In this document: piece by piece, positions 1 to 64,000 of the stretch
How positions within the stretch are numbered: the stretch's first letter is position 1
Layout: each line of letters opens with the position of its first letter
Source: Pseudomonadota bacterium
GTDB taxonomy: Bacteria; Desulfobacterota; Binatia; Binatales; Binataceae
NCBI GenBank assembly: GCA_021323945.1
Contig: JAJPKA010000006.1
Coordinates: forward strand, 1 to 64,000
Direction: 5' to 3'
Length of the DNA stretch: 64,000 nucleotides
Made by a program: the position numbers and the translations under genes
The notes under the pieces: generated by a model
What the model was told of the DNA's origin: nothing
What the model saw: the letters and a program-made list of their open reading frames with translations, nothing else
Databases searched by the model: none

Positions 1-81
1 CTCCAGAGTCGTCAGGCCCGGGCCATCTTCTCTCGCTATCATTATGACAGCGCCGCGAACGAGCCAATCCTAACCCCTTAG
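1..81 (+). CDS. Partial C-terminus, probable molybdate/tungstate-binding protein (ModA-like)
   Basis: An open frame enters the window at base 1 and ends with TAG at 79-81, giving the last 26 residues of a protein. The tail contains QARAIFSRYHYD, which resembles the ending of periplasmic ModA/WtpA-type binding proteins, and the stop lies only 5 bases before the modB-like permease. The assignment rests mainly on position in front of modB and modC. Most of the gene lies outside the window, so the substrate cannot be judged. Confidence 0.5.
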   Translation, partial: LQSRQARAIFSRYHYDSAANEPILTP

Positions 82-86
82 TCGTC

Positions 87-857
87 GTGCAGTCCACCTG
101 GTGGTCACGGTTCGGCATGTTTGTGTTTGTGCTGGCCTTGCTATATCCGCTATCGGGTCTTGGCGCCCGCGTGGGACGGTGGCAATGGGACGGCATCATC
201 CCCGGTTCGACCGCTACAGCAGTGTGGAACTCACTTTCGCTTACCGCTATTGCCCTGGCGGTTGATGTCGCCGTAGGAACTCCGGTGGCTTATTATCTCG
301 CCAGGTCGGGCTGCCGCGACCGTATCGTGTGGGAGGCGGCGGTGTTGCTATCCGTGTTGATGCCACCACTGGCGCTGGGCATTCTCCTCTCCTTGGCCTT
401 CGGCCCTCAGACGGCGCTCGGCGCGTGGCTGTTGCGGGTAGGTATACCCACCAGCAACAGTCCCCTGGCCTTTGCCACGACTCAGGTCTACGCCAGCATC
501 GGCTATTATATTCTCGCCGCACGTGCGGCGTTGGCGGCCGTCCCTAGGGAGCTGGAGCAGGTTGCCGCCCTCTTGGGTTCGACCCCGCTTCAGGTATTTT
601 GGCGGGTTACTTTTCCGCTGGCTAAGTTGGGCCTGGCGGCAGCGGTGAGCATCGCCTGGGTGCGTGCGCTCGGAGAATTTGGTGCTGTCGTTGTCACGGC
701 TTATTATCCGAGCGGCATGCCGGTTCAGATCTGGATAAATCTCCAGGATGCTGGGATGCCAGCCGTCTTGCCCCTACTGATCGTTTTTTTGCTGACAGCG
801 TTACCCTTGCCTTGGTTGATTCACTTGCTGGCGCAGAGACGGAATGTCAGTGCTTGA
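87..857 (+). CDS. modB: Molybdate/tungstate ABC transporter permease ModB
   Basis: Inner-membrane permease that would pass molybdate or tungstate from the periplasmic binding protein into the cytoplasm. The 256-residue product is hydrophobic throughout, with about six predicted membrane helices. It carries the cytoplasmic EAA loop near residues 155-182 (RELEQVAALLGS, then RVTFPLAK), which docks on the ATPase, and the segment LMPPLALGILL, typical of ModB. The GTG start at 87 follows the preceding stop by 5 bases and has no clear ribosome binding site; an ATG at 117 is an alternative. The end overlaps the ATPase gene by 14 bases, so translation is probably coupled. Sulfate or tungstate permeases of the same family are alternatives. 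Molybdenum fits the formate dehydrogenase further along the window. Confidence 0.85.
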   Translation: MQSTWWSRFGMFVFVLALLYPLSGLGARVGRWQWDGIIPGSTATAVWNSLSLTAIALAVDVAVGTPVAYYLARSGCRDRIVWEAAVLLSVLMPPLALGILLSLAFGPQTALGAWLLRVGIPTSNSPLAFATTQVYASIGYYILAARAALAAVPRELEQVAALLGSTPLQVFWRVTFPLAKLGLAAAVSIAWVRALGEFGAVVVTAYYPSGMPVQIWINLQDAGMPAVLPLLIVFLLTALPLPWLIHLLAQRRNVSA

Positions 858-1545
858 AGCGCATATAGTCAAACAGCGCCGCGCGTTCACGGTCGATGTT
901 CGCCTCCACCTGCGAGCTGGAGATCGATTTGGGCTGTTCGGCGCTTCTGGTGCAGGCAAAAGCACCGTGATGTCTTGTCTGGCCGGAATTGAGAGCCCGG
1001 ATGCGGGGCGGATATCGTTAGGCGCAACGCAACTGTACCCACCCAATTTGCCACTGCACCGCCGTCCGCTTGCCTATCTGACGCAGGGCGACTGGTTATT
1101 TCCACATTTAACCGTTGGCCAAAACGTTTGTTTCTCCTTACATAAGCGCAACCCCAACGGTGCCAAAGAGTGGATCGACGAGCTAGCGGAGCGGCTCGAT
1201 CTTCGGCGCATATGGGACGAGCCCGTCGTTAGCATCTCAGGTGGGCAAGCTCGACGCGTCGCACTGGCGCGGATGCTGGTCCGCCGGCCACCGGTAGTCC
1301 TGCTCGACGAACCGTTCACGGCTCTGGACCGCGCTACTACAGATGAACTCGTCGAAGCGCTTCGGGAATGGCATGCGGCCTTGGGATTTACTTTAATCGC
1401 CGTTGACCACCGACCTGAGATTCTCCGACGGCTTTGCACCAGAGTGGCAATCATCGAATATGGCCGCATCGTACAGGAAGGGCCGTGGTCGTCCGTAATT
1501 GCCGCGCCTGCGACGTCGCTCTCGGCTCGGCTGTTGTCAGGTTGA
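844..1545 (+). CDS. modC: Molybdate/tungstate ABC transporter ATPase ModC (short form)
   Basis: ATP-hydrolysing subunit of the modABC importer. Visible motifs are Walker A GASGAGKST (about residues 33-41), the signature SGGQARRVALARM (from about 132), Walker B VVLLDEPFTALD (from about 152) and the H-loop His in VDHRPE (about 188). The protein is 233 residues and stops after the ATPase domain. Classical ModC is about 350 residues and ends in a regulatory TOBE/MOP molybdate-binding domain, which is absent here. ATG at 844 lies inside the end of modB, consistent with a coupled operon. The assignment to molybdate/tungstate rests on the adjacent ModB-like permease. Confidence 0.85.
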   Translation: MSVLEAHIVKQRRAFTVDVRLHLRAGDRFGLFGASGAGKSTVMSCLAGIESPDAGRISLGATQLYPPNLPLHRRPLAYLTQGDWLFPHLTVGQNVCFSLHKRNPNGAKEWIDELAERLDLRRIWDEPVVSISGGQARRVALARMLVRRPPVVLLDEPFTALDRATTDELVEALREWHAALGFTLIAVDHRPEILRRLCTRVAIIEYGRIVQEGPWSSVIAAPATSLSARLLSG

Positions 1546-1588
1546 CTATGGAAGCGGGCCGCCGGTCCGGGCGGTGAGCCACCTGACC

Positions 1589-1607
1589 CGCGGACTCAAC
1601 GTCCGCG
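1589..1607. terminator. Stem-loop between convergent genes
   Basis: A perfect 7-bp stem (CGCGGAC, loop TCAAC, GTCCGCG) lies in the 96-base gap between the end of modC and the end of the convergent PAS-receiver gene. It has no T-run on either side, so it is at best a weak or factor-dependent bidirectional terminator. Confidence 0.35.
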
Positions 1608-1641
1608 CAAGGACCGCGTAACCGTGGACGCGAAACCAGCG

Positions 1642-2793
1642 TTAGGGACGCGGCGCCGCCTGTGGAGACTGCATCACCGGCTGACGCATTCGAGCCGGCG
1701 GCATTACTTTCTTGCGCGCGATGGTTAACAATTCGCGCAGTTTCGCGGGGTTGATCGGCTTGTTGAAGATTGCACCTTCCAGTCCTTCCATGCGGCTGCG
1801 CTTGATTATGTGGTCTTTGTCGTAGTAGTAGCCGGTCATGAGAATTACTGGCAGGTTCGGCATTTCCTCCTTGACCCGCAAGTAGAACTCATAACCGTCC
1901 ATTTCGGGCATCACCACATCAGAGATAACGGTATCAATCTTCATGTTGCGCAGGATGCCAAACGCCGCGCTTGGTACGGTTGCGGTATGCACAACGCAGC
2001 GCTCGGCTCTCAAGACGTCAGCGAGGGAGTTCACCACCGACACATCATCGTCCAAAACAAGCACCGACATTCCCGCCAACGGCCATTCCTGTAGGGGGCC
2101 GTCCGCGAGCTGGCACTCTGACGTTTCTGGCTCGGCGCGCGGAGCCAAGTCGGCCATGCGCTTGCCTTTTAGGTAGTCTCGAGTTTCGTAGACACCCTTA
2201 CGCGTCATGTCATCGAGCCGGCGAACGATGGCGTTGACTCTACCAATACAAGCGCGAATCGCACCGAGCCGTTCAGTCTCGACCACCAGCTCTGCGGGCG
2301 TCAGGTGATGTTCGACCGAATGAGTGAGCAGTTCCAAGTGATTGGTAATGGTTTCCAAGGGATTATTGATTTCATGCGCGAGGCTGACGGCGATCTCTCC
2401 GGCCGTAGCTAGCTGCTCCCGCTGGCGCATGCGGCGAATGTCGCGTGCGAAACCGATCGAGCCGATTTCGTTGCCCTGCTCGTCATAAATGAGCGAGCCC
2501 GAGATGGCTACCGGGATTTCCTCGTTGTCCTTGTCTCGCAAGACCGTTTCGAAACTGGAAATGCGCCCACCGTCGGGTGACTCACGCAGCGCTTTCATCA
2601 CCTGGCGTGCGTCGTCCAACGAGCGATAAATCCGGGTTACCTTTTGACCGATGATTTCTTCGGGGGTGAAGCGCAACACTCGTCGAGCGCCATCGTTGTA
2701 GTAGATAATCGTTCCTTCGCGATCGACGGCAATAATGATATCCGGCGAGCTCTCCATCAATCGCTTCAAGTAGTTTTGGTCCAGCGTTAGCAT
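1642..2793 (-). CDS. PAS - histidine-kinase dimerisation - receiver protein lacking the ATPase domain
   Basis: Cytoplasmic two-component-type protein of 383 residues. A PAS domain fills about residues 12-120 (SPDIIIAVDREGTIIYYNDG). It is followed by a HisKA dimerisation helix with the H-box AHEINNPLETI (His about 140). Then, after a short linker, comes a receiver domain from about 241 (VLVLDDD) with the phosphoacceptor in VISDVVMPEMDGYEF (Asp about 292) and the conserved Lys in NKPINPAK. The N, G1 and G2 boxes of the HATPase_c domain are missing: only about 60 residues separate the last HisKA helix from the receiver. It therefore probably cannot phosphorylate itself and may act as a phospho-relay or as the substrate of another kinase. 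ATG at 2793 is chosen because GGGAGG lies upstream and the PAS domain begins soon after. The frame stays open to 2898. Confidence 0.85.
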   Translation of the reverse strand: MLTLDQNYLKRLMESSPDIIIAVDREGTIIYYNDGARRVLRFTPEEIIGQKVTRIYRSLDDARQVMKALRESPDGGRISSFETVLRDKDNEEIPVAISGSLIYDEQGNEIGSIGFARDIRRMRQREQLATAGEIAVSLAHEINNPLETITNHLELLTHSVEHHLTPAELVVETERLGAIRACIGRVNAIVRRLDDMTRKGVYETRDYLKGKRMADLAPRAEPETSECQLADGPLQEWPLAGMSVLVLDDDVSVVNSLADVLRAERCVVHTATVPSAAFGILRNMKIDTVISDVVMPEMDGYEFYLRVKEEMPNLPVILMTGYYYDKDHIIKRSRMEGLEGAIFNKPINPAKLRELLTIARKKVMPPARMRQPVMQSPQAAPRP

Positions 2794-3706
2794 TTTGGGA
2801 CGCGTTTCCTCCCCGCGCTTTTTGGGGCGGTGGGCCGAGGAGTAGTCAGTTTCGATCAGTCGGATTTCTCGAAAGCACCGTCGGCCATTACGCAACAACT
2901 GTATAAGTAGGCGCAGGCAGCTGAGCTGCCGTCGCGCAGGTTATAGGCCCGCAAAGCCCCATTCAATTGGTCCTACGAATTAAATCATACCGAAAATTTC
3001 GAAGCCTATCCTCCCGAATTGTCGGCCACGAAGCTATACTGGATAGGATCGAGGTGGTCCTCCAAACGCAAAGGGGGGATGCGTCTGGATGCTCGCTCGG
3101 TGAGCCATTTAGTCGACATTGTCCAATCCAAACCTCGACCGAGTCGCGCTCCGTGGCCGGCCGCTATCGTACCGTAGCTTTCCGGCAGCTGCTCGAAACG
3201 GCATTTGTATCATCATCCGAACGCGCCGTACCAGCGTCTCGGGCATCCTAATTCCCGTTTACTTCATCTCGACCCGTAGCGCAATCCTGCTAAATTGGCG
3301 CTTGCGGCGTTTTTTTGAGGTGGCTCCTCTCTACCCGCTGTAAGCTGAAGAGACAATAGCCCTCGAACACAAAGCGCGCGAACATGGTTTGACATGAATT
3401 TTTCACGGATTGCAATGCTCTGATGGGCAGCCGCAAGCCCCGCGCTGGAGGTGGAGATCGTGGTGACGAGTCGCGAGTATGCCCCCCTGCAAGCGTTAGG
3501 AGTCGCTCCCGCGACAGTGGGCAAAAGATCCCGGGCGCAGTAATCTATTTGCTCGGATTGGACCGATTCTCACACTGGGAGTTCATTTATAGGGGCAAGA
3601 TGCGGCGCACTACTTTAAAAGCGGCTTATCCAGCCATATGCAAAAAACGATGCCATGTTGCTAAGCTTCCGGCCGTGCACTTACAATTGTGTCCAAGAGG
3701 TAACGA
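2794..3706. other. Long intergenic region before the phospho-signalling island
   Basis: About 900 bases lie between divergent genes. Short frames exist on both strands, but none resembles a known protein or has a good start. A TTGACA at 3389-3394 could be a -35 element reading towards the VWA gene, but no convincing -10 follows at 16-18 bases. No tRNA, repeat array or clear hairpin with a T-run was seen. The region probably holds the promoters for both flanking genes. Confidence 0.3.
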
Positions 3707-5002
3707 ATGGCCGAACCGCTGAGTTTTGACGCACTGGTAAGCAGTCAATACGTGCTCTCGACGGCTGAGAACTTTGTCGTCTACGCGCTGCTCGAGGCGG
3801 TGGCGAAAGGTGGTAGTAGCAACGGCGCACGCTTACCCTTAAACCTGGGAGTAGTGCTGGACCGTTCGGGGTCGATGTACGATGAGCGGCGGCTCGAGTA
3901 TGTGGTCGAAGCCGTAAAATTTCTCGCTGACAACGTTGCGCCCGAAGACCGGGTTGCTGTCATCGCATTCGCCGACAAGGCCCAAGTGATTATTCAGCCG
4001 GATCAGATCCACGATCGGGCAGCGGTCCGTCGCGCGCTGGACGACATCGATTTGCTGGAAATCGGTGGCGGCACCCAGATGGCGCTGGGGATGCTTGCGG
4101 CGATCGAACAAGTCAAACGTAACCTCGCCTCCGATCGCTTGAACCGTGTGCTGGTGTTAACTGACGGTCAAACCTACCAGGAGACCGCTTGTATCGATCT
4201 GGCGAATCAAAATCGCGAACAGATGTCGTTCTCGGCGATGGGTGTGGGAGTCGAGTTTAATGAGAAGCTCCTGATGCGCATCGCGCAGGACTCTCATGGA
4301 AAGTATCACTTTATCGGAAACCCCGAGGAAATACCCAGTATCTTCGAGGACGAATTGTCTGGCTTGCGCGCGGTAACGGTGCGCAATGGCAAAATCGATG
4401 TGACTCTTTCCCAAGGCGTGCAGATCCGCGAGGCCTTTCGCGCCAGTCCTGAGATCTATAGCCTCGGCACGCCATTACTTGAGGATCGCAGAGTCACCTA
4501 TGAAATTGGCGACCTGGAGGCGAATGTCCCGGGTTCAGTCCTGCTTACCTTGGTGCTACCACCTCGGCGACCCGGACCCGTGCGAATCGCTCAGTCGGCC
4601 TTTCGTTACGAAGTCCCGGGAAGCGGCGAGCGAAGTCTCAGCGCCGACGTGACCGTCGAATACTCACTTGACCGCACCCTTGCCAGCAGGCGCAATGCGC
4701 GTGTGATGAACCTGGTTGATCAGGTTTCGATCGCGAAGCTCCAATCCCGAGCCGAAGAGGAGCTTAAGGTGGGTAACGTTGATCGAGCCACCCGCTTGCT
4801 AACCAATGCGATCCAGGGCACCCAACGGCTTGGCAATGTCAAGGCAACCCAAGCGCTGGTCGGCCTGATGGATCAGGTTAAAAAGACGCAAACCTTGCAA
4901 ACCAAAGCGGCCAAAACCACGCTGCTCCAGGCGCAGGCCGTTGTGCGCAAAACCCAGATGCTCGATCCTGAGGCTTTGAAGGACTTGCAGAAAGGCGAAT
5001 AG
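3707..5002 (+). CDS. VWA-domain protein with KTQ-rich C-terminal tail
   Basis: 431-residue protein with a von Willebrand factor A domain at about residues 40-215. The metal-ion-dependent adhesion site starts with DRSGSM (about residue 52) and is completed by a Thr in GGGTQM and the Asp of VLTDGQ. No signal peptide or membrane helix is visible, so it should be cytoplasmic. A beta-rich region follows, then a helical tail with two copies of KTQ-x-L (T394 and T416). The start is supported by GAGG 6 bases upstream of ATG. It is the first gene of a kinase/phosphatase/FHA island. In the TerY-P systems (VWA, kinase, PP2C) such VWA proteins are phosphorylation partners. By inference this tail could be phosphorylated and read by the FHA domains encoded next to it. 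Confidence 0.85.
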   Translation: MAEPLSFDALVSSQYVLSTAENFVVYALLEAVAKGGSSNGARLPLNLGVVLDRSGSMYDERRLEYVVEAVKFLADNVAPEDRVAVIAFADKAQVIIQPDQIHDRAAVRRALDDIDLLEIGGGTQMALGMLAAIEQVKRNLASDRLNRVLVLTDGQTYQETACIDLANQNREQMSFSAMGVGVEFNEKLLMRIAQDSHGKYHFIGNPEEIPSIFEDELSGLRAVTVRNGKIDVTLSQGVQIREAFRASPEIYSLGTPLLEDRRVTYEIGDLEANVPGSVLLTLVLPPRRPGPVRIAQSAFRYEVPGSGERSLSADVTVEYSLDRTLASRRNARVMNLVDQVSIAKLQSRAEEELKVGNVDRATRLLTNAIQGTQRLGNVKATQALVGLMDQVKKTQTLQTKAAKTTLLQAQAVVRKTQMLDPEALKDLQKGE

Positions 5003-5091
5003 TAGTAATGTCGATTTCCGACTGATGCGTGGGGATAACTCGACGGGAAGCGCGACCCGGCGTTCTCCAGACCGGGAGGTGATTTGCACCA

Positions 5092-5796
5092 ATGATAAAA
5101 TGCAGTGAGTGTGGCTACGAAAACATGGATGGTCTCGACTACTGCGATGGATGCGGCGCCAAGCTCGAATCTGTCGCGCCCGGTCCTCATGGCAGCGCCG
5201 AACAGCCACCACCCGCCCCGAGCTCAGCGTCTGTCGGGACCGCTGAAGCCACCACAGCCAACGAGGCGGCGGGTGTTTCCGAGGCCGTTGTGTCAGAACC
5301 CGGTGCGGCTGGTGTTCAGCCGGCAGCGGCGGCCGGGGCTCCGGCAACCTCTCAGGCCGAGCCCTCGAATGAACATGTGGCGGTTATTGAACCATCTGCC
5401 GGAGCAAGTGAGACGCACTCAGCTGCGGCTACGGTCGCACCTACCGGTGCGGCGCCGTTCAAGGCCAAGCTATCTATAATTCGAGGGGGACGGCGCGGTC
5501 AGGAATTCGAATTGGAACCGGGCAATAATCTGGTGGGACGGTGGGACCCCGAAACCGGCGCATTTCCCGAGGTCGACTTAGACGCCGATGACCCTGAGGC
5601 CAAAGTTTCCCGCAAACATGCGTTAATCCGTATCGATTCCGGTCGTATCACGATCGAGGATATCGGTAGTCTGAACGGAACCTACGTTAATCGGCAGCCG
5701 CGGCTGCAGCCGGGCAACCCTGTGGATTTAAAAGACGGCGACGAAATCATCATTGGTAAGACGTTCTTGAAGTTGTCCATCAGCCCGATTTCCTGA
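5092..5796 (+). CDS. Zinc-ribbon FHA-domain protein
   Basis: 234-residue cytoplasmic adaptor. Residues 3-25 form a zinc ribbon with two CxxC pairs (CSECGYENMDGLDYCDGC), followed by about 95 residues of Ala/Pro/Glu-rich linker. The C-terminal part is a forkhead-associated domain (about 125-230) with the phosphothreonine-binding signatures GRWD, SRKHA and DIGSLNGTYVN. FHA domains bind phosphothreonine peptides, so this protein should read the activity of the neighbouring Ser/Thr kinases. GGGAGG lies upstream of ATG 5092. The same zinc-ribbon type opens the pseudokinase-phosphatase protein two genes downstream, which suggests a shared partner or shared origin within the island. Confidence 0.85.
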   Translation: MIKCSECGYENMDGLDYCDGCGAKLESVAPGPHGSAEQPPPAPSSASVGTAEATTANEAAGVSEAVVSEPGAAGVQPAAAAGAPATSQAEPSNEHVAVIEPSAGASETHSAAATVAPTGAAPFKAKLSIIRGGRRGQEFELEPGNNLVGRWDPETGAFPEVDLDADDPEAKVSRKHALIRIDSGRITIEDIGSLNGTYVNRQPRLQPGNPVDLKDGDEIIIGKTFLKLSISPIS

Positions 5797-5827
5797 CGGT
5801 TGCTAACGGGCGCCCAACTGGGCGACG

Positions 5828-7579
5828 GTGCCCCGTAATCGGCGAGAGTTTCAAGCCGTCTGTATGAACACCGGCGAGCCACTTGCCATCGGACACCTGC
5901 TGGATGGCCGATACCGAATCCATAAGTTGCTGGGTATCGGCGGGATGGGACGGGTCTACCTCGCCAACGATACTCGACTCGCAAATCGGCCGGTTGCCGT
6001 CAAGGAGATGATAGTTGGCGATGGAATCCAGGAACGCAAAGCAATCGCAGATTTTCATCGCGAGGCAAGTGTCCTGGCCCGACTATCACATCCAAGCATC
6101 CCACAAATAATCGATTATTTTGACGAACAGGGCCGTCATTATTTGGTGATGGAATATGTTTCGGGCAGCGACCTTCAGCACCAGCTCGATAAAATGGGTC
6201 CGGGCGCGCGATTACCCGAACCGGTGGTGCTGGAAATGGCGCGGCAGTTGCTCGATGTTTTGCAGTTTCTGCATAGCCAACAACCGCCGATCATTTACCG
6301 CGATCTGAAGCCCGCTAATATCATGATCGATCATCACGGGCGTGCGATGCTGGTCGACTTCGGTATCGCCCGGTTTTTGCCCCCAGGGGGACGTGGAACC
6401 CAGATTGGTTCGGTCGGCTATGCGCCACCGGAACAATACCTGGGCCAGATGGAGCCACGCTCGGACCTGTATGCGCTCGCTGCTACAATGCATCACCTGC
6501 TAACGGGTCGCGATCCCCAGTTACAGGCGCCGTTCAGCTTCCCACCACTTAAAGCGCTCGCGCCTGACGTCTCGGCTCAGACTGCTCAGGTGGTAATGGC
6601 CGCGCTCAACAAGGACATGGCGCTCCGACCGGCCTCAGCGCTCGCGATGAGGGATTTATTGCCGAAACCAGCTCCGGGTAATGCGATAGCCGCGAACCCT
6701 CTGATTTCGACAGGGGCAAAGTCGGCAGGCTCGACAGCCACAGTCACGCTCGCTCGCCCTGCCGGATTGTCCCAGACACCCACTCCAAGGTCGCTGGCGA
6801 CCCCACCGTCTCCACCGGCTCTGCCCGGGAACGTTCCGAGACCGTCGGGGATCACGGCGAAGAACGATGCCTGTTCGGTTTCTTCGGCTCAGACTTCCCG
6901 CCCCGATAGACCCTCCACATTTTGTTCCCAAACCTCCGGTGTCGTCGCCGCAGAAAACCTCTCGCCGAGCTCGAAGACGAAAGATCTCGGAATGAGAAAG
7001 TCTGCAGGGTCGCTCGGGGTTAAGATTGGCGGATCACGCGAAGCGGGGAAGGTCCTCGCGCGGGTGGCCGCAGCGCTGGCGTCGATGAGATCGGCAGCGA
7101 CAGCGGGGCCGCTGCGACCTGCTCAAGCGGTCAATACGTCAGCAGCTAAGGACGATGCACCAAACCCAAAGCGTTTAGCCATCGTCGGCCCGCAGGGTTC
7201 AGCGCTCCCGCCAGTGGCTTCCAGCCGTAACGGATTTACACCACACGAAGCTGCGGAGGCGACCGGCGCCAGGTTACTCGCGATTGCAGATGGCTTGCAA
7301 TTCGAAGTATCGGGCAATCGGCTCGTGCTCGGGCGCGGTGGCAGCACAGAGCACGTCGACATTGATTTGTCAAAATTGCGGCGAGGAACCGACTGGATTT
7401 CGCGACGCCACGCCGAAATCATCAAGCAAGGAAACGATTTTTTCGTCCGCGATCTAGGCAGCATCAACGGCACCTACGTGGTTGGCCGTGGCCGTCTCGG
7501 ACGTGATCAACTCTACAAACTGCGGGATCGGGACGAACTGGTTCTGGGTGGTGTTAAGCTTGAATTTCGTCGTTTCTGA
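5828..7579 (+). CDS. Ser/Thr protein kinase with C-terminal FHA domain
   Basis: 583-residue soluble kinase of the PknB (Hanks) type. The catalytic domain covers about residues 25-290: glycine loop LLGIGGMGRVYLA, ATP-binding Lys in VAVKEM, catalytic loop YRDLKPANIMI (Tyr in place of His in HRD), Mg-binding DFGIARF and activation-segment end YAPPEQY. About 190 residues of Pro/Ser/Ala-rich linker lead to a C-terminal FHA domain (about 478-583) with LVLGRGG, ISRRHAEI and DLGSINGTYV. No membrane helix is visible. The kinase looks active and could bind its own phosphorylated linker or partners through the FHA domain. GTG 5828 gives the longest frame; ATG 5864 is equally possible, and neither has a strong ribosome binding site. 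It lies 31 bases after the FHA adaptor gene in the same operon-like row. Confidence 0.9.
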   Translation: MPRNRREFQAVCMNTGEPLAIGHLLDGRYRIHKLLGIGGMGRVYLANDTRLANRPVAVKEMIVGDGIQERKAIADFHREASVLARLSHPSIPQIIDYFDEQGRHYLVMEYVSGSDLQHQLDKMGPGARLPEPVVLEMARQLLDVLQFLHSQQPPIIYRDLKPANIMIDHHGRAMLVDFGIARFLPPGGRGTQIGSVGYAPPEQYLGQMEPRSDLYALAATMHHLLTGRDPQLQAPFSFPPLKALAPDVSAQTAQVVMAALNKDMALRPASALAMRDLLPKPAPGNAIAANPLISTGAKSAGSTATVTLARPAGLSQTPTPRSLATPPSPPALPGNVPRPSGITAKNDACSVSSAQTSRPDRPSTFCSQTSGVVAAENLSPSSKTKDLGMRKSAGSLGVKIGGSREAGKVLARVAAALASMRSAATAGPLRPAQAVNTSAAKDDAPNPKRLAIVGPQGSALPPVASSRNGFTPHEAAEATGARLLAIADGLQFEVSGNRLVLGRGGSTEHVDIDLSKLRRGTDWISRRHAEIIKQGNDFFVRDLGSINGTYVVGRGRLGRDQLYKLRDRDELVLGGVKLEFRRF

Positions 7580-7706
7580 GCGTGGTTGGCGGGTATCAGC
7601 GAAGAATTGTGTGCGGCGGACTGAGGTTGTTTGAGAGGCACGCAATGCGTTCGTTTCAGGATTAGCTGAACTTGGGTCTAGGCGATTGGGAGTACAGCTT
7701 TAGAAC

Positions 7707-9770
7707 ATGATTACATGTCCCGAATGCGGCCAGGACACTGACGACGACGCCAAGTTCTGCGATCGCTGCGGCCAAGGCCTGGCGTCGGGCGTTGAGCATC
7801 AGACAACTAATTTGCTGGCACCGCTGGCGCCCGATACTCAGCTCGCGGGTGGGTATCGCATCACAGCACTGCTCAGTAGTACCGCGCTTGAAAATCGCTA
7901 TCGCGCGATCCGCATCAACGACCAGCAGCTTGTGCAGTTGCGCGAACGAGCTCGACCCTTGTCAGAATTCGCAGGCCACAGCGCCGCCGAAGACTCAGCC
8001 GTCGAAGACCCAGCGGGACCGCGAGCCAAAACTGCAGAACTACGGTTGAACCGTCCAGCCGATTCGGCACCGACACACGGTTCGAGCGAGCATGACCTGC
8101 AGCCTCCACACGTTGACAGTGCTACCGGCAAACAACCCGAAGATAATGGACAGTCTACGACTGCTTCATCTGGTGAGCAAAATGCCGGTCTAATTGAGTC
8201 GAGCGATGATGCCGGCTTCCACTTACTGACTGAAGCAATTGACGAAGCCGATTCCGCCAGCGCTGCGCCGCATGAGACCCTCGCTCTGGAGCCCGCTCCG
8301 CAGGCGGAAAAGATTACTCCTGATGGCAATTCGTCGGCTCAGGATGAAGACAATGATCAACTCCGCCGAGGTGACGACCTGGGCGACGTCTTTGGTCGAG
8401 TTCTGGCACTCTCGATGACGCTCAATCATCCGGCGTTTCAGAAAGCGATAGGAGGCTTTGTTGAAGGCGGCCGCGCGTATCTGGTGTATCCCGATGAGGA
8501 GCTCCAGCCGCTTTCACGGCGTAGCGGCGGGTTGCGAATGGAGGAAAGCGAGGCCTTGCACCTCGCGATTCAAATTTGTCAGGCAGTTAGCTTCATCCAT
8601 CGCCGGGGCCTGAGGGTGAACGACATCTGCCCGGACTCCGTGGCTTATGGTGCTGATCATCGGGTTAAACTGACGAGTCTTGACTATATCAGCAACGATG
8701 ATGAATTGCAGAGTGAGCCAATATTCAATGACGGCTATACTGCGCCTGAAATTTATCGTGGCAAGAAGGCCGACAAACGGGCCGATATCTTCTCGATCGG
8801 GGCTCTGCTTTACAGCTGCATCACAGGTGAGCGGCTCGACAGCGAAAGCTGGCGTGAGGAAGCCGGTCCGATTCGTTTTTATCCCCCTCACGTCGTAACT
8901 CCCGCCTTGGAGCGCGCCATCAGGCGTGCCCTGCAGTTTGACCCCGCTGCGCGATGGCCGAACGTCGACGCCTTTAAAAACGAACTGGTGAAACTGGCAT
9001 CCACCGTCTGTGTACAAGCAGCAGCGCTGACCGACGTCGGCAGGGTGCGCGAGCACAACGAAGATTCGGTCCTGGCATTCGAATGTAGGCACGATTCTCT
9101 GGTCAGCCCCAGGCAAACGTTCCTTTACGCGATCGCTGATGGAATGGGTGGGGCAGAAGCTGGCGAAGTCGCCAGCGCAATTGCGATCCAGACAATCCAG
9201 GATTATGTTGAAGAGAAGCTGGCCGGCTCAGCAAACGTTGAGTTAAGTGCGACTTTGCAAGAAGCCCTCGAACAGGCCAATTCAAAGATAGTCGCTTACC
9301 AAGCTAGCCACCCTGACACTCGCAATATGGGCTCCACCGCGGTAGCCGCCCTGATCGTTCCACCCCAGGCGGCTATTGCCTGGGTGGGTGACAGCCGCGC
9401 GTACATCTTTGATGGGCGCGGTTTGCGACAGCTCAGCAAAGATCACTCATTGGTTCAGCGCCTGATCGAGATCGGCCAGATTTCACCCGAGGAAGCGCGT
9501 CATCACGAACACAAAAACGTGATTACGAGGTCGCTTGGGGCTCGAGCCACCGGGCCAGCGGGCGCCGAGTCAATCTCGATGCGGCTTAGGCGTGGTGACC
9601 GGCTTCTGCTATGTAGTGACGGACTGACAACGCATGTCGAGGATGGGCAGATTGAGGAAATTCTGCGCCGCAATTCCGATTCGGAATCTGCAGCGCTCGA
9701 ATTGGTGGTAGCGGCAAATGCTGGAGGAGGCACCGATAATATCTCCGTGGTGGTTGTAACAGCCCATTGA
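7707..9770 (+). CDS. Zinc-ribbon pseudokinase fused to PP2C-family Ser/Thr phosphatase
   Basis: 687-residue protein in three parts. Residues 4-23 form a zinc ribbon (CPECG, then CDRCG). A kinase-like domain follows, with an acidic, low-complexity insert of about 130 residues splitting its N-lobe. It has lost the glycine loop (LLSSTALENRYRA), the ATP Lys (LVQLRERA) and the Lys and Asn of the catalytic loop (RVNDICPDSVAY, about 300), and reads LDYI where DFG is expected, so it is probably a pseudokinase. From about residue 435 comes a complete PP2C domain with EHNEDS, ADGMGGAEAGE, MGSTAVAAL, WVGDSRAYIF, SDGL and GGTDNISVVVV, keeping all the metal-binding Asp residues. The phosphatase should therefore be active. 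It sits between two intact kinase genes, so it probably reverses their phosphorylation. GGGAG precedes the ATG by about 15 bases. Confidence 0.88.
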   Translation: MITCPECGQDTDDDAKFCDRCGQGLASGVEHQTTNLLAPLAPDTQLAGGYRITALLSSTALENRYRAIRINDQQLVQLRERARPLSEFAGHSAAEDSAVEDPAGPRAKTAELRLNRPADSAPTHGSSEHDLQPPHVDSATGKQPEDNGQSTTASSGEQNAGLIESSDDAGFHLLTEAIDEADSASAAPHETLALEPAPQAEKITPDGNSSAQDEDNDQLRRGDDLGDVFGRVLALSMTLNHPAFQKAIGGFVEGGRAYLVYPDEELQPLSRRSGGLRMEESEALHLAIQICQAVSFIHRRGLRVNDICPDSVAYGADHRVKLTSLDYISNDDELQSEPIFNDGYTAPEIYRGKKADKRADIFSIGALLYSCITGERLDSESWREEAGPIRFYPPHVVTPALERAIRRALQFDPAARWPNVDAFKNELVKLASTVCVQAAALTDVGRVREHNEDSVLAFECRHDSLVSPRQTFLYAIADGMGGAEAGEVASAIAIQTIQDYVEEKLAGSANVELSATLQEALEQANSKIVAYQASHPDTRNMGSTAVAALIVPPQAAIAWVGDSRAYIFDGRGLRQLSKDHSLVQRLIEIGQISPEEARHHEHKNVITRSLGARATGPAGAESISMRLRRGDRLLLCSDGLTTHVEDGQIEEILRRNSDSESAALELVVAANAGGGTDNISVVVVTAH

Positions 9771-9776
9771 ACCCCC

Positions 9777-12152
9777 ATGTCCGACACCAACCAAACCGCC
9801 CTGTCGCCACCGGCTAGTTCTTCCGGACCCCTTGGTTCCGGGGTCATTTTGCAGCAACGATATCGGATCGAGCGTCTGCTGGGTGGCGGCGGAATGGGCA
9901 GGGTCTATCTGGCTCGTGACCAACGCCTGTCCAACCGCCCCTGTGCCATCAAAGAGATGGTCGACCATTTCATCGATCCCCAGCAGCGTCTGGAAGCAAA
10001 CGAATACTTTGCGCGCGAGGCCGATACGCTCGCCCAGCTGAAGCACTCGGCGATTCCGGCTATCACCGACCGCTTTGACCACCAAAACCGTCACTACCTG
10101 GTGATGGAATATGTCGAGGGCCGAAACCTGGAAGAAGAGCTGGTGGCGCGTGGCGGGCCCCTGCCGGAAGGATTGGTCATCGACATCGCGCGCCAGCTGT
10201 GCGATGTCTTGGGCTACTTACACGGCTTGACACCACCAATTATTTACCGTGATCTCAAGCCGTCGAACGTGATGCTCACCTCAAGCGGGAGGGTTGTACT
10301 GGTCGATTTCGGTATAGCCCGCCTGTTCAAGGCGCAGCGTAAGGGCACAATGATTGGTACGCTCGGCTTTGCGCCGCCCGAGCAGTATCAAGGAATCGCC
10401 GATCCGCGCAGCGACCTCTACTCACTGGGCGCCACACTACATTACATTCTGACGGGTCGCGACCCGGAAAAATTCCCGCCCTTCAGTTTTCCACCAGTAC
10501 GCGAGCTGCGACCAGGTGTCTCCAGTAATTTGGCTGGTGCGATCGATCGCGCACTTAGTTACGAGATGGCCGACCGCCCTGCGAATGTCCAGGAATTCCG
10601 CGACATGCTGCTTTATGGGCGCGGATTGGGTACTGGAATTCGCCAGGTGAGTTCTCGCGGTGGGACTGCTGGCCTGACCATCCGGCCCAGACCGCCAGAA
10701 GACGATGACTTTGCTCCACCCCTCCCGCACCTGAAGAAGAGCGCGATGCGACGCGCTGCCGGGTGGTTGGCAACTCTAATCGTGCTTGCAGGTATCGCGT
10801 TCGGCGCGACCTATGTCTACAACGATCCTGACCTGCAACGTCAATTGGGGGTAACCGAATACATCAACCAATTGCCGTGGAAGCGTGCCGAGCTGATCGC
10901 GAAAGCCCGCGCTCGACCCTTGGTGTTCAAGAATCTGTCACTTTGTTTATCCACGCGCTCGGGCGAACCAGTCAGCGGGCCCAGAACCACTTTCACCGAT
11001 ACCGAACTGTCAAGCAATCGATATCTGAAATGGCAAGCGTCGTTTAAAAATGCATTGGCCGGTTTAGACAGTCAACAGAGTCACATCGAAGCTCGAATTT
11101 TCGATCCCAAAGGCGTCGAGATCGCGAAAAGCGACGATCAGCAGTTCATAGGGCCTGCTCAAACCGCCGTTGATTTCAGTGGAGTGGCGATGATGCCTGA
11201 TACGGGCAGCGTCGCGATTGGTAATTACAAAATCGCGCTGTATTCCTCCGACCAGTTACTTGGGCAACAACAATTTTCAGTCTCAGAAGATCTCGCCGCC
11301 AAAGCGGCTGCAGCCCGTGCCAAAGCTGAAGCCGCCGCCGCAGCGCGAGCCGCAGAAGCTCGACGCGAGGAAGAGGCTCGGCGAATTGCGATGCTGCAGG
11401 AACGAATGCGTCGGCCGCTGCAACTCCAACAAATTGTCTTTCTCAACACCACCAAGGACGGAACCGCTCTCTCCTCACCGACCACTGTCTTTAGTCTGTC
11501 GAAAGTTTTGTTCGTTGGATGGCGAGTGACCTTTACCAATCGCCTCTATGGCCTGAATAGCAATCGCTATGAGGTGGACGCGGCATACGTGGCGCCGGAC
11601 GGTAGTACGCTTGGCAGCGTTCAGGATGTACAGGTGGTCAGCGCCAACGATCCGCGCGTGGTGTTCACTGGCCGAGTTGGAAACTCGGCAGGCGGTGCCT
11701 TTTTGCCCGGAAAATACACTGTCAACTTTTATCTTAACGGCCAGTACTTCGCCAAGAAGAGTTTCACCGTTGTCAATGACGCTGGCATTCCTTATGCCGG
11801 TGCCGGGGGGACAGTGGCGAGCAGCGCCCCGTCTTCCAACGCAATCGGACTCGAGATGCCGTTGCTCGCCAGCGGTACAATTCAAGGCTTAGCCGGCCAT
11901 GATTCCCTACCGATGGAACTGCGCCTGCGACCGCAGCCTAACGGTTTTTTACACGGTGAGATGGTAGTACATCTGAGCGGCTATGGCGTTACCCCGCTGG
12001 AAGGCTTCGTCCGCGGTAATCGACTCCAGTTCGAAGTCCCTTACGGGGCGGATACGTTCTTCTTCGAGGGACGACGCGATCGCGATTTGCTCAGCGGTAC
12101 ATTCCACTCCAACACCGGCCAGTCTGGCAGCTGGGAAACTCATGCTGATTGA
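9777..12152 (+). CDS. Transmembrane Ser/Thr protein kinase with duplicated extracytoplasmic region
   Basis: 791-residue receptor-like kinase. The cytoplasmic kinase domain (about 28-275) is intact: LLGGGGMGRVYLA, AIKEM, YRDLKPSNVML, VDFGIARL and FAPPEQY. After a Pro-rich stretch there is one membrane helix (about 328-350, WLATLIVLAGIAFGATYV). The outer part holds two similar beta-rich units (about 376-502 and 545-672), each ending in a G-(N/K)-Y-(K/T) strand and an F-(S/T)-V strand. A charged Ala/Arg/Glu helix (about 503-545) separates them, and a further beta-rich unit follows (about 680-791). No PASTA repeats are present. It starts 6 bases after the phosphatase gene, so the pair is probably co-translated. 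The outer region is the likely signal input of the island; its ligand is unknown. Confidence 0.88.
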   Translation: MSDTNQTALSPPASSSGPLGSGVILQQRYRIERLLGGGGMGRVYLARDQRLSNRPCAIKEMVDHFIDPQQRLEANEYFAREADTLAQLKHSAIPAITDRFDHQNRHYLVMEYVEGRNLEEELVARGGPLPEGLVIDIARQLCDVLGYLHGLTPPIIYRDLKPSNVMLTSSGRVVLVDFGIARLFKAQRKGTMIGTLGFAPPEQYQGIADPRSDLYSLGATLHYILTGRDPEKFPPFSFPPVRELRPGVSSNLAGAIDRALSYEMADRPANVQEFRDMLLYGRGLGTGIRQVSSRGGTAGLTIRPRPPEDDDFAPPLPHLKKSAMRRAAGWLATLIVLAGIAFGATYVYNDPDLQRQLGVTEYINQLPWKRAELIAKARARPLVFKNLSLCLSTRSGEPVSGPRTTFTDTELSSNRYLKWQASFKNALAGLDSQQSHIEARIFDPKGVEIAKSDDQQFIGPAQTAVDFSGVAMMPDTGSVAIGNYKIALYSSDQLLGQQQFSVSEDLAAKAAAARAKAEAAAAARAAEARREEEARRIAMLQERMRRPLQLQQIVFLNTTKDGTALSSPTTVFSLSKVLFVGWRVTFTNRLYGLNSNRYEVDAAYVAPDGSTLGSVQDVQVVSANDPRVVFTGRVGNSAGGAFLPGKYTVNFYLNGQYFAKKSFTVVNDAGIPYAGAGGTVASSAPSSNAIGLEMPLLASGTIQGLAGHDSLPMELRLRPQPNGFLHGEMVVHLSGYGVTPLEGFVRGNRLQFEVPYGADTFFFEGRRDRDLLSGTFHSNTGQSGSWETHAD

Positions 12153-12183
12153 GACGGTGAGATAGCCCCACACAATTGAGGGA

Positions 12184-13056
12184 ATGGCTACCAACGTATC
12201 TCGCGAGAAGCTGTTGTTTTATGCGATAGCGGGTGGGCTCGGTGGACTGGGCGCATGGGCCGCGGCTGAGCCTTTCATGGGTATTCGAAGCCCCTGGGCC
12301 CGAGATCTCATACTTGGGGCAATTGTTGGTCTATTCATCGCTTCCTTTCTTGCCTCTATTGAGGCTCTCAGCGTCGGCCAATGGCGGCAAGTCGCGCGTG
12401 GTGTGAAATGGGGCGCAATCATCGGGATTTTTGGGGGGGCTGTGGCCTTGGTGCTTGCCGAAGCAGCGTTCGATGTTCTGGGCGGTCTCAACGGGCGAAT
12501 CCTCGGTTGGGGTGTGGGCGGACTGCTGGTCGGACTCGGAGTAGGCTCCGCCACCCGCTCTAACGCTCGACGTCGCAACGGTGCGATCGGGGGAATGGTG
12601 GGTGGAGCACTGGGTGGCCTTTGCTACCAGGCCCTGACGGTTACTTTCCCCCAGGCTTTCGGTCGCGCGATCGCCATAGTTATCTTAGGTGCACTGATTG
12701 GTTTCTTCATCGGATTGGTGAGCGAATTGCTCAAGCGCGGATGGCTCATGGTCGTGCGGAGTCAGAGCCGCAACGCTCGCGAAGGACGCGAGTATCCGCT
12801 CACGAAACCCGTAACGGTCGTTGGACGGGCGGAGGAAAGCGATATCGGCCTGTTCGGTGACCCGACAGTGCTCGCGCGTCATGCGATCTTTCGCAACGAG
12901 GGCAGAACTTTCTTCGTGAGCCCGACCAGTGGTGCTCAGGTTTTTGTTAATCGCCAGCCAGTGCACGGGCGATATGCTTTAAAGAGTGGCGATCGCGTCG
13001 AAGTGGGTGGGACGCTGTTTTTGTTCCGTGAACGCACTCAAGCACCGCAAAGTTAG
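12184..13056 (+). CDS. Glycine-rich membrane protein with cytoplasmic FHA domain
   Basis: 290 residues. The first 190 are Gly/Ala-rich and hydrophobic with about five to six membrane segments (for example LGAIVGLFIASFLASI and ALGGLCYQALTV), and small-residue packing like Gly-zipper proteins. After a basic stretch, an FHA domain occupies about 200-288 (VVGRAEESDIGL, LARHAIF, QVFVNRQPV). The third FHA domain of the island is thus tied to the inner membrane and could recruit a phosphorylated partner there. SRRHA and SLNGT are less well conserved here than in the other two, so phosphothreonine binding may be weaker. It begins 31 bases after the membrane kinase. Confidence 0.8.
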   Translation: MATNVSREKLLFYAIAGGLGGLGAWAAAEPFMGIRSPWARDLILGAIVGLFIASFLASIEALSVGQWRQVARGVKWGAIIGIFGGAVALVLAEAAFDVLGGLNGRILGWGVGGLLVGLGVGSATRSNARRRNGAIGGMVGGALGGLCYQALTVTFPQAFGRAIAIVILGALIGFFIGLVSELLKRGWLMVVRSQSRNAREGREYPLTKPVTVVGRAEESDIGLFGDPTVLARHAIFRNEGRTFFVSPTSGAQVFVNRQPVHGRYALKSGDRVEVGGTLFLFRERTQAPQS

Positions 13057-13171
13057 ACTGGCCAGCCGCTTGAACACTCCGTGTAAAAGTTCTTTGCATC
13101 TGGTCACCGGCCGCTCGCGCAACGCGCCCTGGGATGACAGCGGCTGCAGACGGCTCCCAATCGAGCAGCTT

Positions 13172-13924
13172 TTGCAGCTTCTCAGCTGCGCCGTGTCGGG
13201 ATTTGTCTTGGTTATGTTGGCCAGTTCGTGCGCTTCCACCAGCGAACGAATGGAGCCGCTGAGCTCCGTCCAGACTTTGCAGTATTATCCATACCTGGTC
13301 AAAGGGTATGAGAATACGTATCCCAAGCGGCGTGTGATGGTCTTGAGCGCAGTTGACGCACGCGATTTCAAGGATAACTCGGGTGCCGCTCATACGGCCA
13401 ACAACGGAAATCCGGCAATCGGCGTGGTTCGTGACAAAAGCGGCGAAATCCTTCAACGCCTCTATGGTCCGCGCCTGGAACCTTTGGTGCAGGATTCAAT
13501 CGCCCAAGCCGCGAGGGAAGCCGGAATGATGTCCTTTACCTCGAATGTGCCTCTACGCGAGGCCCTGAGCTCCCGCCAGGCTGAATACGTAATCTATCCC
13601 AAGATCGCCCGCTTTTGGGTAGATAAGCACCGTGGACCTGACAACCCTGGGGGAGCGACATGGTTTGCTACTGCCGAGGTCGCGCTGGACGTAGTGGTCT
13701 ATAAAGCACCTTTCGACGTTCCGTTCTGGCAGGGTGAAAGTGACGCCACTTATGACGACCCACCTCCTCCGGTCGCTGGCGTGGTTCCGCAAGACGAAAC
13801 TGAGATTTACGACGACCCCGGCCAGGTTCTCTCCGTTGGCCTCACGCGGGCAGCGGCGGGCATCTTCAAGCGTCAAGATCTGCGCACGCTCATTGCCGAA
13901 GATTCGGTCACCCCGCATCAGTAA
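13172..13924 (+). CDS. Predicted lipoprotein closing the phospho-signalling island
   Basis: The frame contains a hydrophobic segment ending in a lipobox (VLVMLASSC), so the product is probably a lipoprotein of about 230 residues after processing. I do not recognise the family. The body has alternating beta/alpha character with several Tyr and Pro residues, and a helical segment PLVQDSIAQAAREAG. The start is uncertain: TTG 13172 puts the Cys at residue 20, TTG 13094 and an ATG at 12986 inside the FHA gene are also in frame, and none has a good ribosome binding site. It follows the membrane FHA gene closely on the same strand and is the last gene of the row. By position it could be a partner of the kinase outer region. 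Confidence 0.6.
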   Translation: MQLLSCAVSGFVLVMLASSCASTSERMEPLSSVQTLQYYPYLVKGYENTYPKRRVMVLSAVDARDFKDNSGAAHTANNGNPAIGVVRDKSGEILQRLYGPRLEPLVQDSIAQAAREAGMMSFTSNVPLREALSSRQAEYVIYPKIARFWVDKHRGPDNPGGATWFATAEVALDVVVYKAPFDVPFWQGESDATYDDPPPPVAGVVPQDETEIYDDPGQVLSVGLTRAAAGIFKRQDLRTLIAEDSVTPHQ

Positions 13925-14275
13925 AGCGTGCCGTCAGTTTTTTCCGCCATCACTCGCCCGTTGCTCCACATCGTTTTGATGCTTCGTAGCTCGCAGCTGG
14001 GCCAATATTTTGCCCGTGGCCGTAATCCTCTTTGCGGCGTTCGACTAATCCGTGACAGCTTCCGCAATTCGGGCGTCTTCACCTGATTGGTGATTAGTGG
14101 CCTCACAGGCGTCCCGGCATCAGTTTACTGGGCCGCGTGATTCACGATCCGCGTAAAGCCTTGAACACTGGTGGTAGACGCCCTACCCCCGAACCGTCGC
14201 GAACGCCCAAGGCCCCAGCGAAGACGACCACCGCTTGGTTAGCACATGGGAACCAGCTGGAAGACACCATCCTAC
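13925..14275. other. Intergenic region between convergent genes
   Basis: 351 bases between the end of the lipoprotein gene and the end of pstS. A minus-strand frame (13918-14106) ends in a stretch faintly like the C-terminal strand of an amidohydrolase (MWSNGRVMAEKTDG), which could be a decayed remnant, but this is too weak to annotate. No hairpin with a T-run was found. Confidence 0.3.
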
Positions 14276-15325
14276 CTAGCTCGCGGGAATAATGATCGTC
14301 GACAGAGCATTGAGTTCCCGGGAAATCACCGTCTCGGGTAAGGGAGCATAGTTGAGAGACGTCGCGTCTTTCTGACCGTCAGTCAGCGCCCATCTGAGAA
14401 ACCTGACAATTGCCTGTCCAGTCGCCCGATCTTTTTGGACCTTATAGACCAAAAGCCAGGTAAATGAGGAAATTGGATAGGAACGTGGACCGGGAGCGTC
14501 AGTGATTGACACGCGGAAATCCGCTGGCATGTTGGCCGAAGCACCCGACGCCGCTTCGGTTACACCGTCAAGGGTGGGCACTATCCATTTGCCATCGTGG
14601 TTCAAGACCGTCGCCACTGGGATGTGGTTGGTCAGGGCGTAGGTCAGTTCGACGTAACCGATGGCACCCGGCGTTTGCTGCACAAGACCGGTCACGCCTT
14701 CGCTGCCTTTGCCACCGAGTCCCACAGGCCATCTTAGAGCCGTACCACGCCCGACCTGGCTACGCCAGTCAGGGCTGACCTTACTCAGATAATCCGAGAA
14801 GATATAAGTGGTTCCGCTGCCATCGGATCGATGTACCACCTGAATCGGCTCAGCAGGAAAGCGCACGCCAGGATTCAAACTAACAATTCTAGGATCGCTC
14901 CATTTGGTAATACGCCCAAGATAAATGTCTGCGATCACCGGACCGCTCAATCGGATATTCTGAGCCTTCAGTTCGGGGAGATTGTACATCAGCACCACTG
15001 CACCCAGTACCGATGGAAAATGTAAGACAGCACCGGGCATGGCTTTTAGCTGTTCGTCATTAAGTGGAGCGTCGCTGGCACCAATATCCACAGTGCGATT
15101 GCGCAGCATCATTATGCCACCGCCGGAACCAATCGATTGATAGTTAAAGCGAACCTCTGGCTCAACTTTCGTGTAATCGTCAAACCATTTAGAGTAAATC
15201 GGGTAGCCAAATGTTGATCCGGCACCGTTGATCAGTAATCGACTCAGACCTGTTTCATTGAGCATCAAGACTAATACCAGGACAAAGCCGACCCGCATTG
15301 CGACGGATAGCCCAAGCTTTCGCAT
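14276..15325 (-). CDS. pstS: Phosphate-binding protein PstS
   Basis: Periplasmic phosphate-binding protein of 349 residues. An N-terminal hydrophobic segment (AMRVGFVLVLVLML) after MRKLG is a signal peptide. The mature part starts with the family motif INGAGSTFGYPIYSKWF. It carries YQSIGSGGGI, IGASDAPL and HRSDGSGTTYIF, whose Ser, Asp, Arg and Thr side chains bind phosphate in characterised PstS proteins. ATG 15325 is chosen because AGGAAAGGAT lies just upstream; the frame remains open to 15388. pstC, pstA, pstB, phoU and phoBR are not adjacent, so it is a solitary copy. No convincing Pho box was found upstream. Confidence 0.92.
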   Translation of the reverse strand: MRKLGLSVAMRVGFVLVLVLMLNETGLSRLLINGAGSTFGYPIYSKWFDDYTKVEPEVRFNYQSIGSGGGIMMLRNRTVDIGASDAPLNDEQLKAMPGAVLHFPSVLGAVVLMYNLPELKAQNIRLSGPVIADIYLGRITKWSDPRIVSLNPGVRFPAEPIQVVHRSDGSGTTYIFSDYLSKVSPDWRSQVGRGTALRWPVGLGGKGSEGVTGLVQQTPGAIGYVELTYALTNHIPVATVLNHDGKWIVPTLDGVTEAASGASANMPADFRVSITDAPGPRSYPISSFTWLLVYKVQKDRATGQAIVRFLRWALTDGQKDATSLNYAPLPETVISRELNALSTIIIPAS

Positions 15326-15614
15326 TCCGTATCCTTTCCTCAAGCGTTGAAGCTCCTTGCAAAGCTGACCAATGTGACTTTCGACCACATCGGAGAGGCC
15401 ATCTTTGGGAGATTCGTGAGTGTCATATCGCTGCGAGCATGGTAGCGCCTGCGATGAACAAACGCCGAGCCTTGCTGTTAAGGTTGGATTAAAAAATGAT
15501 TGTGGTTCACCTAATTGTGTTTGAGTTGCCGGCGGCCATCGGGGGACAGTCCCACTTTATCAGGCAAATACGAAAAATTTATTGGAATTGGCGGACGATC
15601 GTTCGTGGAACCCG

Positions 15615-16784
15615 TCAAATGACGCCACTGCTCCGCAACTGCGCGACCGCCTCGGCATCATAGCCGAGTTCGCGCAGAACAGATTCGGTGCTTGAGCCTT
15701 TCTCCGGCGTCGGCATTCGCAGAGACCATGGAGTACGGCTCAGCTCGACCGCCTGGCCGAGGAGCTGCTGGCGTCCGAGGGTAGGATGGTCGATCTCGCG
15801 GGCGATACGCAGATGCTGAACCTGTGGATCAGCAAAGACCTGGTCGATCCGGTATATCGGGCCACAGGGCACCCCCGCCGCATTGAGGCGATCGATCCAA
15901 TGTTCAGACGGTTGGGTCCGTGTGATTTTCTCAATTTCCTGATTAAGCTGGTCTCGATTGCGGAGCCGGGCTCTTCCGCTCGAGTAATCAGGATTTTTTA
16001 TCAAGTGCTCCGCTTTTAGCGCCTTGCATAGACGTCCGAACAGGTCATTTCCCGATGCTGCTATATTTATGTGTCCGTTGGCTGTGGCGAACACTCCGGT
16101 GGGAACTGCTGTGGGATGATTGTTGCCAGCCTGCTCAGGTATTTCTCGATTAAGTAGCCATCGCGCCGCCTGGAAATCTAGCAGTGCAATCTGCGCGGCC
16201 AGCAGCGATGTTTGCACCCACTGGCCCTGACCAGACTGCTCCCGCTCCAGCAGCGCAATTAAAATGCCCATTGCGCAGAAGACCCCGGCACTGACATCGG
16301 CCACCGCGATTCCAGCGCGGACTGGGCCTTGTCCTGGCAGGCCGGTTATCGACATCAAACCACCCATCCCCTGCGCAATCTGATCCAGCCCTGGTCGGTC
16401 TCTGTACGGACCGTCCTGGCCAAACCCGGAAATGCTAGCGTAAACGAGGCGCGGGTTTATCTCGCGTAGCCGCAGGTAGTCGATGCCCAGCCTAAATTTT
16501 ACGTCCGGCCGGTAATTTTCGACCAACACGTCCGCCTGCGCAACGAGGCGTTTCAGGATCTCGATCCCTTGCGGATGTTTCAGATTAAGGGTGATGCTGC
16601 GCTTATTGCGATGGAGGTTCTGAAAGTCGGGACTGTTTCGAGAGCCGACTTCAGCGGTTTCCTCAGGCGCCTCGACCTTTATGACGTCAGCGCCCCAATC
16701 CGCAAGTTGCCTGACAGCCGTGGGGCCGGCGCGCGCTCGGGTGAGATCGATTACCTTGAAGCGAGATAGCGGTAATGCAGCCAT
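15615..16784 (-). CDS. Type III (CaiB/BaiF) CoA-transferase
   Basis: 389-residue enzyme of the formyl-CoA transferase/carnitine-CoA transferase family, which moves CoA between carboxylic acids through a glutamyl- or aspartyl-type anhydride. Family landmarks are KVIDLTRARAGP at the N-terminus, GADVIKVEAP, NYRPDVKFRLGIDY and ASISGFGQDGPY. The catalytic Asp lies in VADVSAGVFCAMG, so this single-gene protein should be active alone. It stands apart from the two-gene sets in the window and is transcribed away from the SDR gene. AGGAT precedes the ATG. The substrate cannot be told from sequence; L-carnitine, oxalate, 2-methylacyl and other acids are all known in the family. Confidence 0.88.
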   Translation of the reverse strand: MAALPLSRFKVIDLTRARAGPTAVRQLADWGADVIKVEAPEETAEVGSRNSPDFQNLHRNKRSITLNLKHPQGIEILKRLVAQADVLVENYRPDVKFRLGIDYLRLREINPRLVYASISGFGQDGPYRDRPGLDQIAQGMGGLMSITGLPGQGPVRAGIAVADVSAGVFCAMGILIALLEREQSGQGQWVQTSLLAAQIALLDFQAARWLLNREIPEQAGNNHPTAVPTGVFATANGHINIAASGNDLFGRLCKALKAEHLIKNPDYSSGRARLRNRDQLNQEIEKITRTQPSEHWIDRLNAAGVPCGPIYRIDQVFADPQVQHLRIAREIDHPTLGRQQLLGQAVELSRTPWSLRMPTPEKGSSTESVLRELGYDAEAVAQLRSSGVI

Positions 16785-16979
16785 ATCCTATTGCGCCGGC
16801 TCCCTTATTGTCTGTAAGTCGCACGGCTGAGCGCCGCGATTGTCGTACTTATAGCGGAATCCTCAGCGAGCTTCATTAGATGTTGCGGCACGGTTGCAGC
16901 GACCCGATCGCTGAAGTAACCCAAGATCGGTTGGGGAAAGTATTATCCACATTTGATTGACGAGGTTCGAGGTACCGGA

Positions 16980-17732
16980 ATGGTTCACAAAGTGGCGATC
17001 ATTACAGGAGCAGGTAGTGGTATTGGGAAGGCTGTCGCATTGACCTTTATGCGAGAGGGGTATGCCGTAGCTCTCGCCGGCCGTCGACGCGAACTGCTCG
17101 AGCAAGTTGCGGCTGAAGGTCGCTCGTTTAATTCGCCAGCTTTGGTTGTGCCAACTGATGTTCGCAACCCGGACTCAGTGCACAATTTGTTTGTGAAGAC
17201 GTGTGAGAGCTGGGGACGGCTCGACGTGCTCTTCAACAATGCTGGAATCGGCGCTCCGGCAGTGCCTTTAGAGGATTTACCGTTTGACCGCTGGCAAGCG
17301 GTGGTCGATACGAATCTCACTGGTGCGTTTTTATGCACGCAGGAGGCCTTTCGAATAATGAAAGCGCAGCAGCCCCCTGGTGGCCGGATTATTAATAACG
17401 GTTCGATCTCGGCTCATGCCCCCCGACCCGATTCCGCTCCCTACACCGCGACCAAACACGCAATCACAGGATTAACCAAGTCGACCTCACTCGACGGTCG
17501 CAAATACAATATCGCTTGCGGCCAGATAGATATTGGCAACGCTGAAACGGAGCTGACCAGGCGAATGGCACGGGGCGTCCCACAGGCAAATGGCATCATT
17601 GCGCCCGAACCAACTTTCGACGTCCAACACGTCGCTGAAGCCGTTGCTTATATGGCACGGCTGCCACTCGACACGAATGTTCAGTTCATGACGATCATGG
17701 CGACCAAGATGCCGTTCATCGGTCGTGGGTAG
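16980..17732 (+). CDS. Short-chain dehydrogenase/reductase (SDR)
   Basis: 250-residue classical SDR, a cytoplasmic NAD(P)-dependent oxidoreductase acting on an alcohol/ketone pair. The cofactor site is [10 protein letters not shown] near the N-terminus. It is followed by NNAGIG and a catalytic Ser (NGSISAHAP) with Tyr-x-x-x-Lys in YTATK (Tyr about 155). Arg residues after the second strand (AGRRR) suggest NADP preference; this is inference. ATG 16980 is chosen over the longer frame from 16953 because GAGG lies 7 bases upstream and the Rossmann fold starts immediately. The gene heads a plus-strand row with two CoA-transferases, so it may process the acid or its CoA ester. Confidence 0.9.
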
Positions 17733-17740
17733 CATGCTCT

Positions 17741-17789
17741 CACGGGAGTGATGCTGTGGACGGATCTTGGAGCGGTCGCTACTCCCGTG
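17741..17789. repeat. Inverted repeat upstream of CoA-transferase pair
   Basis: CACGGGAGT at 17741-17749 is repeated as its exact complement ACTCCCGTG at 17781-17789, separated by 31 bases. It lies between the SDR stop and the first CoA-transferase start. It could be an mRNA stem-loop (processing or attenuation) or paired sites for a regulator; there is no T-run. Confidence 0.35.
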
Positions 17790-17839
17790 GTAGCCTTACG
17801 CACCCCGGGGGCTAGCGCAGGATAAGGCAGGAACGAGGC

Positions 17840-19048
17840 ATGCCGGGAGCATTATCGAATCTTAGGATCGTTGAACTTGGTGAAATGGTTTCGGCACCAT
17901 ACGCCACCAAGCTGATGGCGGATCTGGGTGCGGAAGTAATCAAAGTCGAGCGCCCACTCAGCGGTGATAAGGCGCGCCTGCGCGGACCATTTCCAGGGCA
18001 TTCGTTCCATCCCGAAAAGAGCGGCCTTTTTCTTTACCTTAACACCAATAAGTATGGGGTCACGCTCGACATCAGCAGACCCGAGGGTATGCGTCTTCTG
18101 GAGCGACTAGTCGAACAAGCCGACGTGTTTGTTCACAACGTGTGGCCTCCGGATATGGATCGAGTTGGCCTGAATTATGAACGTCTACATAAGGTAAACC
18201 CACGCCTGGTCATGACTTCTATCAGCCCTTTCGGTTTGTCTGGTCCTCACCGTAACTGGCGCGCGGAGGAATTGACGATTTGGAGCGCTGGCGGGGTCTG
18301 CGTACTCAACGGCGCGGGACCCGACCACCCCGAACTACCACCGCTTAAAACGTTTGGCAGTCAGGCTGGGTTCCAAGGTGGTGTCCACGCCGCAGTTGCG
18401 ACGATGGGTGGCTTGATCGCCCAAATGCGCGACGGTGAGGGCGAGCATGTTGACGTCTCAGTGCAGGAATCGCTCGTGTCGCAACTCGAGTTAACCTTTG
18501 AATACTGGCCCTACATGGGACTAATCGCGACCCGACTTGGACGGAAGCCCATCCAGCCCGTTGAATCAATCCGATGCAAGGATGGTTGGATTTATGTGTG
18601 CTGCATCGAAGAGCATCAGTGGCGTGGGTTTGTCGAGGTAATGGGAAGTCCCGATTGGGCGCGAGAGGAGATCTTTGCCGACCGCGTGAAACGGGGTGAG
18701 AACTGGGAGGCTCTCAAAATTTTTCTGGAAGAGTACTGCTCGCAACAAACGGTGCTCGACCTCTACCAGAAGGCGCAGGCGAGGCGCGTCCCATTTGCTC
18801 CCGTTTCAACCATGGGCGACCTACTGAACTCCGAACATCTCAAAGCTCGTGGCTTCTTCGTCGAGATCTCCCATCCGGTGGCAGGTACTCACATCTATCC
18901 GGGCGCCCCGGTTAAGTATAGCGCCACCCCGTGGGAGATCCGTCTCCCGGCGCCAACGCTCGGGCAGCACAACGCGCAGATTTTCGGGGAACGGCTGGGC
19001 GTCAGCAGTGCGCAACTGCGCGAACTTGCCAGAGCGGGTGTGATCTAA
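17840..19048 (+). CDS. CaiB/BaiF CoA-transferase, subunit without the usual catalytic Asp
   Basis: 402-residue type III CoA-transferase homologue with the expected LRIVELGEMVSAPYATKLM start, GAEVIKVERP, HNVWPPDMDRVGLNYE and SISPFGLSGPH. At the place where the catalytic Asp normally stands in (A)D-x-x-x-G, this protein reads SQAGFQGGVHAAVATM, so the Asp is missing. The stop codon directly abuts the ATG of the next CoA-transferase gene, which keeps the Asp. The pair therefore looks like a two-subunit enzyme, as known for succinyl-CoA:benzylsuccinate CoA-transferase (BbsEF) and succinyl-CoA:malate CoA-transferase. AGGA lies 7 bases before ATG 17840. Substrate unknown. Confidence 0.88.
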   Translation: MPGALSNLRIVELGEMVSAPYATKLMADLGAEVIKVERPLSGDKARLRGPFPGHSFHPEKSGLFLYLNTNKYGVTLDISRPEGMRLLERLVEQADVFVHNVWPPDMDRVGLNYERLHKVNPRLVMTSISPFGLSGPHRNWRAEELTIWSAGGVCVLNGAGPDHPELPPLKTFGSQAGFQGGVHAAVATMGGLIAQMRDGEGEHVDVSVQESLVSQLELTFEYWPYMGLIATRLGRKPIQPVESIRCKDGWIYVCCIEEHQWRGFVEVMGSPDWAREEIFADRVKRGENWEALKIFLEEYCSQQTVLDLYQKAQARRVPFAPVSTMGDLLNSEHLKARGFFVEISHPVAGTHIYPGAPVKYSATPWEIRLPAPTLGQHNAQIFGERLGVSSAQLRELARAGVI

Positions 19049-20296
19049 ATGGCTAAAGCGCCACTTGCCGGAGTCCGTGTCGCAGATTTCACGTGGGTAT
19101 GGGCTGGTCCCTACTGCACTCTGCAGTTGGCGCATCTGGGCGCCGACGTGATTAGGATCGAGAGCACCAGCCGGCCATGTATCACACGCGTGCTGCCACC
19201 TTGGCCGGACGGAAAGCCAGGCGGACTCAATCGTTCGGGATATTTCAATCAATACAACCAGGGAAAGCGCTCAGTAACGCTCAATTTGCGGCATGAGGCC
19301 GCGCGCGAAGTCGCTCGCCGGTTAATCGCTCAAAGCGATGTGGTCACCAACAATTTTGCCCATGGCGTTATGGAAAAGATGGGCTTTGGCTACGAAGCGC
19401 TAAAGCGAATCAAACCCGATATCATCATGATCTCGCTATCCGGCTATGGCGATACCGGCCCCTATCGAGATTACGTCGCTTACGGTCCGGCGCAGATACC
19501 TCTTTCGGGATTTTCGGCACTAACTGGCTATAAGGGCTGGCCGCCGATGCATACCGGTTTCAGCTACGCGGATCCTAATGCCGGCGTACATGGCGCTTTC
19601 GCCATACTGGCCGCCCTCTATCACCGAGCGAAGACCGGACAGGGGCAATACATTGACATGAGCCAGTGGGAGTGCGCCATGGCGTTGCTCCCTGAAGGAA
19701 TTCTCGAGTACACCTTTAACAACTGCGAAGCGGAGCGCATTGGCAATTCCGATCCGCACATGGCGCCGCACGGAATATATCGATGCCTCGATCGCCCTGA
19801 ACGAATCGCCGGTCACGTCATTGACCAATTCATTGCTCTGGTTTGTGCTGACGACAACGATTGGCGCCAACTAGCGCACATAATGGGACAGGCCGAGCTC
19901 GCTGACGATCCGAGATTCGCCACGCTGCAGGCGCGCAAGCAAAACGAGGATGAGCTCGACGCAATTATCGGCCGTTGGACGGCAAATCAGCACGCACATG
20001 AGCTAGCGGCTAACCTGCAACGGGCTGGAATCGCAGCGGCAGTGGTCGCCGACAACAAGTACTTAGCAGAAGAGGACGAGCATCTAAGGCTTCGAGATTA
20101 CTTCGTCTATCTTGACCATCCCGAAGTCGGCGTTCGCCAGCACGCGGGTATCCCGTGGAGAATGAGCCGCAGCGACAGCAGGATCCGTTCTGCCGCGCCA
20201 ACTATCGGCCAGCATACTGACGAAGTACTAATCGAGCTGCTTGGTTACACGAAGGAGGAGGTTGACCAACTCCGCTCCAGTGGCGCCCTGGATTGA
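19049..20296 (+). CDS. CaiB/BaiF CoA-transferase, Asp-containing partner subunit
   Basis: 415-residue type III CoA-transferase starting on the base after the previous stop, so the two are surely co-translated. It opens with VRVADFTWVWAGPYCTLQLA, has GADVIRIES and a conserved catalytic Asp in SYADPNAGVHGAF, followed by GQGQYIDMSQWE. This subunit should carry the covalent acyl intermediate, while the 17840-19048 subunit lacks the residue. The same arrangement, with different sequences, occurs at 41619-44025. Product and substrate cannot be deduced. The neighbouring deacylase, dehydrogenase and lactonase genes suggest activation of a carboxylic acid for breakdown. Confidence 0.88.
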   Translation: MAKAPLAGVRVADFTWVWAGPYCTLQLAHLGADVIRIESTSRPCITRVLPPWPDGKPGGLNRSGYFNQYNQGKRSVTLNLRHEAAREVARRLIAQSDVVTNNFAHGVMEKMGFGYEALKRIKPDIIMISLSGYGDTGPYRDYVAYGPAQIPLSGFSALTGYKGWPPMHTGFSYADPNAGVHGAFAILAALYHRAKTGQGQYIDMSQWECAMALLPEGILEYTFNNCEAERIGNSDPHMAPHGIYRCLDRPERIAGHVIDQFIALVCADDNDWRQLAHIMGQAELADDPRFATLQARKQNEDELDAIIGRWTANQHAHELAANLQRAGIAAAVVADNKYLAEEDEHLRLRDYFVYLDHPEVGVRQHAGIPWRMSRSDSRIRSAAPTIGQHTDEVLIELLGYTKEEVDQLRSSGALD

Positions 20297-20467
20297 CCTA
20301 TCGACGCCTACCCCAGGGTGAACCCGGGTAATGAAGCCATTCGTAACATAGACTGACCGACGACATCGGAGACAGTACAGGCCACCGATGTCAACGATCC
20401 GCCCTTGCGTCGGTAGCGGAACGGGAGCGGGATGGCCAGGCCAAAAATAAGTCTTGGGAGAAGCAAG

Positions 20468-21310
20468 ATGGCCAAACTCGAACCATTGCTCAAAGGTCTG
20501 GTTTTTCCCGAAGGACCGCGTTGGCACGGGGGCAAATTGTGGTTCTCCGATATGCATGCTCACCTGGTGCGGACGGTCGATCTAGGTGGGCAGGTGGAAG
20601 ATATTGTCGAAGTGCCAACCTGGCCATCGGGACTGGGCTGGTTACCCGATGAAACCTTGCTCATCGTCTCGATGACTGACCGCAGAGTGATGCGCTATGC
20701 AGGCAGCAAACTCGAGGTTCACGCTGACATTAGCGCCCTGGCCTCTTACTACTGCAATGACATGGTCGTGGACGGACGCGGCCGCGCATTCGTGGGCAAT
20801 TTCGGGTTCGATCTCTTTTCAGGCGGGGCTCAAAAACCTGCGGAACTAGTGCTTATACAGCCAGATGGTACAGCCCGCGTAGTGGCAACCGGCCTGGAAT
20901 TCCCCAACGGAACAGTAATTACACCCGACCAGCGCACCTTGATCGTTGGCGAGTCACTCGGACATCGGCTGACCGCCTTCCAGATTGAGGAAGACGGTTC
21001 GCTAGTCAATCGGTCAGTGTGGGCCGAGTTAGGTCATGCGGTGCCGGACGGAATCGCCCTCGACGCAGACAATGGGCTGTGGGTCGCATCACCCCTCACC
21101 CGCGAGCTTTTGTACGTGGCGCAGGGTGGCAAGATCCAGGAAAAGATCGAATGCGATTCGATGCCCATCGCATGTGCATTAGGCGGCAGCGCCCGGAAAA
21201 CGCTTTTCGTCCTGCTCTCAGACAGTATCAATCCTGATGAATGTCGCGCCAAAAAGAGTGCTCGAATCGACATTATGGAGGTCCCCATCGCCGGCGCTGG
21301 CTGGCCATAA
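20468..21310 (+). CDS. SMP-30/gluconolactonase/LRE-family hydrolase
   Basis: 280-residue six-bladed beta-propeller of the senescence-marker-30/gluconolactonase family, typically a divalent-metal-dependent lactonase in the cytoplasm. The first metal ligand Glu is in FPEGPRWHGGKLWFSDM, the second blade has PSGLGWLPDETLLI, and the metal-binding Asn and Asp are in the segments EFPNGTVIT and AVPDGIALDADNGLWVAS. ATG 20468 is preferred because GGGAG sits just upstream and the propeller starts at once. It is in the same direction as the CoA-transferase pair and deacylase, separated by about 170 and 190 bases. A role in opening a lactone intermediate is likely but the substrate is unknown. Confidence 0.85.
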   Translation: MAKLEPLLKGLVFPEGPRWHGGKLWFSDMHAHLVRTVDLGGQVEDIVEVPTWPSGLGWLPDETLLIVSMTDRRVMRYAGSKLEVHADISALASYYCNDMVVDGRGRAFVGNFGFDLFSGGAQKPAELVLIQPDGTARVVATGLEFPNGTVITPDQRTLIVGESLGHRLTAFQIEEDGSLVNRSVWAELGHAVPDGIALDADNGLWVASPLTRELLYVAQGGKIQEKIECDSMPIACALGGSARKTLFVLLSDSINPDECRAKKSARIDIMEVPIAGAGWP

Positions 21311-21502
21311 GGCCCACCTCCACACCTTCAGCCACGGGAATAACTGCGACTGAGCCATCTCCTCCTTCAACATTGACATCGAGATTGCTCCGGTACTAAG
21401 AGGGAGGATTAGGAGGGCTTTTGAATTGATGTAGCGCTGCTAATTGTTGGAGGCGCGACACCGCCGCTCGAGCGCCCCAGCTGACCGTGGGAGGTGTGAA
21501 TC

Positions 21503-23248
21503 ATGGCCGAGTTCGACACCATCATAAAAGACGGAATGATTGTTGACGGCACGCGTGTGCCTCGTTACAAGGCCGACGTTGGCATAAAAGATGGCAAGAT
21601 TGCCCAGATCGGCCGACTAAAGAGCAGTGACGCTAACCAAGTCCTCGACGCCTCTGGTCAAATCGTCGCGCCTGGTTACATCGACCTGCACACTCATTAT
21701 GATGCGCAAATCCATTGGGATCCCTACTGCACAATTGCCAGCTGGCATGGTGTAACTTCACTAACCATCGGTAACTGTGGATTCGGATTTGCCCCAGTCA
21801 GGGCGCGTGACGTCGACCGTGCAATGCTTGCCCTGTCACGCAACGAGTCTATTCCACTCGAACCGATGAGGGTTTCGATGAAGGTGGATTGGGAAACCTT
21901 CCCGCAGTACATGGACCACCTGTCGAAAATGCCGCTCGGAATCAACCTGGGACACTTATTGCCGACCGCACCAGCACTTGCCTACATAATGGGAGGCTTC
22001 GACGAGGCCAAAAAGCAATTTCCCAGCGAACGGGAAATGTTCCAGCTTAAACGCATCTTGCATGAAGCGATGGACGCCGGAGCTATGGGATGGTCGTCCC
22101 AGCGCCTGGTGCCGGAAAGCCGTGCGTCGGTCCAGCGCGACTTTGATGGCACCCCAATGATTACCGACATCTTGCCCGACGACTTTTACATCGAATTGGC
22201 TAAATACCTTGGCGAGAAAAACGCGGGGGTCATTCAATTCACTCAATCAGGTGCAAGCAAGTCAACTTTCGGCATCGATGACGATTTTCGGTTCCTCGAG
22301 CATCTAGCAAGCGTGAGCGGTCGGCCACTCCTGTACAATGCGGTCTTGATCGTCGACAAGCATCCGGAATCGCATCGCGCGCAGCTCAACTGGTTACGCG
22401 ATGCCAACGCCAAGGGTTTGCGGATCTTCGGTCAGGCAGTAACCGCTCGAGCCCCGGTTCGAATGACGCTCGAAGACTGGAATCTCTTCGATAGTGTACC
22501 GGCGTGGCGAGAAGCCACTCTGGGGAGCGCCGAAGAGCGCAAGATGAAGCTTCGCAAACCCGAGATCCGCGCCGCGATGCGCCAAGAATACGACAACGGC
22601 GGTATGGAAACCCTGTCGCTGATCTTCGGCGAGTTGCCTAAGTGGATTGCCCGCAAGGTCCGGCGGCCCGACCTGAAGGAGAAATATGAAGGCCTGTCCG
22701 TCGAACAGATCGCTGAACGCGAGCACAAGCATGTGATCGACGCCATGCTCGACCTGACCGTGGAAGACGACCTACACACCGAGTGGGCGGGACCGGTCAC
22801 CAATGCCCGCGCGGAGCTGTACAGTGAGCTATTGGCCGCGCCGTACATGATGCCCGGCGTTTCCGACGGCGGTGCACATATCAAGTTTATCACCCCCGGA
22901 ATCTTCCCCACCGAAGTCCTGGCATGGCTGGTTCGCGATGTTGGCGCGCTTTCACTCGAAGAGGCCCATTTCCGTCTCAGCGGATTGCCAGCGTGGGCTG
23001 CTGGCTTTAAGGACCGCGGCATCTTGCGCGAAGGCATGGCGGCCGACGTCGTCGTGTACGACCTCAATAAGCTTAGGGCGTTGCCAGAGGAAATCCTTCA
23101 CGATATCCCGGCTAATGAATGGCGTCGCGTGCAACGCTGCGAAGGATATCGCTGGATCATGGTAAATGGTCAGCCGATCTTCGAAGAGAATAAGTGCACT
23201 GGCGCGACCCCGGGCAAGCTGTTGCGCAATGGGAGAGCAACGGCCTGA
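21503..23248 (+). CDS. N-acyl-D-amino-acid deacylase-type amidohydrolase
   Basis: 581-residue metal-dependent amidohydrolase of the D-aminoacylase group, hydrolysing an amide bond in the cytoplasm. The N-terminal metal motif DLHTHYDAQ (about 59-67) and the family-specific segment TIGNCGFGFAPVR follow the small beta-sandwich start DTIIKDGMIVDG. The later Asp metal ligand and product-binding part are in SDGGAHIKF. Near the end, ADVVVYD and WIMVNGQPIFE complete the sandwich. GGGAGGTG precedes the ATG. The length is somewhat above the typical 480-550. Proteins like this are numerous in soil-type uncultured bacteria and the true substrate is rarely known; a D-amino acid substrate is not established. 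Confidence 0.87.
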   Translation: MAEFDTIIKDGMIVDGTRVPRYKADVGIKDGKIAQIGRLKSSDANQVLDASGQIVAPGYIDLHTHYDAQIHWDPYCTIASWHGVTSLTIGNCGFGFAPVRARDVDRAMLALSRNESIPLEPMRVSMKVDWETFPQYMDHLSKMPLGINLGHLLPTAPALAYIMGGFDEAKKQFPSEREMFQLKRILHEAMDAGAMGWSSQRLVPESRASVQRDFDGTPMITDILPDDFYIELAKYLGEKNAGVIQFTQSGASKSTFGIDDDFRFLEHLASVSGRPLLYNAVLIVDKHPESHRAQLNWLRDANAKGLRIFGQAVTARAPVRMTLEDWNLFDSVPAWREATLGSAEERKMKLRKPEIRAAMRQEYDNGGMETLSLIFGELPKWIARKVRRPDLKEKYEGLSVEQIAEREHKHVIDAMLDLTVEDDLHTEWAGPVTNARAELYSELLAAPYMMPGVSDGGAHIKFITPGIFPTEVLAWLVRDVGALSLEEAHFRLSGLPAWAAGFKDRGILREGMAADVVVYDLNKLRALPEEILHDIPANEWRRVQRCEGYRWIMVNGQPIFEENKCTGATPGKLLRNGRATA

Positions 23249-24045
23249 GCCAGCTCGTGTGGTCAGATAGAGCGATGGGCCGCGCTTACATGGCGCGGCC
23301 CGATGCGGCTGAAGCAAGTCCGATGACCCTCGGCTCTGATGATCGGACGGGCGGAGGAGCTTAGCACGAGTCGATTCGGTCGCTGGAATCCCTTGATGGC
23401 CGACGATTTACGCGACTTACTGGTAGTCTCCGCTTCTAGCCGGCAGCTGGATGTCGATTGTGCACCGGCACTTCTACTGAGGCAACCGCCGTTCGGTACT
23501 GGTCGCGTGAGATTCGCGCAATAAACTCATTAAAAGCACATGTGCAATTTTGCGCGGCGAGTGAGCGACTCCTGGGCCCGTTTCGAAGTCGGCGACGCGA
23601 CAGCGATACCATGTGTTTCGGGATTTATGATGCCGCGCTTTCCGGCGTGCGGTTGTACTGGACTCGTCGACATCGAGATTAGACCAAGGCAGCACTTTTC
23701 TCCTCTGTCGGCCCGAACCTGTCGTGACCTTGTTCAGAATAGTGTGGGCCTTGACGCCATCCACGTTCGCGCGCCCGAGCTTTCAACCACCTTCGACAAT
23801 TCTGAAGACTTCTGGACGCAATTGCATCGACGACGAGACCCGACTCCTGAATACGCGACGTCATCAAGTGAGGGCGCCAGGTGACACTGCGAGAGCTAAT
23901 TTGCTGCAGCATGCCCGTCCCACACGATTGTTCTATTCGATTGAGTGCACGCGCTCGGCCGGTGCCAGCGACACGCTAAGAGCTCGTCCCATAGCCATCG
24001 CAGTACGTACCGACCCAGGCGCATCGTATCGGTCGAGGCACGATC
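23249..24045. other. Long intergenic region after the deacylase gene
   Basis: About 800 bases without a convincing gene. Several short frames occur on both strands (for example 23540-23884), but their composition is Arg/Ser/Cys-rich and none resembles a known family. The first part carries a strong stem-loop, annotated separately. No tRNA or repeat array was seen. Confidence 0.3.
23277..23301 (+). terminator. Strong GC stem-loop downstream of the deacylase gene
   Basis: Perfect 9-bp stem GGGCCGCGC, 7-base loop TTACATG, GCGCGGCCC, 28 bases after the deacylase stop. There is no T-run after it, so it is probably an mRNA end-protecting or weak terminator structure. Confidence 0.45.
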
Positions 24046-25086
24046 ATGAAGGGTGTAGTGTTTCTCGGTAATCGCAAACTCGAACTCCAAGAGTTCCCTG
24101 ACCCTACCCCGGGTCACGGCGAGGTGGTGATAGCCATAAAAGCATCCGGGATGTGCGGGTCCGATTTGCATGTCTATCGTGCAACCGGTTCACAAAATGC
24201 TTTGGGTTTTGCGGTGTCAGCTCCGGCGATTGCGGGTCACGAGCCGTGCGGAGTTGTAGCCGAGGTCGGGCCGGGCGTGAATCGGCGCTTGGCAGAGGTG
24301 GGAGCCAGAGTCATGGTGCACCACTACTTTGGTTGCGGTGTTTGCCAGCATTGCCGCACGGGGTGGTCACAGATGTGTGTAGAAGGCGCAGCAATCTACG
24401 GCGTAACTCACCATGGCGGACACGCTCCTTATATGAAAGTGCCGGCCGCGACTTTGGTACCTTTACCCGAGGGCCTCTCGTTTGAAACCGGGGCGGCGAT
24501 AGCCTGCGGAACGGGAACTGCTTTCAACGCTCTGCGGCGCATTAACCTTTCCGGTCGCGACACAATCGCGATTGTTGGCCAAGGACCGGTGGGCTTATCT
24601 GCAACTCAGTTCGCGGTCGAAATGGGCGCACGGGTGATCGCTCTCGATCTCAGCTCGGAGCGACTGACACTCGCCAAACGCTTCGGTGCCGAACTGGTGA
24701 TCAACGCCGGCATCGACGACCCATTGGCTGCGGTCAAAGATGGAACCCATGGTCGCGGCGCCGATCTGACGCTCGATACGTCTGGGCGTCCCGAGGGTCG
24801 ACTGTTAGCAGTAAAAGCCGCCCGTCCATGGGGCACGGTCTGTTTTGTAGGTGAGGGAAGCAATGTGACGATCGATGTCAGTCCTGATATGCTCCGCAAA
24901 CAGCTCACGATTGTGGCTTCCTGGACATTTTCAACAGTGGGACAGGCCGAGTGCGCCCAATTCGTTGCCGAACGACGTATTCCGGTCGCCGACCTGTTCA
25001 CCCATCGATGGCACCTGGAGCAGGCCGACGAGGCGTACCGACTCTTCGATACTCAAACAACCGGCAAAGGGGTGTTCCTGATCTAA
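24046..25086 (+). CDS. Zinc-dependent medium-chain alcohol/polyol dehydrogenase
   Basis: 346-residue MDR-family dehydrogenase, NAD(P)-dependent oxidation of a secondary alcohol or polyol. The catalytic zinc ligands are Cys in GMCGSDLH and His-Glu in AGHEPCG. The structural zinc lobe is present as CGVCQHCRTGWSQMC. The Rossmann glycine motif is VGQGPVGLSATQFA, and ALDLSSERL carries the acidic residue that favours NAD. GAGG lies 7 bases before ATG 24046. It precedes the tartrate-dehydrogenase-like gene by about 145 bases on the same strand. The L-threonine 3-dehydrogenase/sorbitol dehydrogenase subgroups fit best, but the substrate is not certain. Confidence 0.88.
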   Translation: MKGVVFLGNRKLELQEFPDPTPGHGEVVIAIKASGMCGSDLHVYRATGSQNALGFAVSAPAIAGHEPCGVVAEVGPGVNRRLAEVGARVMVHHYFGCGVCQHCRTGWSQMCVEGAAIYGVTHHGGHAPYMKVPAATLVPLPEGLSFETGAAIACGTGTAFNALRRINLSGRDTIAIVGQGPVGLSATQFAVEMGARVIALDLSSERLTLAKRFGAELVINAGIDDPLAAVKDGTHGRGADLTLDTSGRPEGRLLAVKAARPWGTVCFVGEGSNVTIDVSPDMLRKQLTIVASWTFSTVGQAECAQFVAERRIPVADLFTHRWHLEQADEAYRLFDTQTTGKGVFLI

Positions 25087-25230
25087 GTACCACTGGTGAC
25101 CGCGGAGAAGGGGCTTCTTTGCTCTCCTTCCGTGCCCTGATGAATGACCAAACTCGCACTGGAATGGGAGCGTAAAGGTTAAGTTACGCAGCTGCCTACT
25201 CAAGCTTTTAGGCGTTGAAACCTAGAAACA

Positions 25231-26295
25231 ATGGCTTACCATATCGCTGTCATTCCCGGAGATGGGATCGGCAAGGAGGTTGTCCCCGAAGGCATCAAAG
25301 TGCTGGAAGCAGTTGGCGCCAAATTCGGCATCGGTTTTCGCTTTCGGTACTTTGACTGGAGTTGCGAGACCTACAAGCGGACGGGCCGCATGATGCCCCC
25401 CGATGGCATCGCACGCCTTCGTGACCATGACGCGATTTTTCTCGGCGCCGTTGGCTTTCCCGGTGTGCCCGATCACATATCTTTGTGGGGCCTCTTGTTA
25501 CCTATCCGGCGGGAGTTCGAACAATACGCTAACCTTCGGCCGGTTCGGCTACTGCCCGGGATCCGCTCGCCGCTGCGAGATCGGAAACCAGGCGACATCG
25601 ATTTCTGGATCGTGCGCGAAAATACTGAGGGCGAGTATTCCCAAATCGGGGGAAGACTCCATTCCGGGACAGCTGACGAGATCGTAGTACAGGAGGCTAT
25701 CTTCACGCGACGGGGAACCGATCGGATCATTCGCTATGCCTTCGAGCTGGCACGTCGCCTTGGACGCAAGCGTGTAACCTCGGCTACCAAGTCGAACGGC
25801 CTTTATCATTCGATGCCGTTCTGGGATGAACGGTTTGCGACAATCGCTGCGGAATACCCGGAAATCGAGGCTGACCAATACCACATTGATATTCTGGCAG
25901 CACGATTTGTACTCTCGCCCGAACGGTTCGGTGTAGTCGTCGGCAGTAATCTCTTTGGAGACATCTTGTCTGACCTGGGCCCGGGCGTCGCCGGAACTAT
26001 TGGCGTCGCGCCCTCCGCAAACATCAACCCGGAGCGGCTCTTCCCTTCCATGTTCGAGCCTGTGCACGGTTCAGCACCCGATATTGCTGGCAAGCGCATC
26101 GCTAATCCAATTGGCCAGATCTGGTCGGCCGCGCTGATGCTCGAACATTTAGGCGAAGTAGAAGCTGGTCAATGCATTCTTCGCGCGATAGAGAGCGTGT
26201 TGCAATCACCAGGAGCTCCGCTTACGCCTGATCTGGGCGGACGTTCCTCGACCGAAGAGCTGGGTTCAGCAATCCGGATGGTGATTCAGGAGTGA
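25231..26295 (+). CDS. Tartrate dehydrogenase/D-malate dehydrogenase-like enzyme (isopropylmalate dehydrogenase family)
   Basis: 354-residue beta-decarboxylating dehydrogenase. It starts with the family motif IAVIPGDGIGKEVVPEG and carries FLGAVGFPGVPDH, the substrate-binding RENTEGEYS, Lys in TKSNGL, and the metal-binding Asp run VGSNLFGDILSDL. The nucleotide motif EPVHGSAPDIAGK is complete. The segment LWGLLLPIRREFEQYANLRP is typical of the tartrate/D-malate (TtuC/DmlA) subgroup rather than LeuB or Icd. It would oxidise a 2-hydroxy acid such as D-malate, tartrate or a 3-alkylmalate with NAD. That fits the neighbouring acid-activating CoA-transferases. No leu genes are nearby, which also argues against LeuB. 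No strong ribosome binding site is visible. Confidence 0.87.
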   Translation: MAYHIAVIPGDGIGKEVVPEGIKVLEAVGAKFGIGFRFRYFDWSCETYKRTGRMMPPDGIARLRDHDAIFLGAVGFPGVPDHISLWGLLLPIRREFEQYANLRPVRLLPGIRSPLRDRKPGDIDFWIVRENTEGEYSQIGGRLHSGTADEIVVQEAIFTRRGTDRIIRYAFELARRLGRKRVTSATKSNGLYHSMPFWDERFATIAAEYPEIEADQYHIDILAARFVLSPERFGVVVGSNLFGDILSDLGPGVAGTIGVAPSANINPERLFPSMFEPVHGSAPDIAGKRIANPIGQIWSAALMLEHLGEVEAGQCILRAIESVLQSPGAPLTPDLGGRSSTEELGSAIRMVIQE

Positions 26296-26625
26296 CTGCC
26301 GAAACTAGCAGGCAATAGCGAGCACCACCTCGATGCTTTAACCGATGCGCGTCTGAAGCCTTAAAACTGTAGGGCGGCGTGACTGGCTCGAGAAGGAGAA
26401 GCTTCTCGCCGCGGGGTTATTACTAAGCGTCGACGGGTTGGCCAGATTAGCCATCGCGGTTAATTGGCCGCCCTGCTCGTGGCGCCAGCTTCGCATCATT
26501 TCAATGACGATAAGCATAAGGAAGGGCGTAACTTTAAATGCCGGGATGCCCACGGGAACAACCGAAAGATCATATCACTGGCTGCCGTCTGTCGGTCGGT
26601 GACTGAGGACGAAGTAGTCAAACGT
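26296..26625. other. Intergenic region between convergent genes
   Basis: 330 bases between the ends of the tartrate-dehydrogenase-like and epoxide hydrolase genes. Apart from the stem-loop at 26389-26408, I see no gene or RNA. Confidence 0.3.
26389..26408. terminator. Stem-loop between convergent genes
   Basis: Perfect 7-bp stem CGAGAAG, loop GAGAAG, CTTCTCG, overlapping a 12-base palindrome GAGAAGCTTCTC (26396-26407). It lies midway between two convergent genes and could serve both, but has no T-run. Confidence 0.3.
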
Positions 26626-27789
26626 TTATCGGAAGGATCGGTAGAAGGCACGAATATCAGAAACGAGTTGTTCCGGCTCCTCGCTCGGTGCGAAGTGCCC
26701 TCCTGCTGTCATCGGCGTCCACCGTTTCAAATTGAAGTAGTTCTCGGCCCATTTCCGGGGTGGGATTAACAGCTCGCGGGGGAAGATCGCTAACGCCGTC
26801 GGCGCTTCCACCACCGGTGTACGCTGGTGCTCTGGTTTCCAAGGGTGGTTGCGCGCTTCATAGTAGTAACGAACCGACGTCACAAAACAATCAGTGACCC
26901 AATACAACATGATATGAGTCAGCAGTTCGTCTTTCGAGAACCTGCGTTCCACGTCTCCCCCACAATCGCTCCAGGCACGGCGGCGTTCGAGAATCCAGGC
27001 ACACAATGCAACCGGGGAATCGTGCATACCGTAGGCGAGGGTCTGAGGGTCACGGGTCTGAACCGCAACGTGACTGACGATATGAGGAGCGGCCTCTTTA
27101 GTACGAGCGAGTGCGGCCTGCTCATCGGAGCCGTAGTCAGCGTCCCGAAAGGAACGCCCGGAGAAAAAATCCATCGGAATTGACAATGATAAGTAGATCC
27201 CAATTAGGTGCTGAGGATACTTATGGCCCAATTGTTCGGTTACCAAGGCACCCCAATCGCCACCCTCGGCGGCAAATCGCTCATAACCCAGCACATCACG
27301 CATCAGCGTTAACCATAGATCGGCCGTTCGCCACCAGTTGATGCCCGGCTTGGTCAACGGGGTCGAAAAGCAGAATCCCGGCAAAGAAGGGACGACTACG
27401 TCGAACGAATCGATAGGATCGCCACCGAAGGAGGCAGGGTCGGTTAGAGGGCGAATAACTTTGTTTAGGTCCCAAAAAGTCCAGGGCCAGCCGTGGGAAA
27501 GGATCAACGGAATCGGCTTCGGTCCTTTGCCGTGCTCCATAATGAAATGGATGGGGACATCCTCTATCGTCACCTTGTAATGAGAAAATGTGTTTATCTC
27601 TCGCTCATGTTTGCGCCAATCGTAGGCGTTTAACCAGTACTTGACCAATTCCTCCAGGTAATCGCGGTTTGTGCCATAAGCCCAGTTTTCGTTGGCGAAA
27701 TCTATTGGCCAACGGGTTCTGGCCAGGCGTTGGCGCAGGTCGTCCAAAACAGAATCAGGGACGGCAACGCGAAACGATTGCTTCTGCAT
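26626..27789 (-). CDS. Epoxide hydrolase (alpha/beta hydrolase with EHN domain)
   Basis: 387-residue soluble epoxide hydrolase that would add water to an epoxide to give a diol. The N-terminal EHN segment (FRVAVPDSVLDDLRQRLART) is characteristic of the microsomal-type group. The oxyanion-hole motif is HGWPWTFWD and the nucleophilic Asp is in GGDWGA (about residue 176). The catalytic His is in TAGGHFAPSEEPE near the end, and cap Tyr residues (RYYYEA) are present. ATG 27789 is chosen because AAGGAG lies 8 bases upstream. It is transcribed towards the tartrate-dehydrogenase-like gene. A role in detoxifying or degrading epoxides of alkenes or aromatics is likely; the substrate is open. Confidence 0.92.
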   Translation of the reverse strand: MQKQSFRVAVPDSVLDDLRQRLARTRWPIDFANENWAYGTNRDYLEELVKYWLNAYDWRKHEREINTFSHYKVTIEDVPIHFIMEHGKGPKPIPLILSHGWPWTFWDLNKVIRPLTDPASFGGDPIDSFDVVVPSLPGFCFSTPLTKPGINWWRTADLWLTLMRDVLGYERFAAEGGDWGALVTEQLGHKYPQHLIGIYLSLSIPMDFFSGRSFRDADYGSDEQAALARTKEAAPHIVSHVAVQTRDPQTLAYGMHDSPVALCAWILERRRAWSDCGGDVERRFSKDELLTHIMLYWVTDCFVTSVRYYYEARNHPWKPEHQRTPVVEAPTALAIFPRELLIPPRKWAENYFNLKRWTPMTAGGHFAPSEEPEQLVSDIRAFYRSFR

Positions 27790-28191
27790 GGTTTTGCTCC
27801 TTTGCGTCATTTGGGAAACGCGCCGCCCAAATAGCCGGCCAGTTTATCAACCGATGACTGTCAGCAGGCCCCCGTGTTTGCGAGACAATGAAAATGGCCG
27901 TAAGCAGGGACGGGGCGGCCCATTTGATGCGAGCCTCTGGCCCTGACCGCTGCCAGAACAACCGCATGCAAACCGCTTTTGGTTCTTACCTAGTCCGAAC
28001 TCTCCGCTATCCAGTTCTGGGAAACCAGGCAAGCTACTCCCGCTGGCATGGCACAAAAGCCCGGAACTTCGCCCTTTTCCAGTCGAGCACCGATTGGCGC
28101 CGCTTTCGGTTGACGACGGGTACTCCGCAGTTTACATGGTCGGGTAGGCCAGATTCTATGGTTGTGGGGGCGACGGACAACGAAACCGGCG
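27790..28191. other. Upstream region of the epoxide hydrolase gene
   Basis: 402 bases between the epoxide hydrolase start and the cold-shock gene stop, both on the minus strand. It should contain the hydrolase promoter, but I cannot point to clear -35/-10 boxes. No RNA gene or repeat was seen. Confidence 0.3.
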
Positions 28192-28395
28192 TTAGCGGAG
28201 TCTGACGTTGAATGCCTGTCGGCCTTTCTCCCCTGGCCTCACGTCGAACTGAACCTCGGCGCCCTCACGGAGATCCTCGAAATAGAGCTTGGGCGACAAT
28301 CGGGAGCGGTGGAAAAAGATGTCATCGCTGCCATCATCAGGAACGATGAAGCCAAAGCCCTTGTCCCTCATTATCTTTTTGATTGTCCCATACAC
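28192..28395 (-). CDS. Cold-shock-domain protein (CspA family)
   Basis: 67-residue single-domain nucleic-acid-binding protein. The RNA-binding motifs RNP1 (KGFGFIVPDDG) and RNP2 (DIFFHRS) are present, with the usual GTIKKI start and GAEVQFDV middle. Such proteins melt secondary structure in mRNA. The first codon is GTG at 28395, with GAGG about 10 bases upstream. A tract rich in A/T lies upstream, but I cannot define the long 5-prime leader typical of cold-inducible csp mRNAs. Confidence 0.93.
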   Translation of the reverse strand: MYGTIKKIMRDKGFGFIVPDDGSDDIFFHRSRLSPKLYFEDLREGAEVQFDVRPGEKGRQAFNVRLR

Positions 28396-28489
28396 TTTAG
28401 GAAATCCTCACTCTGACGGCTTATATTGAGATTAGGTCGGTCTCGCTATATGTAAAGAGGCCGAATCGCGCTTCGAGAGGAGAGCGATT

Positions 28490-28723
28490 TTGCTGACCGC
28501 AATTACGCTCAGGCACATTGAACGAATTTTTGCAGTGACAGACGCACTGGGTATTTCACGCGAGGCCTTGGTAATTCCGCTCCGTCCGGAGCGTCCCGGA
28601 AGGATACGGCAGATTCCTGGCGGGAAAATCGAGATTACAGTCGAGCGCGATATGGATTTCGAAGAATGGCTCACGGGTCTCGAGGACCAGCTTCGACTTG
28701 TGCTGGAGAAGGGACCGGGCTAA
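28490..28723 (+). CDS. Small conserved-looking hypothetical protein
   Basis: 77-residue soluble protein starting with TTG at 28490 preceded by a good GAGGAG ribosome binding site. The sequence is well-behaved (ALGISREALVIPLRP, then PGGKIEITVERDMDFEEWL, then a helix to the end), with the balanced composition of a real protein. It is divergent from the cold-shock gene and its last 53 bases overlap the end of the biotin-carrier gene on the other strand. I do not recognise a family or function. Confidence 0.5.
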   Translation: MLTAITLRHIERIFAVTDALGISREALVIPLRPERPGRIRQIPGGKIEITVERDMDFEEWLTGLEDQLRLVLEKGPG

Positions 28724-29207
28724 GTACCAGTAGTACCGTTCCGTCGCTGACCATGTCGCCAACGTGTGCACGAATTTGTCGGACCACGGCCGGACTTTCC
28801 GCCTGGAGAGCTGTCTCCATTTTCATTGCCTCGAGCACTACCAGGACGTCACCAGGCTTGACCTGCTGACCTTCCGTCACTGGCAGTTTGACCACCTTTC
28901 CCGGCATCGGAGCGGTGATTTCCGGCGTCGCCAAGCCGGTCACCCGACGTGCGCTGCGAGTTTCGACTGGAATGAAATCGAACTGTGCGGGTCCGGATGC
29001 CACCAGAATCGAGCCGCGCTGACGCGCGACAAAGACCCTTACCGCCCGTCGACCAATCCGAACGATTCGGTCGCCGGCGGGCGTCATCTCAACGCTGCCA
29101 GCAACTTCGATATTGTTTCCCTTTATCTGCGCCCTCAAAAGGTCCCCGTCGCTGGCAGTTGGCTCAACATCGAACTCACCTGCGTAACCTGACAATTTCA
29201 ATTTCAA
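28671..29207 (-). CDS. Biotin carboxyl carrier protein
   Basis: 178-residue carrier subunit of a biotin-dependent acyl-CoA carboxylase. The C-terminal biotinyl domain (about 95-165) has the biotinylation site LEAMKMET, with the Lys carrying biotin, and starts APMPGKVVKLPVTEGQQV. The N-terminal part (FDVEPTASDGDLLRAQIKG) resembles the beta-barrel half found in carrier or alpha subunits of propionyl/methylcrotonyl-CoA carboxylases. The start codon appears to be TTG with GAGG upstream. It follows the biotin carboxylase gene by 75 bases on the same strand, making a split alpha subunit. No carboxyltransferase gene is present in the window, so the acyl-CoA substrate is unknown. Confidence 0.9.
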   Translation of the reverse strand: MKLKLSGYAGEFDVEPTASDGDLLRAQIKGNNIEVAGSVEMTPAGDRIVRIGRRAVRVFVARQRGSILVASGPAQFDFIPVETRSARRVTGLATPEITAPMPGKVVKLPVTEGQQVKPGDVLVVLEAMKMETALQAESPAVVRQIRAHVGDMVSDGTVLLVLSPVPSPAQVEAGPRDP

Positions 29208-29282
29208 TTTTTTTCTGCCGCCTCTCTCGTTCGGGTTAGACCGCTCGTGGTTTTGATTCTGACTAAGACAATTAGGACATCC

Positions 29283-30791
29283 CTATCCGGAATTGGAACG
29301 CCAGAGCTCGAAACCGGTCAGTTCAAGCCAGGGGGAATGCGGACGATCTACCGCCGACTCACCAGTCGCATACGCGAATGAGAGCGCCTTGTGCCCGCCG
29401 CGAAGGACTGATGCGGTTGCGATCAGCGCGGCGGCGAGATCGTCGTTGTTGGCTTTCGAACTAGCCAGAAATTCGGGTACGAAGTTGGTGGACAGGCGAG
29501 CAGACGCGAACATTTCACTCGCAATCACGCTGCGCAGAAAGTCCGCAGTAGTATGAACTCCCAGCAATGAAAATTCACCAAGGGCGACGAGCATCCGCCG
29601 CCGCACCTGCTCGCGAGTGGCGCCGTAGCAAATGATCTTCGCAATCAGACTATCGTAATAAGGAGGGATTTCGGTTCCGGGCAACAGATGGGTGTCGACA
29701 CGAACCCCTGGGCCAGCGGGTAACGCAAGTTGAAGGACTGTTCCACTGGCAGGACGAAAGTCATTTCTCGGGTCCTCGGCATTGACTCGACATTCTATCG
29801 CGACCCCTCTTGGTGTAAGCGGCTCACTGACCGGCTCCCCCATTGCGATCAGAAGCTGATCTGCGACCAGGTCGCGATCGAATCGAATCTCAGTTACAGG
29901 ATGCTCGACCTGTAGCCTTGCGTTGACCTCGAGGAAATAGAACGATTCGCCGTCGACTAAGAATTCAGCAGTGCCGGCGTTACGGTAGCCAGCTGCACGC
30001 GCCAGCCGGAGCGCCGCGTCAATCATGGCGTCGCGAAGTCGCTCGGCTAGTTCCGGTGCCGGCGACTCTTCGATTATTTTCTGGTGACGCCGCTGGATTG
30101 AGCATTCGCGCTCGCCTAGTGTAACCAGATTGCCATGATGGTCTGCGAGAATTTGGACCTCGATATGGCGTGGACGCGCCAAATACTTTTCTATGAATAA
30201 GCGACCGTCGCCAAACGCCGCCTGAGCCTCCCGAGCGGCCGCGTCGAGCGCTTCCGCGAGCTGTTGAGGTCGCTCGACCACCCTCATACCGCGTCCACCC
30301 CCGCCAGCTGCTGCTTTTACCAGAAGCGGATAACCAGCTTTGGCACCGAACTCTCTCGCCCCTTCGAGATCTACCGCGTCGCAGCCGGGGACTACAGGTA
30401 CTCCAGCGCGCTGGGCAAGTTGCCGGGCTGCGATCTTGTCTCCCATTATTGACATCACCTCAGGAGGTGGACCGATGAAAATAAGCCCCGCCTTCTCAAC
30501 ATCACGTGCAAAGTCGGGGCGTTCTGATAGAAAACCGTAGCCTGGGTGAATGGCGTCGGCGCCACTTTCGCGCGCCGCCGCAATCAGTGCGCTGGCATTC
30601 AAGTAGCTAGCTGCCGGATCTGCGGGCCCAATCGGTATTGCCTCGTCGGCTGCAGTAACGTGCGCGGCGGTGGAGTCAACTTCTGAGTAGACTGCGACAG
30701 AACGGATGCCAAGCAGCCGGGCGCTGCGGATAATTCTCATCGCAATCTCACCACGGTTTGCTATGAGCAAGGTGCCTATTGGACGCTTCAC
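29283..30791 (-). CDS. Biotin carboxylase subunit of an acyl-CoA carboxylase
   Basis: About 500-residue ATP-grasp enzyme that carboxylates the biotin of the adjacent carrier protein with bicarbonate and ATP. Landmarks: IGTLLIANRGEIAMRIIR at the N-terminus, IHPGYGFLSE, the ATP-binding glycine loop KAAAGGGGRGMRVV, GERECSIQRRHQK and the active-site segment FLEVNARLQVEHPVTE. The C-terminus (RRRMLVALGEFSLLGVHTT) fits AccC/PccA-type enzymes. GTG 30791 is chosen because AGGAG lies about 8 bases upstream; the frame extends to 30827. Carboxylase and carrier are separate genes, whereas many PccA/MccA proteins fuse them. Confidence 0.93.
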   Translation of the reverse strand: MKRPIGTLLIANRGEIAMRIIRSARLLGIRSVAVYSEVDSTAAHVTAADEAIPIGPADPAASYLNASALIAAARESGADAIHPGYGFLSERPDFARDVEKAGLIFIGPPPEVMSIMGDKIAARQLAQRAGVPVVPGCDAVDLEGAREFGAKAGYPLLVKAAAGGGGRGMRVVERPQQLAEALDAAAREAQAAFGDGRLFIEKYLARPRHIEVQILADHHGNLVTLGERECSIQRRHQKIIEESPAPELAERLRDAMIDAALRLARAAGYRNAGTAEFLVDGESFYFLEVNARLQVEHPVTEIRFDRDLVADQLLIAMGEPVSEPLTPRGVAIECRVNAEDPRNDFRPASGTVLQLALPAGPGVRVDTHLLPGTEIPPYYDSLIAKIICYGATREQVRRRMLVALGEFSLLGVHTTADFLRSVIASEMFASARLSTNFVPEFLASSKANNDDLAAALIATASVLRGGHKALSFAYATGESAVDRPHSPWLELTGFELWRSNSG

Positions 30792-31000
30792 GGAACAATC
30801 ACTCCTAGCCAAAGAGCCCGCGGGCATTGTCAGAGGACATCGGTCTCGGCCCGAAAAAAATTCGTGCAGTTAGCAGTCGAAAAAATATTGATCGCGGTGG
30901 CGAAATCACTATTTTTGTCGTGTAACTGTTCGCGCGCCAGCAATCCAGTTGGCGTCAACTCACAAGGAATATTGTGCATGAGGGAGCGCTAGCGTAAGCA

Positions 31001-31216
31001 ATGACAAATCCAACCGCCGTTCGCACTGTATATGACTTCCCGGTCGCCGGTCATCTTTGCTCTGACGGAGCCGTCCGCTACGTCAAGTTGACCCGACGGG
31101 GAGGACATCTTCAGCCGCAGGGCACATGCCCTCAGTGCCAAACCGCTTTTCAGTATCAAAAGCCGCAACGCTCGAGAATGCGGCACCGGAGCGGTGACGG
31201 CGCAAGTCACTTTTAA
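31001..31216 (+). CDS. Possible small zinc-ribbon-like protein
   Basis: 71-residue frame beginning with ATG; GGGAG lies about 14 bases upstream, which is far. It contains HLCSDGAVRY and CPQCQTAF, giving three Cys and a His that could bind zinc. The tail is Arg-rich and low in structure, and the minus strand is also open here, so it may be chance. Confidence 0.22.
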   Translation: MTNPTAVRTVYDFPVAGHLCSDGAVRYVKLTRRGGHLQPQGTCPQCQTAFQYQKPQRSRMRHRSGDGASHF

Positions 31217-31225
31217 TTGCAGGCG

Positions 31226-31354
31226 CGGCGGTTCGCCGTCGCGGTTCAGAACCACCGATCAGTCCAGTTGACACAGCAACTGGCGGATAGCGGTGGCTCG
31301 CACGGTGTGGCTGCGTTGACTTAACCCTGCTGCCGCGACGCACAGTCGCGGCAG
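31226..31354. repeat. Cluster of three stem-loops
   Basis: Three hairpins follow one another: CGGCG-gtt-CGCCG (31226-31238); a nested structure with outer CCACCG/CGGTGG (31252-31257, 31291-31296) and inner CCAGTTG/CAACTGG (31264-31270, 31277-31283); and a perfect 10-bp stem CTGCCGCGAC-gcaca-GTCGCGGCAG (31330-31354). It could be the 3-prime end of the PurB-like mRNA, the 5-prime leader of the biotin carboxylase mRNA, or a small RNA. No T-run marks a terminator. Confidence 0.4.
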
Positions 31355-31567
31355 TCAGCCAAGGCAGGCCACCTCGGTGAATAACTCACATCGCGTTGGC
31401 AGTGCTCGCTATTTTCACGCCCTTGGCTCGGCATCGCTCTCACGAGCTCGCGCCTAGACCTGCGAACTCTCACCGCTCGGTCTCAGCGTGTGGCGTTGCC
31501 TCGGAAATCAGGTCGCAAGGCCAAGGTAGAACTCCGAGAGGTCTATTTGAGGCTCGACATCAACGCT

Positions 31568-33139
31568 CTACTTGGCTTGACTCGCGATCAAGTCTGCGAT
31601 GAGACGGGGTCGATCGTCAGTTGAGCAGAGGTCATTTGGAGACACGTCACTCTGCTCGACAGCCGTCAGAGACTGATAAAGGGTGCGAAGATTGGCCGGC
31701 CCTATATCACTCAGAGCCTGTTTCTCCTGGCTTAGAGACCGGCGTAAGTCCTCAGCTTGCTGACGCCAATGTTTACATACAGCAATGGTCCTTGAATAGG
31801 ATTGTCCGGTGTACTTGACGGGAGTCTCGAGGATCTCTCGCTGATCAGGACGCATCCGAGCAATATAATGTTGTAGTTCCGAGTCTCGCTGCACTAACTC
31901 CATTATGGCCTTTCCCTGCTCGCGCGCTTCTCTGGCGAGTTTGCGCACGCGTTCGTAGGCATGCGGGCAACCATACAAGGCTAAGAGAATATACAAGGGT
32001 TCCGCAACGATCTGTTCCTCGCTAAATTCGAGATTCCGCTTCATGGCCTTTTGATCAACCCGCATCAGCTTGATCGAGCGGTTCAAGCGAACGACGCAGT
32101 AATCAAAAACGGTCATTAACTCGGGAAGAAATCGCTGAGACGCAGAATTGGTGAGATCACGCTGGTGCTCCGATACCTGATCCATCAGCATCGTCACCAT
32201 TCGCGGCATGTAGGCTTTCCAGAGGCTCTTCACATTTTCGAAACTCTTGGGATTGATTTTATGCGGCATCGTAGAAGAGCCTACCGTGTCAGGCGACTGG
32301 CCTTCCTGCACCTCGCCGATCTCGCTGCGACACAAATGGCGCAAATCGTCGGCAAGGTTTGCCAACACCGAGAAACATGACTGAACGGCATAGCCCATGT
32401 CGGTGGCAAATTCTGGCTGAACTATTTGGCTGGCGATACTGCCTGGGGCCGGCTGCAAGCCGAGATGAGCCAGGACGAGTTTTTCGAATAGAACGGCAGC
32501 CTTGGGCAGGTGCAACGAAAGGGCATTATAGGCTCCGACGGCACCCGCGATCTTACCGCGCAGATTTTGCCGGCTGGTCTCGAGCATCCGAATCCGGCCT
32601 CCGAGGCGATCAACATACAGCGCGATCGCAAAACCGAAGGTTATCGGCACCGCATGTTGACCATGCGTGCGTCCGATTTGAGGTGTTGAAGCATGTAGCT
32701 CGGCGAGCTCGATCAACGTTCCTAATAGGTCAAGCAGATCCGGCAGGATCACATCACGCAAAAGCTCCTGAAATCGCAGGCTGGTCGCGGTATCAGTCGT
32801 ATCGTTGGAGGTCAGAAACAGATGGACATAGTTGCCCGCTTCAGGGCTGACTTTTCGGCTCACGCAATTAACGAGCGCGCGAACTATGTGACCTGTACGC
32901 TTCTCTTCCTCGTAGACCTCGGCCGCGGTCACCGCATCAAAGGCGGCGAGGATCTCATCCGCATGCTTTGGCGAACACCACCCAAGCTCGCGGAAGACGA
33001 CGATCACCGCAGTTTCAACCCGTCGCTGGTACTCGAAGAAGGCGCTTTCCGAAACGTACGGTCGGAGACGCTCAAAGAAGGAGCTGTCCGCTCCGTAATA
33101 ACGGAAATCTATTGGGCTGACCAGGTCGTAGATATCCAT
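31568..33139 (-). CDS. Adenylosuccinate lyase-like enzyme (PurB, fumarase/aspartase superfamily)
   Basis: 523-residue lyase. The superfamily signature GSSTMPHKINP (about 285-296) contains the catalytic Ser loop, and GRTHGQHAVP carries the His acting as second catalytic residue. TSNDTTDTATSLR is the first conserved segment. The N-terminus DLVSPIDFRY resembles the SP-D-RY start of PurB, so adenylosuccinate lyase is the best guess: purine synthesis, cleaving SAICAR and adenylosuccinate. It is longer than the usual 430-460 residues, with a C-terminal helical extension of about 60 residues, so a relative with another substrate remains possible. It lies directly downstream of tRNA-Met on the same strand and no other pur gene is in view. 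Confidence 0.78.
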   Translation of the reverse strand: MDIYDLVSPIDFRYYGADSSFFERLRPYVSESAFFEYQRRVETAVIVVFRELGWCSPKHADEILAAFDAVTAAEVYEEEKRTGHIVRALVNCVSRKVSPEAGNYVHLFLTSNDTTDTATSLRFQELLRDVILPDLLDLLGTLIELAELHASTPQIGRTHGQHAVPITFGFAIALYVDRLGGRIRMLETSRQNLRGKIAGAVGAYNALSLHLPKAAVLFEKLVLAHLGLQPAPGSIASQIVQPEFATDMGYAVQSCFSVLANLADDLRHLCRSEIGEVQEGQSPDTVGSSTMPHKINPKSFENVKSLWKAYMPRMVTMLMDQVSEHQRDLTNSASQRFLPELMTVFDYCVVRLNRSIKLMRVDQKAMKRNLEFSEEQIVAEPLYILLALYGCPHAYERVRKLAREAREQGKAIMELVQRDSELQHYIARMRPDQREILETPVKYTGQSYSRTIAVCKHWRQQAEDLRRSLSQEKQALSDIGPANLRTLYQSLTAVEQSDVSPNDLCSTDDRPRLIADLIASQAK

Positions 33140-33166
33140 GCGAAGGCCGGTAGCGATGTTCTAGGG

Positions 33167-33240
33167 TGGCGGCGCGGAGACTCGAACTCCGGACTCTGCG
33201 GATATGAGCCGCATGCTCTGACCAACTGAGCTACGCCGCC
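33167..33240 (-). tRNA. tRNA-Met (CAU anticodon), probably elongator
   Basis: A complete cloverleaf can be folded on the minus strand: acceptor GGCGGCG with CGCCGCC, D-arm GCTC...GAGC, anticodon stem TGCGG/CCGCA with loop CTCATAT (anticodon CAT), 5-base variable loop, T-arm CGGAG-TTCGAGT-CTCCG and discriminator A. The first pair is G-C and the anticodon stem lacks three G-C pairs, which argues against the initiator tRNA. A tRNA-Ile with modified CAU cannot be excluded. The CCA end is not encoded (ACCC follows). Confidence 0.93.
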
Positions 33241-33289
33241 ACAAAGCCATCAGAATAACGAGAGCGGCTGGGCCAAGAAAGTGGCTCCT

Positions 33290-34051
33290 TCAGCGGATTG
33301 CCACTGATTGCGCTTTGACTTGCCGGCTGCCTCGTGCGAGCTGATAAAGCACACCCTCATTGAGTTCTACACAGCTCAGTTTGCCGCCGTAGACCAGGCC
33401 TGTATCGATCCCGAGCTTGTATGGCAGGTCGACCATTACGGTACGCATTGGGGTATGGCCGAAGACGACGGTAGCGCCGAGCTGATGGGTATGAAAAATA
33501 AACTCCTCACGAATCCAGAGCATATCTTCGACACTCTGCTCTTCGAGTTGACGCAGCGGCGAGATGCCGGCGTGAACAAACAAATAAGGCGGGCGGAGAT
33601 AGCTGGTCGCGAGCGAGTTCAGAAAATCGAGATGGCTGGGTGGAATGCGTTCCAAAGCCCGCTCGCGCTCGCCCACGCCATCGGGCACTCCATAGCTCTC
33701 CAGCGTCGGTGCTCCGCCATTGAAAAGGAACGATTCTCCGTAATGACCGGGCAGTCCGAGGAAGGAAAGCATCATATCTTCGTGATTGCCCTTGAGGAAA
33801 ATACATTCAGCTTCGCCCTCCCGATAGTCGAGCAGCAGCTCGATCACATCGCGGGCGGAGGGTCCGCGGTCGACGTAATCGCCTACGAATACCACCGTAT
33901 CGCCGCGAGCCGCGGCAATCGTCGCCAGCATTGTTGCAAGTTCGTCAGCGCATCCGTGGATGTCGCCGATCGCGAACAGGCGACCATTGCCTCCTGACAA
34001 CGCTTGCTTTGACAGGTGATCCGCTTGCATTGCGCGAGGTTTTTTCGCCAA
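33290..34051 (-). CDS. PPP-family metallophosphatase (Ser/Thr phosphatase or Ap4A hydrolase-like)
   Basis: 253-residue calcineurin-like phosphoesterase. All core motifs are present: GDIHGCADE near residue 30, VFVGDYVDRGPSA, LKGNHEDMML, and later His residues in LFVHAGI and VFGHTPM that complete the two-metal site. It could remove phosphate from proteins (PrpA/PrpB type) or cleave diadenosine tetraphosphate (ApaH type). The start is TTG 34051, supported by AGGAG 8 bases upstream, which lies inside the end of the meaB gene, so the two genes are coupled. Whether it acts with the distant Ser/Thr kinase island is not shown by position. Confidence 0.87.
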   Translation of the reverse strand: MAKKPRAMQADHLSKQALSGGNGRLFAIGDIHGCADELATMLATIAAARGDTVVFVGDYVDRGPSARDVIELLLDYREGEAECIFLKGNHEDMMLSFLGLPGHYGESFLFNGGAPTLESYGVPDGVGERERALERIPPSHLDFLNSLATSYLRPPYLFVHAGISPLRQLEEQSVEDMLWIREEFIFHTHQLGATVVFGHTPMRTVMVDLPYKLGIDTGLVYGGKLSCVELNEGVLYQLARGSRQVKAQSVAIR

Positions 34052-34056
34052 CGGCT

Positions 34057-35058
34057 TTACTCCTGCTCGGCGCGCTCTTGCTCACTCGATAATAATGCCG
34101 AAAGTATGCGGCGATCTTCCACCACCTTGCGGACAGCGCTGTAGGGGTTGAGGGTTCCTTCGCGAACCCCCTCAATCAGCCTTTGAGCACCGTTGACCGC
34201 CCCCTGCCTTAGCGCGCGGGTCGTACGTTCTTCGATTTCCGATGCGAGCACTTCCATGAACTCCCGCGTTCGCCGCTCGCTTTCACGGGCAGCGTCGCGA
34301 TGTTCGGCTAAATATGCACGATGACGCTCAATCTGGGTAATCAATGCATCGATACCGACATCTGCTGAAGCCTGCGTCATCACTACGGGCGGGCGCCATC
34401 CGCCAGCGGGTCTTAAGTGAACACTGAGCTCAAGTTCAGCCTTGATCCGGTCGGCGCCGTCGCGATCGGCCTTGTTAACCACGAAAAGGTCGGCAATTTC
34501 ATTCAGGCCGGCCTTCATGACCTGAACACCATCTCCACCCTCGGGTACCGTGACCACCAGGGTCGTGTCGGCAAGATCCATCACGCTCAATTCGGTTTGG
34601 CCTACACCGACAGTTTCGAGAATGATCATGTCAAACCCGAAGGCGTCCAGCAGCTTGACGATCTCCCGCGCGGCACGGCTGAGGCCACCATGGTAGCCGC
34701 GGGTGGAGAGACTGCGAATGTAGACGCCGGCATCATTATAGTGATCGGTCATCCTCACGCGGTCGCCGAGTACAGCGCCGCCAGAGAAGGGACTGGACGG
34801 ATCGATCGCTACCACCGCCACAAGCTTTCCCTGGGAGCGGTACTTCGTGATGAGGCGATTAACCAGGGTGGACTTTCCAGCACCCGGCGCTCCGGTGACC
34901 CCAATGATATAAGCGTGTCCGGTCTGGGCGTAAATCCGTTCCATTACACTGCTGACTTGTGCCGCTCGATTCTCAACCAGGGTGATAAGCCGGGCCAGGG
35001 CAATCCGATCGTGCTGTGCAAAGCGCTCAAGTAAGAGGTCTAGCTTCGTCTGCGCCAT
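34057..35058 (-). CDS. meaB: MeaB/ArgK-type GTPase chaperone of methylmalonyl-CoA mutase
   Basis: 333-residue G3E-family GTPase, which in characterised bacteria protects and reloads the B12-dependent methylmalonyl-CoA (or related acyl-CoA) mutase. Motifs: Walker A VTGAPGAGKSTLVNRL, AIDPSSPFSGGAVLGDRVRM (Mg and switch region), ILETVGVGQTE (G3), and VVNKADRDG (NKxD guanine specificity). The C-terminal dimerisation helix has RALRQGAVNGA. ATG 35058 is preferred to 35088 because a weak GGTGA lies before it and homologues start here. No mutase gene is in the window, so its partner must be elsewhere. Its presence fits propionate/methylmalonate-type CoA metabolism. Confidence 0.9.
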   Translation of the reverse strand: MAQTKLDLLLERFAQHDRIALARLITLVENRAAQVSSVMERIYAQTGHAYIIGVTGAPGAGKSTLVNRLITKYRSQGKLVAVVAIDPSSPFSGGAVLGDRVRMTDHYNDAGVYIRSLSTRGYHGGLSRAAREIVKLLDAFGFDMIILETVGVGQTELSVMDLADTTLVVTVPEGGDGVQVMKAGLNEIADLFVVNKADRDGADRIKAELELSVHLRPAGGWRPPVVMTQASADVGIDALITQIERHRAYLAEHRDAARESERRTREFMEVLASEIEERTTRALRQGAVNGAQRLIEGVREGTLNPYSAVRKVVEDRRILSALLSSEQERAEQE

Positions 35059-35334
35059 CAATTCACCGCGTGTCTTTACGCTTCTCATGGTAACCGTAAG
35101 AAAGCCGTTGTAAAAGCTAAAAAGAGTCGCCGGCGAAGCTTGCGGATGGAGCCGGGAGCTTGGCAGGTTCGCGGATAATTTGCGAGCCTCGCTACCGGAA
35201 GGGCTGTAATCTTCAGGTTTTTGCTTGGAGAGCGTGGCCCTAGTCAGAATCTATCGCCCATGCGGACCGTCAACACCTCAGCGGCCGCCAGTCGCGGCCG
35301 AAATTCGCCCTCGGGGATTTTGCCACCGAGAACG

Positions 35335-36174
35335 ATGGCCGACGCGTGGGAGAGCTACCGCGACCATAGTTTTCGACGTGTTCCTCAGCGCCGAGTCACC
35401 AGTGAAAATGCCGCTTTGCGCTTCATCAATGAGACCGGTTTCTGCACCGCATTTAGCGCGGGCCTCGGTGTGCCTTGTTTACGCGAGGCTATCGAGGGAC
35501 GCCGCGAGCCCCAACTTCCGCACCATATTCAACATGATCCGGCGACCGTGCTGACGTGGCGCCTAAAAGACAGTCTCCCGGCCAAAGGCGCGGTTTACTA
35601 TGGCAAGGTGCTGGCGGGTCGGCCAAGTTTTATCGCCCTCGAGCTGCTCCCGTGTTTTCTCCGCTTACGACTAAGCAGGTTGAATTACCAGCAGCTTTAT
35701 CAGCGAGGGACTCTCTCGCGTTGCGCCAAGCTGGTGATGGACGTACTGAGTCGAAATGGGCCGAGCGAGACCAGGCTGCTCAAGCTTGCCACGGGCTTTG
35801 CCCAACCCAAGCTGCGGCCCGAATTCGATCGCGCGATGCAGGAGCTGCAGCAAAATTTCCTCGCTTTAAAGGTTGAAGAGCGCTACGACCCATTTACCTA
35901 CGTCTGGGATACAGTCGAACACCGTTGGCCTGGAGCGCTGAGGGCGGCGCGCAGGATGAAGCCTGGAGAGGCCGCCTACCTGATCGTTCGGCGCTACTTT
36001 GAGATCGCCGGATACGGCTGTGAACGCTCGGTTGGCGCGCTGTTAGGAATCCCGGCGCCGCTGGTCGAAGCGGCTTCTCGAAAACTCGAACGTGAACAAT
36101 TGGTGCGTCGCGCAATCCAACTCGCTGGGCGACGAGAACCCTTAACTGTACTGAGTTCGTTACTCGATTCATAG
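35335..36174 (+). CDS. AlkZ-related winged-helix protein
   Basis: About 279 residues. The sequence RFINETGFCTAFSAGLGVPCLREAI, then LPAKGAVYYGKVLAGRPSFIALE and CAKLVMDVLSRNGPSETRLL, matches by eye a family annotated as AlkZ-related, distantly linked to the winged-helix DNA glycosylase AlkZ/YcaQ, which unhooks interstrand crosslinks. The middle part (ETRLLKLATGFAQPKLRPEF, ending DRAMQELQ) looks like a winged-helix unit. The AlkZ catalytic Q-x-Q motif is not evident, so glycosylase activity is doubtful. The frame is open from 35221; ATG 35335 is used because the Arg/Ser/Pro-rich leader before it looks non-coding. It is divergent from meaB with a 276-base gap. Confidence 0.65.
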   Translation: MADAWESYRDHSFRRVPQRRVTSENAALRFINETGFCTAFSAGLGVPCLREAIEGRREPQLPHHIQHDPATVLTWRLKDSLPAKGAVYYGKVLAGRPSFIALELLPCFLRLRLSRLNYQQLYQRGTLSRCAKLVMDVLSRNGPSETRLLKLATGFAQPKLRPEFDRAMQELQQNFLALKVEERYDPFTYVWDTVEHRWPGALRAARRMKPGEAAYLIVRRYFEIAGYGCERSVGALLGIPAPLVEAASRKLEREQLVRRAIQLAGRREPLTVLSSLLDS

Positions 36175-36349
36175 TGAAATCAAATCAGCCGAGAGACCCA
36201 CCGGCGAGATGGTGCAATGGTAGGTTGGCGTGTTTCGCCCCATCGGCTAAACTCGTTCGAGCTTTTCGCTGTGGCAGAAATGTATCGACCACTAGGAGTT
36301 AATGAGCGGCCGAACTTCATAGAGGTGTGAATCAAGGATCAGACACTTT

Positions 36350-37945
36350 ATGCGGGTTCTCTTCGTTCATCCTGGTCCGCTGATGTACAGCGAGATTTAT
36401 TTGCGGCTCGAACCCCTGGGCATGGAGCGAGTCGCCGCAGCGGTGCGCGCGGCGGGCCATCAGGTGCAGATTCTCGATCTTCAGATTTTTTCCCATCGCG
36501 ATTTTTATCGGTTACTGCAAAGCTGGCGTCCAGACGCGCTAGGCTTCTCCCTCAATTACCTGGCGAACGTACCAGAGGTGCTGGAACTGGCCGCTGGCGC
36601 CCGCCGTATGCTCAAGGATTCACTGATTTTCGCGGGCGGTCATAGCGCCTCGTTCGTAGCGGCGGACCTCTTGGAACATAGCGATGCCCTCGATTGTGTA
36701 GTTCGGGGCGAGGGTGAGAGAGCAACCCCCGAATTGCTTGAAGCTTTTGGCGGTGGCAGGCTCTCGCGAGTGCCAGGAGTCTTGAGTCGTGATGGGGAAG
36801 GTCCGCCACCACGCTTACTGGAAGATCTGGACCGCTTCTTTCCCGCCCGCGATTTGGCGCGCCGACGCCACAAGTATTTCATCGGCGTGCTCGACCCCTG
36901 CGCATCAATCGAGTTTACCCGCGGCTGCCCATGGGATTGTTCATTTTGCAGCGCATGGACCTTTTATGGGCGGAGTTATCGAAAATCCAGCGCCCCCGCG
37001 ATAGCCGAGGACCTGCGTTCAATAGCCGAACCCAACGTCTTCATCGTTGATGACGTCGCCTTCATTCATCCAGAACATGGCTTCGAAATCGGTCATGAGC
37101 TGGAAAAACGCAAAATCAAGAAAGCTTATTACCTGGAAACCAGAGCGGACGTGCTCTGCCGCAACCGCGAGGTATTTCAGTATTGGCGCCGATTGGGACT
37201 CGAATACATGTTCCTTGGACTGGAAGCAATCGATGAGCAAGGTCTGAAGCTGCATCGCAAGCGCTCGTCTCCGGACATTAATTTCAAAGCGCTCGAAATT
37301 GCCCGCGAGATCGGGGTGACCGTAGCCATCAACCTGATCGCCGACCCATCCTGGGATGAACGACAGTTTGAGATCGTTCGCGAATGGGCTCTGGAAATCC
37401 CTGAAGTTGTCCACATCACCGTAGCAACGCCCTACCCTGGCACTGAAACCTGGCTTACCGAGTCGCGCAAACTGACCACTTTGGACTATCGGCTGTTCGA
37501 CATCCAGCACGCAGTTCTGCCGACTCGCCTGCCGTTGCGTCGTTTCTACGAGGAATTGGTCAAGACTCAGGGCGTCATTAACCGCAAGCATCTGGGATGG
37601 CAGGGTCTTAAGGACGTTGCTTTGCTGGCGGCACGGTTGGCGATTAAGGGGCAGACCAATTTCCTGAAGATGCTATGGAAGTTCAACAGTGTTTATAACG
37701 CTGAGCGACAGTACTCAGACCATTTCCGGGAAGCCCGATACCTGATGCGCGCTCCAGCGGCTCACTCGCAAGGGCGTCCACGGGGCGAGGTCCTGTACAT
37801 TCACAACCCGCGTGCCGAAAGTGAACGGGTTAAATCAATGGCAGAAACCCGGCTCACGCTGTCACATTCGCACTCAAAAGGCATTCGCGAGGCTCCACAT
37901 GAGGGGACCCCGGCGGATGCTCAGCTGGCCCCAGTTGGGAATTGA
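36350..37945 (+). CDS. hpnR: Hopanoid C-3 methylase HpnR (B12-binding radical SAM)
   Basis: 531-residue radical SAM methyltransferase. An N-terminal cobalamin-binding domain (about 1-140: RVLFVHPGPLMYSEIYLRLE, then WRPDALGFSLNYLANVPE and FAGGHSASF) precedes a radical SAM domain whose cluster motif is CPWDCSFC (C-x3-C-x2-C, about 191-198). The N-terminal wording is very close to what I know of HpnR, which adds the C-3 methyl group to the A ring of bacterial hopanoids. Those products are 3-methylhopanoids used as geological biomarkers. The C-terminal 60 residues are polar and variable. AAGGA lies about 12 bases before ATG. No squalene-hopene cyclase or other hpn genes are in the window, so the rest of the pathway must be elsewhere. 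Confidence 0.85.
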   Translation: MRVLFVHPGPLMYSEIYLRLEPLGMERVAAAVRAAGHQVQILDLQIFSHRDFYRLLQSWRPDALGFSLNYLANVPEVLELAAGARRMLKDSLIFAGGHSASFVAADLLEHSDALDCVVRGEGERATPELLEAFGGGRLSRVPGVLSRDGEGPPPRLLEDLDRFFPARDLARRRHKYFIGVLDPCASIEFTRGCPWDCSFCSAWTFYGRSYRKSSAPAIAEDLRSIAEPNVFIVDDVAFIHPEHGFEIGHELEKRKIKKAYYLETRADVLCRNREVFQYWRRLGLEYMFLGLEAIDEQGLKLHRKRSSPDINFKALEIAREIGVTVAINLIADPSWDERQFEIVREWALEIPEVVHITVATPYPGTETWLTESRKLTTLDYRLFDIQHAVLPTRLPLRRFYEELVKTQGVINRKHLGWQGLKDVALLAARLAIKGQTNFLKMLWKFNSVYNAERQYSDHFREARYLMRAPAAHSQGRPRGEVLYIHNPRAESERVKSMAETRLTLSHSHSKGIREAPHEGTPADAQLAPVGN

Positions 37946-38151
37946 GCTGAACTCTCGCGTAGTTGGGAGCAGGCTCTCATTGTCTCCGCTCCCCCGAAGA
38001 GCACGTTGCGAACACAACATTCGGGTTGAAAATTGGAATTTTCTGGGGGCTTCCCGAGAAATCGTGAGCCCGACGTGACCTCTTGTTTGGGTTGCGATTG
38101 AGTAAGCCAAAAAGTAAGATTTCTTTTGGGCTTTCAGCACAGGGACCCGCG

Positions 38152-38814
38152 TTGTTTACCGGTATTATCGAAGATCTTGGAACCGTCGAGGACATCAAGC
38201 ATTCCACGAAAGGTGCGGTTCTGAATATTCGCACCTCGCTGCCGATATCCGAGATCTCGATCGGCGAATCGATCGCGGTAAGTGGATGCTGCCTGACCGT
38301 GGTTCGTAAAGCGCGGGGCAGCATCGTAATGGACGTATCGGCGGAGACTTTGCGGCGGACGGCTCTCGGATCCTTGGAGCCCGGTGACCCGGTTAATCTA
38401 GAACGTTGTTTGACTCTTAACAAGCTGATCGGAGGCCATTTGGTCTCCGGCCATGTCGACGGAGTCGGGCGCATCGTTTCAATCAAGGCCGAGGGCGATT
38501 CGCGACTCTATACCTTCGAAGTTGGCGCGGCTGAGAGCCGATACCTGGTCGAGAAAGGCTCAGTCGCCCTAGACGGTGTAAGCCTGACGGTATTTGATAT
38601 TCGTCGCCGGCGGTTCAACGTCGCGCTCATACCTCATACGCTCAAGATGACCACACTTGGCCACAAAGACGTGGGTTCAACCGTGAACGTCGAGAGCGAC
38701 ATGCTCGTTAAATACGTCGAGCGAATCCTGGGTGATAGGGCGCTGATTCGGCGCAATGAACGACACAAGGCGAAGGCCGCATCTTCGAGTCGGCTAGCCG
38801 GAGGGCTGACATGA
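38152..38814 (+). CDS. ribE: Riboflavin synthase (alpha subunit)
   Basis: 220-residue enzyme dismutating two 6,7-dimethyl-8-ribityllumazine into riboflavin. It begins with the invariant FTGIIEDLGTVE and has the two lumazine-binding barrels, each with its motif: GCCLTVV in the first and VALDGVSLTV in the second, plus GHLVSGHVDGVG between. The start is TTG 38152, directly before the FTGIIE motif, with AGGGA upstream; the frame is open from 38083. No other rib gene and no FMN riboswitch are visible upstream. It overlaps the Rrf2 regulator gene by 4 bases (ATGA), so the two are co-transcribed. Confidence 0.95.
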   Translation: MFTGIIEDLGTVEDIKHSTKGAVLNIRTSLPISEISIGESIAVSGCCLTVVRKARGSIVMDVSAETLRRTALGSLEPGDPVNLERCLTLNKLIGGHLVSGHVDGVGRIVSIKAEGDSRLYTFEVGAAESRYLVEKGSVALDGVSLTVFDIRRRRFNVALIPHTLKMTTLGHKDVGSTVNVESDMLVKYVERILGDRALIRRNERHKAKAASSSRLAGGLT

Positions 38815-39272
38815 GCCTGATGCAGATCCCGCGCAAAATCGAATATGCGCTAAGGGCCATGATCCATCTTGCAGACAATCCCAACGGCGTAGCCCGGGGC
38901 AGTGTGATTGCCCGCGAGGAGCACATCCCCAAATATTATCTGGAAAAGGTGATTCGAGATCTTATGCGACGCGGCCTCGTTCGTGCGCGGCGGGGTCCGG
39001 GGGGTGGTTACCAGCTTGCACGCCCACCCGAGACAGTTTCGTTTCGGGATGTGATCGAAGCTGTGGAAGGACCGATCACTCTCAACGTTTGCGTTGACGG
39101 CAGCAGTGCCTGCAATCTCCAACCGGCTTGCCGAATGTTTCGCGTGTGGGAAGAGGGTCAGCGGGTCTTGCTTGATGTGTTTTCACACACCATGCTGAGC
39201 GAAATTGCCTCGGCTCGTCCCCAAAATGCCTTTCTGACCGGAGTGGTTGATTCCCAAGCAGCCAAAAACTAG
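38811..39272 (+). CDS. Rrf2-family regulator with three-Cys cluster motif (IscR-like)
   Basis: 153-residue winged-helix transcription factor of the Rrf2 family. The DNA-binding half reads IEYALRAMIHLADNP and IPKYYLEKVIRDLMRRGLV, then the wing RGPGGGYQLAR. The C-terminal part contains Cys residues in CVDGSSACNLQPAC (spacing x6, x5), similar to the three ligands of [2Fe-2S] sensors IscR (x5, x5) and NsrR. It therefore probably senses Fe-S status or nitric oxide. GGAGGG precedes the ATG, which overlaps the riboflavin synthase stop. It is the only Rrf2 gene in the window and the natural candidate to control the isc operon about 20 kb away, where a type-1-like IscR site is seen; that link is inference. 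Confidence 0.87.
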   Translation: MSLMQIPRKIEYALRAMIHLADNPNGVARGSVIAREEHIPKYYLEKVIRDLMRRGLVRARRGPGGGYQLARPPETVSFRDVIEAVEGPITLNVCVDGSSACNLQPACRMFRVWEEGQRVLLDVFSHTMLSEIASARPQNAFLTGVVDSQAAKN

Positions 39273-39354
39273 ACCCTGTAGTCAGGACTCCTCGTTGATG
39301 GTGGCATCTGCCAAAGGATGACCGGCAAAAAACAAACAACTAGTGTTCAGCGGG

Positions 39355-39744
39355 TTAGGGTCCGGCCGGCAGCAGGGTGATCGATTCGATTTTAACCCAT
39401 TGACCGAACTTGAGCTCAATCGGCTGATCACCGCCGGGTCCTCGGACGATGTAACGGCCGGGCTTTAGAACGACGCGAAATTTGCCGGGATCGCGTTCAC
39501 TACAAGTCCCTTTTGCAACCTGTCTTTTGCTCGTCTGATCAAAGATCCAGATGCATTCACCTATGACCCCTTCGGCAAAGTCGGCGCCCGGCACTTTGCC
39601 GCCCGAAAAGCCATAAACGCCTGATTGAATCGGCGCCGGGGCTGGTTTGGCCTGCGGCAGCGGTGCTAGTCGACTGCCTTCCGACCAACCCGACACTGCC
39701 CCAAACAGCATCGCACAACCGACAATTAGCAGGACGGTACCCAT
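39355..39744 (-). CDS. Small exported hypothetical protein
   Basis: 129-residue protein with a signal peptide (GTVLLIVGCAMLFGAVSG). A Pro/Ala-rich stretch follows (APLPQAKPAPAPIQ), and then a compact beta-rich domain with a Cys pair (GECIWIF and KGTCSE). The start ATG 39744 is decided by a strong GGAGG 6 bases upstream; the frame stays open to 40251 but that part lies antisense to the bactofilin gene. The pattern GKFRVVLKPGRYIVRGPGG resembles small beta-sandwich carboxypeptidase-regulatory-like folds. Family not recognised. A Cys in the signal region (VGCAML) is a poor lipobox, so the protein is more likely periplasmic. Confidence 0.6.
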   Translation of the reverse strand: MGTVLLIVGCAMLFGAVSGWSEGSRLAPLPQAKPAPAPIQSGVYGFSGGKVPGADFAEGVIGECIWIFDQTSKRQVAKGTCSERDPGKFRVVLKPGRYIVRGPGGDQPIELKFGQWVKIESITLLPAGP

Positions 39745-39868
39745 GGACTTCCTCCGGGTGCTACTCGACCGAACGGTTCGTGGTGGAAAATTGCTTTTCG
39801 AAGTCGTTGCCTCGTAACGGCTTTCCGGACAGAGTTGAATCCCACAATTGGCAATGGGGGCAACAGCG

Positions 39869-40216
39869 ATGTCAGCGAATCCTGAAGGGAAATTTGAATC
39901 TTGCATCAGCAAAGGGACCAAAGTCTCCGGCAAGTTAAATTTCAAGGAGCCGGCCAGAATCGAAGGTGAGGCTGAAGGCGAGATTACCGGTGATGAAATT
40001 CTGATTGCACCCGGGGCAATAGTAACGGCCCGCATCGCCGCCGTTCGACTGACAATTGGCGGGCAGGTGACCGGAGAGGTTGTCGCACGCGAGCGAGTTG
40101 AATTACTTCCTACTGCAAGGTTAAGGTGCTCCCTGACAACACCACGCCTCGTACTGAACGAGGGAGCCCAGTTCGACGGTGACTGCAAGATGCCACGCGA
40201 AAGGTTTGCCGCGTGA
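39869..40216 (+). CDS. Bactofilin (polymer-forming cytoskeletal protein)
   Basis: 115-residue bactofilin. The core is a right-handed beta-helix with the usual periodic hydrophobic residues: ISKGTKVSGKLNFKEPARIE, GEAEGEITGDEILIAPGAIV, TGEVVARERVELLPTARLRC, then GAQFDGDCKM. Such proteins polymerise without nucleotide into membrane-associated filaments that place cell-wall or polarity factors. ATG 39869 is preferred, with GGGGG upstream; ATG codons at 39848 and 39854 are in frame. No M23 peptidase gene, the common partner, is adjacent. It is divergent from the small exported protein. Confidence 0.88.
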   Translation: MSANPEGKFESCISKGTKVSGKLNFKEPARIEGEAEGEITGDEILIAPGAIVTARIAAVRLTIGGQVTGEVVARERVELLPTARLRCSLTTPRLVLNEGAQFDGDCKMPRERFAA

Positions 40217-40231
40217 ACGGAGCACTGCCGC

Positions 40232-40828
40232 CTAACCTTGAGTGACGTCACTTAGCAACCGAAAAGTAGTGCCGCGATTATCGCGGCACGAGATAACGTG
40301 GCCGGCTTCGTCCAGCTCGATGTCCTCTCGGTCTCCCATTCGGGGCTCATAGGTCCAACTGTACCACGAGAGTTTCTGGCGGGTGCAGTTCTGCTTAACA
40401 GAGGTCGCCACAAGCGTATTCGGATCTATGACCGCGACGCGCCCGGTCCAACGTTCATTCTGCCGCTCACGTACGTGGCTAATTATTAAAGCGCGAAAAA
40501 TGAGAAATCCTGCCGCCTCAACCTCGCGAAAGCGGCCTAGTTTAACCGCGATCTCATTGACGCCTGCCACTCCGCTGATGCGGCCGCGAAGACTATCATC
40601 GACGACCTCGTAAGTCGCTTTGCGCCTAAAGAGTGTGTCTGAATAGAACAGGGAGAGCCGATGCACTTGCTGAGCTGCGTCCAGTAATGCCTCGAGGCGA
40701 TGTTCGTTGCGACCGTCTGCAGACCGCCGCGAGGCCACAATTCGGGGCGGATCAAAACTGCTGTGCTCCACCGCTACGACTTCGCCATTCAGGCGAATCT
40801 CATAGGAGCATTTACCGGCAGAGAGCAT
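40232..40828 (-). CDS. Hypothetical protein downstream of DUF72 gene
   Basis: About 198 residues, soluble, no signal peptide and no recognised motif. It begins CSYEIRLNGEVVAVEHSS and has a basic, helical middle part (EIAVKLGRFREVEAAGFLIF) and a C-terminal beta-rich part. The stop of the DUF72 gene at 40841 is directly followed by an in-frame TTG (40840) and then ATG 40828, so translation is probably coupled whichever start is used; neither has a normal ribosome binding site. The coding frame is clean. Function unknown. Confidence 0.55.
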   Translation of the reverse strand: MLSAGKCSYEIRLNGEVVAVEHSSFDPPRIVASRRSADGRNEHRLEALLDAAQQVHRLSLFYSDTLFRRKATYEVVDDSLRGRISGVAGVNEIAVKLGRFREVEAAGFLIFRALIISHVRERQNERWTGRVAVIDPNTLVATSVKQNCTRQKLSWYSWTYEPRMGDREDIELDEAGHVISCRDNRGTTFRLLSDVTQG

Positions 40829-40840
40829 ACCCTTTGGCAA

Positions 40841-41548
40841 TCAGTGGTACTCGATGAGCAGTGTAAGACGCTTGGCCAGTTCAGGCGCAGCAAGTTCGTG
40901 TTTGAAGTAAACAAAGATTTCCTGGGTCGATTCCGCAAGCAGCTTTATCTGACTCGCCCAGTGACTAAGGGACGTCTCGTCGTAGTTATCCTTGCGCAGC
41001 CGCAAATAGACATGGGGCGCGGTAACCTCCATCGGCGACAGCAGTTTTTCCGTCTCAGCGATGCACAATGCCGCCTGTTTAGCACGCATTATTTCGAACA
41101 CTGGGAATGCAAACCAGGAAACATGACGAAACTCGAATGCGGCCCTGGCACTGCCATCGATTTGTGCGATGAAGTCGTCCAGCAGAGCATCATCCCGCTT
41201 CAGGTCCGGTGGTAGCTGGAACAAAATCGGGCCTAGACGTTCACCCAAGGCACTGGCGGTTTGGAGAAAATAGTTGAGTGTGTCGGTAGTTTGACGCAAT
41301 CGCGCGAAATGAGTGATTCGCTGTGGCGCCTTGAGCGCAAACCTAAAATTCGCTGGTGTTTTGGCCGCCCACCCTTCGAGTAGTGTGCGCCGCGGCAGGG
41401 CGCGAAAAGTGTAGTTGATCTCGACCGTGGGAAGGCGCTGCGCATAATAGGCTAGCATTTCCGAACCGGGCAGCCTGGGTGGATAGAAACCGCCGAGCCA
41501 TTCCTTGTAGCTGAATCCGGAAGCTCCAATGCGGATGGTTGCAGGCAT
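40841..41548 (-). CDS. DUF72-domain protein (YecE-like)
   Basis: 235-residue TIM-barrel-like protein of the DUF72/YecE family. Typical segments are IRIGASGFSYKEWLGGFYPP at the N-terminus, VEINYTFRALP, FRFALKAPQRITHF, LGPILFQLPP and AAFEFRHVSWF, then YLRLRKDNYDE. The molecular function of the family is not established, although an active-site-like cavity and nuclease activity have been proposed for some members. It lies 70 bases downstream of a CoA-transferase gene on the same strand and is probably translationally coupled to the following unknown gene. Confidence 0.85.
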   Translation of the reverse strand: MPATIRIGASGFSYKEWLGGFYPPRLPGSEMLAYYAQRLPTVEINYTFRALPRRTLLEGWAAKTPANFRFALKAPQRITHFARLRQTTDTLNYFLQTASALGERLGPILFQLPPDLKRDDALLDDFIAQIDGSARAAFEFRHVSWFAFPVFEIMRAKQAALCIAETEKLLSPMEVTAPHVYLRLRKDNYDETSLSHWASQIKLLAESTQEIFVYFKHELAAPELAKRLTLLIEYH

Positions 41549-41618
41549 GACCGCGGAAAAGTTTCAGGGTCTCAGTTCTTTTCGCCGTTACCCAGGGACT
41601 CTTTGCCGCGGCGCTTTG

Positions 41619-42812
41619 TCACGGCCACACGGCACCTTCGGCGATCAGCTGGTGACGTTCGGCATCGCTATAGCCGAGCAGCTCACCGAGCACATAGTCA
41701 TTCGAAGATCCAATGTGGGGAGACGGAGTGCGAACCGAGCCTGGCGTTGCCGACATCTTGATGGGGACGCCCGTTACCTTTGTCTGGGTTCCGTCGGGCA
41801 ATGTCACGGTTCCCCAAAAACCTCGCGCTTGCAGCTGGGGGTCGCGTTCACAAATATCCATACCATTCGACACCAATCCCGCTGCCACGCCGGCTTTTTG
41901 GAGAAGCGCCATAGCGTCCTCGGCACTTTGAGTCATGGTCCATGACTCGACGTGCCGATCAAGTTCCCGCCGATTTTGTAGCCGCAAAAACAACGTGCGG
42001 AAGCGAGGGTGGCGGGCCCATTCGGGCGAGCCCATCGCCTGAACCAAGCGTTCCCACTCACTTTGACTGCGAACACTTATCACAAGCCACCGATCGTTAT
42101 CATCAGGAAGGGAACGGCAGCGATAAACGCCGTGAGGGGCAGCTGGTGTCTCTTGCGAACTGTATCCCGGCGGCTCTTGGGCTCTTTGATTAACCGAGAT
42201 ATCAAGCATTGCCGGACCGATCAAACTTACCAAGGCTTCGAACTGGGAGAGGTCAACGAACTGTCCGCGGCCGGTCCGCTCGCGGTGCCATAAGGCCATG
42301 AGGGCGGCAAGCGCGCCGGTAAATCCGGCCGCCATATCGGCGTAGGAATAGCCAAAGCCCGCTGGCTCACCGTTGTCCTCAGCCATCAATAGCGTAAAGC
42401 CACTCAGCGCTTGGAGCGTCGGGCCATAGCTGACGTAGCTGGCACGCGGTCCGACATGGCCAAACCCGGACATGCTGATGCAGATGATATCGGGCTTGAG
42501 CTGCACCAGACTGTCGTAATCCATCTGCCAGTTACGCATCACCCGCGCGGAGAAGTTGTCAATTACAAGGTCGCTCTTCGCTGCCAACCGCCGGGCAATC
42601 TCCAAGCCACGTGGATGGGCCATGTTGACGGCGATAGAAAGCTTGTTGCGATGAAGATCACCCTGTAGGCCCCGCTGTCTCTCGCCCGGCGGACCGGGCT
42701 TCCGCTCAAGCTTTATGACCTCCGCGCCGTGATCTGCCAGTATTCTGGTTGCGACCGGCCCGGCGACCACCCAAGTGAAGTCAAGGACGCGGATTCCTGC
42801 GAGGGGTAACAC
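41619..42812 (-). CDS. CaiB/BaiF CoA-transferase, Asp-containing subunit of second pair
   Basis: 397-residue type III CoA-transferase. It shows IRVLDFTWVVAGPVATRILA, GAEVIKLERKP, NFSARVMRNWQMDY, ISMSGFGHVGP and the catalytic Asp in YSYADMAAGFTGALA, followed by GQFVDLSQFEAL. The start is 7 bases after the stop of the neighbouring CoA-transferase, so they form a two-gene set on the minus strand. That mirrors the pair at 17840-20296, with the order Asp-less gene first. It should be the catalytic half of a heteromeric enzyme. The acid substrate is unknown. Confidence 0.88.
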   Translation of the reverse strand: MLPLAGIRVLDFTWVVAGPVATRILADHGAEVIKLERKPGPPGERQRGLQGDLHRNKLSIAVNMAHPRGLEIARRLAAKSDLVIDNFSARVMRNWQMDYDSLVQLKPDIICISMSGFGHVGPRASYVSYGPTLQALSGFTLLMAEDNGEPAGFGYSYADMAAGFTGALAALMALWHRERTGRGQFVDLSQFEALVSLIGPAMLDISVNQRAQEPPGYSSQETPAAPHGVYRCRSLPDDNDRWLVISVRSQSEWERLVQAMGSPEWARHPRFRTLFLRLQNRRELDRHVESWTMTQSAEDAMALLQKAGVAAGLVSNGMDICERDPQLQARGFWGTVTLPDGTQTKVTGVPIKMSATPGSVRTPSPHIGSSNDYVLGELLGYSDAERHQLIAEGAVWP

Positions 42813-42819
42813 GACGAAC

Positions 42820-44025
42820 CTAGATAATTCCTGCCCGGGCTAAAGCCCGAACGCGATCCGGCGTAAAGCCGACTTCGTTTCGAAGAATTTCGGCTGTATG
42901 CTCGCCCACCAGCGGTGGTCGGCGATACACTCGCCAAGGAGTCCCGCTAAATTGGTAGGGTGCTCCCGGATAGCGAAAGGTGCGCCCCAATTCAGGGTGT
43001 TCGACTTCGACGAAATAGCCCCGAGCCTTGAGCTGCTCGTCATCGAACAGTTCCTCCGGGGCGCGGACAGTCGCATAAGGCAGGCGCAGCGCCTGGGCAC
43101 GTTCCACCAGTTCGTCTCGATTGTAATCTCTAACCCAGTCGTCAAGAACATCGAATAGATGGGGTGCATGCTCGGCGCGATAAAGCACATCGTGCCACTC
43201 AGGAGCGGTTAAATCCCGCGCCTTGCCATCAGCGGCGACCCATTCCACCAGCGAGGTCCAATCCCCGAGCGTACAGTGCAAGATATACCCGTCGCGACAT
43301 TTGCCGACACGGAAATAGCGACTCCAGTGCAACGTACCGCGACGGGGTTCAATCCGGCGCTCCCCGAAAAAACTACCGGCAACGTGTTCGACTGCAGCCG
43401 TTGCCGCCTCCTGCATACTAACGTCAATCCACTGGCCCTCACCCTGACGCTCACGCGCGAAAAGGGCACACATTACCGCAATCGCACCGTAATAGGCGGC
43501 ACTGTGGTATGCCTGTAAGCCCAGCGGCCGGACCGGTCTTTGGCCGGGTGACCCGTTCACGTACAACATGCCCGACAACGCGGTCAGGACGGTATCATCT
43601 GCTTGGTAATTTCTGTAAGGCCCGGTTTGTCCGAACGGTGTTATCGACAACAAGATCAGAGCTGGATTAATTCCATGAAGGGTGCTCCAATCCAGCCCGA
43701 GTACGTCCAGCTTCCCGGCTTGCGAACTTTCGATTATTAGGTCAGCCGACTTTGCCAGGGCGAGGAGAATTTCGCGCCCCTCGGGGTCCATCAGATCAAG
43801 CGTCAGCGAGCGCTTGTTAAGATTATAGAACCAAAAGAACAAACTTCGGTCAGGATGCGGCGTGTCATTCACGTACGGGCCAATTCGCCGAGCCGAATCG
43901 CCGGTGGGCGGTTCCACCTTGATGACATCCGCCCCCATGTCAGCCAATAAGCGACCGCAGAGATGGGCGCGATAATCAGCCAAATCAAGTACACGCAAGC
44001 CGCTGAGAGCACCTGCGTCAAACAT
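42820..44025 (-). CDS. CaiB/BaiF CoA-transferase, Asp-lacking subunit of second pair
   Basis: 401-residue homologue with LRVLDLADYRAHLCGRLLA, GADVIKVEPPTGD and LLSITPFGQTGPY. At the catalytic Asp position it reads LGLQAYHSAAYYGAIAVM, so the residue is replaced, as in the 17840 gene. A non-catalytic partner role is inferred. ATG 44025 is used; an in-frame start 18 bases upstream adds little. It lies 76 bases after the asparaginyl-tRNA synthetase gene, so that housekeeping gene and the CoA-transferase pair may share transcripts, although their functions do not obviously connect. Confidence 0.87.
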   Translation of the reverse strand: MFDAGALSGLRVLDLADYRAHLCGRLLADMGADVIKVEPPTGDSARRIGPYVNDTPHPDRSLFFWFYNLNKRSLTLDLMDPEGREILLALAKSADLIIESSQAGKLDVLGLDWSTLHGINPALILLSITPFGQTGPYRNYQADDTVLTALSGMLYVNGSPGQRPVRPLGLQAYHSAAYYGAIAVMCALFARERQGEGQWIDVSMQEAATAAVEHVAGSFFGERRIEPRRGTLHWSRYFRVGKCRDGYILHCTLGDWTSLVEWVAADGKARDLTAPEWHDVLYRAEHAPHLFDVLDDWVRDYNRDELVERAQALRLPYATVRAPEELFDDEQLKARGYFVEVEHPELGRTFRYPGAPYQFSGTPWRVYRRPPLVGEHTAEILRNEVGFTPDRVRALARAGII

Positions 44026-44119
44026 TCTGAACCTGCGGTGCAAACCGCTTTACGGCTTCCAACCTGCCGGACTCTGAAGAAGATCTCACCTCGAAACCCC
44101 TCAGGTCGTTTAAGGTTGA

Positions 44120-45418
44120 TTACGGCTCGAGCCTTTCCATCATGCGAGGGAAGGGAATCGCCTCGCGGATATGATGGATCCCACAACACCACGCGGTCAT
44201 TCGCTCGATTCCCATGCCAAAACCCGCGTGTGGCACTGACCCGTAACGGCGCAAATCGAGGTACCAGTTGAACGGCTTTAACGGAAGTTTATGGTCGATA
44301 AGACGCTGCTTGAGCTGGTCATAGTCGTCTTCGCGTTGCCCACCTCCGATAATCTCCCCATATCCCTCTGGTGCCAGCATGTCGACACATAAGGCAACTT
44401 CCGGCCGTAGTGGATCGCGTTTCATGTAGAAGGCCTTGCACTGGGCAGGATAGCGGTGAACGAGGACAGGCGTGTCAAAGTCGCTGGACAAAGCGGTTTC
44501 CTCGTCACCCCCGAGGTCGTCTCCCCATTTGACCTCAAATCCTTTGGCGCGAAGTCGGTCAATTGCCTCATCATAAGTAATGCGCGGATACGGCTTCACC
44601 GACGCACGCTCCAGCTTGCTGAGGTCACGATCCAGCGCAACCAGTTCATCGCGACGTCGCTGAAGGACACGGGTAAGGATATACGAGACAAAATCCTCGG
44701 CCAGTTGCATATCCTCGTCGAGCGTGAAGTAAGCGACCTCCGGCTCAACCATCCAGAATTCGGTGAGGTGGCGGCGGGTTTTCGATTTTTCGGCACGGAA
44801 CGTAGGGCCAAAGCAATATACTTTGCCAAACGCCAATGCTCCAGCCTCAGCATAAAGTTGCCCGCTTTGGGTAAGATATGCTTTGCGCTCGCCAAAGTAA
44901 TCGATTTCAAAAAGGTTCGTAGTTCCTTCGCATGAAGTTGGCGTCAGTATTGGCGCATCGAACAGTATGAAGCCACGTTCGTGAAAGAAGTCCCGGCAAG
45001 CCGCTTCGACTTCGCTGCGCACACGCAGGATCGCATGCTGCCGGGCGGACCTCACCCATAGGTGACGCAAGTCCAGTAAGAAGGCTACCCCATGCTCCTT
45101 AGGAGTGATCGGATAATCCGCAGATGGAGCGTGGACGGTGAAGTGCTTCACCGCCAGTTCGCGTCCACCGGGAGCGCGCTTATCCTCCCGAACCACACCG
45201 GTCACTTCCAATGACGTTTCCTGACTGAGGTGATCGGCCTCTGCGAAAGCTGCGGGCCCAATGTCGGCATGCGACGCAACGCATTGACAAATACCCGTGC
45301 CATCACGGACGAGCAGAAAATGCACCTTGCCACTCGAGCGCCGGTTGTAAAGCCAACCTTTAAGGGTGACCTCCTCACCAATATGACGGCCCAGATCTTC
45401 GATATACACCCACGCCAT
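44120..45418 (-). CDS. asnS: Asparagine--tRNA ligase
   Basis: 432-residue class IIb aminoacyl-tRNA synthetase joining Asn to its tRNA. The N-terminal OB-fold anticodon-binding domain (about 10-105: [17 protein letters not shown]) precedes the catalytic core with LRHLWVRS, motif 2 ([20 protein letters not shown], then WMVEPE) and motif 3 with [10 protein letters not shown] near the C-terminus. GGAG lies 8 bases before ATG. Its presence means direct charging of tRNA-Asn rather than only the GatCAB route. It is complete and of normal length. Confidence 0.95.
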
Positions 45419-45819
45419 AAGACTCGCTCCGAATCCGTCCGGCAGCCAACGGGCCCGTTTTTTCTCTTAGGCGATCGTCAAAAAAGACGCAAAACGCCAG
45501 CGTTAAGGCACGTCCTTACTGGGTGAGTTCATTCCGGAGCCCATCGTAGCCGTTCGCGCCAGGCCCACACATCGCCTACGGATTCTTCAGAGTATGGCGC
45601 TCTACGTGCGAAGCGCAAGGTCGTCTCTTAATTTCTGAGTTGGCATGAAGCGAACAGGCAGCAGGCGCATCCGCACTTACTGACGATCTCGGTTTCCTCC
45701 CTGCAGCGAATGACTTGCCGACCAGCGCTGATGGGTAGTCGGCTGCCGTTGAGGGCTGCCCATCCGAAATGTCGTTTGTCGATAACGGATTAAGCCTGCT
45801 TGAGCTCAGAGACTGTGCG
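45419..45819. other. Intergenic region upstream of asnS
   Basis: About 400 bases between asnS and the small HTH gene, both on the minus strand. A short frame at 45576-45938 overlaps the HTH gene in another frame and looks accidental. No T-box-like leader or tRNA was seen. Confidence 0.3.
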
Positions 45820-46050
45820 CTAATCGGCCGGATGATCGGCCGAAGCTGCGCTTTTGCTGGATGACTGGTCGGCCGTGGGATTCTGTTGCAATCGCCACCG
45901 ATCGATGGCCTCTCGATTAAACCGCCAGTCGCTGCCAATTTTGAAACCGGGCAACTGCCCTTTCTTCAACAACCGATAAACAGTCGACCGATGGACGCGA
46001 AGATACTGGCACAACTCGCCGATCGTAATAACTTTCGATTCTGGGACCAT
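45820..46050 (-). CDS. Small excisionase/MerR-type helix-turn-helix protein
   Basis: 76-residue DNA-binding protein. The helix-turn-helix reads ITIGELCQYLRVHRSTVYRL, then LKKGQLPGFKIGSDWRF and EAIDRWR, the standard pattern of the excisionase (xis) family HTH_17 domain. The Ser/Asp-rich tail is disordered. GGAGG precedes the ATG. Stand-alone proteins of this type serve as small regulators and sometimes as phage or plasmid excision factors, but no integrase is adjacent. It faces away from the formate dehydrogenase operon, with about 680 bases between, so control of that operon is possible but unproven. Confidence 0.88.
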   Translation of the reverse strand: MVPESKVITIGELCQYLRVHRSTVYRLLKKGQLPGFKIGSDWRFNREAIDRWRLQQNPTADQSSSKSAASADHPAD

Positions 46051-46733
46051 TTTCCTCCGCTCCTTTCCGAACTGCGAATCCCGGCCAACGATTGCCCGAA
46101 GCCGGGGATATGAGTGCGATGCTTCCCACTCCAGCCCCAGTTCTTCAGCGATCCGTTCAGACCAAAAGCACGGAACAGGTGACCATTCCTACGTTAGACA
46201 GAGGCAAACGTTACACGGGCTACGTCTTAATGCCCTACGCAAGTCATGTACCTTGACTCTAGACGACCTATGAATGGTTTATTTCGCCCGAGTCGACAGA
46301 ACTACAGTGTAAAAAGAATGTACCCTCGCAACGTCTAGACAAGCCGGGTGTGGTTTCGGAAGGTTATCTCTTGCCCGGGAGAACTTGTCCAATCCCACAT
46401 TGCGACACTAGGTTCCAGTCTCGCAGGATCAGTTTGGTCTCCTTCGGGCAGCGGCACTATGAACTGCGCCTGGCATTTTGAAAAATCACCTGGGGAACGA
46501 GTTCGCGGCGAGCTTGACACCGATGCAAAGACTGCATGCCTCCGCTAAAAACCTATGTCTAGAGGGTCAGACCAGTGCTAGCCGCTTCGTGACATACAGA
46601 GACCTTGGGGCGTTAGCAGCGGCTCTTGACGGCAAAGTTCGTATGGATGACGCTCGTTCTTGGGCGCGAGCAGGATATCCAATTCGGATTGCTGCTAGCT
46701 GCATCGCAAAAATGGACGCATCGAGTTCCGTGG
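46051..46733. other. Divergent intergenic region upstream of the formate dehydrogenase operon
   Basis: About 680 bases. TCTAGACG at 46258-46265 recurs as its complement CGTCTAGA at 46332-46339, an inverted repeat that could be a regulator site. I could not identify a sigma-54 or sigma-70 promoter with confidence. The in-frame extension of fdsG (46626-46733) shows no homology-like features and is treated as non-coding. Confidence 0.3.
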
Positions 46734-47213
46734 ATGAGCACTACTCGTTGGGACAAAGCGAAGGTTGCGGCGATCGCACAAGAGCTCAAGGATAAACCTG
46801 GCGCATTGATGCCGGTGCTTCGGCGGGTTCAGGACGAGCTCGGATGGGTGCCGGCTGAGTGTGTCCCTATCGTTGCCGAGGTTCTCAATCTTAGTCGAGC
46901 AGAGGTTCATGGCGTCTTGAGCTTTTACCATGATTTTCGCCGTGATCCTCCAGGGCGCAACATCATAAAGGTTTGCCGGGCCGAATCATGCCAAGCAATG
47001 GGTGGGGTCAGCTTGGCGGAACACATCAAACGACGGCTGGGATGTGATTTCGGGCATACTCGCGGAGACGGCAGCTTCACGCTTGAACCAGTCTATTGCC
47101 TGGGGAACTGCGCCTGCTCGCCTGCGGTCGTCATAAATGGACAACTGCTCGGTCGCGTCACGCCTGAACGGTTCGACGCGGCAATTTCAGAGCTGGATGA
47201 AAACCTCTTATGA
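46734..47213 (+). CDS. fdsG: NAD-dependent formate dehydrogenase gamma subunit
   Basis: About 159-residue thioredoxin-like [2Fe-2S] subunit, homologous to NuoE. After a helical part (KPGALMPVLRRVQDELGWVP, then VLNLSRAEVHGVLSFYHDF) come the four cluster ligands: CRAESC (C-x4-C) and CLGNCACS (C-x3-C). It passes electrons between the cluster chain and FMN in the beta subunit of the soluble formate dehydrogenase. ATG 46734 gives the family length (about 150); the frame is open to 46626. The stop overlaps the fdsB start (ATGA), so the operon is coupled. Confidence 0.9.
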   Translation: MSTTRWDKAKVAAIAQELKDKPGALMPVLRRVQDELGWVPAECVPIVAEVLNLSRAEVHGVLSFYHDFRRDPPGRNIIKVCRAESCQAMGGVSLAEHIKRRLGCDFGHTRGDGSFTLEPVYCLGNCACSPAVVINGQLLGRVTPERFDAAISELDENLL

Positions 47214-48766
47214 CAGTTCGTGTTTACATTCCGCGCGATTCAGGTGCCCGCTCTCTCGGCGCGGACACGGTTGCCAGGGCGATTGAGTTGGAAGCCAAAA
47301 AGCGCGGCGAGCAAGTGTCGCTAGTACGTACCGGGTCTCGTGGGCTCTACTGGCTTGAACCAATGGTGGAGGTCGAACTATCGGATAGGCGTGTCGCCTA
47401 CGGGCCAGTGAATGTGACCGATATCCCTGCGCTATTTGACGCCGATTTTTTGAATGGCGGAAATCATCGGTTGGCTTTAGGAAGGGCCGATGAAATCCCT
47501 TATTTGAAGTCTCAAGAGCGCTTGACTTTCAGTCGAGTCGGAATTGTCGATCCGTATTCATTGCCAGATTATATCAGCCATGGCGGTTACCGTGGCTTGG
47601 AACGGGCTTTAGCCCTTTCACCCGAACAAATCGTCGAAGAAGTAGTCGTCTCGGGTTTGCGCGGGCGCGGCGGAGCGGGTTTCCCAGCCGGCATTAAATG
47701 GCGCACCACCCTGCAGACCAGTGCATCTCAAAAATACATCGTGGCGAACGCAGATGAAGGCGATTCGGGCACCTTTGCCGATCGCATGATCATGGAAGGT
47801 GACCCGTTCCTGCTGATTGAAGGGATGACCATTGCCGCAATAGCCACCGGGGCGACCGAGGGTTTCATATATCTGCGCTCCGAATACCCTGACGCACTGC
47901 ATACACTTCAAGCGGCCATAAACGCTGCTGTCTCGGCGGGTTATCTGGGAGATAATATTTTAGGCACGGGCAGGCGGTTCTTGCTGGAAGTGCGGATGGG
48001 GGCGGGTGCGTACATTTGTGGTGAAGAGACCGCGATGCTCGAAAGCCTCGAAGGCAAACGCGGTATGGTGCGGTTCAAGCCGCCAGTGCCTGCAATAGCA
48101 GGCCTGTTTGGCCGCCCGACAGTAATCAACAATGTGGTCACACTGGCTTCGGTACCGCTGATCGTTGAGCGCGGAGGCGCTTTTTACAAGGAATATGGCG
48201 TAGGCCGCTCGCGCGGCACCATACCAATTCAATTGGCGGGTAACGTGAAGCGCCCGGGGCTGATTGAGAAGCCGTTCGGCATCACGCTCAGGGAGATCAT
48301 CTATGATTACGGAGGCGGGACCGCCAGTGGACGGCCACTTCGAGCGGTACAGGTGGGTGGTCCGTTAGGCGCCTATTTCCCCGAATCTCTACTCGATCAG
48401 CCCATCGATTACGAAGCACTGGCGGCACAGGGAGGATTGGTTGGACACGGCGGCATCGTGGTATTCGACGAGTCGGTCAATCTCGCCAGACAGGCACGCT
48501 ACGCAATGGAATTCTGCGCGCTCGAATCGTGCGGCAAGTGCACGCCCTGTCGAATCGGCTCGACTCGTGGAATGGAGATTATTGATGAAATAGTCGTAGC
48601 ACGCGATGGTGAAAAGGCTTCGCGGTTGGAGCTGCTTCGAGACTTGTGCGATACGATGAGCGCGGGTTCGCTCTGTGCACTGGGTGGACTGACACCGCTA
48701 CCAGTGATGAGTGCATTAAGGCATTTTCCCCAGGACTTCGGACTGCCTCCAAGCTCCGGCGGCTGA
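47210..48766 (+). CDS. fdsB: NAD-dependent formate dehydrogenase beta subunit
   Basis: 518-residue NuoF-like subunit that binds FMN, NAD and one [4Fe-4S] cluster. An N-terminal thioredoxin-like part of about 100 residues is typical of FdsB. The FMN/NADH region has GLRGRGGAGFPAGIKW and ANADEGDSGTFADRMIMEGDPF interrupted only by standard residues, and GAGAYICGEETAMLES. The cluster ligands are in ESCGKCTPCRIGS plus a later Cys (GSLCALGG). It delivers electrons from formate oxidation to NAD. It sits between fdsG (4-base overlap) and fdsA (66-base gap). Confidence 0.93.
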   Translation: MTVRVYIPRDSGARSLGADTVARAIELEAKKRGEQVSLVRTGSRGLYWLEPMVEVELSDRRVAYGPVNVTDIPALFDADFLNGGNHRLALGRADEIPYLKSQERLTFSRVGIVDPYSLPDYISHGGYRGLERALALSPEQIVEEVVVSGLRGRGGAGFPAGIKWRTTLQTSASQKYIVANADEGDSGTFADRMIMEGDPFLLIEGMTIAAIATGATEGFIYLRSEYPDALHTLQAAINAAVSAGYLGDNILGTGRRFLLEVRMGAGAYICGEETAMLESLEGKRGMVRFKPPVPAIAGLFGRPTVINNVVTLASVPLIVERGGAFYKEYGVGRSRGTIPIQLAGNVKRPGLIEKPFGITLREIIYDYGGGTASGRPLRAVQVGGPLGAYFPESLLDQPIDYEALAAQGGLVGHGGIVVFDESVNLARQARYAMEFCALESCGKCTPCRIGSTRGMEIIDEIVVARDGEKASRLELLRDLCDTMSAGSLCALGGLTPLPVMSALRHFPQDFGLPPSSGG

Positions 48767-48832
48767 AAACCATTTTGTGAACTGGGTACTTTCGCGCAAC
48801 CTCAACTGTTCTCTGCTCAAGAAAAGCCGCGC

Positions 48833-51691
48833 GTGAAGGGCGCGCTGCAACATGCCAGGTCATACAAAATGCTAGCAATCGATGATAAGGATCTCGGGAC
48901 CCCGGAACGCAAATCGGACAAGCTGATTTCGCTGGAAGTCGACGGCCGAACCGTTGAAGTACCCGAAGGCACCTCGGTGATGCGCGCTGCGGCATTGGCC
49001 GACATCTGGATTCCGAAACTGTGCGCAAGTGATTTGCTCGAAGCCTTCGGGTCCTGCCGACTCTGCCTGGTCGAAATCGAGGGACGCAATGGTCTGCCCG
49101 CATCTTGTACAACGCTGGCTGAGCCCGGAATGAGGGTCCGTACTCAAAGTCAGCGCCTGACCAAGCTACGACGCAACGTCATGGAACTTTACATGTCCGA
49201 CCATCCGCTCGACCCGTTCGAATGCAAAGCTGGCGGCAAGTGCGAACTGCATAAGATGGCGCAGGCGGTTGGCCTCGACCATGTCCGGTATAGTTCCAGC
49301 GGCCGGAATCATCTGACTCTGCCGGTCGATAACTCGAATCCGTATTTCACTTTTGATCCGACTCGCTGCATTCTCTGCTCGCGTTGTATCCGAGCGTGTG
49401 ATGAGCGGCAGGGTACCTATGCTTTAACCATCGATGGGCGTGGCTTTAACTCGGTCATCTCGCCTGGTCAGCATCAGCATTACAGTGAATCAGAGTGTGT
49501 GTCCTGCGGGGCCTGCGTGCAGTTATGTCCCACCGATGCGCTGATGGAAAAGTCCGTGCTCGAAACGGGGCCGGCCGAACGGGCAGTCATCACAACCTGT
49601 GGTTATTGCGGGGTTGGGTGCTCTTTCAAGGCCGAGCTGCGCGGTGATCAAGTGGTGCGTATGGTGCCGAACAAGAACGGACTGCCCAACTTTGGCCATT
49701 CATGCGTGAAGGGCCGCTTTGCCTGGGGCTATGCGACTCACCCCGATCGAGTCCGTACACCCATGATTCGAAAACGTATCAGCGATCCCTGGCAGGAAGT
49801 CTCGTGGGAGGAAGCCCTTCGCTACGCGGCCTCGGAGCTCAAACGAGTACAGGCGAAATATGGACGCGGTTCGATCGGTGGGATCACTTCCTCCCGCTGT
49901 ACCAACGAGGAAGCGTACCTGGTGCAGAAGCTGGTGCGCGCCGGCTTCGGCAACAATAACGTCGATACCTGCGCCAGGGTCTGTCATTCACCAACCGGTT
50001 ACGGACTGAAAGCCGCGCTCGGCACGCCGGCTGGCACGCAGGATTTCGATTCGGTTCGGGCCAGCGACGTAATAATGGTAATTGGCGCCAACCCGACCGA
50101 GGGCCATCCGGTTTTTGCGTCGATTATGAAACGGCGCTTGCGGGAAGGTGCGCATCTCATCGTCGTCGATCCACGACGCATCGAGCTGGTGCGCATGCCG
50201 CATGTTGAGGCCGATTACTTTCTACAGTTAAAGCCAGGTACGAACGTCGCGCTGCTTAACGCCATGTCGCATGTAGTGGTGACGGAGGGGCTGGCTAAGG
50301 AGGATTTCATCAGAGAACGATGCGACGTGCGTGAGTACGAAATGTGGCGCGAATTCATCGTGCAAAAACGCAATTCACCGGAAAGCGTTGAACAGACAAC
50401 CGGAGTCCCGGCCGAGTCGATTCGAGGCGCGGCACGTCTCTATGCGAAGGGGCCCAACTCGGCCATTTACTATGGCCTCGGCGTGACCGAGCACAGCCAG
50501 GGGACAACCGCGGTTCTGGCGATGGTAAATCTTGCGATGGTCACTGGCAATCTCGGGCGGGCCGGGGTCGGCATTAATCCTCTCCGTGGACAGAATAACG
50601 TCCAGGGTTCGAACGACGTTGGTTCCTTCCCGCATGAATACACGGGATACCGCCATGTCTCCGATCCTCAGGTCCGCGCCGCGTTCGAGCGCGAATGGGG
50701 TGTCAAGCTCGATCCGGAACCAGGTCTCAGAATTCCAAATATGTTCGACGCGGCGCTTGACGGCAGTTTCAAGGGACTTTACGTGGAGGGTGAGGATATC
50801 GCGCAGTCCGATCCAAATTCGCAACACGTGGCTGAAGCCTTGGCCGCGATGGAGATCGTCATCGTCCACGACATCTTTTTGAACGAAACTTCCAAGTACG
50901 CCCATGTATTTTTGCCGGGCTCGTCTTTCCTCGAAAAAGACGGCACCTTCACAAACGCTGAGCGACGGATCTCGAGAGTGCGTAAGGTTCTTCCACCACT
51001 TGCAGGAATGGAAGACTGGGAAGTCACTTGCGCACTCGCACGAGCGTTTGGCTATCCGATGAACTATTCTCATCCATCTGAAATCATGGACGAACTCGCC
51101 AGGCTGACGCCGATCTTTGCCGGGGTATCCTACGGGAAGCTCGAGCGACTCGGCAGCGTGCAATGGCCCTGCAATGACGACGCTCCCGATGGCACAGCGG
51201 TAATGCATGTCGGGCAGTTCGTCCGCGGCAAGGGACGCTTCATGCTGACTGAGTATATCCCGACTGAGGAGCGCACCTCGCCACGCTATCCGCTGATCCT
51301 GACTACCGGCCGGGTGCTGACACAGTACAACGTTGGCACCCAAACACGGCGCACCAAAAACGTAACCTGGTATGCGGAAGATCGCCTCGAAATTCACCCG
51401 CATGACGCGGAGCAGCGCGGTATTCGAGACAATGATTGGGTCGAGGTGTCGAGCCGTGCCGGCTCGATCGTGCTGCGCGCTGAGATTACTGACCGTATGC
51501 AACCAGGGGTCGTCTACACCACATTTCATTATCCCGAGACTGGCGCCAACGTGGTAACGACCGAAAATTCAGATTGGGCAACAAATTGCCCGGAATACAA
51601 GGTAACTGCGGTCCAAGTTCTGCCGACTACGCGAAGACCGGAGCGGAGAGTCCCTGAGCCGGCGCACCACGCGGAAATGAGCCATCAATGA
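48833..51691 (+). CDS. fdsA: NAD-dependent formate dehydrogenase alpha (molybdenum/tungsten) subunit
   Basis: 952-residue catalytic subunit that oxidises formate to CO2 (reversible in relatives). The N-terminal NuoG-like ferredoxin domain has a [2Fe-2S] site (CASDLLEAFGSCRLC), then a His/Cys [4Fe-4S] site (HPLDPFECKAGGKCELH) and two [4Fe-4S] ferredoxin motifs (CILCSRCIRACDE; CVSCGACVQLCP). The molybdopterin part has its own [4Fe-4S] motif, CGYCGVGC. The metal ligand is Cys384 in ARVCHSPTG (codon TGT, not selenocysteine), next to the catalytic His. It is close in length to FdsA of Rhodobacter. GTG 48833 or ATG 48869 could be the start. Mo versus W cannot be told. Confidence 0.95.
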   Translation: MKGALQHARSYKMLAIDDKDLGTPERKSDKLISLEVDGRTVEVPEGTSVMRAAALADIWIPKLCASDLLEAFGSCRLCLVEIEGRNGLPASCTTLAEPGMRVRTQSQRLTKLRRNVMELYMSDHPLDPFECKAGGKCELHKMAQAVGLDHVRYSSSGRNHLTLPVDNSNPYFTFDPTRCILCSRCIRACDERQGTYALTIDGRGFNSVISPGQHQHYSESECVSCGACVQLCPTDALMEKSVLETGPAERAVITTCGYCGVGCSFKAELRGDQVVRMVPNKNGLPNFGHSCVKGRFAWGYATHPDRVRTPMIRKRISDPWQEVSWEEALRYAASELKRVQAKYGRGSIGGITSSRCTNEEAYLVQKLVRAGFGNNNVDTCARVCHSPTGYGLKAALGTPAGTQDFDSVRASDVIMVIGANPTEGHPVFASIMKRRLREGAHLIVVDPRRIELVRMPHVEADYFLQLKPGTNVALLNAMSHVVVTEGLAKEDFIRERCDVREYEMWREFIVQKRNSPESVEQTTGVPAESIRGAARLYAKGPNSAIYYGLGVTEHSQGTTAVLAMVNLAMVTGNLGRAGVGINPLRGQNNVQGSNDVGSFPHEYTGYRHVSDPQVRAAFEREWGVKLDPEPGLRIPNMFDAALDGSFKGLYVEGEDIAQSDPNSQHVAEALAAMEIVIVHDIFLNETSKYAHVFLPGSSFLEKDGTFTNAERRISRVRKVLPPLAGMEDWEVTCALARAFGYPMNYSHPSEIMDELARLTPIFAGVSYGKLERLGSVQWPCNDDAPDGTAVMHVGQFVRGKGRFMLTEYIPTEERTSPRYPLILTTGRVLTQYNVGTQTRRTKNVTWYAEDRLEIHPHDAEQRGIRDNDWVEVSSRAGSIVLRAEITDRMQPGVVYTTFHYPETGANVVTTENSDWATNCPEYKVTAVQVLPTTRRPERRVPEPAHHAEMSHQ

Positions 51692-51707
51692 ATTGGGGCG
51701 AGCGGCG

Positions 51708-51926
51708 ATGGACATTCACCGCCTGGTCAAGATGGCCAACGACATCGGCAGCTTTTACGAAGCTCTGCCCGATCGCAGTGAAGCGATTAGTTCGATTGCC
51801 ACGCATCTTAAGAATTTTTGGGAGCCACGCATGCGCCGCGAGATAATTGAACACGCCCGCCAAGGGGCAGAAGCAACTCCTCGACTTAAAGAGCTCGTTC
51901 GCGAGGCCATCTTAACCCTTGAATGA
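51708..51926 (+). CDS. fdsD: NAD-dependent formate dehydrogenase delta subunit
   Basis: 72-residue helical accessory subunit. It shows LVKMANDIGSFYEALPDRSE, then ISSIATHLKNFWEPRMRREI, the typical FdsD pattern in which N-terminal M-A-N-x-I and a W-x-P-R-M motif are conserved. In R. capsulatus FdsD helps assemble or stabilise the enzyme. ATG 51708 follows the fdsA stop by 16 bases. An in-frame start 15 bases earlier is possible. Confidence 0.92.
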   Translation: MDIHRLVKMANDIGSFYEALPDRSEAISSIATHLKNFWEPRMRREIIEHARQGAEATPRLKELVREAILTLE

Positions 51927-52029
51927 AACCGTCGAGCGGGGTCCGCGATTCGAGCTGCATCACTACCAAGTGATGCCAGGAGGCCTTTGGTTTGGCACTA
52001 GCGCGGCGGGGCGGCGCTCCTAGAACACG

Positions 52030-52938
52030 ATGAACGAAACGGTCAAAGACTGTCACGCCCTAAAGTGGCGCGCCGGCGCGTTCTCTCGAGAGTTGGATCA
52101 TCTCGCTGCCGAGGAGCCGCTCGAAATCCGGCTCGGCGGCCGGCGCTTTACGCTGACTATGCGGACGCCGGGCCACGATGAGGAATTAACCGCAGGGTTT
52201 CTTTTGGCGGAGGGTTTTATTAACTCGCGCCGGGAGTTGGGCGAAATCCGAAGGCTGCGAGATTCCCACGGTCACCCGGACCCAAACGCTCTCGATGTAA
52301 TTCTCAACGTACCGGCAGAAGGACTTCGCGAGCGACTGCAACGAAATTTTCACATCTCATCCAGTTGCGGTGTCTGCGGAAAAAGCAGCATCGAAGCGCT
52401 CGAGCGTCGCATTCCCCCGCTTGGCGGCAAAGCTCGGATTAATCCCGAAGGCCTGATCAGAATGCCAATGCTCATGCGAGAGGCGCAGACCGTTTTTGGT
52501 ATCACCGGCGGACTGCATGCTGCAGCGTTGTTCAAGCTCGCTTCCGACACCACCCGCGTAGAGCTTCCTCGCCGCATCAGGTCGCCGGCAAGCATCGTCT
52601 CGGTTTCGAAGCCTGTTGACAGGCAAGGAGCTTCAAATCTCGAACTAGTGGTTCTGCGCGAAGATGTCGGACGCCACAACGCAGTTGATAAAGTCAATGG
52701 TTACGCGCTATTGCACGACGGACTTCCACTCAGCAACAACGCTCTAATGGTGAGTGGCCGGTTGAGTTTTGAAATCGTGCAGAAAGCAGCCGCTGCTGGC
52801 GTGGAAATATTGTGCGCTGTTTCCGCACCATCCTCGCTTGCTGTTGAGTTGGCCGCGCAACTCGGTATGACTCTGGTCGGCTTCGTGCGTGAGCCGAACT
52901 TCAACGTCTATACGGCACCGGAACGGATAGTTTGCTGA
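52030..52938 (+). CDS. fdhD: Formate dehydrogenase accessory sulfurtransferase FdhD
   Basis: 302-residue cytoplasmic protein that moves sulfur from a cysteine desulfurase to the molybdenum cofactor of formate dehydrogenase, required for activity. The active Cys pair is in SSCGVCGKSS (CxxC, about 117-120). Conserved family segments are RTPGHDEELTAGFLLAEG, GGLHAAALF, REDVGRHNAVDKVNG and SGRLSFEIVQKA. It lies 103 bases after fdsD and matches FdsC, the homologue in fdsGBACD operons, in role and place. The desulfurase IscS of the same window could be the donor. Confidence 0.95.
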   Translation: MNETVKDCHALKWRAGAFSRELDHLAAEEPLEIRLGGRRFTLTMRTPGHDEELTAGFLLAEGFINSRRELGEIRRLRDSHGHPDPNALDVILNVPAEGLRERLQRNFHISSSCGVCGKSSIEALERRIPPLGGKARINPEGLIRMPMLMREAQTVFGITGGLHAAALFKLASDTTRVELPRRIRSPASIVSVSKPVDRQGASNLELVVLREDVGRHNAVDKVNGYALLHDGLPLSNNALMVSGRLSFEIVQKAAAAGVEILCAVSAPSSLAVELAAQLGMTLVGFVREPNFNVYTAPERIVC

Positions 52939-53031
52939 ATTGCGAGGTCGAAACCGTTTCGCAAGGGGAGTTTCGATAAGACTGGTCTGGCCGCTTGAGC
53001 GAGACCGAGGAAGAACACGGAAGGAGAAGAG

Positions 53032-53289
53032 ATGGTGCGCCCCTTCGGTGCCGTCATTATTGGTCTTGTTGCGGGATGGCTCGCCGGCAAGCTAATGCGC
53101 GGACGAGGCTATGGCCTTCTGGCGGATATCGTACTCGGACTGATCGGTGCCATAATCGGTAACTGGATGTTTAACAGGCTCGGCATCGAAACAAGCGGGG
53201 CATTGGGTTTTCTGGCGATGGCCACGGTTGGCGCGGTGGTTCTGGTAGGCGCCGCGCATCTTGTCGGCGCTACGCGCCTCAGTGATTAG
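53032..53289 (+). CDS. GlsB/YeaQ/YmgE-family small membrane protein
   Basis: 85-residue protein with about three membrane helices and the Gly-rich pattern of the family (IIGLVAGWLAGKLMRGRGYG, then LIGAIIGNWMF). Members are linked to general stress or phage-shock responses, but the function is unknown. AAGGAG lies just before ATG 53032. A good intrinsic terminator follows at 53359-53387, so it is probably a monocistronic unit or the last gene after fdhD. Confidence 0.88.
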   Translation: MVRPFGAVIIGLVAGWLAGKLMRGRGYGLLADIVLGLIGAIIGNWMFNRLGIETSGALGFLAMATVGAVVLVGAAHLVGATRLSD

Positions 53290-53358
53290 GCTGATGTGTG
53301 CCGCCGGGGCTGGCAGATGCTTCGAATTCGATCATAACAATGGGCCACGCCCCTGGTG

Positions 53359-53387
53359 CTCTCGCGACACGCTCGAGAGATTTTTTT
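53359..53387 (+). terminator. Intrinsic terminator after the YeaQ-like gene
   Basis: Stem CTCTCG / CGAGAG with a 9-base loop, followed by ATTTTTTT (T-run 53381-53387). It is correctly placed 70 bases after the YeaQ-like stop codon for plus-strand transcription. Confidence 0.7.
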
Positions 53388-53486
53388 GGTAACCGTCACT
53401 GCTGGCCTGACGGCTGTGAGTCGCGATGGACCAACTGCGAAGCTGGCTGCAAGAGAGGGCATCATGCCCGTCAAGCTCGTGCTCGG

Positions 53487-53509
53487 CGGGCGCGTGGAGC
53501 ACGCGCCCG
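53487..53509 (-). terminator. Strong hairpin at the end of the isc row
   Basis: Perfect 10-bp stem CGGGCGCGTG / CACGCGCCCG with a GAG loop, 4 bases after the stop (minus strand) of the last gene of the isc cluster. There is no T-run, so it may work with Rho or protect the mRNA end. Confidence 0.5.
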
Positions 53510-53513
53510 TCCT

Positions 53514-54092
53514 TCATGCGTGCACCTTTCTTAGGTTTCGCGAGGCGCCATGGCTGCTCGAAGGCAGGGTTTTGCGACCCGCCGAGCGCTGTTTGAAAAC
53601 CGGTGAGTTGCGACTCGGCGCCTTTCCAAGGTCAGAATCCGTCCCAGTCGAGGGCAACTGTGAAGCTCCCGCCGCTTCGCTGGACTGCTGTTTTGCGCGG
53701 GCTTCGGCCGCCCGCTGCATTGCCAGCATGCGACGTTCTTTCCACTGTCTCAGTCCCCGACGCATATACTCGGGATTGATATCGAGCATTTCGCAGACAT
53801 TATCAAATGAAAATACCCACTGCTTGTCTTCGAGGTTGATCCATTCGTCGGCATCGCGAAACAGGCGCTGCCCCTTGCTCGTCGGCGAGTCGATACACTT
53901 CATAAAGCACTCGACAGCGTCTTCGAGCACACTCAAAATCAGACGTTTCTCACCTTCGAGCAGATGCTTTTTGCGCATCGCCTCGAAGTACTGGATGGGC
54001 AAAAGAGTATCGGGCTCAAACAAACCCGGTAGCCTTTCGTCCAATGTTTCTTTCTCCTGCATTTTCTCTCCCTCAGCTAACCTCGCTTCCAC
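53514..54092 (-). CDS. Conserved-looking hypothetical protein after iscX
   Basis: 192 residues. The N-terminal two thirds are helical (ALLEGEKRL-type start at HLLEGEKRLILSVLEDAVEC, then LFRDADEWINLEDKQWVFSF and ICEMLDINPEYMRRGLRQWK after a gap). The last 60 residues are basic, Ser/Pro-rich and disordered. The region VCEMLDINPEYMRRGLRQW looks like a helix-turn-helix or helical recognition unit; I believe similar proteins occur in uncultured Desulfobacterota-like genomes, but no function is known. GTG 54092 has an excellent AAGGAGG 6 bases upstream; ATG 54062 also has a site. It is in the same direction as iscX, 42 bases downstream, so it may belong to the Isc operon. Confidence 0.75.
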   Translation of the reverse strand: MEARLAEGEKMQEKETLDERLPGLFEPDTLLPIQYFEAMRKKHLLEGEKRLILSVLEDAVECFMKCIDSPTSKGQRLFRDADEWINLEDKQWVFSFDNVCEMLDINPEYMRRGLRQWKERRMLAMQRAAEARAKQQSSEAAGASQLPSTGTDSDLGKAPSRNSPVFKQRSAGRKTLPSSSHGASRNLRKVHA

Positions 54093-54134
54093 CCCACACC
54101 TCCTTAGTAAATCTCTGACGCTGGATTCGAAGAA

Positions 54135-54368
54135 TTATTCACTGTCTTCTTCACTGTTCTGCTCATTCTCTTCGTATAATTCGTGCCAGGCCATCTGGAT
54201 GGCCTCGAGTTTGGCCTCGTTCGACGCCGCAGGGTCATCGTCAAATTCATCCAAGTCAATCACCCATTGACGCAGATCAGTGAATCGGACGTCGAGCGGG
54301 TTAAGTCCAGGATGATTCTCAGCGAGTATTTCTGCTATATCCTCGGGCTGGTCCCACTTCAGTCCCAT
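54135..54368 (-). CDS. iscX: Fe-S assembly protein IscX
   Basis: 77-residue acidic protein. The conserved sequence LKWDQPEDIAEIL, then VRFTDLRQWVIDLDEFDDDP and EAIQMAWHELY, is the IscX (YfhJ) pattern. IscX binds IscS and iron and tunes the rate of cluster assembly. The C-terminus has an extra acidic tail of about 10 residues. GGAGGAG lies just before ATG. It lies 68 bases downstream of hscA. In E. coli a ferredoxin gene sits between hscA and iscX; it is missing here. Confidence 0.95.
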   Translation of the reverse strand: MGLKWDQPEDIAEILAENHPGLNPLDVRFTDLRQWVIDLDEFDDDPAASNEAKLEAIQMAWHELYEENEQNSEEDSE

Positions 54369-54436
54369 TTAGTCTCCTCCATTGAATACGAGTCGCCTCA
54401 GATTCGGCTTCGCTCATGATCGGGTGGTAAATAAGC

Positions 54437-56296
54437 TCAGGACAGTTCCTCGACCGACTTCCTTTGGAGCGCTTGGTTGATAGCATGATTCATGATTCGT
54501 TCGGCGAAGGGGGTGCTGAGCTGATTGAGCTCTTCAACCAGGCGGTTTATCAATTCACGGTCCTCACCTGAACGGGACGATTCCAGCTTTGCGGCGAGTT
54601 GCTCGATTCGCTGCCGTTCCTCATTTTCGATAAGATCAGGATAATCTTTAAGCTGCTTCGCCAGCGCTGTCAGGATTTGCGTGGCTTCATTGCGCGCGTT
54701 TATCAACAACCGCTGTTCAATATCAGCCTCTCCGAGTTCAATCGATTCCTCCAGCATCCGCTCAATCTCGTCTTCGGTGAGCCCGTAAGAGGGCTTGACG
54801 TCAACGGAATGCTCACGGCCGGTGCGTTGATCGCGGGCGGTAACGTTGAGAATCCCATTCGCATCAATTAGAAAAGTCACCTCGATTCTGGGCAAACCCG
54901 CTGGCTGGGGCTCGATCGGGCCCAACTTAAAACGTGCCAGACTCCGACAGTCGCGAGCCAACTCCCGTTCACCCTGGAGAACGTGAACATCAACATGAGT
55001 CTGGTTGTCGACAGCCGTGGTGAAGATCTCGGTGGCACTGGTCGGGATGGTCGTGTTGCGATGGATTAAACGCTCCATCACACCGCCCATTGTCTCAATA
55101 CCGAGCGAGAGAGGAACAACGTCGAGCAACAGCACGTCCGACTGTGTTCCCATAAGTACCCCGGCCTGTACCGCCGCCCCTAACGCAACAACCTGGTCGG
55201 GATCGATTGAACATAGCGGCTGACGGCCGAAAAACTCCGCGATTCGCTCACGAACCAGTGGTGTACGCGTTGAGCCGCCGACCAAGACGACCTCGTCAAT
55301 GTCATCGGGAGTCAAACGCGCATCGTCCATTGCCCGCCGGCAGCATTCGAGCGTGCGATTGACTATCGGCTCAGCGATTCGCTCGAATTCATCACGTGAC
55401 AGGTCCTTCACGAGGTGCCGTTCGCCCAGGTCAAGCTCAAGTCGCGTGAAATCGGCCGTGCTGAGCTCTTTTTTGGCCGCCTCCGCTATGCGCCGAGCAG
55501 AACTCCAGATTCGTCGATTCTGCTTTAACTCTGGACAATCGCTCAGCAGCCAGTCGACCAAGGCTCGGTCAATATCGTCTCCGCCGAGATGAGTGTCGCC
55601 GTTGGTTGCCAGCACTTCGAACACCCCACCTTTGATGTTTAGGAGCGAGATATCGAACGTACCACCACCAAAATCGTAAACGGCAACCTTGCCTTCGGAG
55701 TTGCGTTGCAACCCATAGGCAAGCGAGGCCGCAGTTGGTTCATTGAGCAATCGAACGACTTCCAAGCCTGCGAAACGACCCGCATCCTTGGTCGCCTGGC
55801 GCTGTCCGTCATTGAAGTAAGCGGGGACCGTAATGACCGCTCTGGTGACCTGTTCGCCCATCACGGCCTCAGCTCTGCGCTTCAGCGCTTTTAAGATTTC
55901 TGCAGAGATCTGCGATGGCGTATAAGACCGTCCATTGACGTTGAAGCGCACGACTGGTCCGCTGAGGTCAGCAAACGAATATCTTTGGCGATCTTCGGGC
56001 GCCAAATCGTCCCCCCCCAAGCCCATGTATCGCTTTACTGAGCGGACCACGACGCCCTCGAACGGTCGGGAAGGTGGTGTTCGGGGGTTCAGTTCTTTAC
56101 CATCGAAATCTTGAGCGAACTCTAATTCGATCGCCGGGTACCCGACCTGGATGACCCCGTTATGGCTGATCGAGACCACGGAGGGGAGCAGGCAGTTACC
56201 ACTCTCAGGGTCAGGAATCACCCGCGGCTCGGAACCGTCCATAAAGGCGATCAGGCTGTTTGTCGTGCCAAGGTCTATACCGAAAATTCGACTCAT
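54437..56296 (-). CDS. hscA: Fe-S assembly Hsp70 chaperone HscA
   Basis: 619-residue specialised Hsp70 that, with HscB, releases the cluster from IscU. The nucleotide-binding domain has [16 protein letters not shown], the phosphate loop [14 protein letters not shown] and [13 protein letters not shown]. The substrate-binding domain starts [16 protein letters not shown]. It is typical of the HscA type in lacking the extended C-terminal EEVD-like tail, ending with a short helical lid. It lies 34 bases after hscB in the same operon. Confidence 0.95.
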
Positions 56297-56330
56297 TATT
56301 GTTGGCTCGGATGAAAATAAACCGGATGAA

Positions 56331-56966
56331 TCAGCGCAACTCGTTATCTACGTCGCGCACGAGACTCTTGAGATAGGCAATTTTGGACAAAATCGTCTTC
56401 AATTCGGCAAATAGCTGCTCTCGGTCGCGCCCGCCGCCGGCATCAAACGCAGCAAAGTTCTGGAAGAGTTCGGCATAGAGCTCATCCAGTAAGCCTTGAA
56501 GGTTAGCTCGCCTCGACCTTAATTTAAGCAGGCCTTGGCGCGCTTCATCGCTGCTATGTTGACGCAAAGCACGTAATTCGCTCAGCTCCTCCTGCACCTC
56601 AAAAACCAGCTCAGCGAGGTCAGGCGGCACCTGTTTGTTGTCTTCCGCTAGCTTATGGTCATGAAGTTCGAGCCAGTACAGACCGCGGCTGACAGGATCG
56701 CGTAACGTTCTGTACGCTCGGGTCAAAAGCGCGGTTGCTCGCAGGCTGGCATCGCGGATTTCAGATGGGGCGGTGGCGAAGCGGTCGGGATGAATACGGC
56801 GGCCGAGGTCGTAATAATTGGCTTCGAGCGTAGCGTTATCAGTTTGCAGAACCCGCGGCAGGTCAAGCGCCGCGAAGAAATCGAGGTCAACGGCAAGTGG
56901 AGCTCCACATTGCGAGCATACCAAGCGCGGCTGCTGCGACCGCGCGCATGAAGGGCATTGAACCAT
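56331..56966 (-). CDS. hscB: Fe-S assembly co-chaperone HscB with zinc-ribbon N-terminus
   Basis: 211-residue J-type co-chaperone that presents IscU to HscA. The J domain has the HPD motif ([12 protein letters not shown]), and the C-terminal three-helix IscU-binding part has [18 protein letters not shown]. The N-terminus carries two CxxC pairs ([17 protein letters not shown]), as in human HSC20, whereas E. coli HscB lacks them. The extra zinc ribbon is a variant found in several bacterial lineages. It begins 34 bases after iscA. The start lacks a clear ribosome binding site. Confidence 0.93.
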
Positions 56967-56999
56967 AATCAGCAGGGAGCAAGCCGCTAGCCGCCTTGG

Positions 57000-57317
57000 T
57001 CATACGGTGAAAGATTCGCCGCAGCCGCAAGTGCGTTTGACATTCGGGTTGACCAAGCGGAAGCCCGAGGACATCAGTTCTTCGGCGTAGTCAAGTTCGG
57101 AACCATTAAGATATAGGAAGCTTTTTTTATCCACTATCAGTCGGGCGCCGTCACGCTCGAACACCTTATCCCGCTCTTTGGCTGAATCGATCTCCATTCG
57201 GTATTGCAAACCCGAACATCCGCCGCCCACTACTTTGACCCGCAGTCCCGCCTCCGGCCTCTGTGCTACTAATTGCCGAATCTTGCTGACGGCATTGTCA
57301 GATAGTGTGACAGCCAC
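57000..57317 (-). CDS. iscA: A-type Fe-S carrier IscA
   Basis: 105-residue A-type carrier. It shows the three conserved Cys: one in VVGGGCSGLQY (about 35) and two in CGCGES at the end. The fold start ITLSDNAVSKIRQLVAQRP-like segment and the LFLNGSELDYAEEL-like part are intact. It accepts clusters from IscU and delivers them to apo-proteins. The start is GTG 57317 with GAGG upstream. It begins 4 bases after the iscU stop. Confidence 0.95.
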   Translation of the reverse strand: MAVTLSDNAVSKIRQLVAQRPEAGLRVKVVGGGCSGLQYRMEIDSAKERDKVFERDGARLIVDKKSFLYLNGSELDYAEELMSSGFRLVNPNVKRTCGCGESFTV

Positions 57318-57321
57318 TGCC

Positions 57322-57744
57322 TCAGGCCTCCTCGGCCTTTTTCTCCACTACCGCCGAAGCCTGCTCGCGCCGTTTACGCCAATCAGCGATTGCCGCCTTG
57401 ATTGCGTCTTCTGCCAGGACCGAGCAATGGATTTTAACGGGAGGCAGATTTAGCTCTTTGACGATCGAGGTGTTCTTTATGGCGATTGCCTCTTCGATCC
57501 GCTTTCCCTTGACGAGTTCAGTCACGTAGCTGGAACTTGCGATGGCGCTGCCGCACCCAAAGGTCTTGAAGCGCGCATCCTCAATGATGCCGTTTTCGGG
57601 ATTGATCTTCAGCTGCAACTTCATTACGTCGCCACATTCAGGCGCACCTACCACCCCTGTTCCGACATTGGCCTCGTTCTTCGGAAAGCTCCCTACGTTG
57701 CGAGGATTCGTATAGTGATCAATTACTTTGCTCGAATAAGCCAT
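57322..57744 (-). CDS. iscU: Fe-S cluster scaffold IscU
   Basis: 140-residue scaffold on which clusters are built from IscS sulfur. The three Cys ligands are in GAPECGDVM, TFGCGSAIAS and KIHCSVLAEDA. The HscA recognition motif LPPVK precedes the third Cys. The conserved N-terminus SSKVIDHYTNPRNVGSF is typical. A C-terminal Lys/Glu-rich extension of about 15 residues goes beyond E. coli IscU. GGAG is upstream. It lies 63 bases after iscS. Confidence 0.97.
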   Translation of the reverse strand: MAYSSKVIDHYTNPRNVGSFPKNEANVGTGVVGAPECGDVMKLQLKINPENGIIEDARFKTFGCGSAIASSSYVTELVKGKRIEEAIAIKNTSIVKELNLPPVKIHCSVLAEDAIKAAIADWRKRREQASAVVEKKAEEA

Positions 57745-57807
57745 TGCTGTGACGCTCCGTTCAGCCAGTCATTCCGCCGGTTGTTTCGTTGACTGTTGGC
57801 GCACCGC

Positions 57808-59028
57808 TCAGTCGGTCTTCCAGTTAACCGACTTAAGGTCGATGCCTTCCTTGGCCATCTCGTATAGCGGCGACATATCCCTGAGCCGCTTCACCTCAGA
57901 GCAGACGCGATCGGTCACGTAATCGACCTCCTCCTCGGAGTTGAAACGTCCAAGGCCGAAGCGGATAGAACTGTGCGCCAGCTCGTCATCCGTGCCGAGT
58001 GCCCGTATGACATAAGATGGCTCGAGGGTGGCCGATGTACATGCCGAACCAGAGCTGACGGCGACATCGCTAATCCCCATCAGCAACGACTCGCCTTCGA
58101 CATACGCAAAGCTCAGATTAAGATTTCCCGGTAGACGTTCAGTCGGATGGCCATTCAGAAAGACGTCATCAAGTCGTTCGAAAATTCCCGCCTGGAGTTT
58201 GTTGCGCAATTGAGTTAGCCGCACTGCTTCGTCCCGCATCTCGGCCCTGGCAATCTCGCACGCTTTGCCAAGCCCGACGATGCCAGCGACGTTGAGCGTG
58301 CCTGATCTCATACCTCTCTCGTGTCCCCCACCGTCCATCTGCGCCGTAATCCGGACCCGCGGTCCTTTTGAACGCACGTAAAGAGCGCCAACACCCTTAG
58401 GCCCGTAGATTTTGTGCGCGCTCAACGATAACAAGTCGATTCCGTCCCGCTCGACATCGACTGGAATCTTGCCGACAGCCTGGACGGCGTCGCAATGGAA
58501 GATAACGCCCTTTTCCTTGGCAATTCGCCCGATTTCGGCAATTGGATGGATCGTGCCGATCTCGTTGTTTGCATACATGATGGTGATCAGCACGGTTTTG
58601 TCGGTAATCGCCCGCCGCACGTCATCGGGATTCACCATTCCATAGCGATCGACCGGCAGGTAGGTAACGGTCGCTCTGCCGGCGCGCTCCAGGGCGCGGC
58701 AGCTGTCAAGGACGGCTTTGTGTTCTGTCACGCAGGTAACTATGTGGTTACCCTTGTCCTTATAAAACTCCAGAACTCCCTTGATCGCGAGATTATCCGA
58801 CTCGGTGGCTCCGCTGGTGAATATGATCTCTTTGGGCTTGGCGTTTATCAGCGTGGCAATCTGGTTGCGTGCCTTGTCAACCGCCTCCTCCGCTTCCCAC
58901 CCGAAGCTATGATTGCGGCTAGCCGCATTGCCAAACTTCTCGGTGAAATAAGGCAACATCGCCACGACTACCCGCGGATCGACGGGAGTCGTCGCGTGAT
59001 TATCCATGTAGATGGGTAGCTTGACCAT
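57808..59028 (-). CDS. iscS: Cysteine desulfurase IscS
   Basis: 406-residue PLP enzyme that takes sulfur from cysteine for Fe-S clusters, tRNA thiolation and cofactor sulfuration. It begins [17 protein letters not shown] and has the PLP Lys in [12 protein letters not shown], with the sulfur-accepting Cys in [17 protein letters not shown] (group I loop). [10 protein letters not shown] and the C-terminal IscU-docking tail are intact. AGGAGATA lies just before the ATG. It is the first gene of iscSUA-hscBA-iscX; no iscR precedes it. Confidence 0.97.
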
Positions 59029-59141
59029 TATCTCCTCTTATCGAGCGTCCGAAGCGACAACTTTTGAGGTGGACTGAAAAGCCGCATGCCTTTGGCCCGA
59101 GTTCGCACTTCTAACCGCCATTTGTGGACCTTTCAAGTCTA

Positions 59142-59169
59142 ATATTAGGCATATTACTGGCCGTGTCAA
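59142..59169 (-). promoter_or_regulatory. Likely sigma-70 promoter of iscS
   Basis: On the minus strand TTGACA (-35, at 59164-59169) is followed after 16 bases by TAATAT (-10, at 59142-59147). It sits about 115 bases before the iscS start codon in the right orientation. The match to sigma-70 consensus is good for the -35 box. Confidence 0.55.
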
Positions 59170-59191
59170 ATGCGGACTGTCCGAGGAGTCA

Positions 59192-59216
59192 ATTCTCGAC
59201 TTGATAAGTCCACTAT
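59192..59216 (-). promoter_or_regulatory. IscR type-1-like operator upstream of the isc promoter
   Basis: A 25-base imperfect palindrome with halves ATTCTCGACTT and AAGTCCACTAT around a 3-base centre. It matches the E. coli IscR type-1 consensus (ATASYYGACT - 5 bases - AGTCRRSTAT) at about 20 of 25 positions by eye, including both GACT/AGTC cores and the TAT end. It lies just upstream of the iscS -35 box. A Rrf2-family regulator with a Cys cluster motif is encoded at 38811-39272. Confidence 0.5.
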
Positions 59217-59274
59217 ATGGTTAGCACGGGTGATGTCAAGTTTTCCTGTCGAAACGCTTACTTCTGTCGCCGAC

Positions 59275-61134
59275 TCAAATGCGGCCCAGGCGGCAACTTT
59301 CCAGGTGCGACCGTACCAGCGCCTTTGAAACCGCCTCTTGGGTCAAACGTCTCGCGGGCCCGAGTCGTAAGAAATGGAACAGTGAGATTGCCAGGGCGAA
59401 GCCTGCGCCCACCAGGTAGAGCGAAGTTGTCGCGCTTGCGTCGCCAACCGTACCCGCTCTTCGCACAACCAGGAAGCACATAAGAAGAAAGGCTGCAAGT
59501 GAAAGGGCGAACGCGCCGCGCACTTTCCATCTCACCACCATGGGCGAGCCGTCAAGAAAGCACTGCAGTTCGCGCTGCGAAAAATTGTCGAGAAACCAAG
59601 AGCTCGAGTTGTCATCGTCGGCAAGAGCACCGCTAGAGGCAGGCGGCAGGTCGTACCCTGTCAGGGGGTCTACAGCGCTTTCTCCTCGCCGATGGGATTC
59701 AATGCCTCTGAGGATTTCAGCGTGGTTGGCGGCGTTAATTGGAAAACGACTTACAATGGCCAACGACGCTATTGCGGCGACCGCAGGACCGAGCGTATAA
59801 AGGATGCGGATGGCGTCGATTACCTGAGCATTCTGAACCGCGTTGGGAACGTACCCCAACCTGGCCAGCAGCGCAATCGGCAGGACCGCACTGGGTATTG
59901 CCGCCAGTTTCGGTAAGATGCTCCAGAAACCGGCGTATTGGGCTTCGCGCCGCCTGCCCGTATGCAACTCGTCGTAATCGATAACCTCAGCCTGCATCGA
60001 TTGCGGCAGAAACCCGCCCGCACCGAATGCAGTAGCGGCCATTATCGCGAGTAGGAGAAAGCGGGTGGTGTCTCCCGGTCCAACCGTCGCCAAAGTCAGT
60101 AAGCCCGCCCCAATGCCCACCAAGTAGCAGATGGCCAAGGTTGGCAATTTACCCCAACGCCGTGCTGCAAACACCCCGACCGGTATAAAGAAAAACCCGA
60201 TTCCTAGATAAGCCAGTAAAACGACCGAAAGCCATAACTCTGGATGCGGTGGCTGCAGGACATAAGAGATAAAAAACGGTAGCAGAATCGGCCCCATCCC
60301 CGACCCTATCGTGTATGCGATATAACTGGCTAGAAGGATTGAAAACGGTCGGTTGCGCAAAGCGCGCCTTATGCCGGGAACCAATGGATTAGGCTGCTGC
60401 CGCGCAAATTCCGGCCGTTCTCGGATGACCAACACCATCATCCAGCACAAGCCGACCAGGACAATTGTGAAAAAGGCACCAAGCCGCGAAAAAACCTCCC
60501 GTTCGCCCCATCCGAAGCGTTGCATCAGCAAACCAGGCGCGCCGGCCGCAAAAATAGTCCCCAGGACGCCAAACCCCTCACGAGCCCCAAACAGACTGTT
60601 GCGCTCGTGATAGTCGAGCGACAATTCCGCACCCAAGGCATAATGGGGGAGAAGGGCAATAGTTAAGAAGAACGAACAGATCATGCTCGAAGCCGTGAAC
60701 CACACAGCACCACCCAACCCGCTTAAATAAGCGGGCGGACTCATCAAGGCGCAGAATCCGAGACCACCCAATGGAGCCCCGATCAAGATGTACGGACGCC
60801 TGCGCCCCCATCGGCTGTGCGTGCGATCCGACATCAAGCCGATCGAGGGATCAATAATCGCGTCGAGGCAGCGGGTGGCCGCAATTGCGACTGCCAGATA
60901 GGCGAGCGGTACTCGGACCACGTCGGCGTAGAACTTCGGCATGTTGATGAGAATCGGGATGGCAGTTGCACCGAACGCCAGATTCGGTGCGCCGTATATC
61001 AGCTTAATGGCAAGGGGGAGCGGCTCGCCGGTTGCGGTCCGCGCCGATTGCTTCTCATTAGTGGCTGCGATCGCTAATTCCGAACCTGCCTCGTCCATTT
61101 TGCAGCTGTACAGTTCTGGAGGGGAACCACGCAT
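59275..61134 (-). CDS. GPH-type sugar/cation symporter with C-terminal extension
   Basis: 619-residue MFS-type transporter of the glycoside-pentoside-hexuronide:cation symporter group. The first about 450 residues form 12 membrane helices and include the loop motif DRTHSRWGRRRPYI and AVWFTASSM. Then about 100 polar residues (PLTGYDLPPASSGALADDDN) lead to two more hydrophobic helices (WKVRGAFALSLAAFLLMCF and TTSLYLVGAGFALAISLFHF) before a charged end. The extra region is not part of the classical 12-helix family. GAGGGG lies 9 bases before ATG 61134. It is upstream of and transcribed with the isc operon strand, but no functional link is evident. Substrate unknown; bile-acid, sugar and steroid-type cargos are known in the group. 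Confidence 0.82.
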   Translation of the reverse strand: MRGSPPELYSCKMDEAGSELAIAATNEKQSARTATGEPLPLAIKLIYGAPNLAFGATAIPILINMPKFYADVVRVPLAYLAVAIAATRCLDAIIDPSIGLMSDRTHSRWGRRRPYILIGAPLGGLGFCALMSPPAYLSGLGGAVWFTASSMICSFFLTIALLPHYALGAELSLDYHERNSLFGAREGFGVLGTIFAAGAPGLLMQRFGWGEREVFSRLGAFFTIVLVGLCWMMVLVIRERPEFARQQPNPLVPGIRRALRNRPFSILLASYIAYTIGSGMGPILLPFFISYVLQPPHPELWLSVVLLAYLGIGFFFIPVGVFAARRWGKLPTLAICYLVGIGAGLLTLATVGPGDTTRFLLLAIMAATAFGAGGFLPQSMQAEVIDYDELHTGRRREAQYAGFWSILPKLAAIPSAVLPIALLARLGYVPNAVQNAQVIDAIRILYTLGPAVAAIASLAIVSRFPINAANHAEILRGIESHRRGESAVDPLTGYDLPPASSGALADDDNSSSWFLDNFSQRELQCFLDGSPMVVRWKVRGAFALSLAAFLLMCFLVVRRAGTVGDASATTSLYLVGAGFALAISLFHFLRLGPARRLTQEAVSKALVRSHLESCRLGRI

Positions 61135-61341
61135 ACGCCAACGCCCCTCGGGGAAATCAAAGAGTCAGTCCCGCTCAAATTGTGAACCCGGCCATTCTGC
61201 GCGACAACTCAAGCCTTGCTCAGGTCTGGAGAGGTGCGATTGTACCACGGCGATCTGAATGGCTTGCGCTAGATGGATATCCAGCCGAAAGCGTAGTCAG
61301 ACCGCCGGCAGAGTCTCCAGCAGGATGACGCAACGCACAGG

Positions 61342-61965
61342 TTAGCTATATTTTTGTTTGCCTGCTGCAGCCGCTACTTCGTCGGCGAGTTCCCTACTCA
61401 GACCACCGAGCGCCTGGCTCAGCGCATCGGTACGACTAGCGCCATCCGTTCCAGCCGGTCTCGTTTGACGGCTGCTTCCCGAGGCCAGTATGCGAGCCGA
61501 CCTGGGATTCTTGATTAGCCAGCGGACCACAAGCACCGCTTGATTGCTGGAATCGATATCAAATCGGTCGACATCTATCTCAAGTTGATAGTCGACCTGC
61601 AAAGATCTGTTCCACGGAAAAAGTACCACACGGTCGGTGCCGAGAGCCTGACTCAGGTCACGCGCTAGAACCCTTGGAAAGCACTCGTTGAGAGGCTCGG
61701 CCCAGCGATCAACGCTCGAATATTCAACCCTGGTCGCTCCTATGCGGGTGGCCAGCCCCGTCCTGTCGAGGTACTGAGGAATGAGGACCGGGCCAACACC
61801 AAGGGTTAGGTCATGGTTGATGGTCGGGGCGGCACGGGGCAGTATCGGGTCGGAAGCCAGGACGTAGAACCGGGAATGGTCAGGTACTGGAGCAAGCATG
61901 GTGCAGCCGTAGAGTATAATTGCGAGCGACCAGAAGCCCGCTCGATAATGCACGTTGGCCTTCAT
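61342..61965 (-). CDS. PqiC-like lipoprotein (ABC transport auxiliary, DUF330)
   Basis: 207-residue outer-membrane-type lipoprotein. The signal segment ends in the lipobox IILYGC (about residue 21), and the mature part has SRFYVLASDP, GVGPVLIPQYLDRTGLATR and WAEPLNECFPRVLARDLSQAL, the PqiC/DUF330 pattern. Such proteins bind MCE proteins and bridge to the outer membrane. It starts 4 bases inside the MCE gene end, so it is coupled. Together they form mlaE-mlaF-mce-pqiC on the minus strand. Confidence 0.85.
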   Translation of the reverse strand: MKANVHYRAGFWSLAIILYGCTMLAPVPDHSRFYVLASDPILPRAAPTINHDLTLGVGPVLIPQYLDRTGLATRIGATRVEYSSVDRWAEPLNECFPRVLARDLSQALGTDRVVLFPWNRSLQVDYQLEIDVDRFDIDSSNQAVLVVRWLIKNPRSARILASGSSRQTRPAGTDGASRTDALSQALGGLSRELADEVAAAAGKQKYS

Positions 61966-62972
61966 CGGTTCGGGTCTGGCTGCGCCCGACCGCGGATGAG
62001 GATCGAGGGATTTCTATCCAGATCGGAGGCAAGCTCGCGCATGGCAACAGACGCCTCTCCCAGGCGGCCGGCGGCCTGGGTCAACTGGTAGATTAACGGG
62101 GAGTCTGGGTCCACTACCTGCTGCAAGTTGACCAAAGCGGCCCGCGCTCCTTGCATCGCACCCATCGCGCTTTCGGAGGTTTTTCGCAAACTTTCAGAGG
62201 TTTCTCTCAAACTTATAATCAGGGGATCGAGATTGCCACTGAGCTTAGCCAGCGTCTCGCTGCTGGCCCTCGCCGTAGTGCTCAGGCTTCCCGCAGCACT
62301 GCCCAAGGCCACGACCGCGGTCTTCAATTGATCTGAGGAAACAAAATCTCGAGCCGACTGCGCGGCTTCGGTGAGCGACGAGACCAAGGCTGCGAAATCA
62401 ATTTGGTCGAGCTTGCCAAGCCCCCGCATGGCAGCTTCCTGAATCTGTTCGAGCTGCGTGGGGAGGGTCGGGATCTCACGGTAAGCCTTATTGTCGGGCT
62501 TTAGAACCAGTTCAGCCCGAGTGTCCGGAAAAAAATTCAAATCGACGTATAGAAGTCCGGTCAACAGGCTCTCAGTTGCCAGCCGAGCCCGCAATCCCAC
62601 GTCGATCAGATGCTGCAAACCTTTTCCGTGAGCAAGATCGCCGCTGGCACCCAGTGAGGTAAGCTCCTTTTGGTCCAGCTCGATAATTACCGGAAGCCTG
62701 AGTCTCTCCGCGCTCTCGGGGGTAATCGAACGGGTCGGGCTGTACCCTGGAAGATTGACCATTATTGATGCAACCGAGCCTATCCGCACTCCTCTGAACT
62801 TAACCGGAGCACCGACGTTCAGACCATTCAAACTTCCACTAAAGAAACAGACGAATCGGTCCTTGTGCGTGAACCAGTTACCTGCGCCAAGAATGACAAC
62901 CAGGCCGATAACGATAACAATGCCGCCAATCACAAACGCACCCACTGCTGCAGGATTATTCTTTTTAACCAT
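61962..62972 (-). CDS. MCE-domain protein (MlaD/PqiB-like)
   Basis: About 336 residues. An N-terminal membrane helix (AVGAFVIGGIVIVIGLVVIL) is followed by the MCE domain (about 40-120: FSGSLNGLNVGAPVKFRGVR, then GSVASIMV). Long helical parts rich in Leu/Ala follow (LSTTARASSETLAKLSGNLD), forming a periplasmic tunnel or coiled coil. It would move lipids between the inner and outer membrane with the MlaE/MlaF ABC core. ATG 62972 is used; an in-frame GTG at 63005 is possible but has no ribosome binding site. It overlaps mlaF by 8 bases. Confidence 0.85.
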   Translation of the reverse strand: MVKKNNPAAVGAFVIGGIVIVIGLVVILGAGNWFTHKDRFVCFFSGSLNGLNVGAPVKFRGVRIGSVASIMVNLPGYSPTRSITPESAERLRLPVIIELDQKELTSLGASGDLAHGKGLQHLIDVGLRARLATESLLTGLLYVDLNFFPDTRAELVLKPDNKAYREIPTLPTQLEQIQEAAMRGLGKLDQIDFAALVSSLTEAAQSARDFVSSDQLKTAVVALGSAAGSLSTTARASSETLAKLSGNLDPLIISLRETSESLRKTSESAMGAMQGARAALVNLQQVVDPDSPLIYQLTQAAGRLGEASVAMRELASDLDRNPSILIRGRAQPDPNR

Positions 62973-63798
62973 CGAACTGACGCGTTGTTTCGCCCTCCTG
63001 GCCACGTGTCAAAAACCGGCGCACCGTCGAATTGGTCGAATGCGCGAGCAAATCTTTAGGATCTCCATGGGCGGTCATTGTGCGCTTTTCTGCGTCCAGG
63101 AAGATCGAATTATCGGCGATTGCAAAGATGCTCGGCAGCTCATGTGTCACGATCACGATGGTTGCCCCGAGGCTTTCGCGCAGTTCGAGGATAAGCTCAT
63201 CCAACAGTCGTGAGCTAATCGGATCGAGGCCTGCAGAAGGCTCGTCAAAGAACAGGATTTCAGGATCCAGCGCCATCGCGCGCGCGAGTCCGGCCCGCTT
63301 CTGCATCCCACCACTGATGTCGCTGGGGTAGTAATCCTCGAAGCCGGCGAGACCGACGAGCGACAGCTTGAAGCGCGCCACTTCTCGGATTTGGGCTGGC
63401 TTAAGGTCAGTGAACTGACTCAGGGGAAGAGCGACGTTCTCTGCGAGAGTCATGGAACTCCACAGCGCCCCTCTCTGATATAGCACGCCGATACGTCGCA
63501 ACATCTGCTCGCGCTGCTCAGGATCGGCACTAGTGAAATTGAAGTCGCCATAAAAAATCTCCCCTTGAGCAGGCTCAAGCAGGCCGATCAAGTGGCGCAG
63601 AAGTGTGCTCTTGCCGCATCCGCTGCCACCCATGATCGCGAAAATATCGCCACGATGCACCGTAAAATTCAGATCGTGCATCAGCACAAAAGTGCCAAAC
63701 GCCATCGTCAGATCCTTGACGATAATGTGCGCCGGGCGTTGTTGAGGTGCTTTTAGTCCGTCTGCCAACTGCTGTTCCTCGCCGAGCTCAAATCCCAA
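62965..63798 (-). CDS. Phospholipid ABC transporter ATPase MlaF-like
   Basis: 277-residue ATPase of an MCE-linked lipid transporter. Walker A is GGSGCGKST, signature SGGMQKRAGLARAMALDPEI, Walker B ILFFDEPSAGLDP and H-loop VTHE; the SGGMQKR form is diagnostic of MlaF/Mkl type. The N-terminus has ADGLKAPQQRPAHIIVKDL. The TTG start at 63798 overlaps the mlaE stop by 11 bases; an alternative TTG at 63765 has AGGA upstream. The three genes mlaE, mlaF and mce are consecutive and overlapping. Confidence 0.9.
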   Translation of the reverse strand: MGFELGEEQQLADGLKAPQQRPAHIIVKDLTMAFGTFVLMHDLNFTVHRGDIFAIMGGSGCGKSTLLRHLIGLLEPAQGEIFYGDFNFTSADPEQREQMLRRIGVLYQRGALWSSMTLAENVALPLSQFTDLKPAQIREVARFKLSLVGLAGFEDYYPSDISGGMQKRAGLARAMALDPEILFFDEPSAGLDPISSRLLDELILELRESLGATIVIVTHELPSIFAIADNSIFLDAEKRTMTAHGDPKDLLAHSTNSTVRRFLTRGQEGETTRQFDG

Positions 63799-64000
63799 GA
63801 ATTTTGAAGATCACGGCGAACATTCCACACGCCACGACCACCAGGACGATACTCGTGACGACCGCCTGGGTCGCAGCATCACCAACCGCTGACGCGCTCC
63901 CGCCACACTGGAAACCGCGAAAACAGCCCGAGATCGCAATTAATACGCCGTAGACCGTAGCCTTGAAGACACCCCCAAAAATCTGCGTAAGAGTCAGCGC
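63788..64000 (-). CDS. MlaE-type permease, partial C-terminus
   Basis: The last 70 residues of an MlaE-like permease lie in the window and the rest is cut by the window end. The tail reads FGGVFKATVYGVLIAISGCF, then FQCGGSASAVGDAATQAVV and FAVIFKILGI, which is the conserved C-terminal helix pair of the family. It stops with TGA at 63788-63790, inside the start of mlaF. Confidence 0.88.
   Translation of the reverse strand, partial: ALTLTQIFGGVFKATVYGVLIAISGCFRGFQCGGSASAVGDAATQAVVTSIVLVVVACGMFAVIFKILGI

Follow-up and report, generated by a model that had tools for sequence, protein, structure and literature searches.

Bacterial gene clusters that combine vWA, FHA, kinase and PP2C domains have so far had an obscure logic, and one such cluster from a member of the Binataceae raises the question of what these proteins do together. 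A sequence-only reading of the window (the whole 64,000-nucleotide stretch of DNA that was analysed) had described the cluster as a self-contained phospho-signalling island, with kinases as writers, a phosphatase as eraser, three FHA readers and a membrane layer. All seven of its open reading frames, here called A to G, are indeed present on the plus strand between 3707 and 13924, and their content and order bear out the idea that writer, eraser and reader proteins are encoded together in a conserved row resembling an operon. The protein classes in that reading's title are also correct, although C was entered both among the kinases and among the FHA proteins, and the genes number seven rather than eight. 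Pfam and NCBIfam assign a vWA domain to A, FHA to B, kinase and FHA to C, zinc ribbon, degenerate kinase and PP2C to D, kinase to E, and FHA after a glycine-rich membrane part to F; G has no family in either database. The flanking divergent gene (1642..2898, minus strand) encodes a PAS-HisKA-receiver protein with no HATPase match and lies outside this count.

The order A to G is kept in all 17 Binataceae (f1) loci that reach far enough, and the order A-B-D-E-F in all five complete loci of a sister family, f5. C and G are present in the f1 loci and in 0/9 f5 loci, while B adjoins A in every locus that extends past A (28 f1 and 9 f5). Co-occurrence also holds up: among 148 genomes of the class, strong matches to A, D and F came from these two families and from no others. 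With the order kept in 17/17 loci and these matches limited to two families, the row is more than a chance arrangement. Scans of the region found three promoter sites (shuffle mean 4.6) and ten terminator sites (shuffle mean 12.5), no excess in either case; strand, spacing and conserved order are thus the sole grounds for the word "operon".

A (3707..5002, plus strand, 431 aa) is a vWA protein by Pfam/NCBIfam and ArnB-like by its structure model and sequence matches. In the AlphaFold model (pLDDT 82.5), the vWA domain splits a beta-sandwich and is followed by a helical bundle and a tail; as modelled, this three-domain architecture is that of archaeal ArnB. Foldseek aligned the model over nearly its full length with ArnB (8s05_A, TM 0.68/0.76) and ArnE (5a8j, TM 0.60/0.70), and 4fx5 was also matched across nearly the whole length. 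By sequence, A matches 8s05_A at 3.8e-10. The MIDAS residues D52, S54, S56, T123 and D153 are invariant. Neither A nor its tail had a Pfam match to the ArnB C-terminal domain family (IPR040929) at E-values up to 1.

The tail of A carries an array of five TxxL sites (4790..4963, plus strand), whose threonines (T362, T381, T394, T404 and T416) are invariant in 37/37 sequences, as is the leucine at +3 of each (37/37); the units at its end read KTQTL, KTTLL and KTQML. Single TxxL sites, all on the plus strand, occur in the C linker (SKTKDL, 6977..6988; both T and L kept in 23/23), in the D linker (AKTAEL, 8031..8042; 22/22 f1 and 0/8 f5) and in E between its kinase and its TM helix (TAGL, 10665..10676; 26/26, of which 20 f1 and 6 f5). 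The sequence-only reading had missed these sites. In all five regions tested, none of the 12 offsets was stronger than +3 (+6 equals it in C and +2 in D), and the value at +3 exceeded all 300 shuffles in each region.

B (5092..5796, plus strand, 234 aa) joins a zinc ribbon, a linker and a canonical FHA domain, an ArnA-like layout supported by Pfam/NCBIfam assignments and PDB matches. Its ribbon (5101..5163, plus strand) has two CxxC pairs, both present in 35/35 sequences, and weak Pfam zinc-ribbon matches. D opens with a ribbon of the same general type (7716..7778, plus strand; Pfam/NCBIfam, profile search and alignment), making B and D the two proteins with N-terminal zinc ribbons noticed earlier. 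The PDB sequence matches of B are, in order, OdhI, GarA and then ArnA (5a8i and 8s05_C); the ArnA matches, at about 3e-11 (3.1e-11 for 8s05_C), extend over only some 40 residues, all in the FHA core, and the scores of OdhI and GarA equal or slightly exceed those of ArnA. Against the NCBIfam OdhI model, B scores 56 (cut-off 200). A TGE[IL] element of B is missing in 9/26 f1 sequences, the window's included, and in 9/9 f5 sequences. B and C have canonical FHA domains in the window, as do their orthologues apart from single exceptions.

C (5864..7579, plus strand) consists of an intact Hanks kinase, a linker of about 200 residues and this canonical FHA domain (Pfam/NCBIfam, alignment); from its reading frame against orthologues, it probably starts at ATG 5864 rather than GTG 5828. 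E (9777..12152, plus strand, 791 aa) has an intact Hanks kinase, a TM helix and an ectodomain in which two Ig/FnIII-like domains precede a C-terminal beta domain (Pfam/NCBIfam, model). Every C sequence (23/23) and every E sequence (26/26) retains the catalytic Lys, YRD and DFG, which upholds the earlier count of two intact kinases. The 50 matches that Foldseek listed for the ectodomain all have generic tandem-domain folds, with RbmA and complement proteins at the top (query TM 0.15-0.19), and we therefore propose no ligand. A PASTA kinase operon of the PknB/PstP/FhaA/FhaB type was discarded as a candidate: C and E score 202.7 and 188.7 bits against NF033483, under its cut-off of 450, and the best stretch in each is confined to the N-terminal kinase region. 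We also discarded a defence system; C, D and E owe their PADLOC matches (PD-T4-6, Mad6 and others) to the kinase domain, and these indicate nothing specific, and A, B, F and G have no PADLOC match.

D (7707..9770, plus strand, 687 aa) places a pseudokinase and a PP2C phosphatase behind its zinc ribbon (Pfam/NCBIfam, alignment). The pseudokinase call stands, as DFG is lost in 30/30 sequences and HRDxK is absent in the 24 rows listed of 30. So does the eraser, with the PP2C domain scoring above the curated Stp1/IreP cut-off (241.5 vs 230 bits) and its motifs kept in every row that covers them.

The membrane layer was likewise read correctly, with E and F predicted membrane proteins and G a predicted lipoprotein. 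F (12184..13056, plus strand, 290 aa) has a glycine-rich multi-TM part followed by an FHA fold (Pfam/NCBIfam, TM prediction, alignment). This fold keeps the GR motif (23/23) and lacks the Ser of SxxH (23/23), with NR in place of NG in the 19 rows listed of 23, so F may not read phosphothreonine. Thus, of three supposed FHA readers, B and C are canonical, but the phosphothreonine pocket of F is doubtful. G (13172..13924, plus strand, within ORF 12986-13924) carries an ASSC lipobox; its start is uncertain, TTG 13172 being the likeliest from the frame.

The terms "island" and "self-contained" did not survive comparison with other phyla, and the "relay" is something we infer from sequence. A core of vWA, zinc-ribbon-FHA, pseudokinase-PP2C and kinase proteins recurs on Deinococcus and cyanobacterial plasmids, where profile searches picked up proteins related to A, B and D and to the kinases, and the vWA protein had FHA neighbours in 8/8 long-match records examined. 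The vWA-FHA-PP2C-kinase order of the Nostoc plasmid set is that of A-B-D-E, and the Gloeothece set includes a kinase-FHA protein. On plasmid 3 of Deinococcus radiodurans isolate DRR11, which carries a related set, the FHA gene reads as split. Relatives of F occur in cyanobacterial and f43 loci (in 3/5 cyanobacterial records, mostly fused to a second vWA), and none was found in the stretches from two Nostoc and three Deinococcus records. Unlike the Binataceae row, the plasmid sets have no annotated G. Given this recurrence, the window holds a Binataceae version of a more widespread module, extended by C and G. Profile E-values of vWA proteins overlap between plasmid modules (7e-35 to 6e-46, n=8) and other contexts (1e-32 to 3e-37, n=5); coverage of the helical domain and tail, not E-value, separates module proteins from others. 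At least four T..[LIVM] sites lie in the last 75 residues of 10/10 module vWA proteins (eight belong to other phyla), compared with none or one in 5/5 vWA proteins outside modules.

We propose that the operon is an envelope-linked phosphothreonine switch working like archaeal ArnA-ArnB, and put the probability of this at roughly 60%. Gene content, order, co-occurrence, architecture and conserved sites were observed directly; from these we infer every phosphorylation and binding step of the model. A, with its vWA domain, beta-sandwich and helical bundle, would be the hub that is phosphorylated. The TxxL threonines of the A tail and of the C, D and E linkers would be substrates of the membrane kinase E, perhaps aided by C. 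B may pre-dock on A through its zinc ribbon, its FHA domain then clamping the phosphorylated tail, as ArnA-ArnB would suggest; C, via its own FHA domain, could bind partners already phosphorylated and so spread the signal. D would strip the phosphates, positioned on the complex by its dead kinase and zinc ribbon, while F and the lipoprotein G would tether the complex to the membrane and transmit an envelope signal. The output would lie in the state of the A-B complex, with a target presumably encoded outside the operon; no output gene was found.

Perhaps the many TxxL and FHA contacts instead form a membrane condensate or scaffold, in which the function lies in clustering kinases, phosphatase and membrane proteins at the envelope rather than in an A-B output complex. 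Consistent with this, A, C, D and E carry TxxL sites, B, C and F have FHA domains, and E and F are predicted membrane proteins. However, F lacks the canonical pocket Ser and the site of D is not universal (0/8 in f5), and we consider it unlikely, if the best of the alternatives; it overlaps with the A-B switch, and the sequence does not separate the two.

The TerY-P triad is a set of vWA, kinase and PP2C proteins. The locus could be a stress triad of this type that acquired FHA proteins, its vWA protein acting as a metal or stress scaffold rather than an ArnB-like phospho-hub. The domain set is present, A has weak similarity to the vWA-TerF-like model (23.9 bits; the only Ter-type vWA model compared), and linkage of kinase, PP2C and vWA genes is reported for actinobacterial systems (PMC7159879). 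Yet that score is below the cut-off of 29.4, A has its three-domain fold and conserved TxxL tail, and FHA neighbours accompany the vWA protein in all eight plasmid records. The sequence-only reading had seen no ter or tss genes nearby, and the genome agrees, with no match to TerD (the ter family searched) and none to the T6SS sheath VipB (the tss family searched; as a control, this search matched 1/14, E. coli). We regard such a triad as distinctly unlikely.

The TxxL sites might also be structural, owing to helix packing in A and chance in the linkers, in which case the row would encode a generic stress pathway of the PknB type and lack a vWA-FHA switch. Much of the A array falls in predicted helices of the AlphaFold model, the -3 offset is also enriched in A (0.42 vs 0.54 at +3), and the excess in D is small (0.22 vs a shuffle maximum of 0.21). 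Leucine at +3 in the helices of A can be plain helix packing. Against this, the C and E linkers are otherwise poorly conserved but retain T and L in 23/23 and 26/26, and three KTxx[LIM] units are kept in Deinococcus and cyanobacterial vWA tails despite 25-32% identity, making this account improbable. It is very improbable that the row regulates a T6SS or another secretion system in the manner of PpkA-PppA-Fha, with the machine encoded elsewhere: the enzyme and reader classes are identical and there is weak TagH FHA similarity (42.1 bits, cut-off 120.25), but VipB was not found in the 3.74-Mb genome (95.5% complete) and the plasmid stretches around related cores contain no secretion-annotated gene.

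More broadly, we see about an even chance that the ArnA-ArnB plan underlies a phosphothreonine switch general to bacteria and present in Binatota, Deinococcota and Cyanobacteriota at least. Such a switch would have a three-domain vWA hub with repeated KTxx[LIM] tail sites, a zinc-ribbon-FHA reader, reset by a pseudokinase-guided PP2C and, in several lineages, a degenerate-FHA TM anchor; the Binataceae enzymes would also carry single TxxL tags, so that the whole apparatus would assemble upon phosphorylation. If true, an archaeal motility mechanism extends across bacterial phyla, and the pseudokinase-phosphatase fusion gains a probable job. Exact threonines, partners and the reset enzyme would also be predicted, making the proposal directly testable in culturable relatives (cyanobacteria and Deinococcus). 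Among the literature matches listed, which were mostly without subscription papers, we found no publication on a bacterial vWA/zinc-ribbon-FHA/pseudokinase-PP2C module, which is weak evidence of novelty.

Several known systems share parts of this design. The FHA switches OdhI and GarA are the best PDB matches of B, which differs in its zinc ribbon and its vWA neighbour. TerY-P has three domain classes in common with the present row, and FHA readers and an ArnB-like vWA are found on this side only. In the T6SS, the threonine-phosphorylation pathway PpkA-PppA-Fha consists of a kinase, a PP2C and an FHA reader; these classes are shared, and the vWA hub is again found only here. ArnA-ArnB of Sulfolobus, which was absent from the sequence-only reading, is the closest mechanistic precedent. 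According to PMC12852372, the helical domain of ArnB is phosphorylated by Hanks kinases, fastest at T353, T363 and T375, and is then bound by the FHA domain of ArnA, whose zinc finger binds unphosphorylated ArnB; these three sites are not clearly TxxL. The S. acidocaldarius system (PDB 8S05; PMC12852372, PMC6509490) shares the vWA domain, split beta-sandwich and C-terminal helical bundle with clustered threonines. Its partner protein likewise has an N-terminal zinc finger and a C-terminal FHA domain, both systems have Hanks-type kinases, and the consecutive locus numbers Saci_1210/1211 resemble the adjacency of A and B. ArnA-ArnB is an archaeal motility switch, whereas the present row is bacterial and without a known motility link. 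The zinc element is a RanBP2-type finger there and a zinc ribbon here, the phosphatase is PP2A there and a PP2C with pseudokinase here, and A, unlike ArnB, does not match the ArnB C-terminal domain model. Only here do kinases, phosphatase and membrane parts lie in one gene row with a vWA protein whose tail carries the TxxL motif.

The genome measures 3.74 Mb with a completeness of 95.5%, and the window opens its contig 14 (116 kb). The seven-gene plus-strand row at 3707-13924 proposed by the sequence-only reading was borne out by domain and family searches, with a vWA protein (A), a zinc-ribbon FHA protein (B), a kinase with an FHA domain (C), a zinc ribbon followed by a degenerate kinase and PP2C (D), a membrane kinase (E), a membrane FHA-like protein (F) and a predicted lipoprotein (G). 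With starts of 5864 for C and 13172 for G, the successive intergenic gaps are 89, 67, 127, 6, 31 and about 115 bases. A divergent neighbour starts at 2898, about 800 bases from A. This gene (1642-2898, minus strand) encodes a PAS-HisKA-receiver protein with an H-box, in which a domain search found no HATPase domain; a histidine kinase without its own ATPase may perhaps receive its phosphate from another kinase. Of the 29 Binataceae loci, 22 have this gene beside the operon in divergent orientation; two loci lack it within 10 kb (L061 and L063), and the other five have less than 2.4 kb of upstream sequence.

We compared the gene order in 38 loci, 29 assigned to Binataceae (vWA identity 71-90%) and nine to the sister family (57-60%). 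The relatives are metagenome assemblies, with labels including Candidatus Binataceae, Binatia, Binatota and Deltaproteobacteria. All 17 Binataceae loci reaching beyond G have the order A-G, so the proposed arrangement is conserved in every sufficiently long locus of the family; the remaining 12 stop earlier, at contig ends. Among these 17, C is split in two frames in one (L041), and another begins inside A (L075). In the sister family the order is A-B-D-E-F in 5/5 loci reaching beyond F (L071, L072, L073, L076 and L077) and unchanged in the four cut off sooner, one of which has D interrupted by a stop (L068); neither C nor G was found in any of the nine. Three sister-family loci (L071, L072 and L073) carry an FHA-matching ORF downstream of F. 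In L073 (6709-8451) we read its product as a secreted-looking vWA followed by a TM helix and FHA domain. In two genomes, G449 and G448, such a vWA-TM-FHA protein is fused to F (L125 2194-4608 and L126 2120-4549). The position after F is occupied by a vWA-TM-FHA protein in the sister family and by lipoprotein G in Binataceae, as if one envelope part had been swapped for another.

Conserved motifs agree with two intact kinases and a dead pseudokinase, as had been claimed. The kinase Lys, YRD and DFG are kept in all sequences of C (23/23) and E (26/26), while the kinase-like part of D has lost DFG in 30/30 and shows no HRDxK in any of the 24 rows listed out of 30. The PP2C motifs of D are complete in every row covering that region, and D scores above the Stp1/IreP cut-off. 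The MIDAS residues of A are invariant. The claim of three FHA readers held for two: B has GR, SRxHA and NG in all 34 rows covering the FHA domain, and C has SxxH and NG in 22/23 each. F keeps GR in 23/23 but has Ser at H-3 in 0/23, and we therefore do not regard F as an established phosphothreonine reader.

The module genes also co-occur, a check that the earlier reading had proposed. Among 148 genomes of the class, A was detected (E<=1e-20) in 50, of which all 48 strong matches fall in Binataceae (37) or the sister family (11), leaving two weak ones (G470 and G495); within 20 kb of the G470 match (L110) no further module gene was found. The pseudokinase-PP2C part of D (E<=1e-60) occurs in 49 of the 148 (39 Binataceae, 10 sister family) and F (E<=1e-20) in 53 (41 and 12), neither having a match at these limits outside the two families, although the F match is at paralogue level only in G022 and G031 and a fragment at a contig end in G437. 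Counted by hand from the listed rows, the families total 41 and 16 genomes. In Binataceae, A was not detected in G451, G032, G031 and G005, nor D in G031 and G010; in the sister family, A is missing from G442-G446, D from these and G437, and F from G442-G445. F-like paralogues (34-42% identity) are listed in 39/41 Binataceae genomes. The window's own genome has a second set (L127, G000:C22:70001-82000; 3300-6696, minus strand), where a zinc-ribbon kinase adjoins an F-like TM protein that has two FHA domains, of which the second is canonical.

When the phylum was sampled evenly (395 genomes), A (E<=1e-20) matched 17 genomes: six Binataceae, two of one further family and nine at 1.5e-30 to 7e-21. 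Four of these nine were examined (G107, G229, G327 in two places, and G431), and none had another module gene. Of the further family's pair, G122 (A at 7e-67) has D, A and B together with an F-like fusion and a kinase start on one 8-kb contig, and G086 has the same parts spread over two places. The G086 vWA gene is present as two halves, separated by about 142 kb on contig C1 (L100 at about 497 kb, L101 at about 639 kb). Each half lies beside a portion of the module and runs into N, which may reflect misassembly, a rearrangement or masking of the sequence.

Related sets occur on plasmids of other phyla. A tblastn search with A matched 170 plasmid records, and we examined 13 of the 25 listed. 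FHA and PP2C genes adjoin the vWA gene in all eight examined records whose match reaches at least query residue 384, into the helical domain (the matches of H8, H10 and H11 reach as far but are outside this count). A kinase is adjacent in seven of the eight, and was not seen in Trichormus, where the record ends. The FHA gene of Nostoc sp. ATCC 53789 is unannotated and was read directly from the DNA; that of D. radiodurans is apparently split in two frames. In the five examined records with a match ending at residue 240-275, no FHA, PP2C or kinase neighbours are annotated. Binatia profiles matched the eight sets at 7e-35 to 6e-46 (vWA), 3e-13 to 8e-27 (FHA) and 1e-41 to 4e-48 (PP2C). The five vWA proteins outside modules also score 1e-32 to 3e-37, chiefly over the vWA domain, so it is coverage and neighbours rather than E-value that separate the module proteins. 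The FHA proteins read from seven records have two CxxC pairs at their start, and a degenerate kinase-like part is present in 8/8 PP2C proteins, by eye or by profile. Three of five cyanobacterial records have F-like proteins, matches that rest in part on glycine-rich composition; the FHA-like end of these proteins is degenerate, and 4/5 carry a fused vWA-like part. Gloeothece also has a kinase-FHA protein resembling C. In the Gloeothece, Trichormus and Tolypothrix plasmids, the region upstream of the module contains a gene of the ARC6/PARC6 family and one for a serine hydrolase (L116 505-2999, L118 1189-3548 and L119 1-1595), a possible hint of an envelope or division output. Two Deinococcus genes annotated "beta-helix repeat" (L112 13590-16646 and L117 11744-13021, the latter also with a zinc ribbon) encode a kinase domain near the start, which gives these modules a second kinase that bears a large additional domain.

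Bacterial FHA domains often prefer a hydrophobic residue at pThr+3. Across 37 aligned sequences, the tail of A has five invariant Thr (362, 381, 394, 404 and 416), each with an invariant Leu at +3, while the other three invariant Thr, inside the vWA domain, lack one. The linker of C is little conserved apart from the block S-x-T-A-K-T-x-x-L (T371 and L374 in 23/23) and some isolated positions, P305 among them. The D linker reads A-[KP]-T-x-x-L in Binataceae (T109 and L112 in 22/22, Lys in 20/22) but has TxxL in 0/8 sister-family sequences, and E has T297 and L300 in 26/26, between kinase and TM helix. Pooled by region, hydrophobic residues at Thr+3 exceeded all 300 shuffles in five of five regions (barely in D), though these sequences are kin and shuffles a lower bar than independent evidence. 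Ser is at background level, save a slight excess in E (0.22 vs 0.18). Helix packing may partly account for the pattern in A, given a high value at -3 as well; in C and D, +3 is equalled by other offsets. Recurrence in other lineages is the stronger argument for candidate TxxL sites: 10/10 module vWA proteins have at least four T..[LIVM] in their last 75 residues, vs 0 or 1 in five non-module vWA proteins, with tail motifs such as KTISL/KTMRL/KTQTL in Deinococcus, KTRKI/KTVKM/KTVKM in Nostoc and GTKKL/GTRKL in the further family.

We infer a phospho-switch in which E would sense at the envelope through two Ig/FnIII-like domains and write on the tail of A; B would act as reader, C as both reader and writer, D as eraser, and F and G as anchors. 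The analysis found no target for it. Since C and G are absent from the sister family and the examined plasmid sets (the C-like protein of Gloeothece aside), we take the core to be A, B, D and a kinase, to which Binataceae have added C and G; F is frequent. Every single piece belongs to a known kind. Nevertheless, what emerges from sequence comparison is a putative cross-phylum module with precise, testable candidate Thr sites, and the literature searched gave no description of such a module; we therefore do not consider it ordinary.

The closest known system is the ArnA-ArnB pair of Sulfolobus acidocaldarius. The model of A (pLDDT 82.5) has the vWA domain inserted in a beta-sandwich; helices then span 331-416, and the end is modelled with low confidence. 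Its top PDB matches, all near full length, are 4fx5, ArnB in the ArnA-ArnB complex 8S05 and ArnE (5a8j); Sec24 and Sec23 chains rank lower, a likeness also named in the 8S05 title. By sequence, A matches 8s05_A at 3.8e-10. The match of B to 8s05_C (3.1e-11) spans 39 FHA-core residues; OdhI (1.5e-13) and GarA match B as well or better. In the archaeal system, the ArnA zinc finger binds ArnB lacking phosphate, and after the kinase ArnC has phosphorylated Thr of the helical bundle, the ArnA FHA domain binds (PMC12852372, PMC6509490). The authors of the former note bacterial proteins with ArnB architecture, and sections 5, 6 and 9 describe no bacterial ArnA-like partner (PMC12852372). A Pfam search found no match to the ArnB C-terminal domain model in A, and the archaeal phosphatase differs from the operon's PP2C. 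For these two reasons we do not class the window set as an ArnA-ArnB member, but propose that it may work in a similar way.
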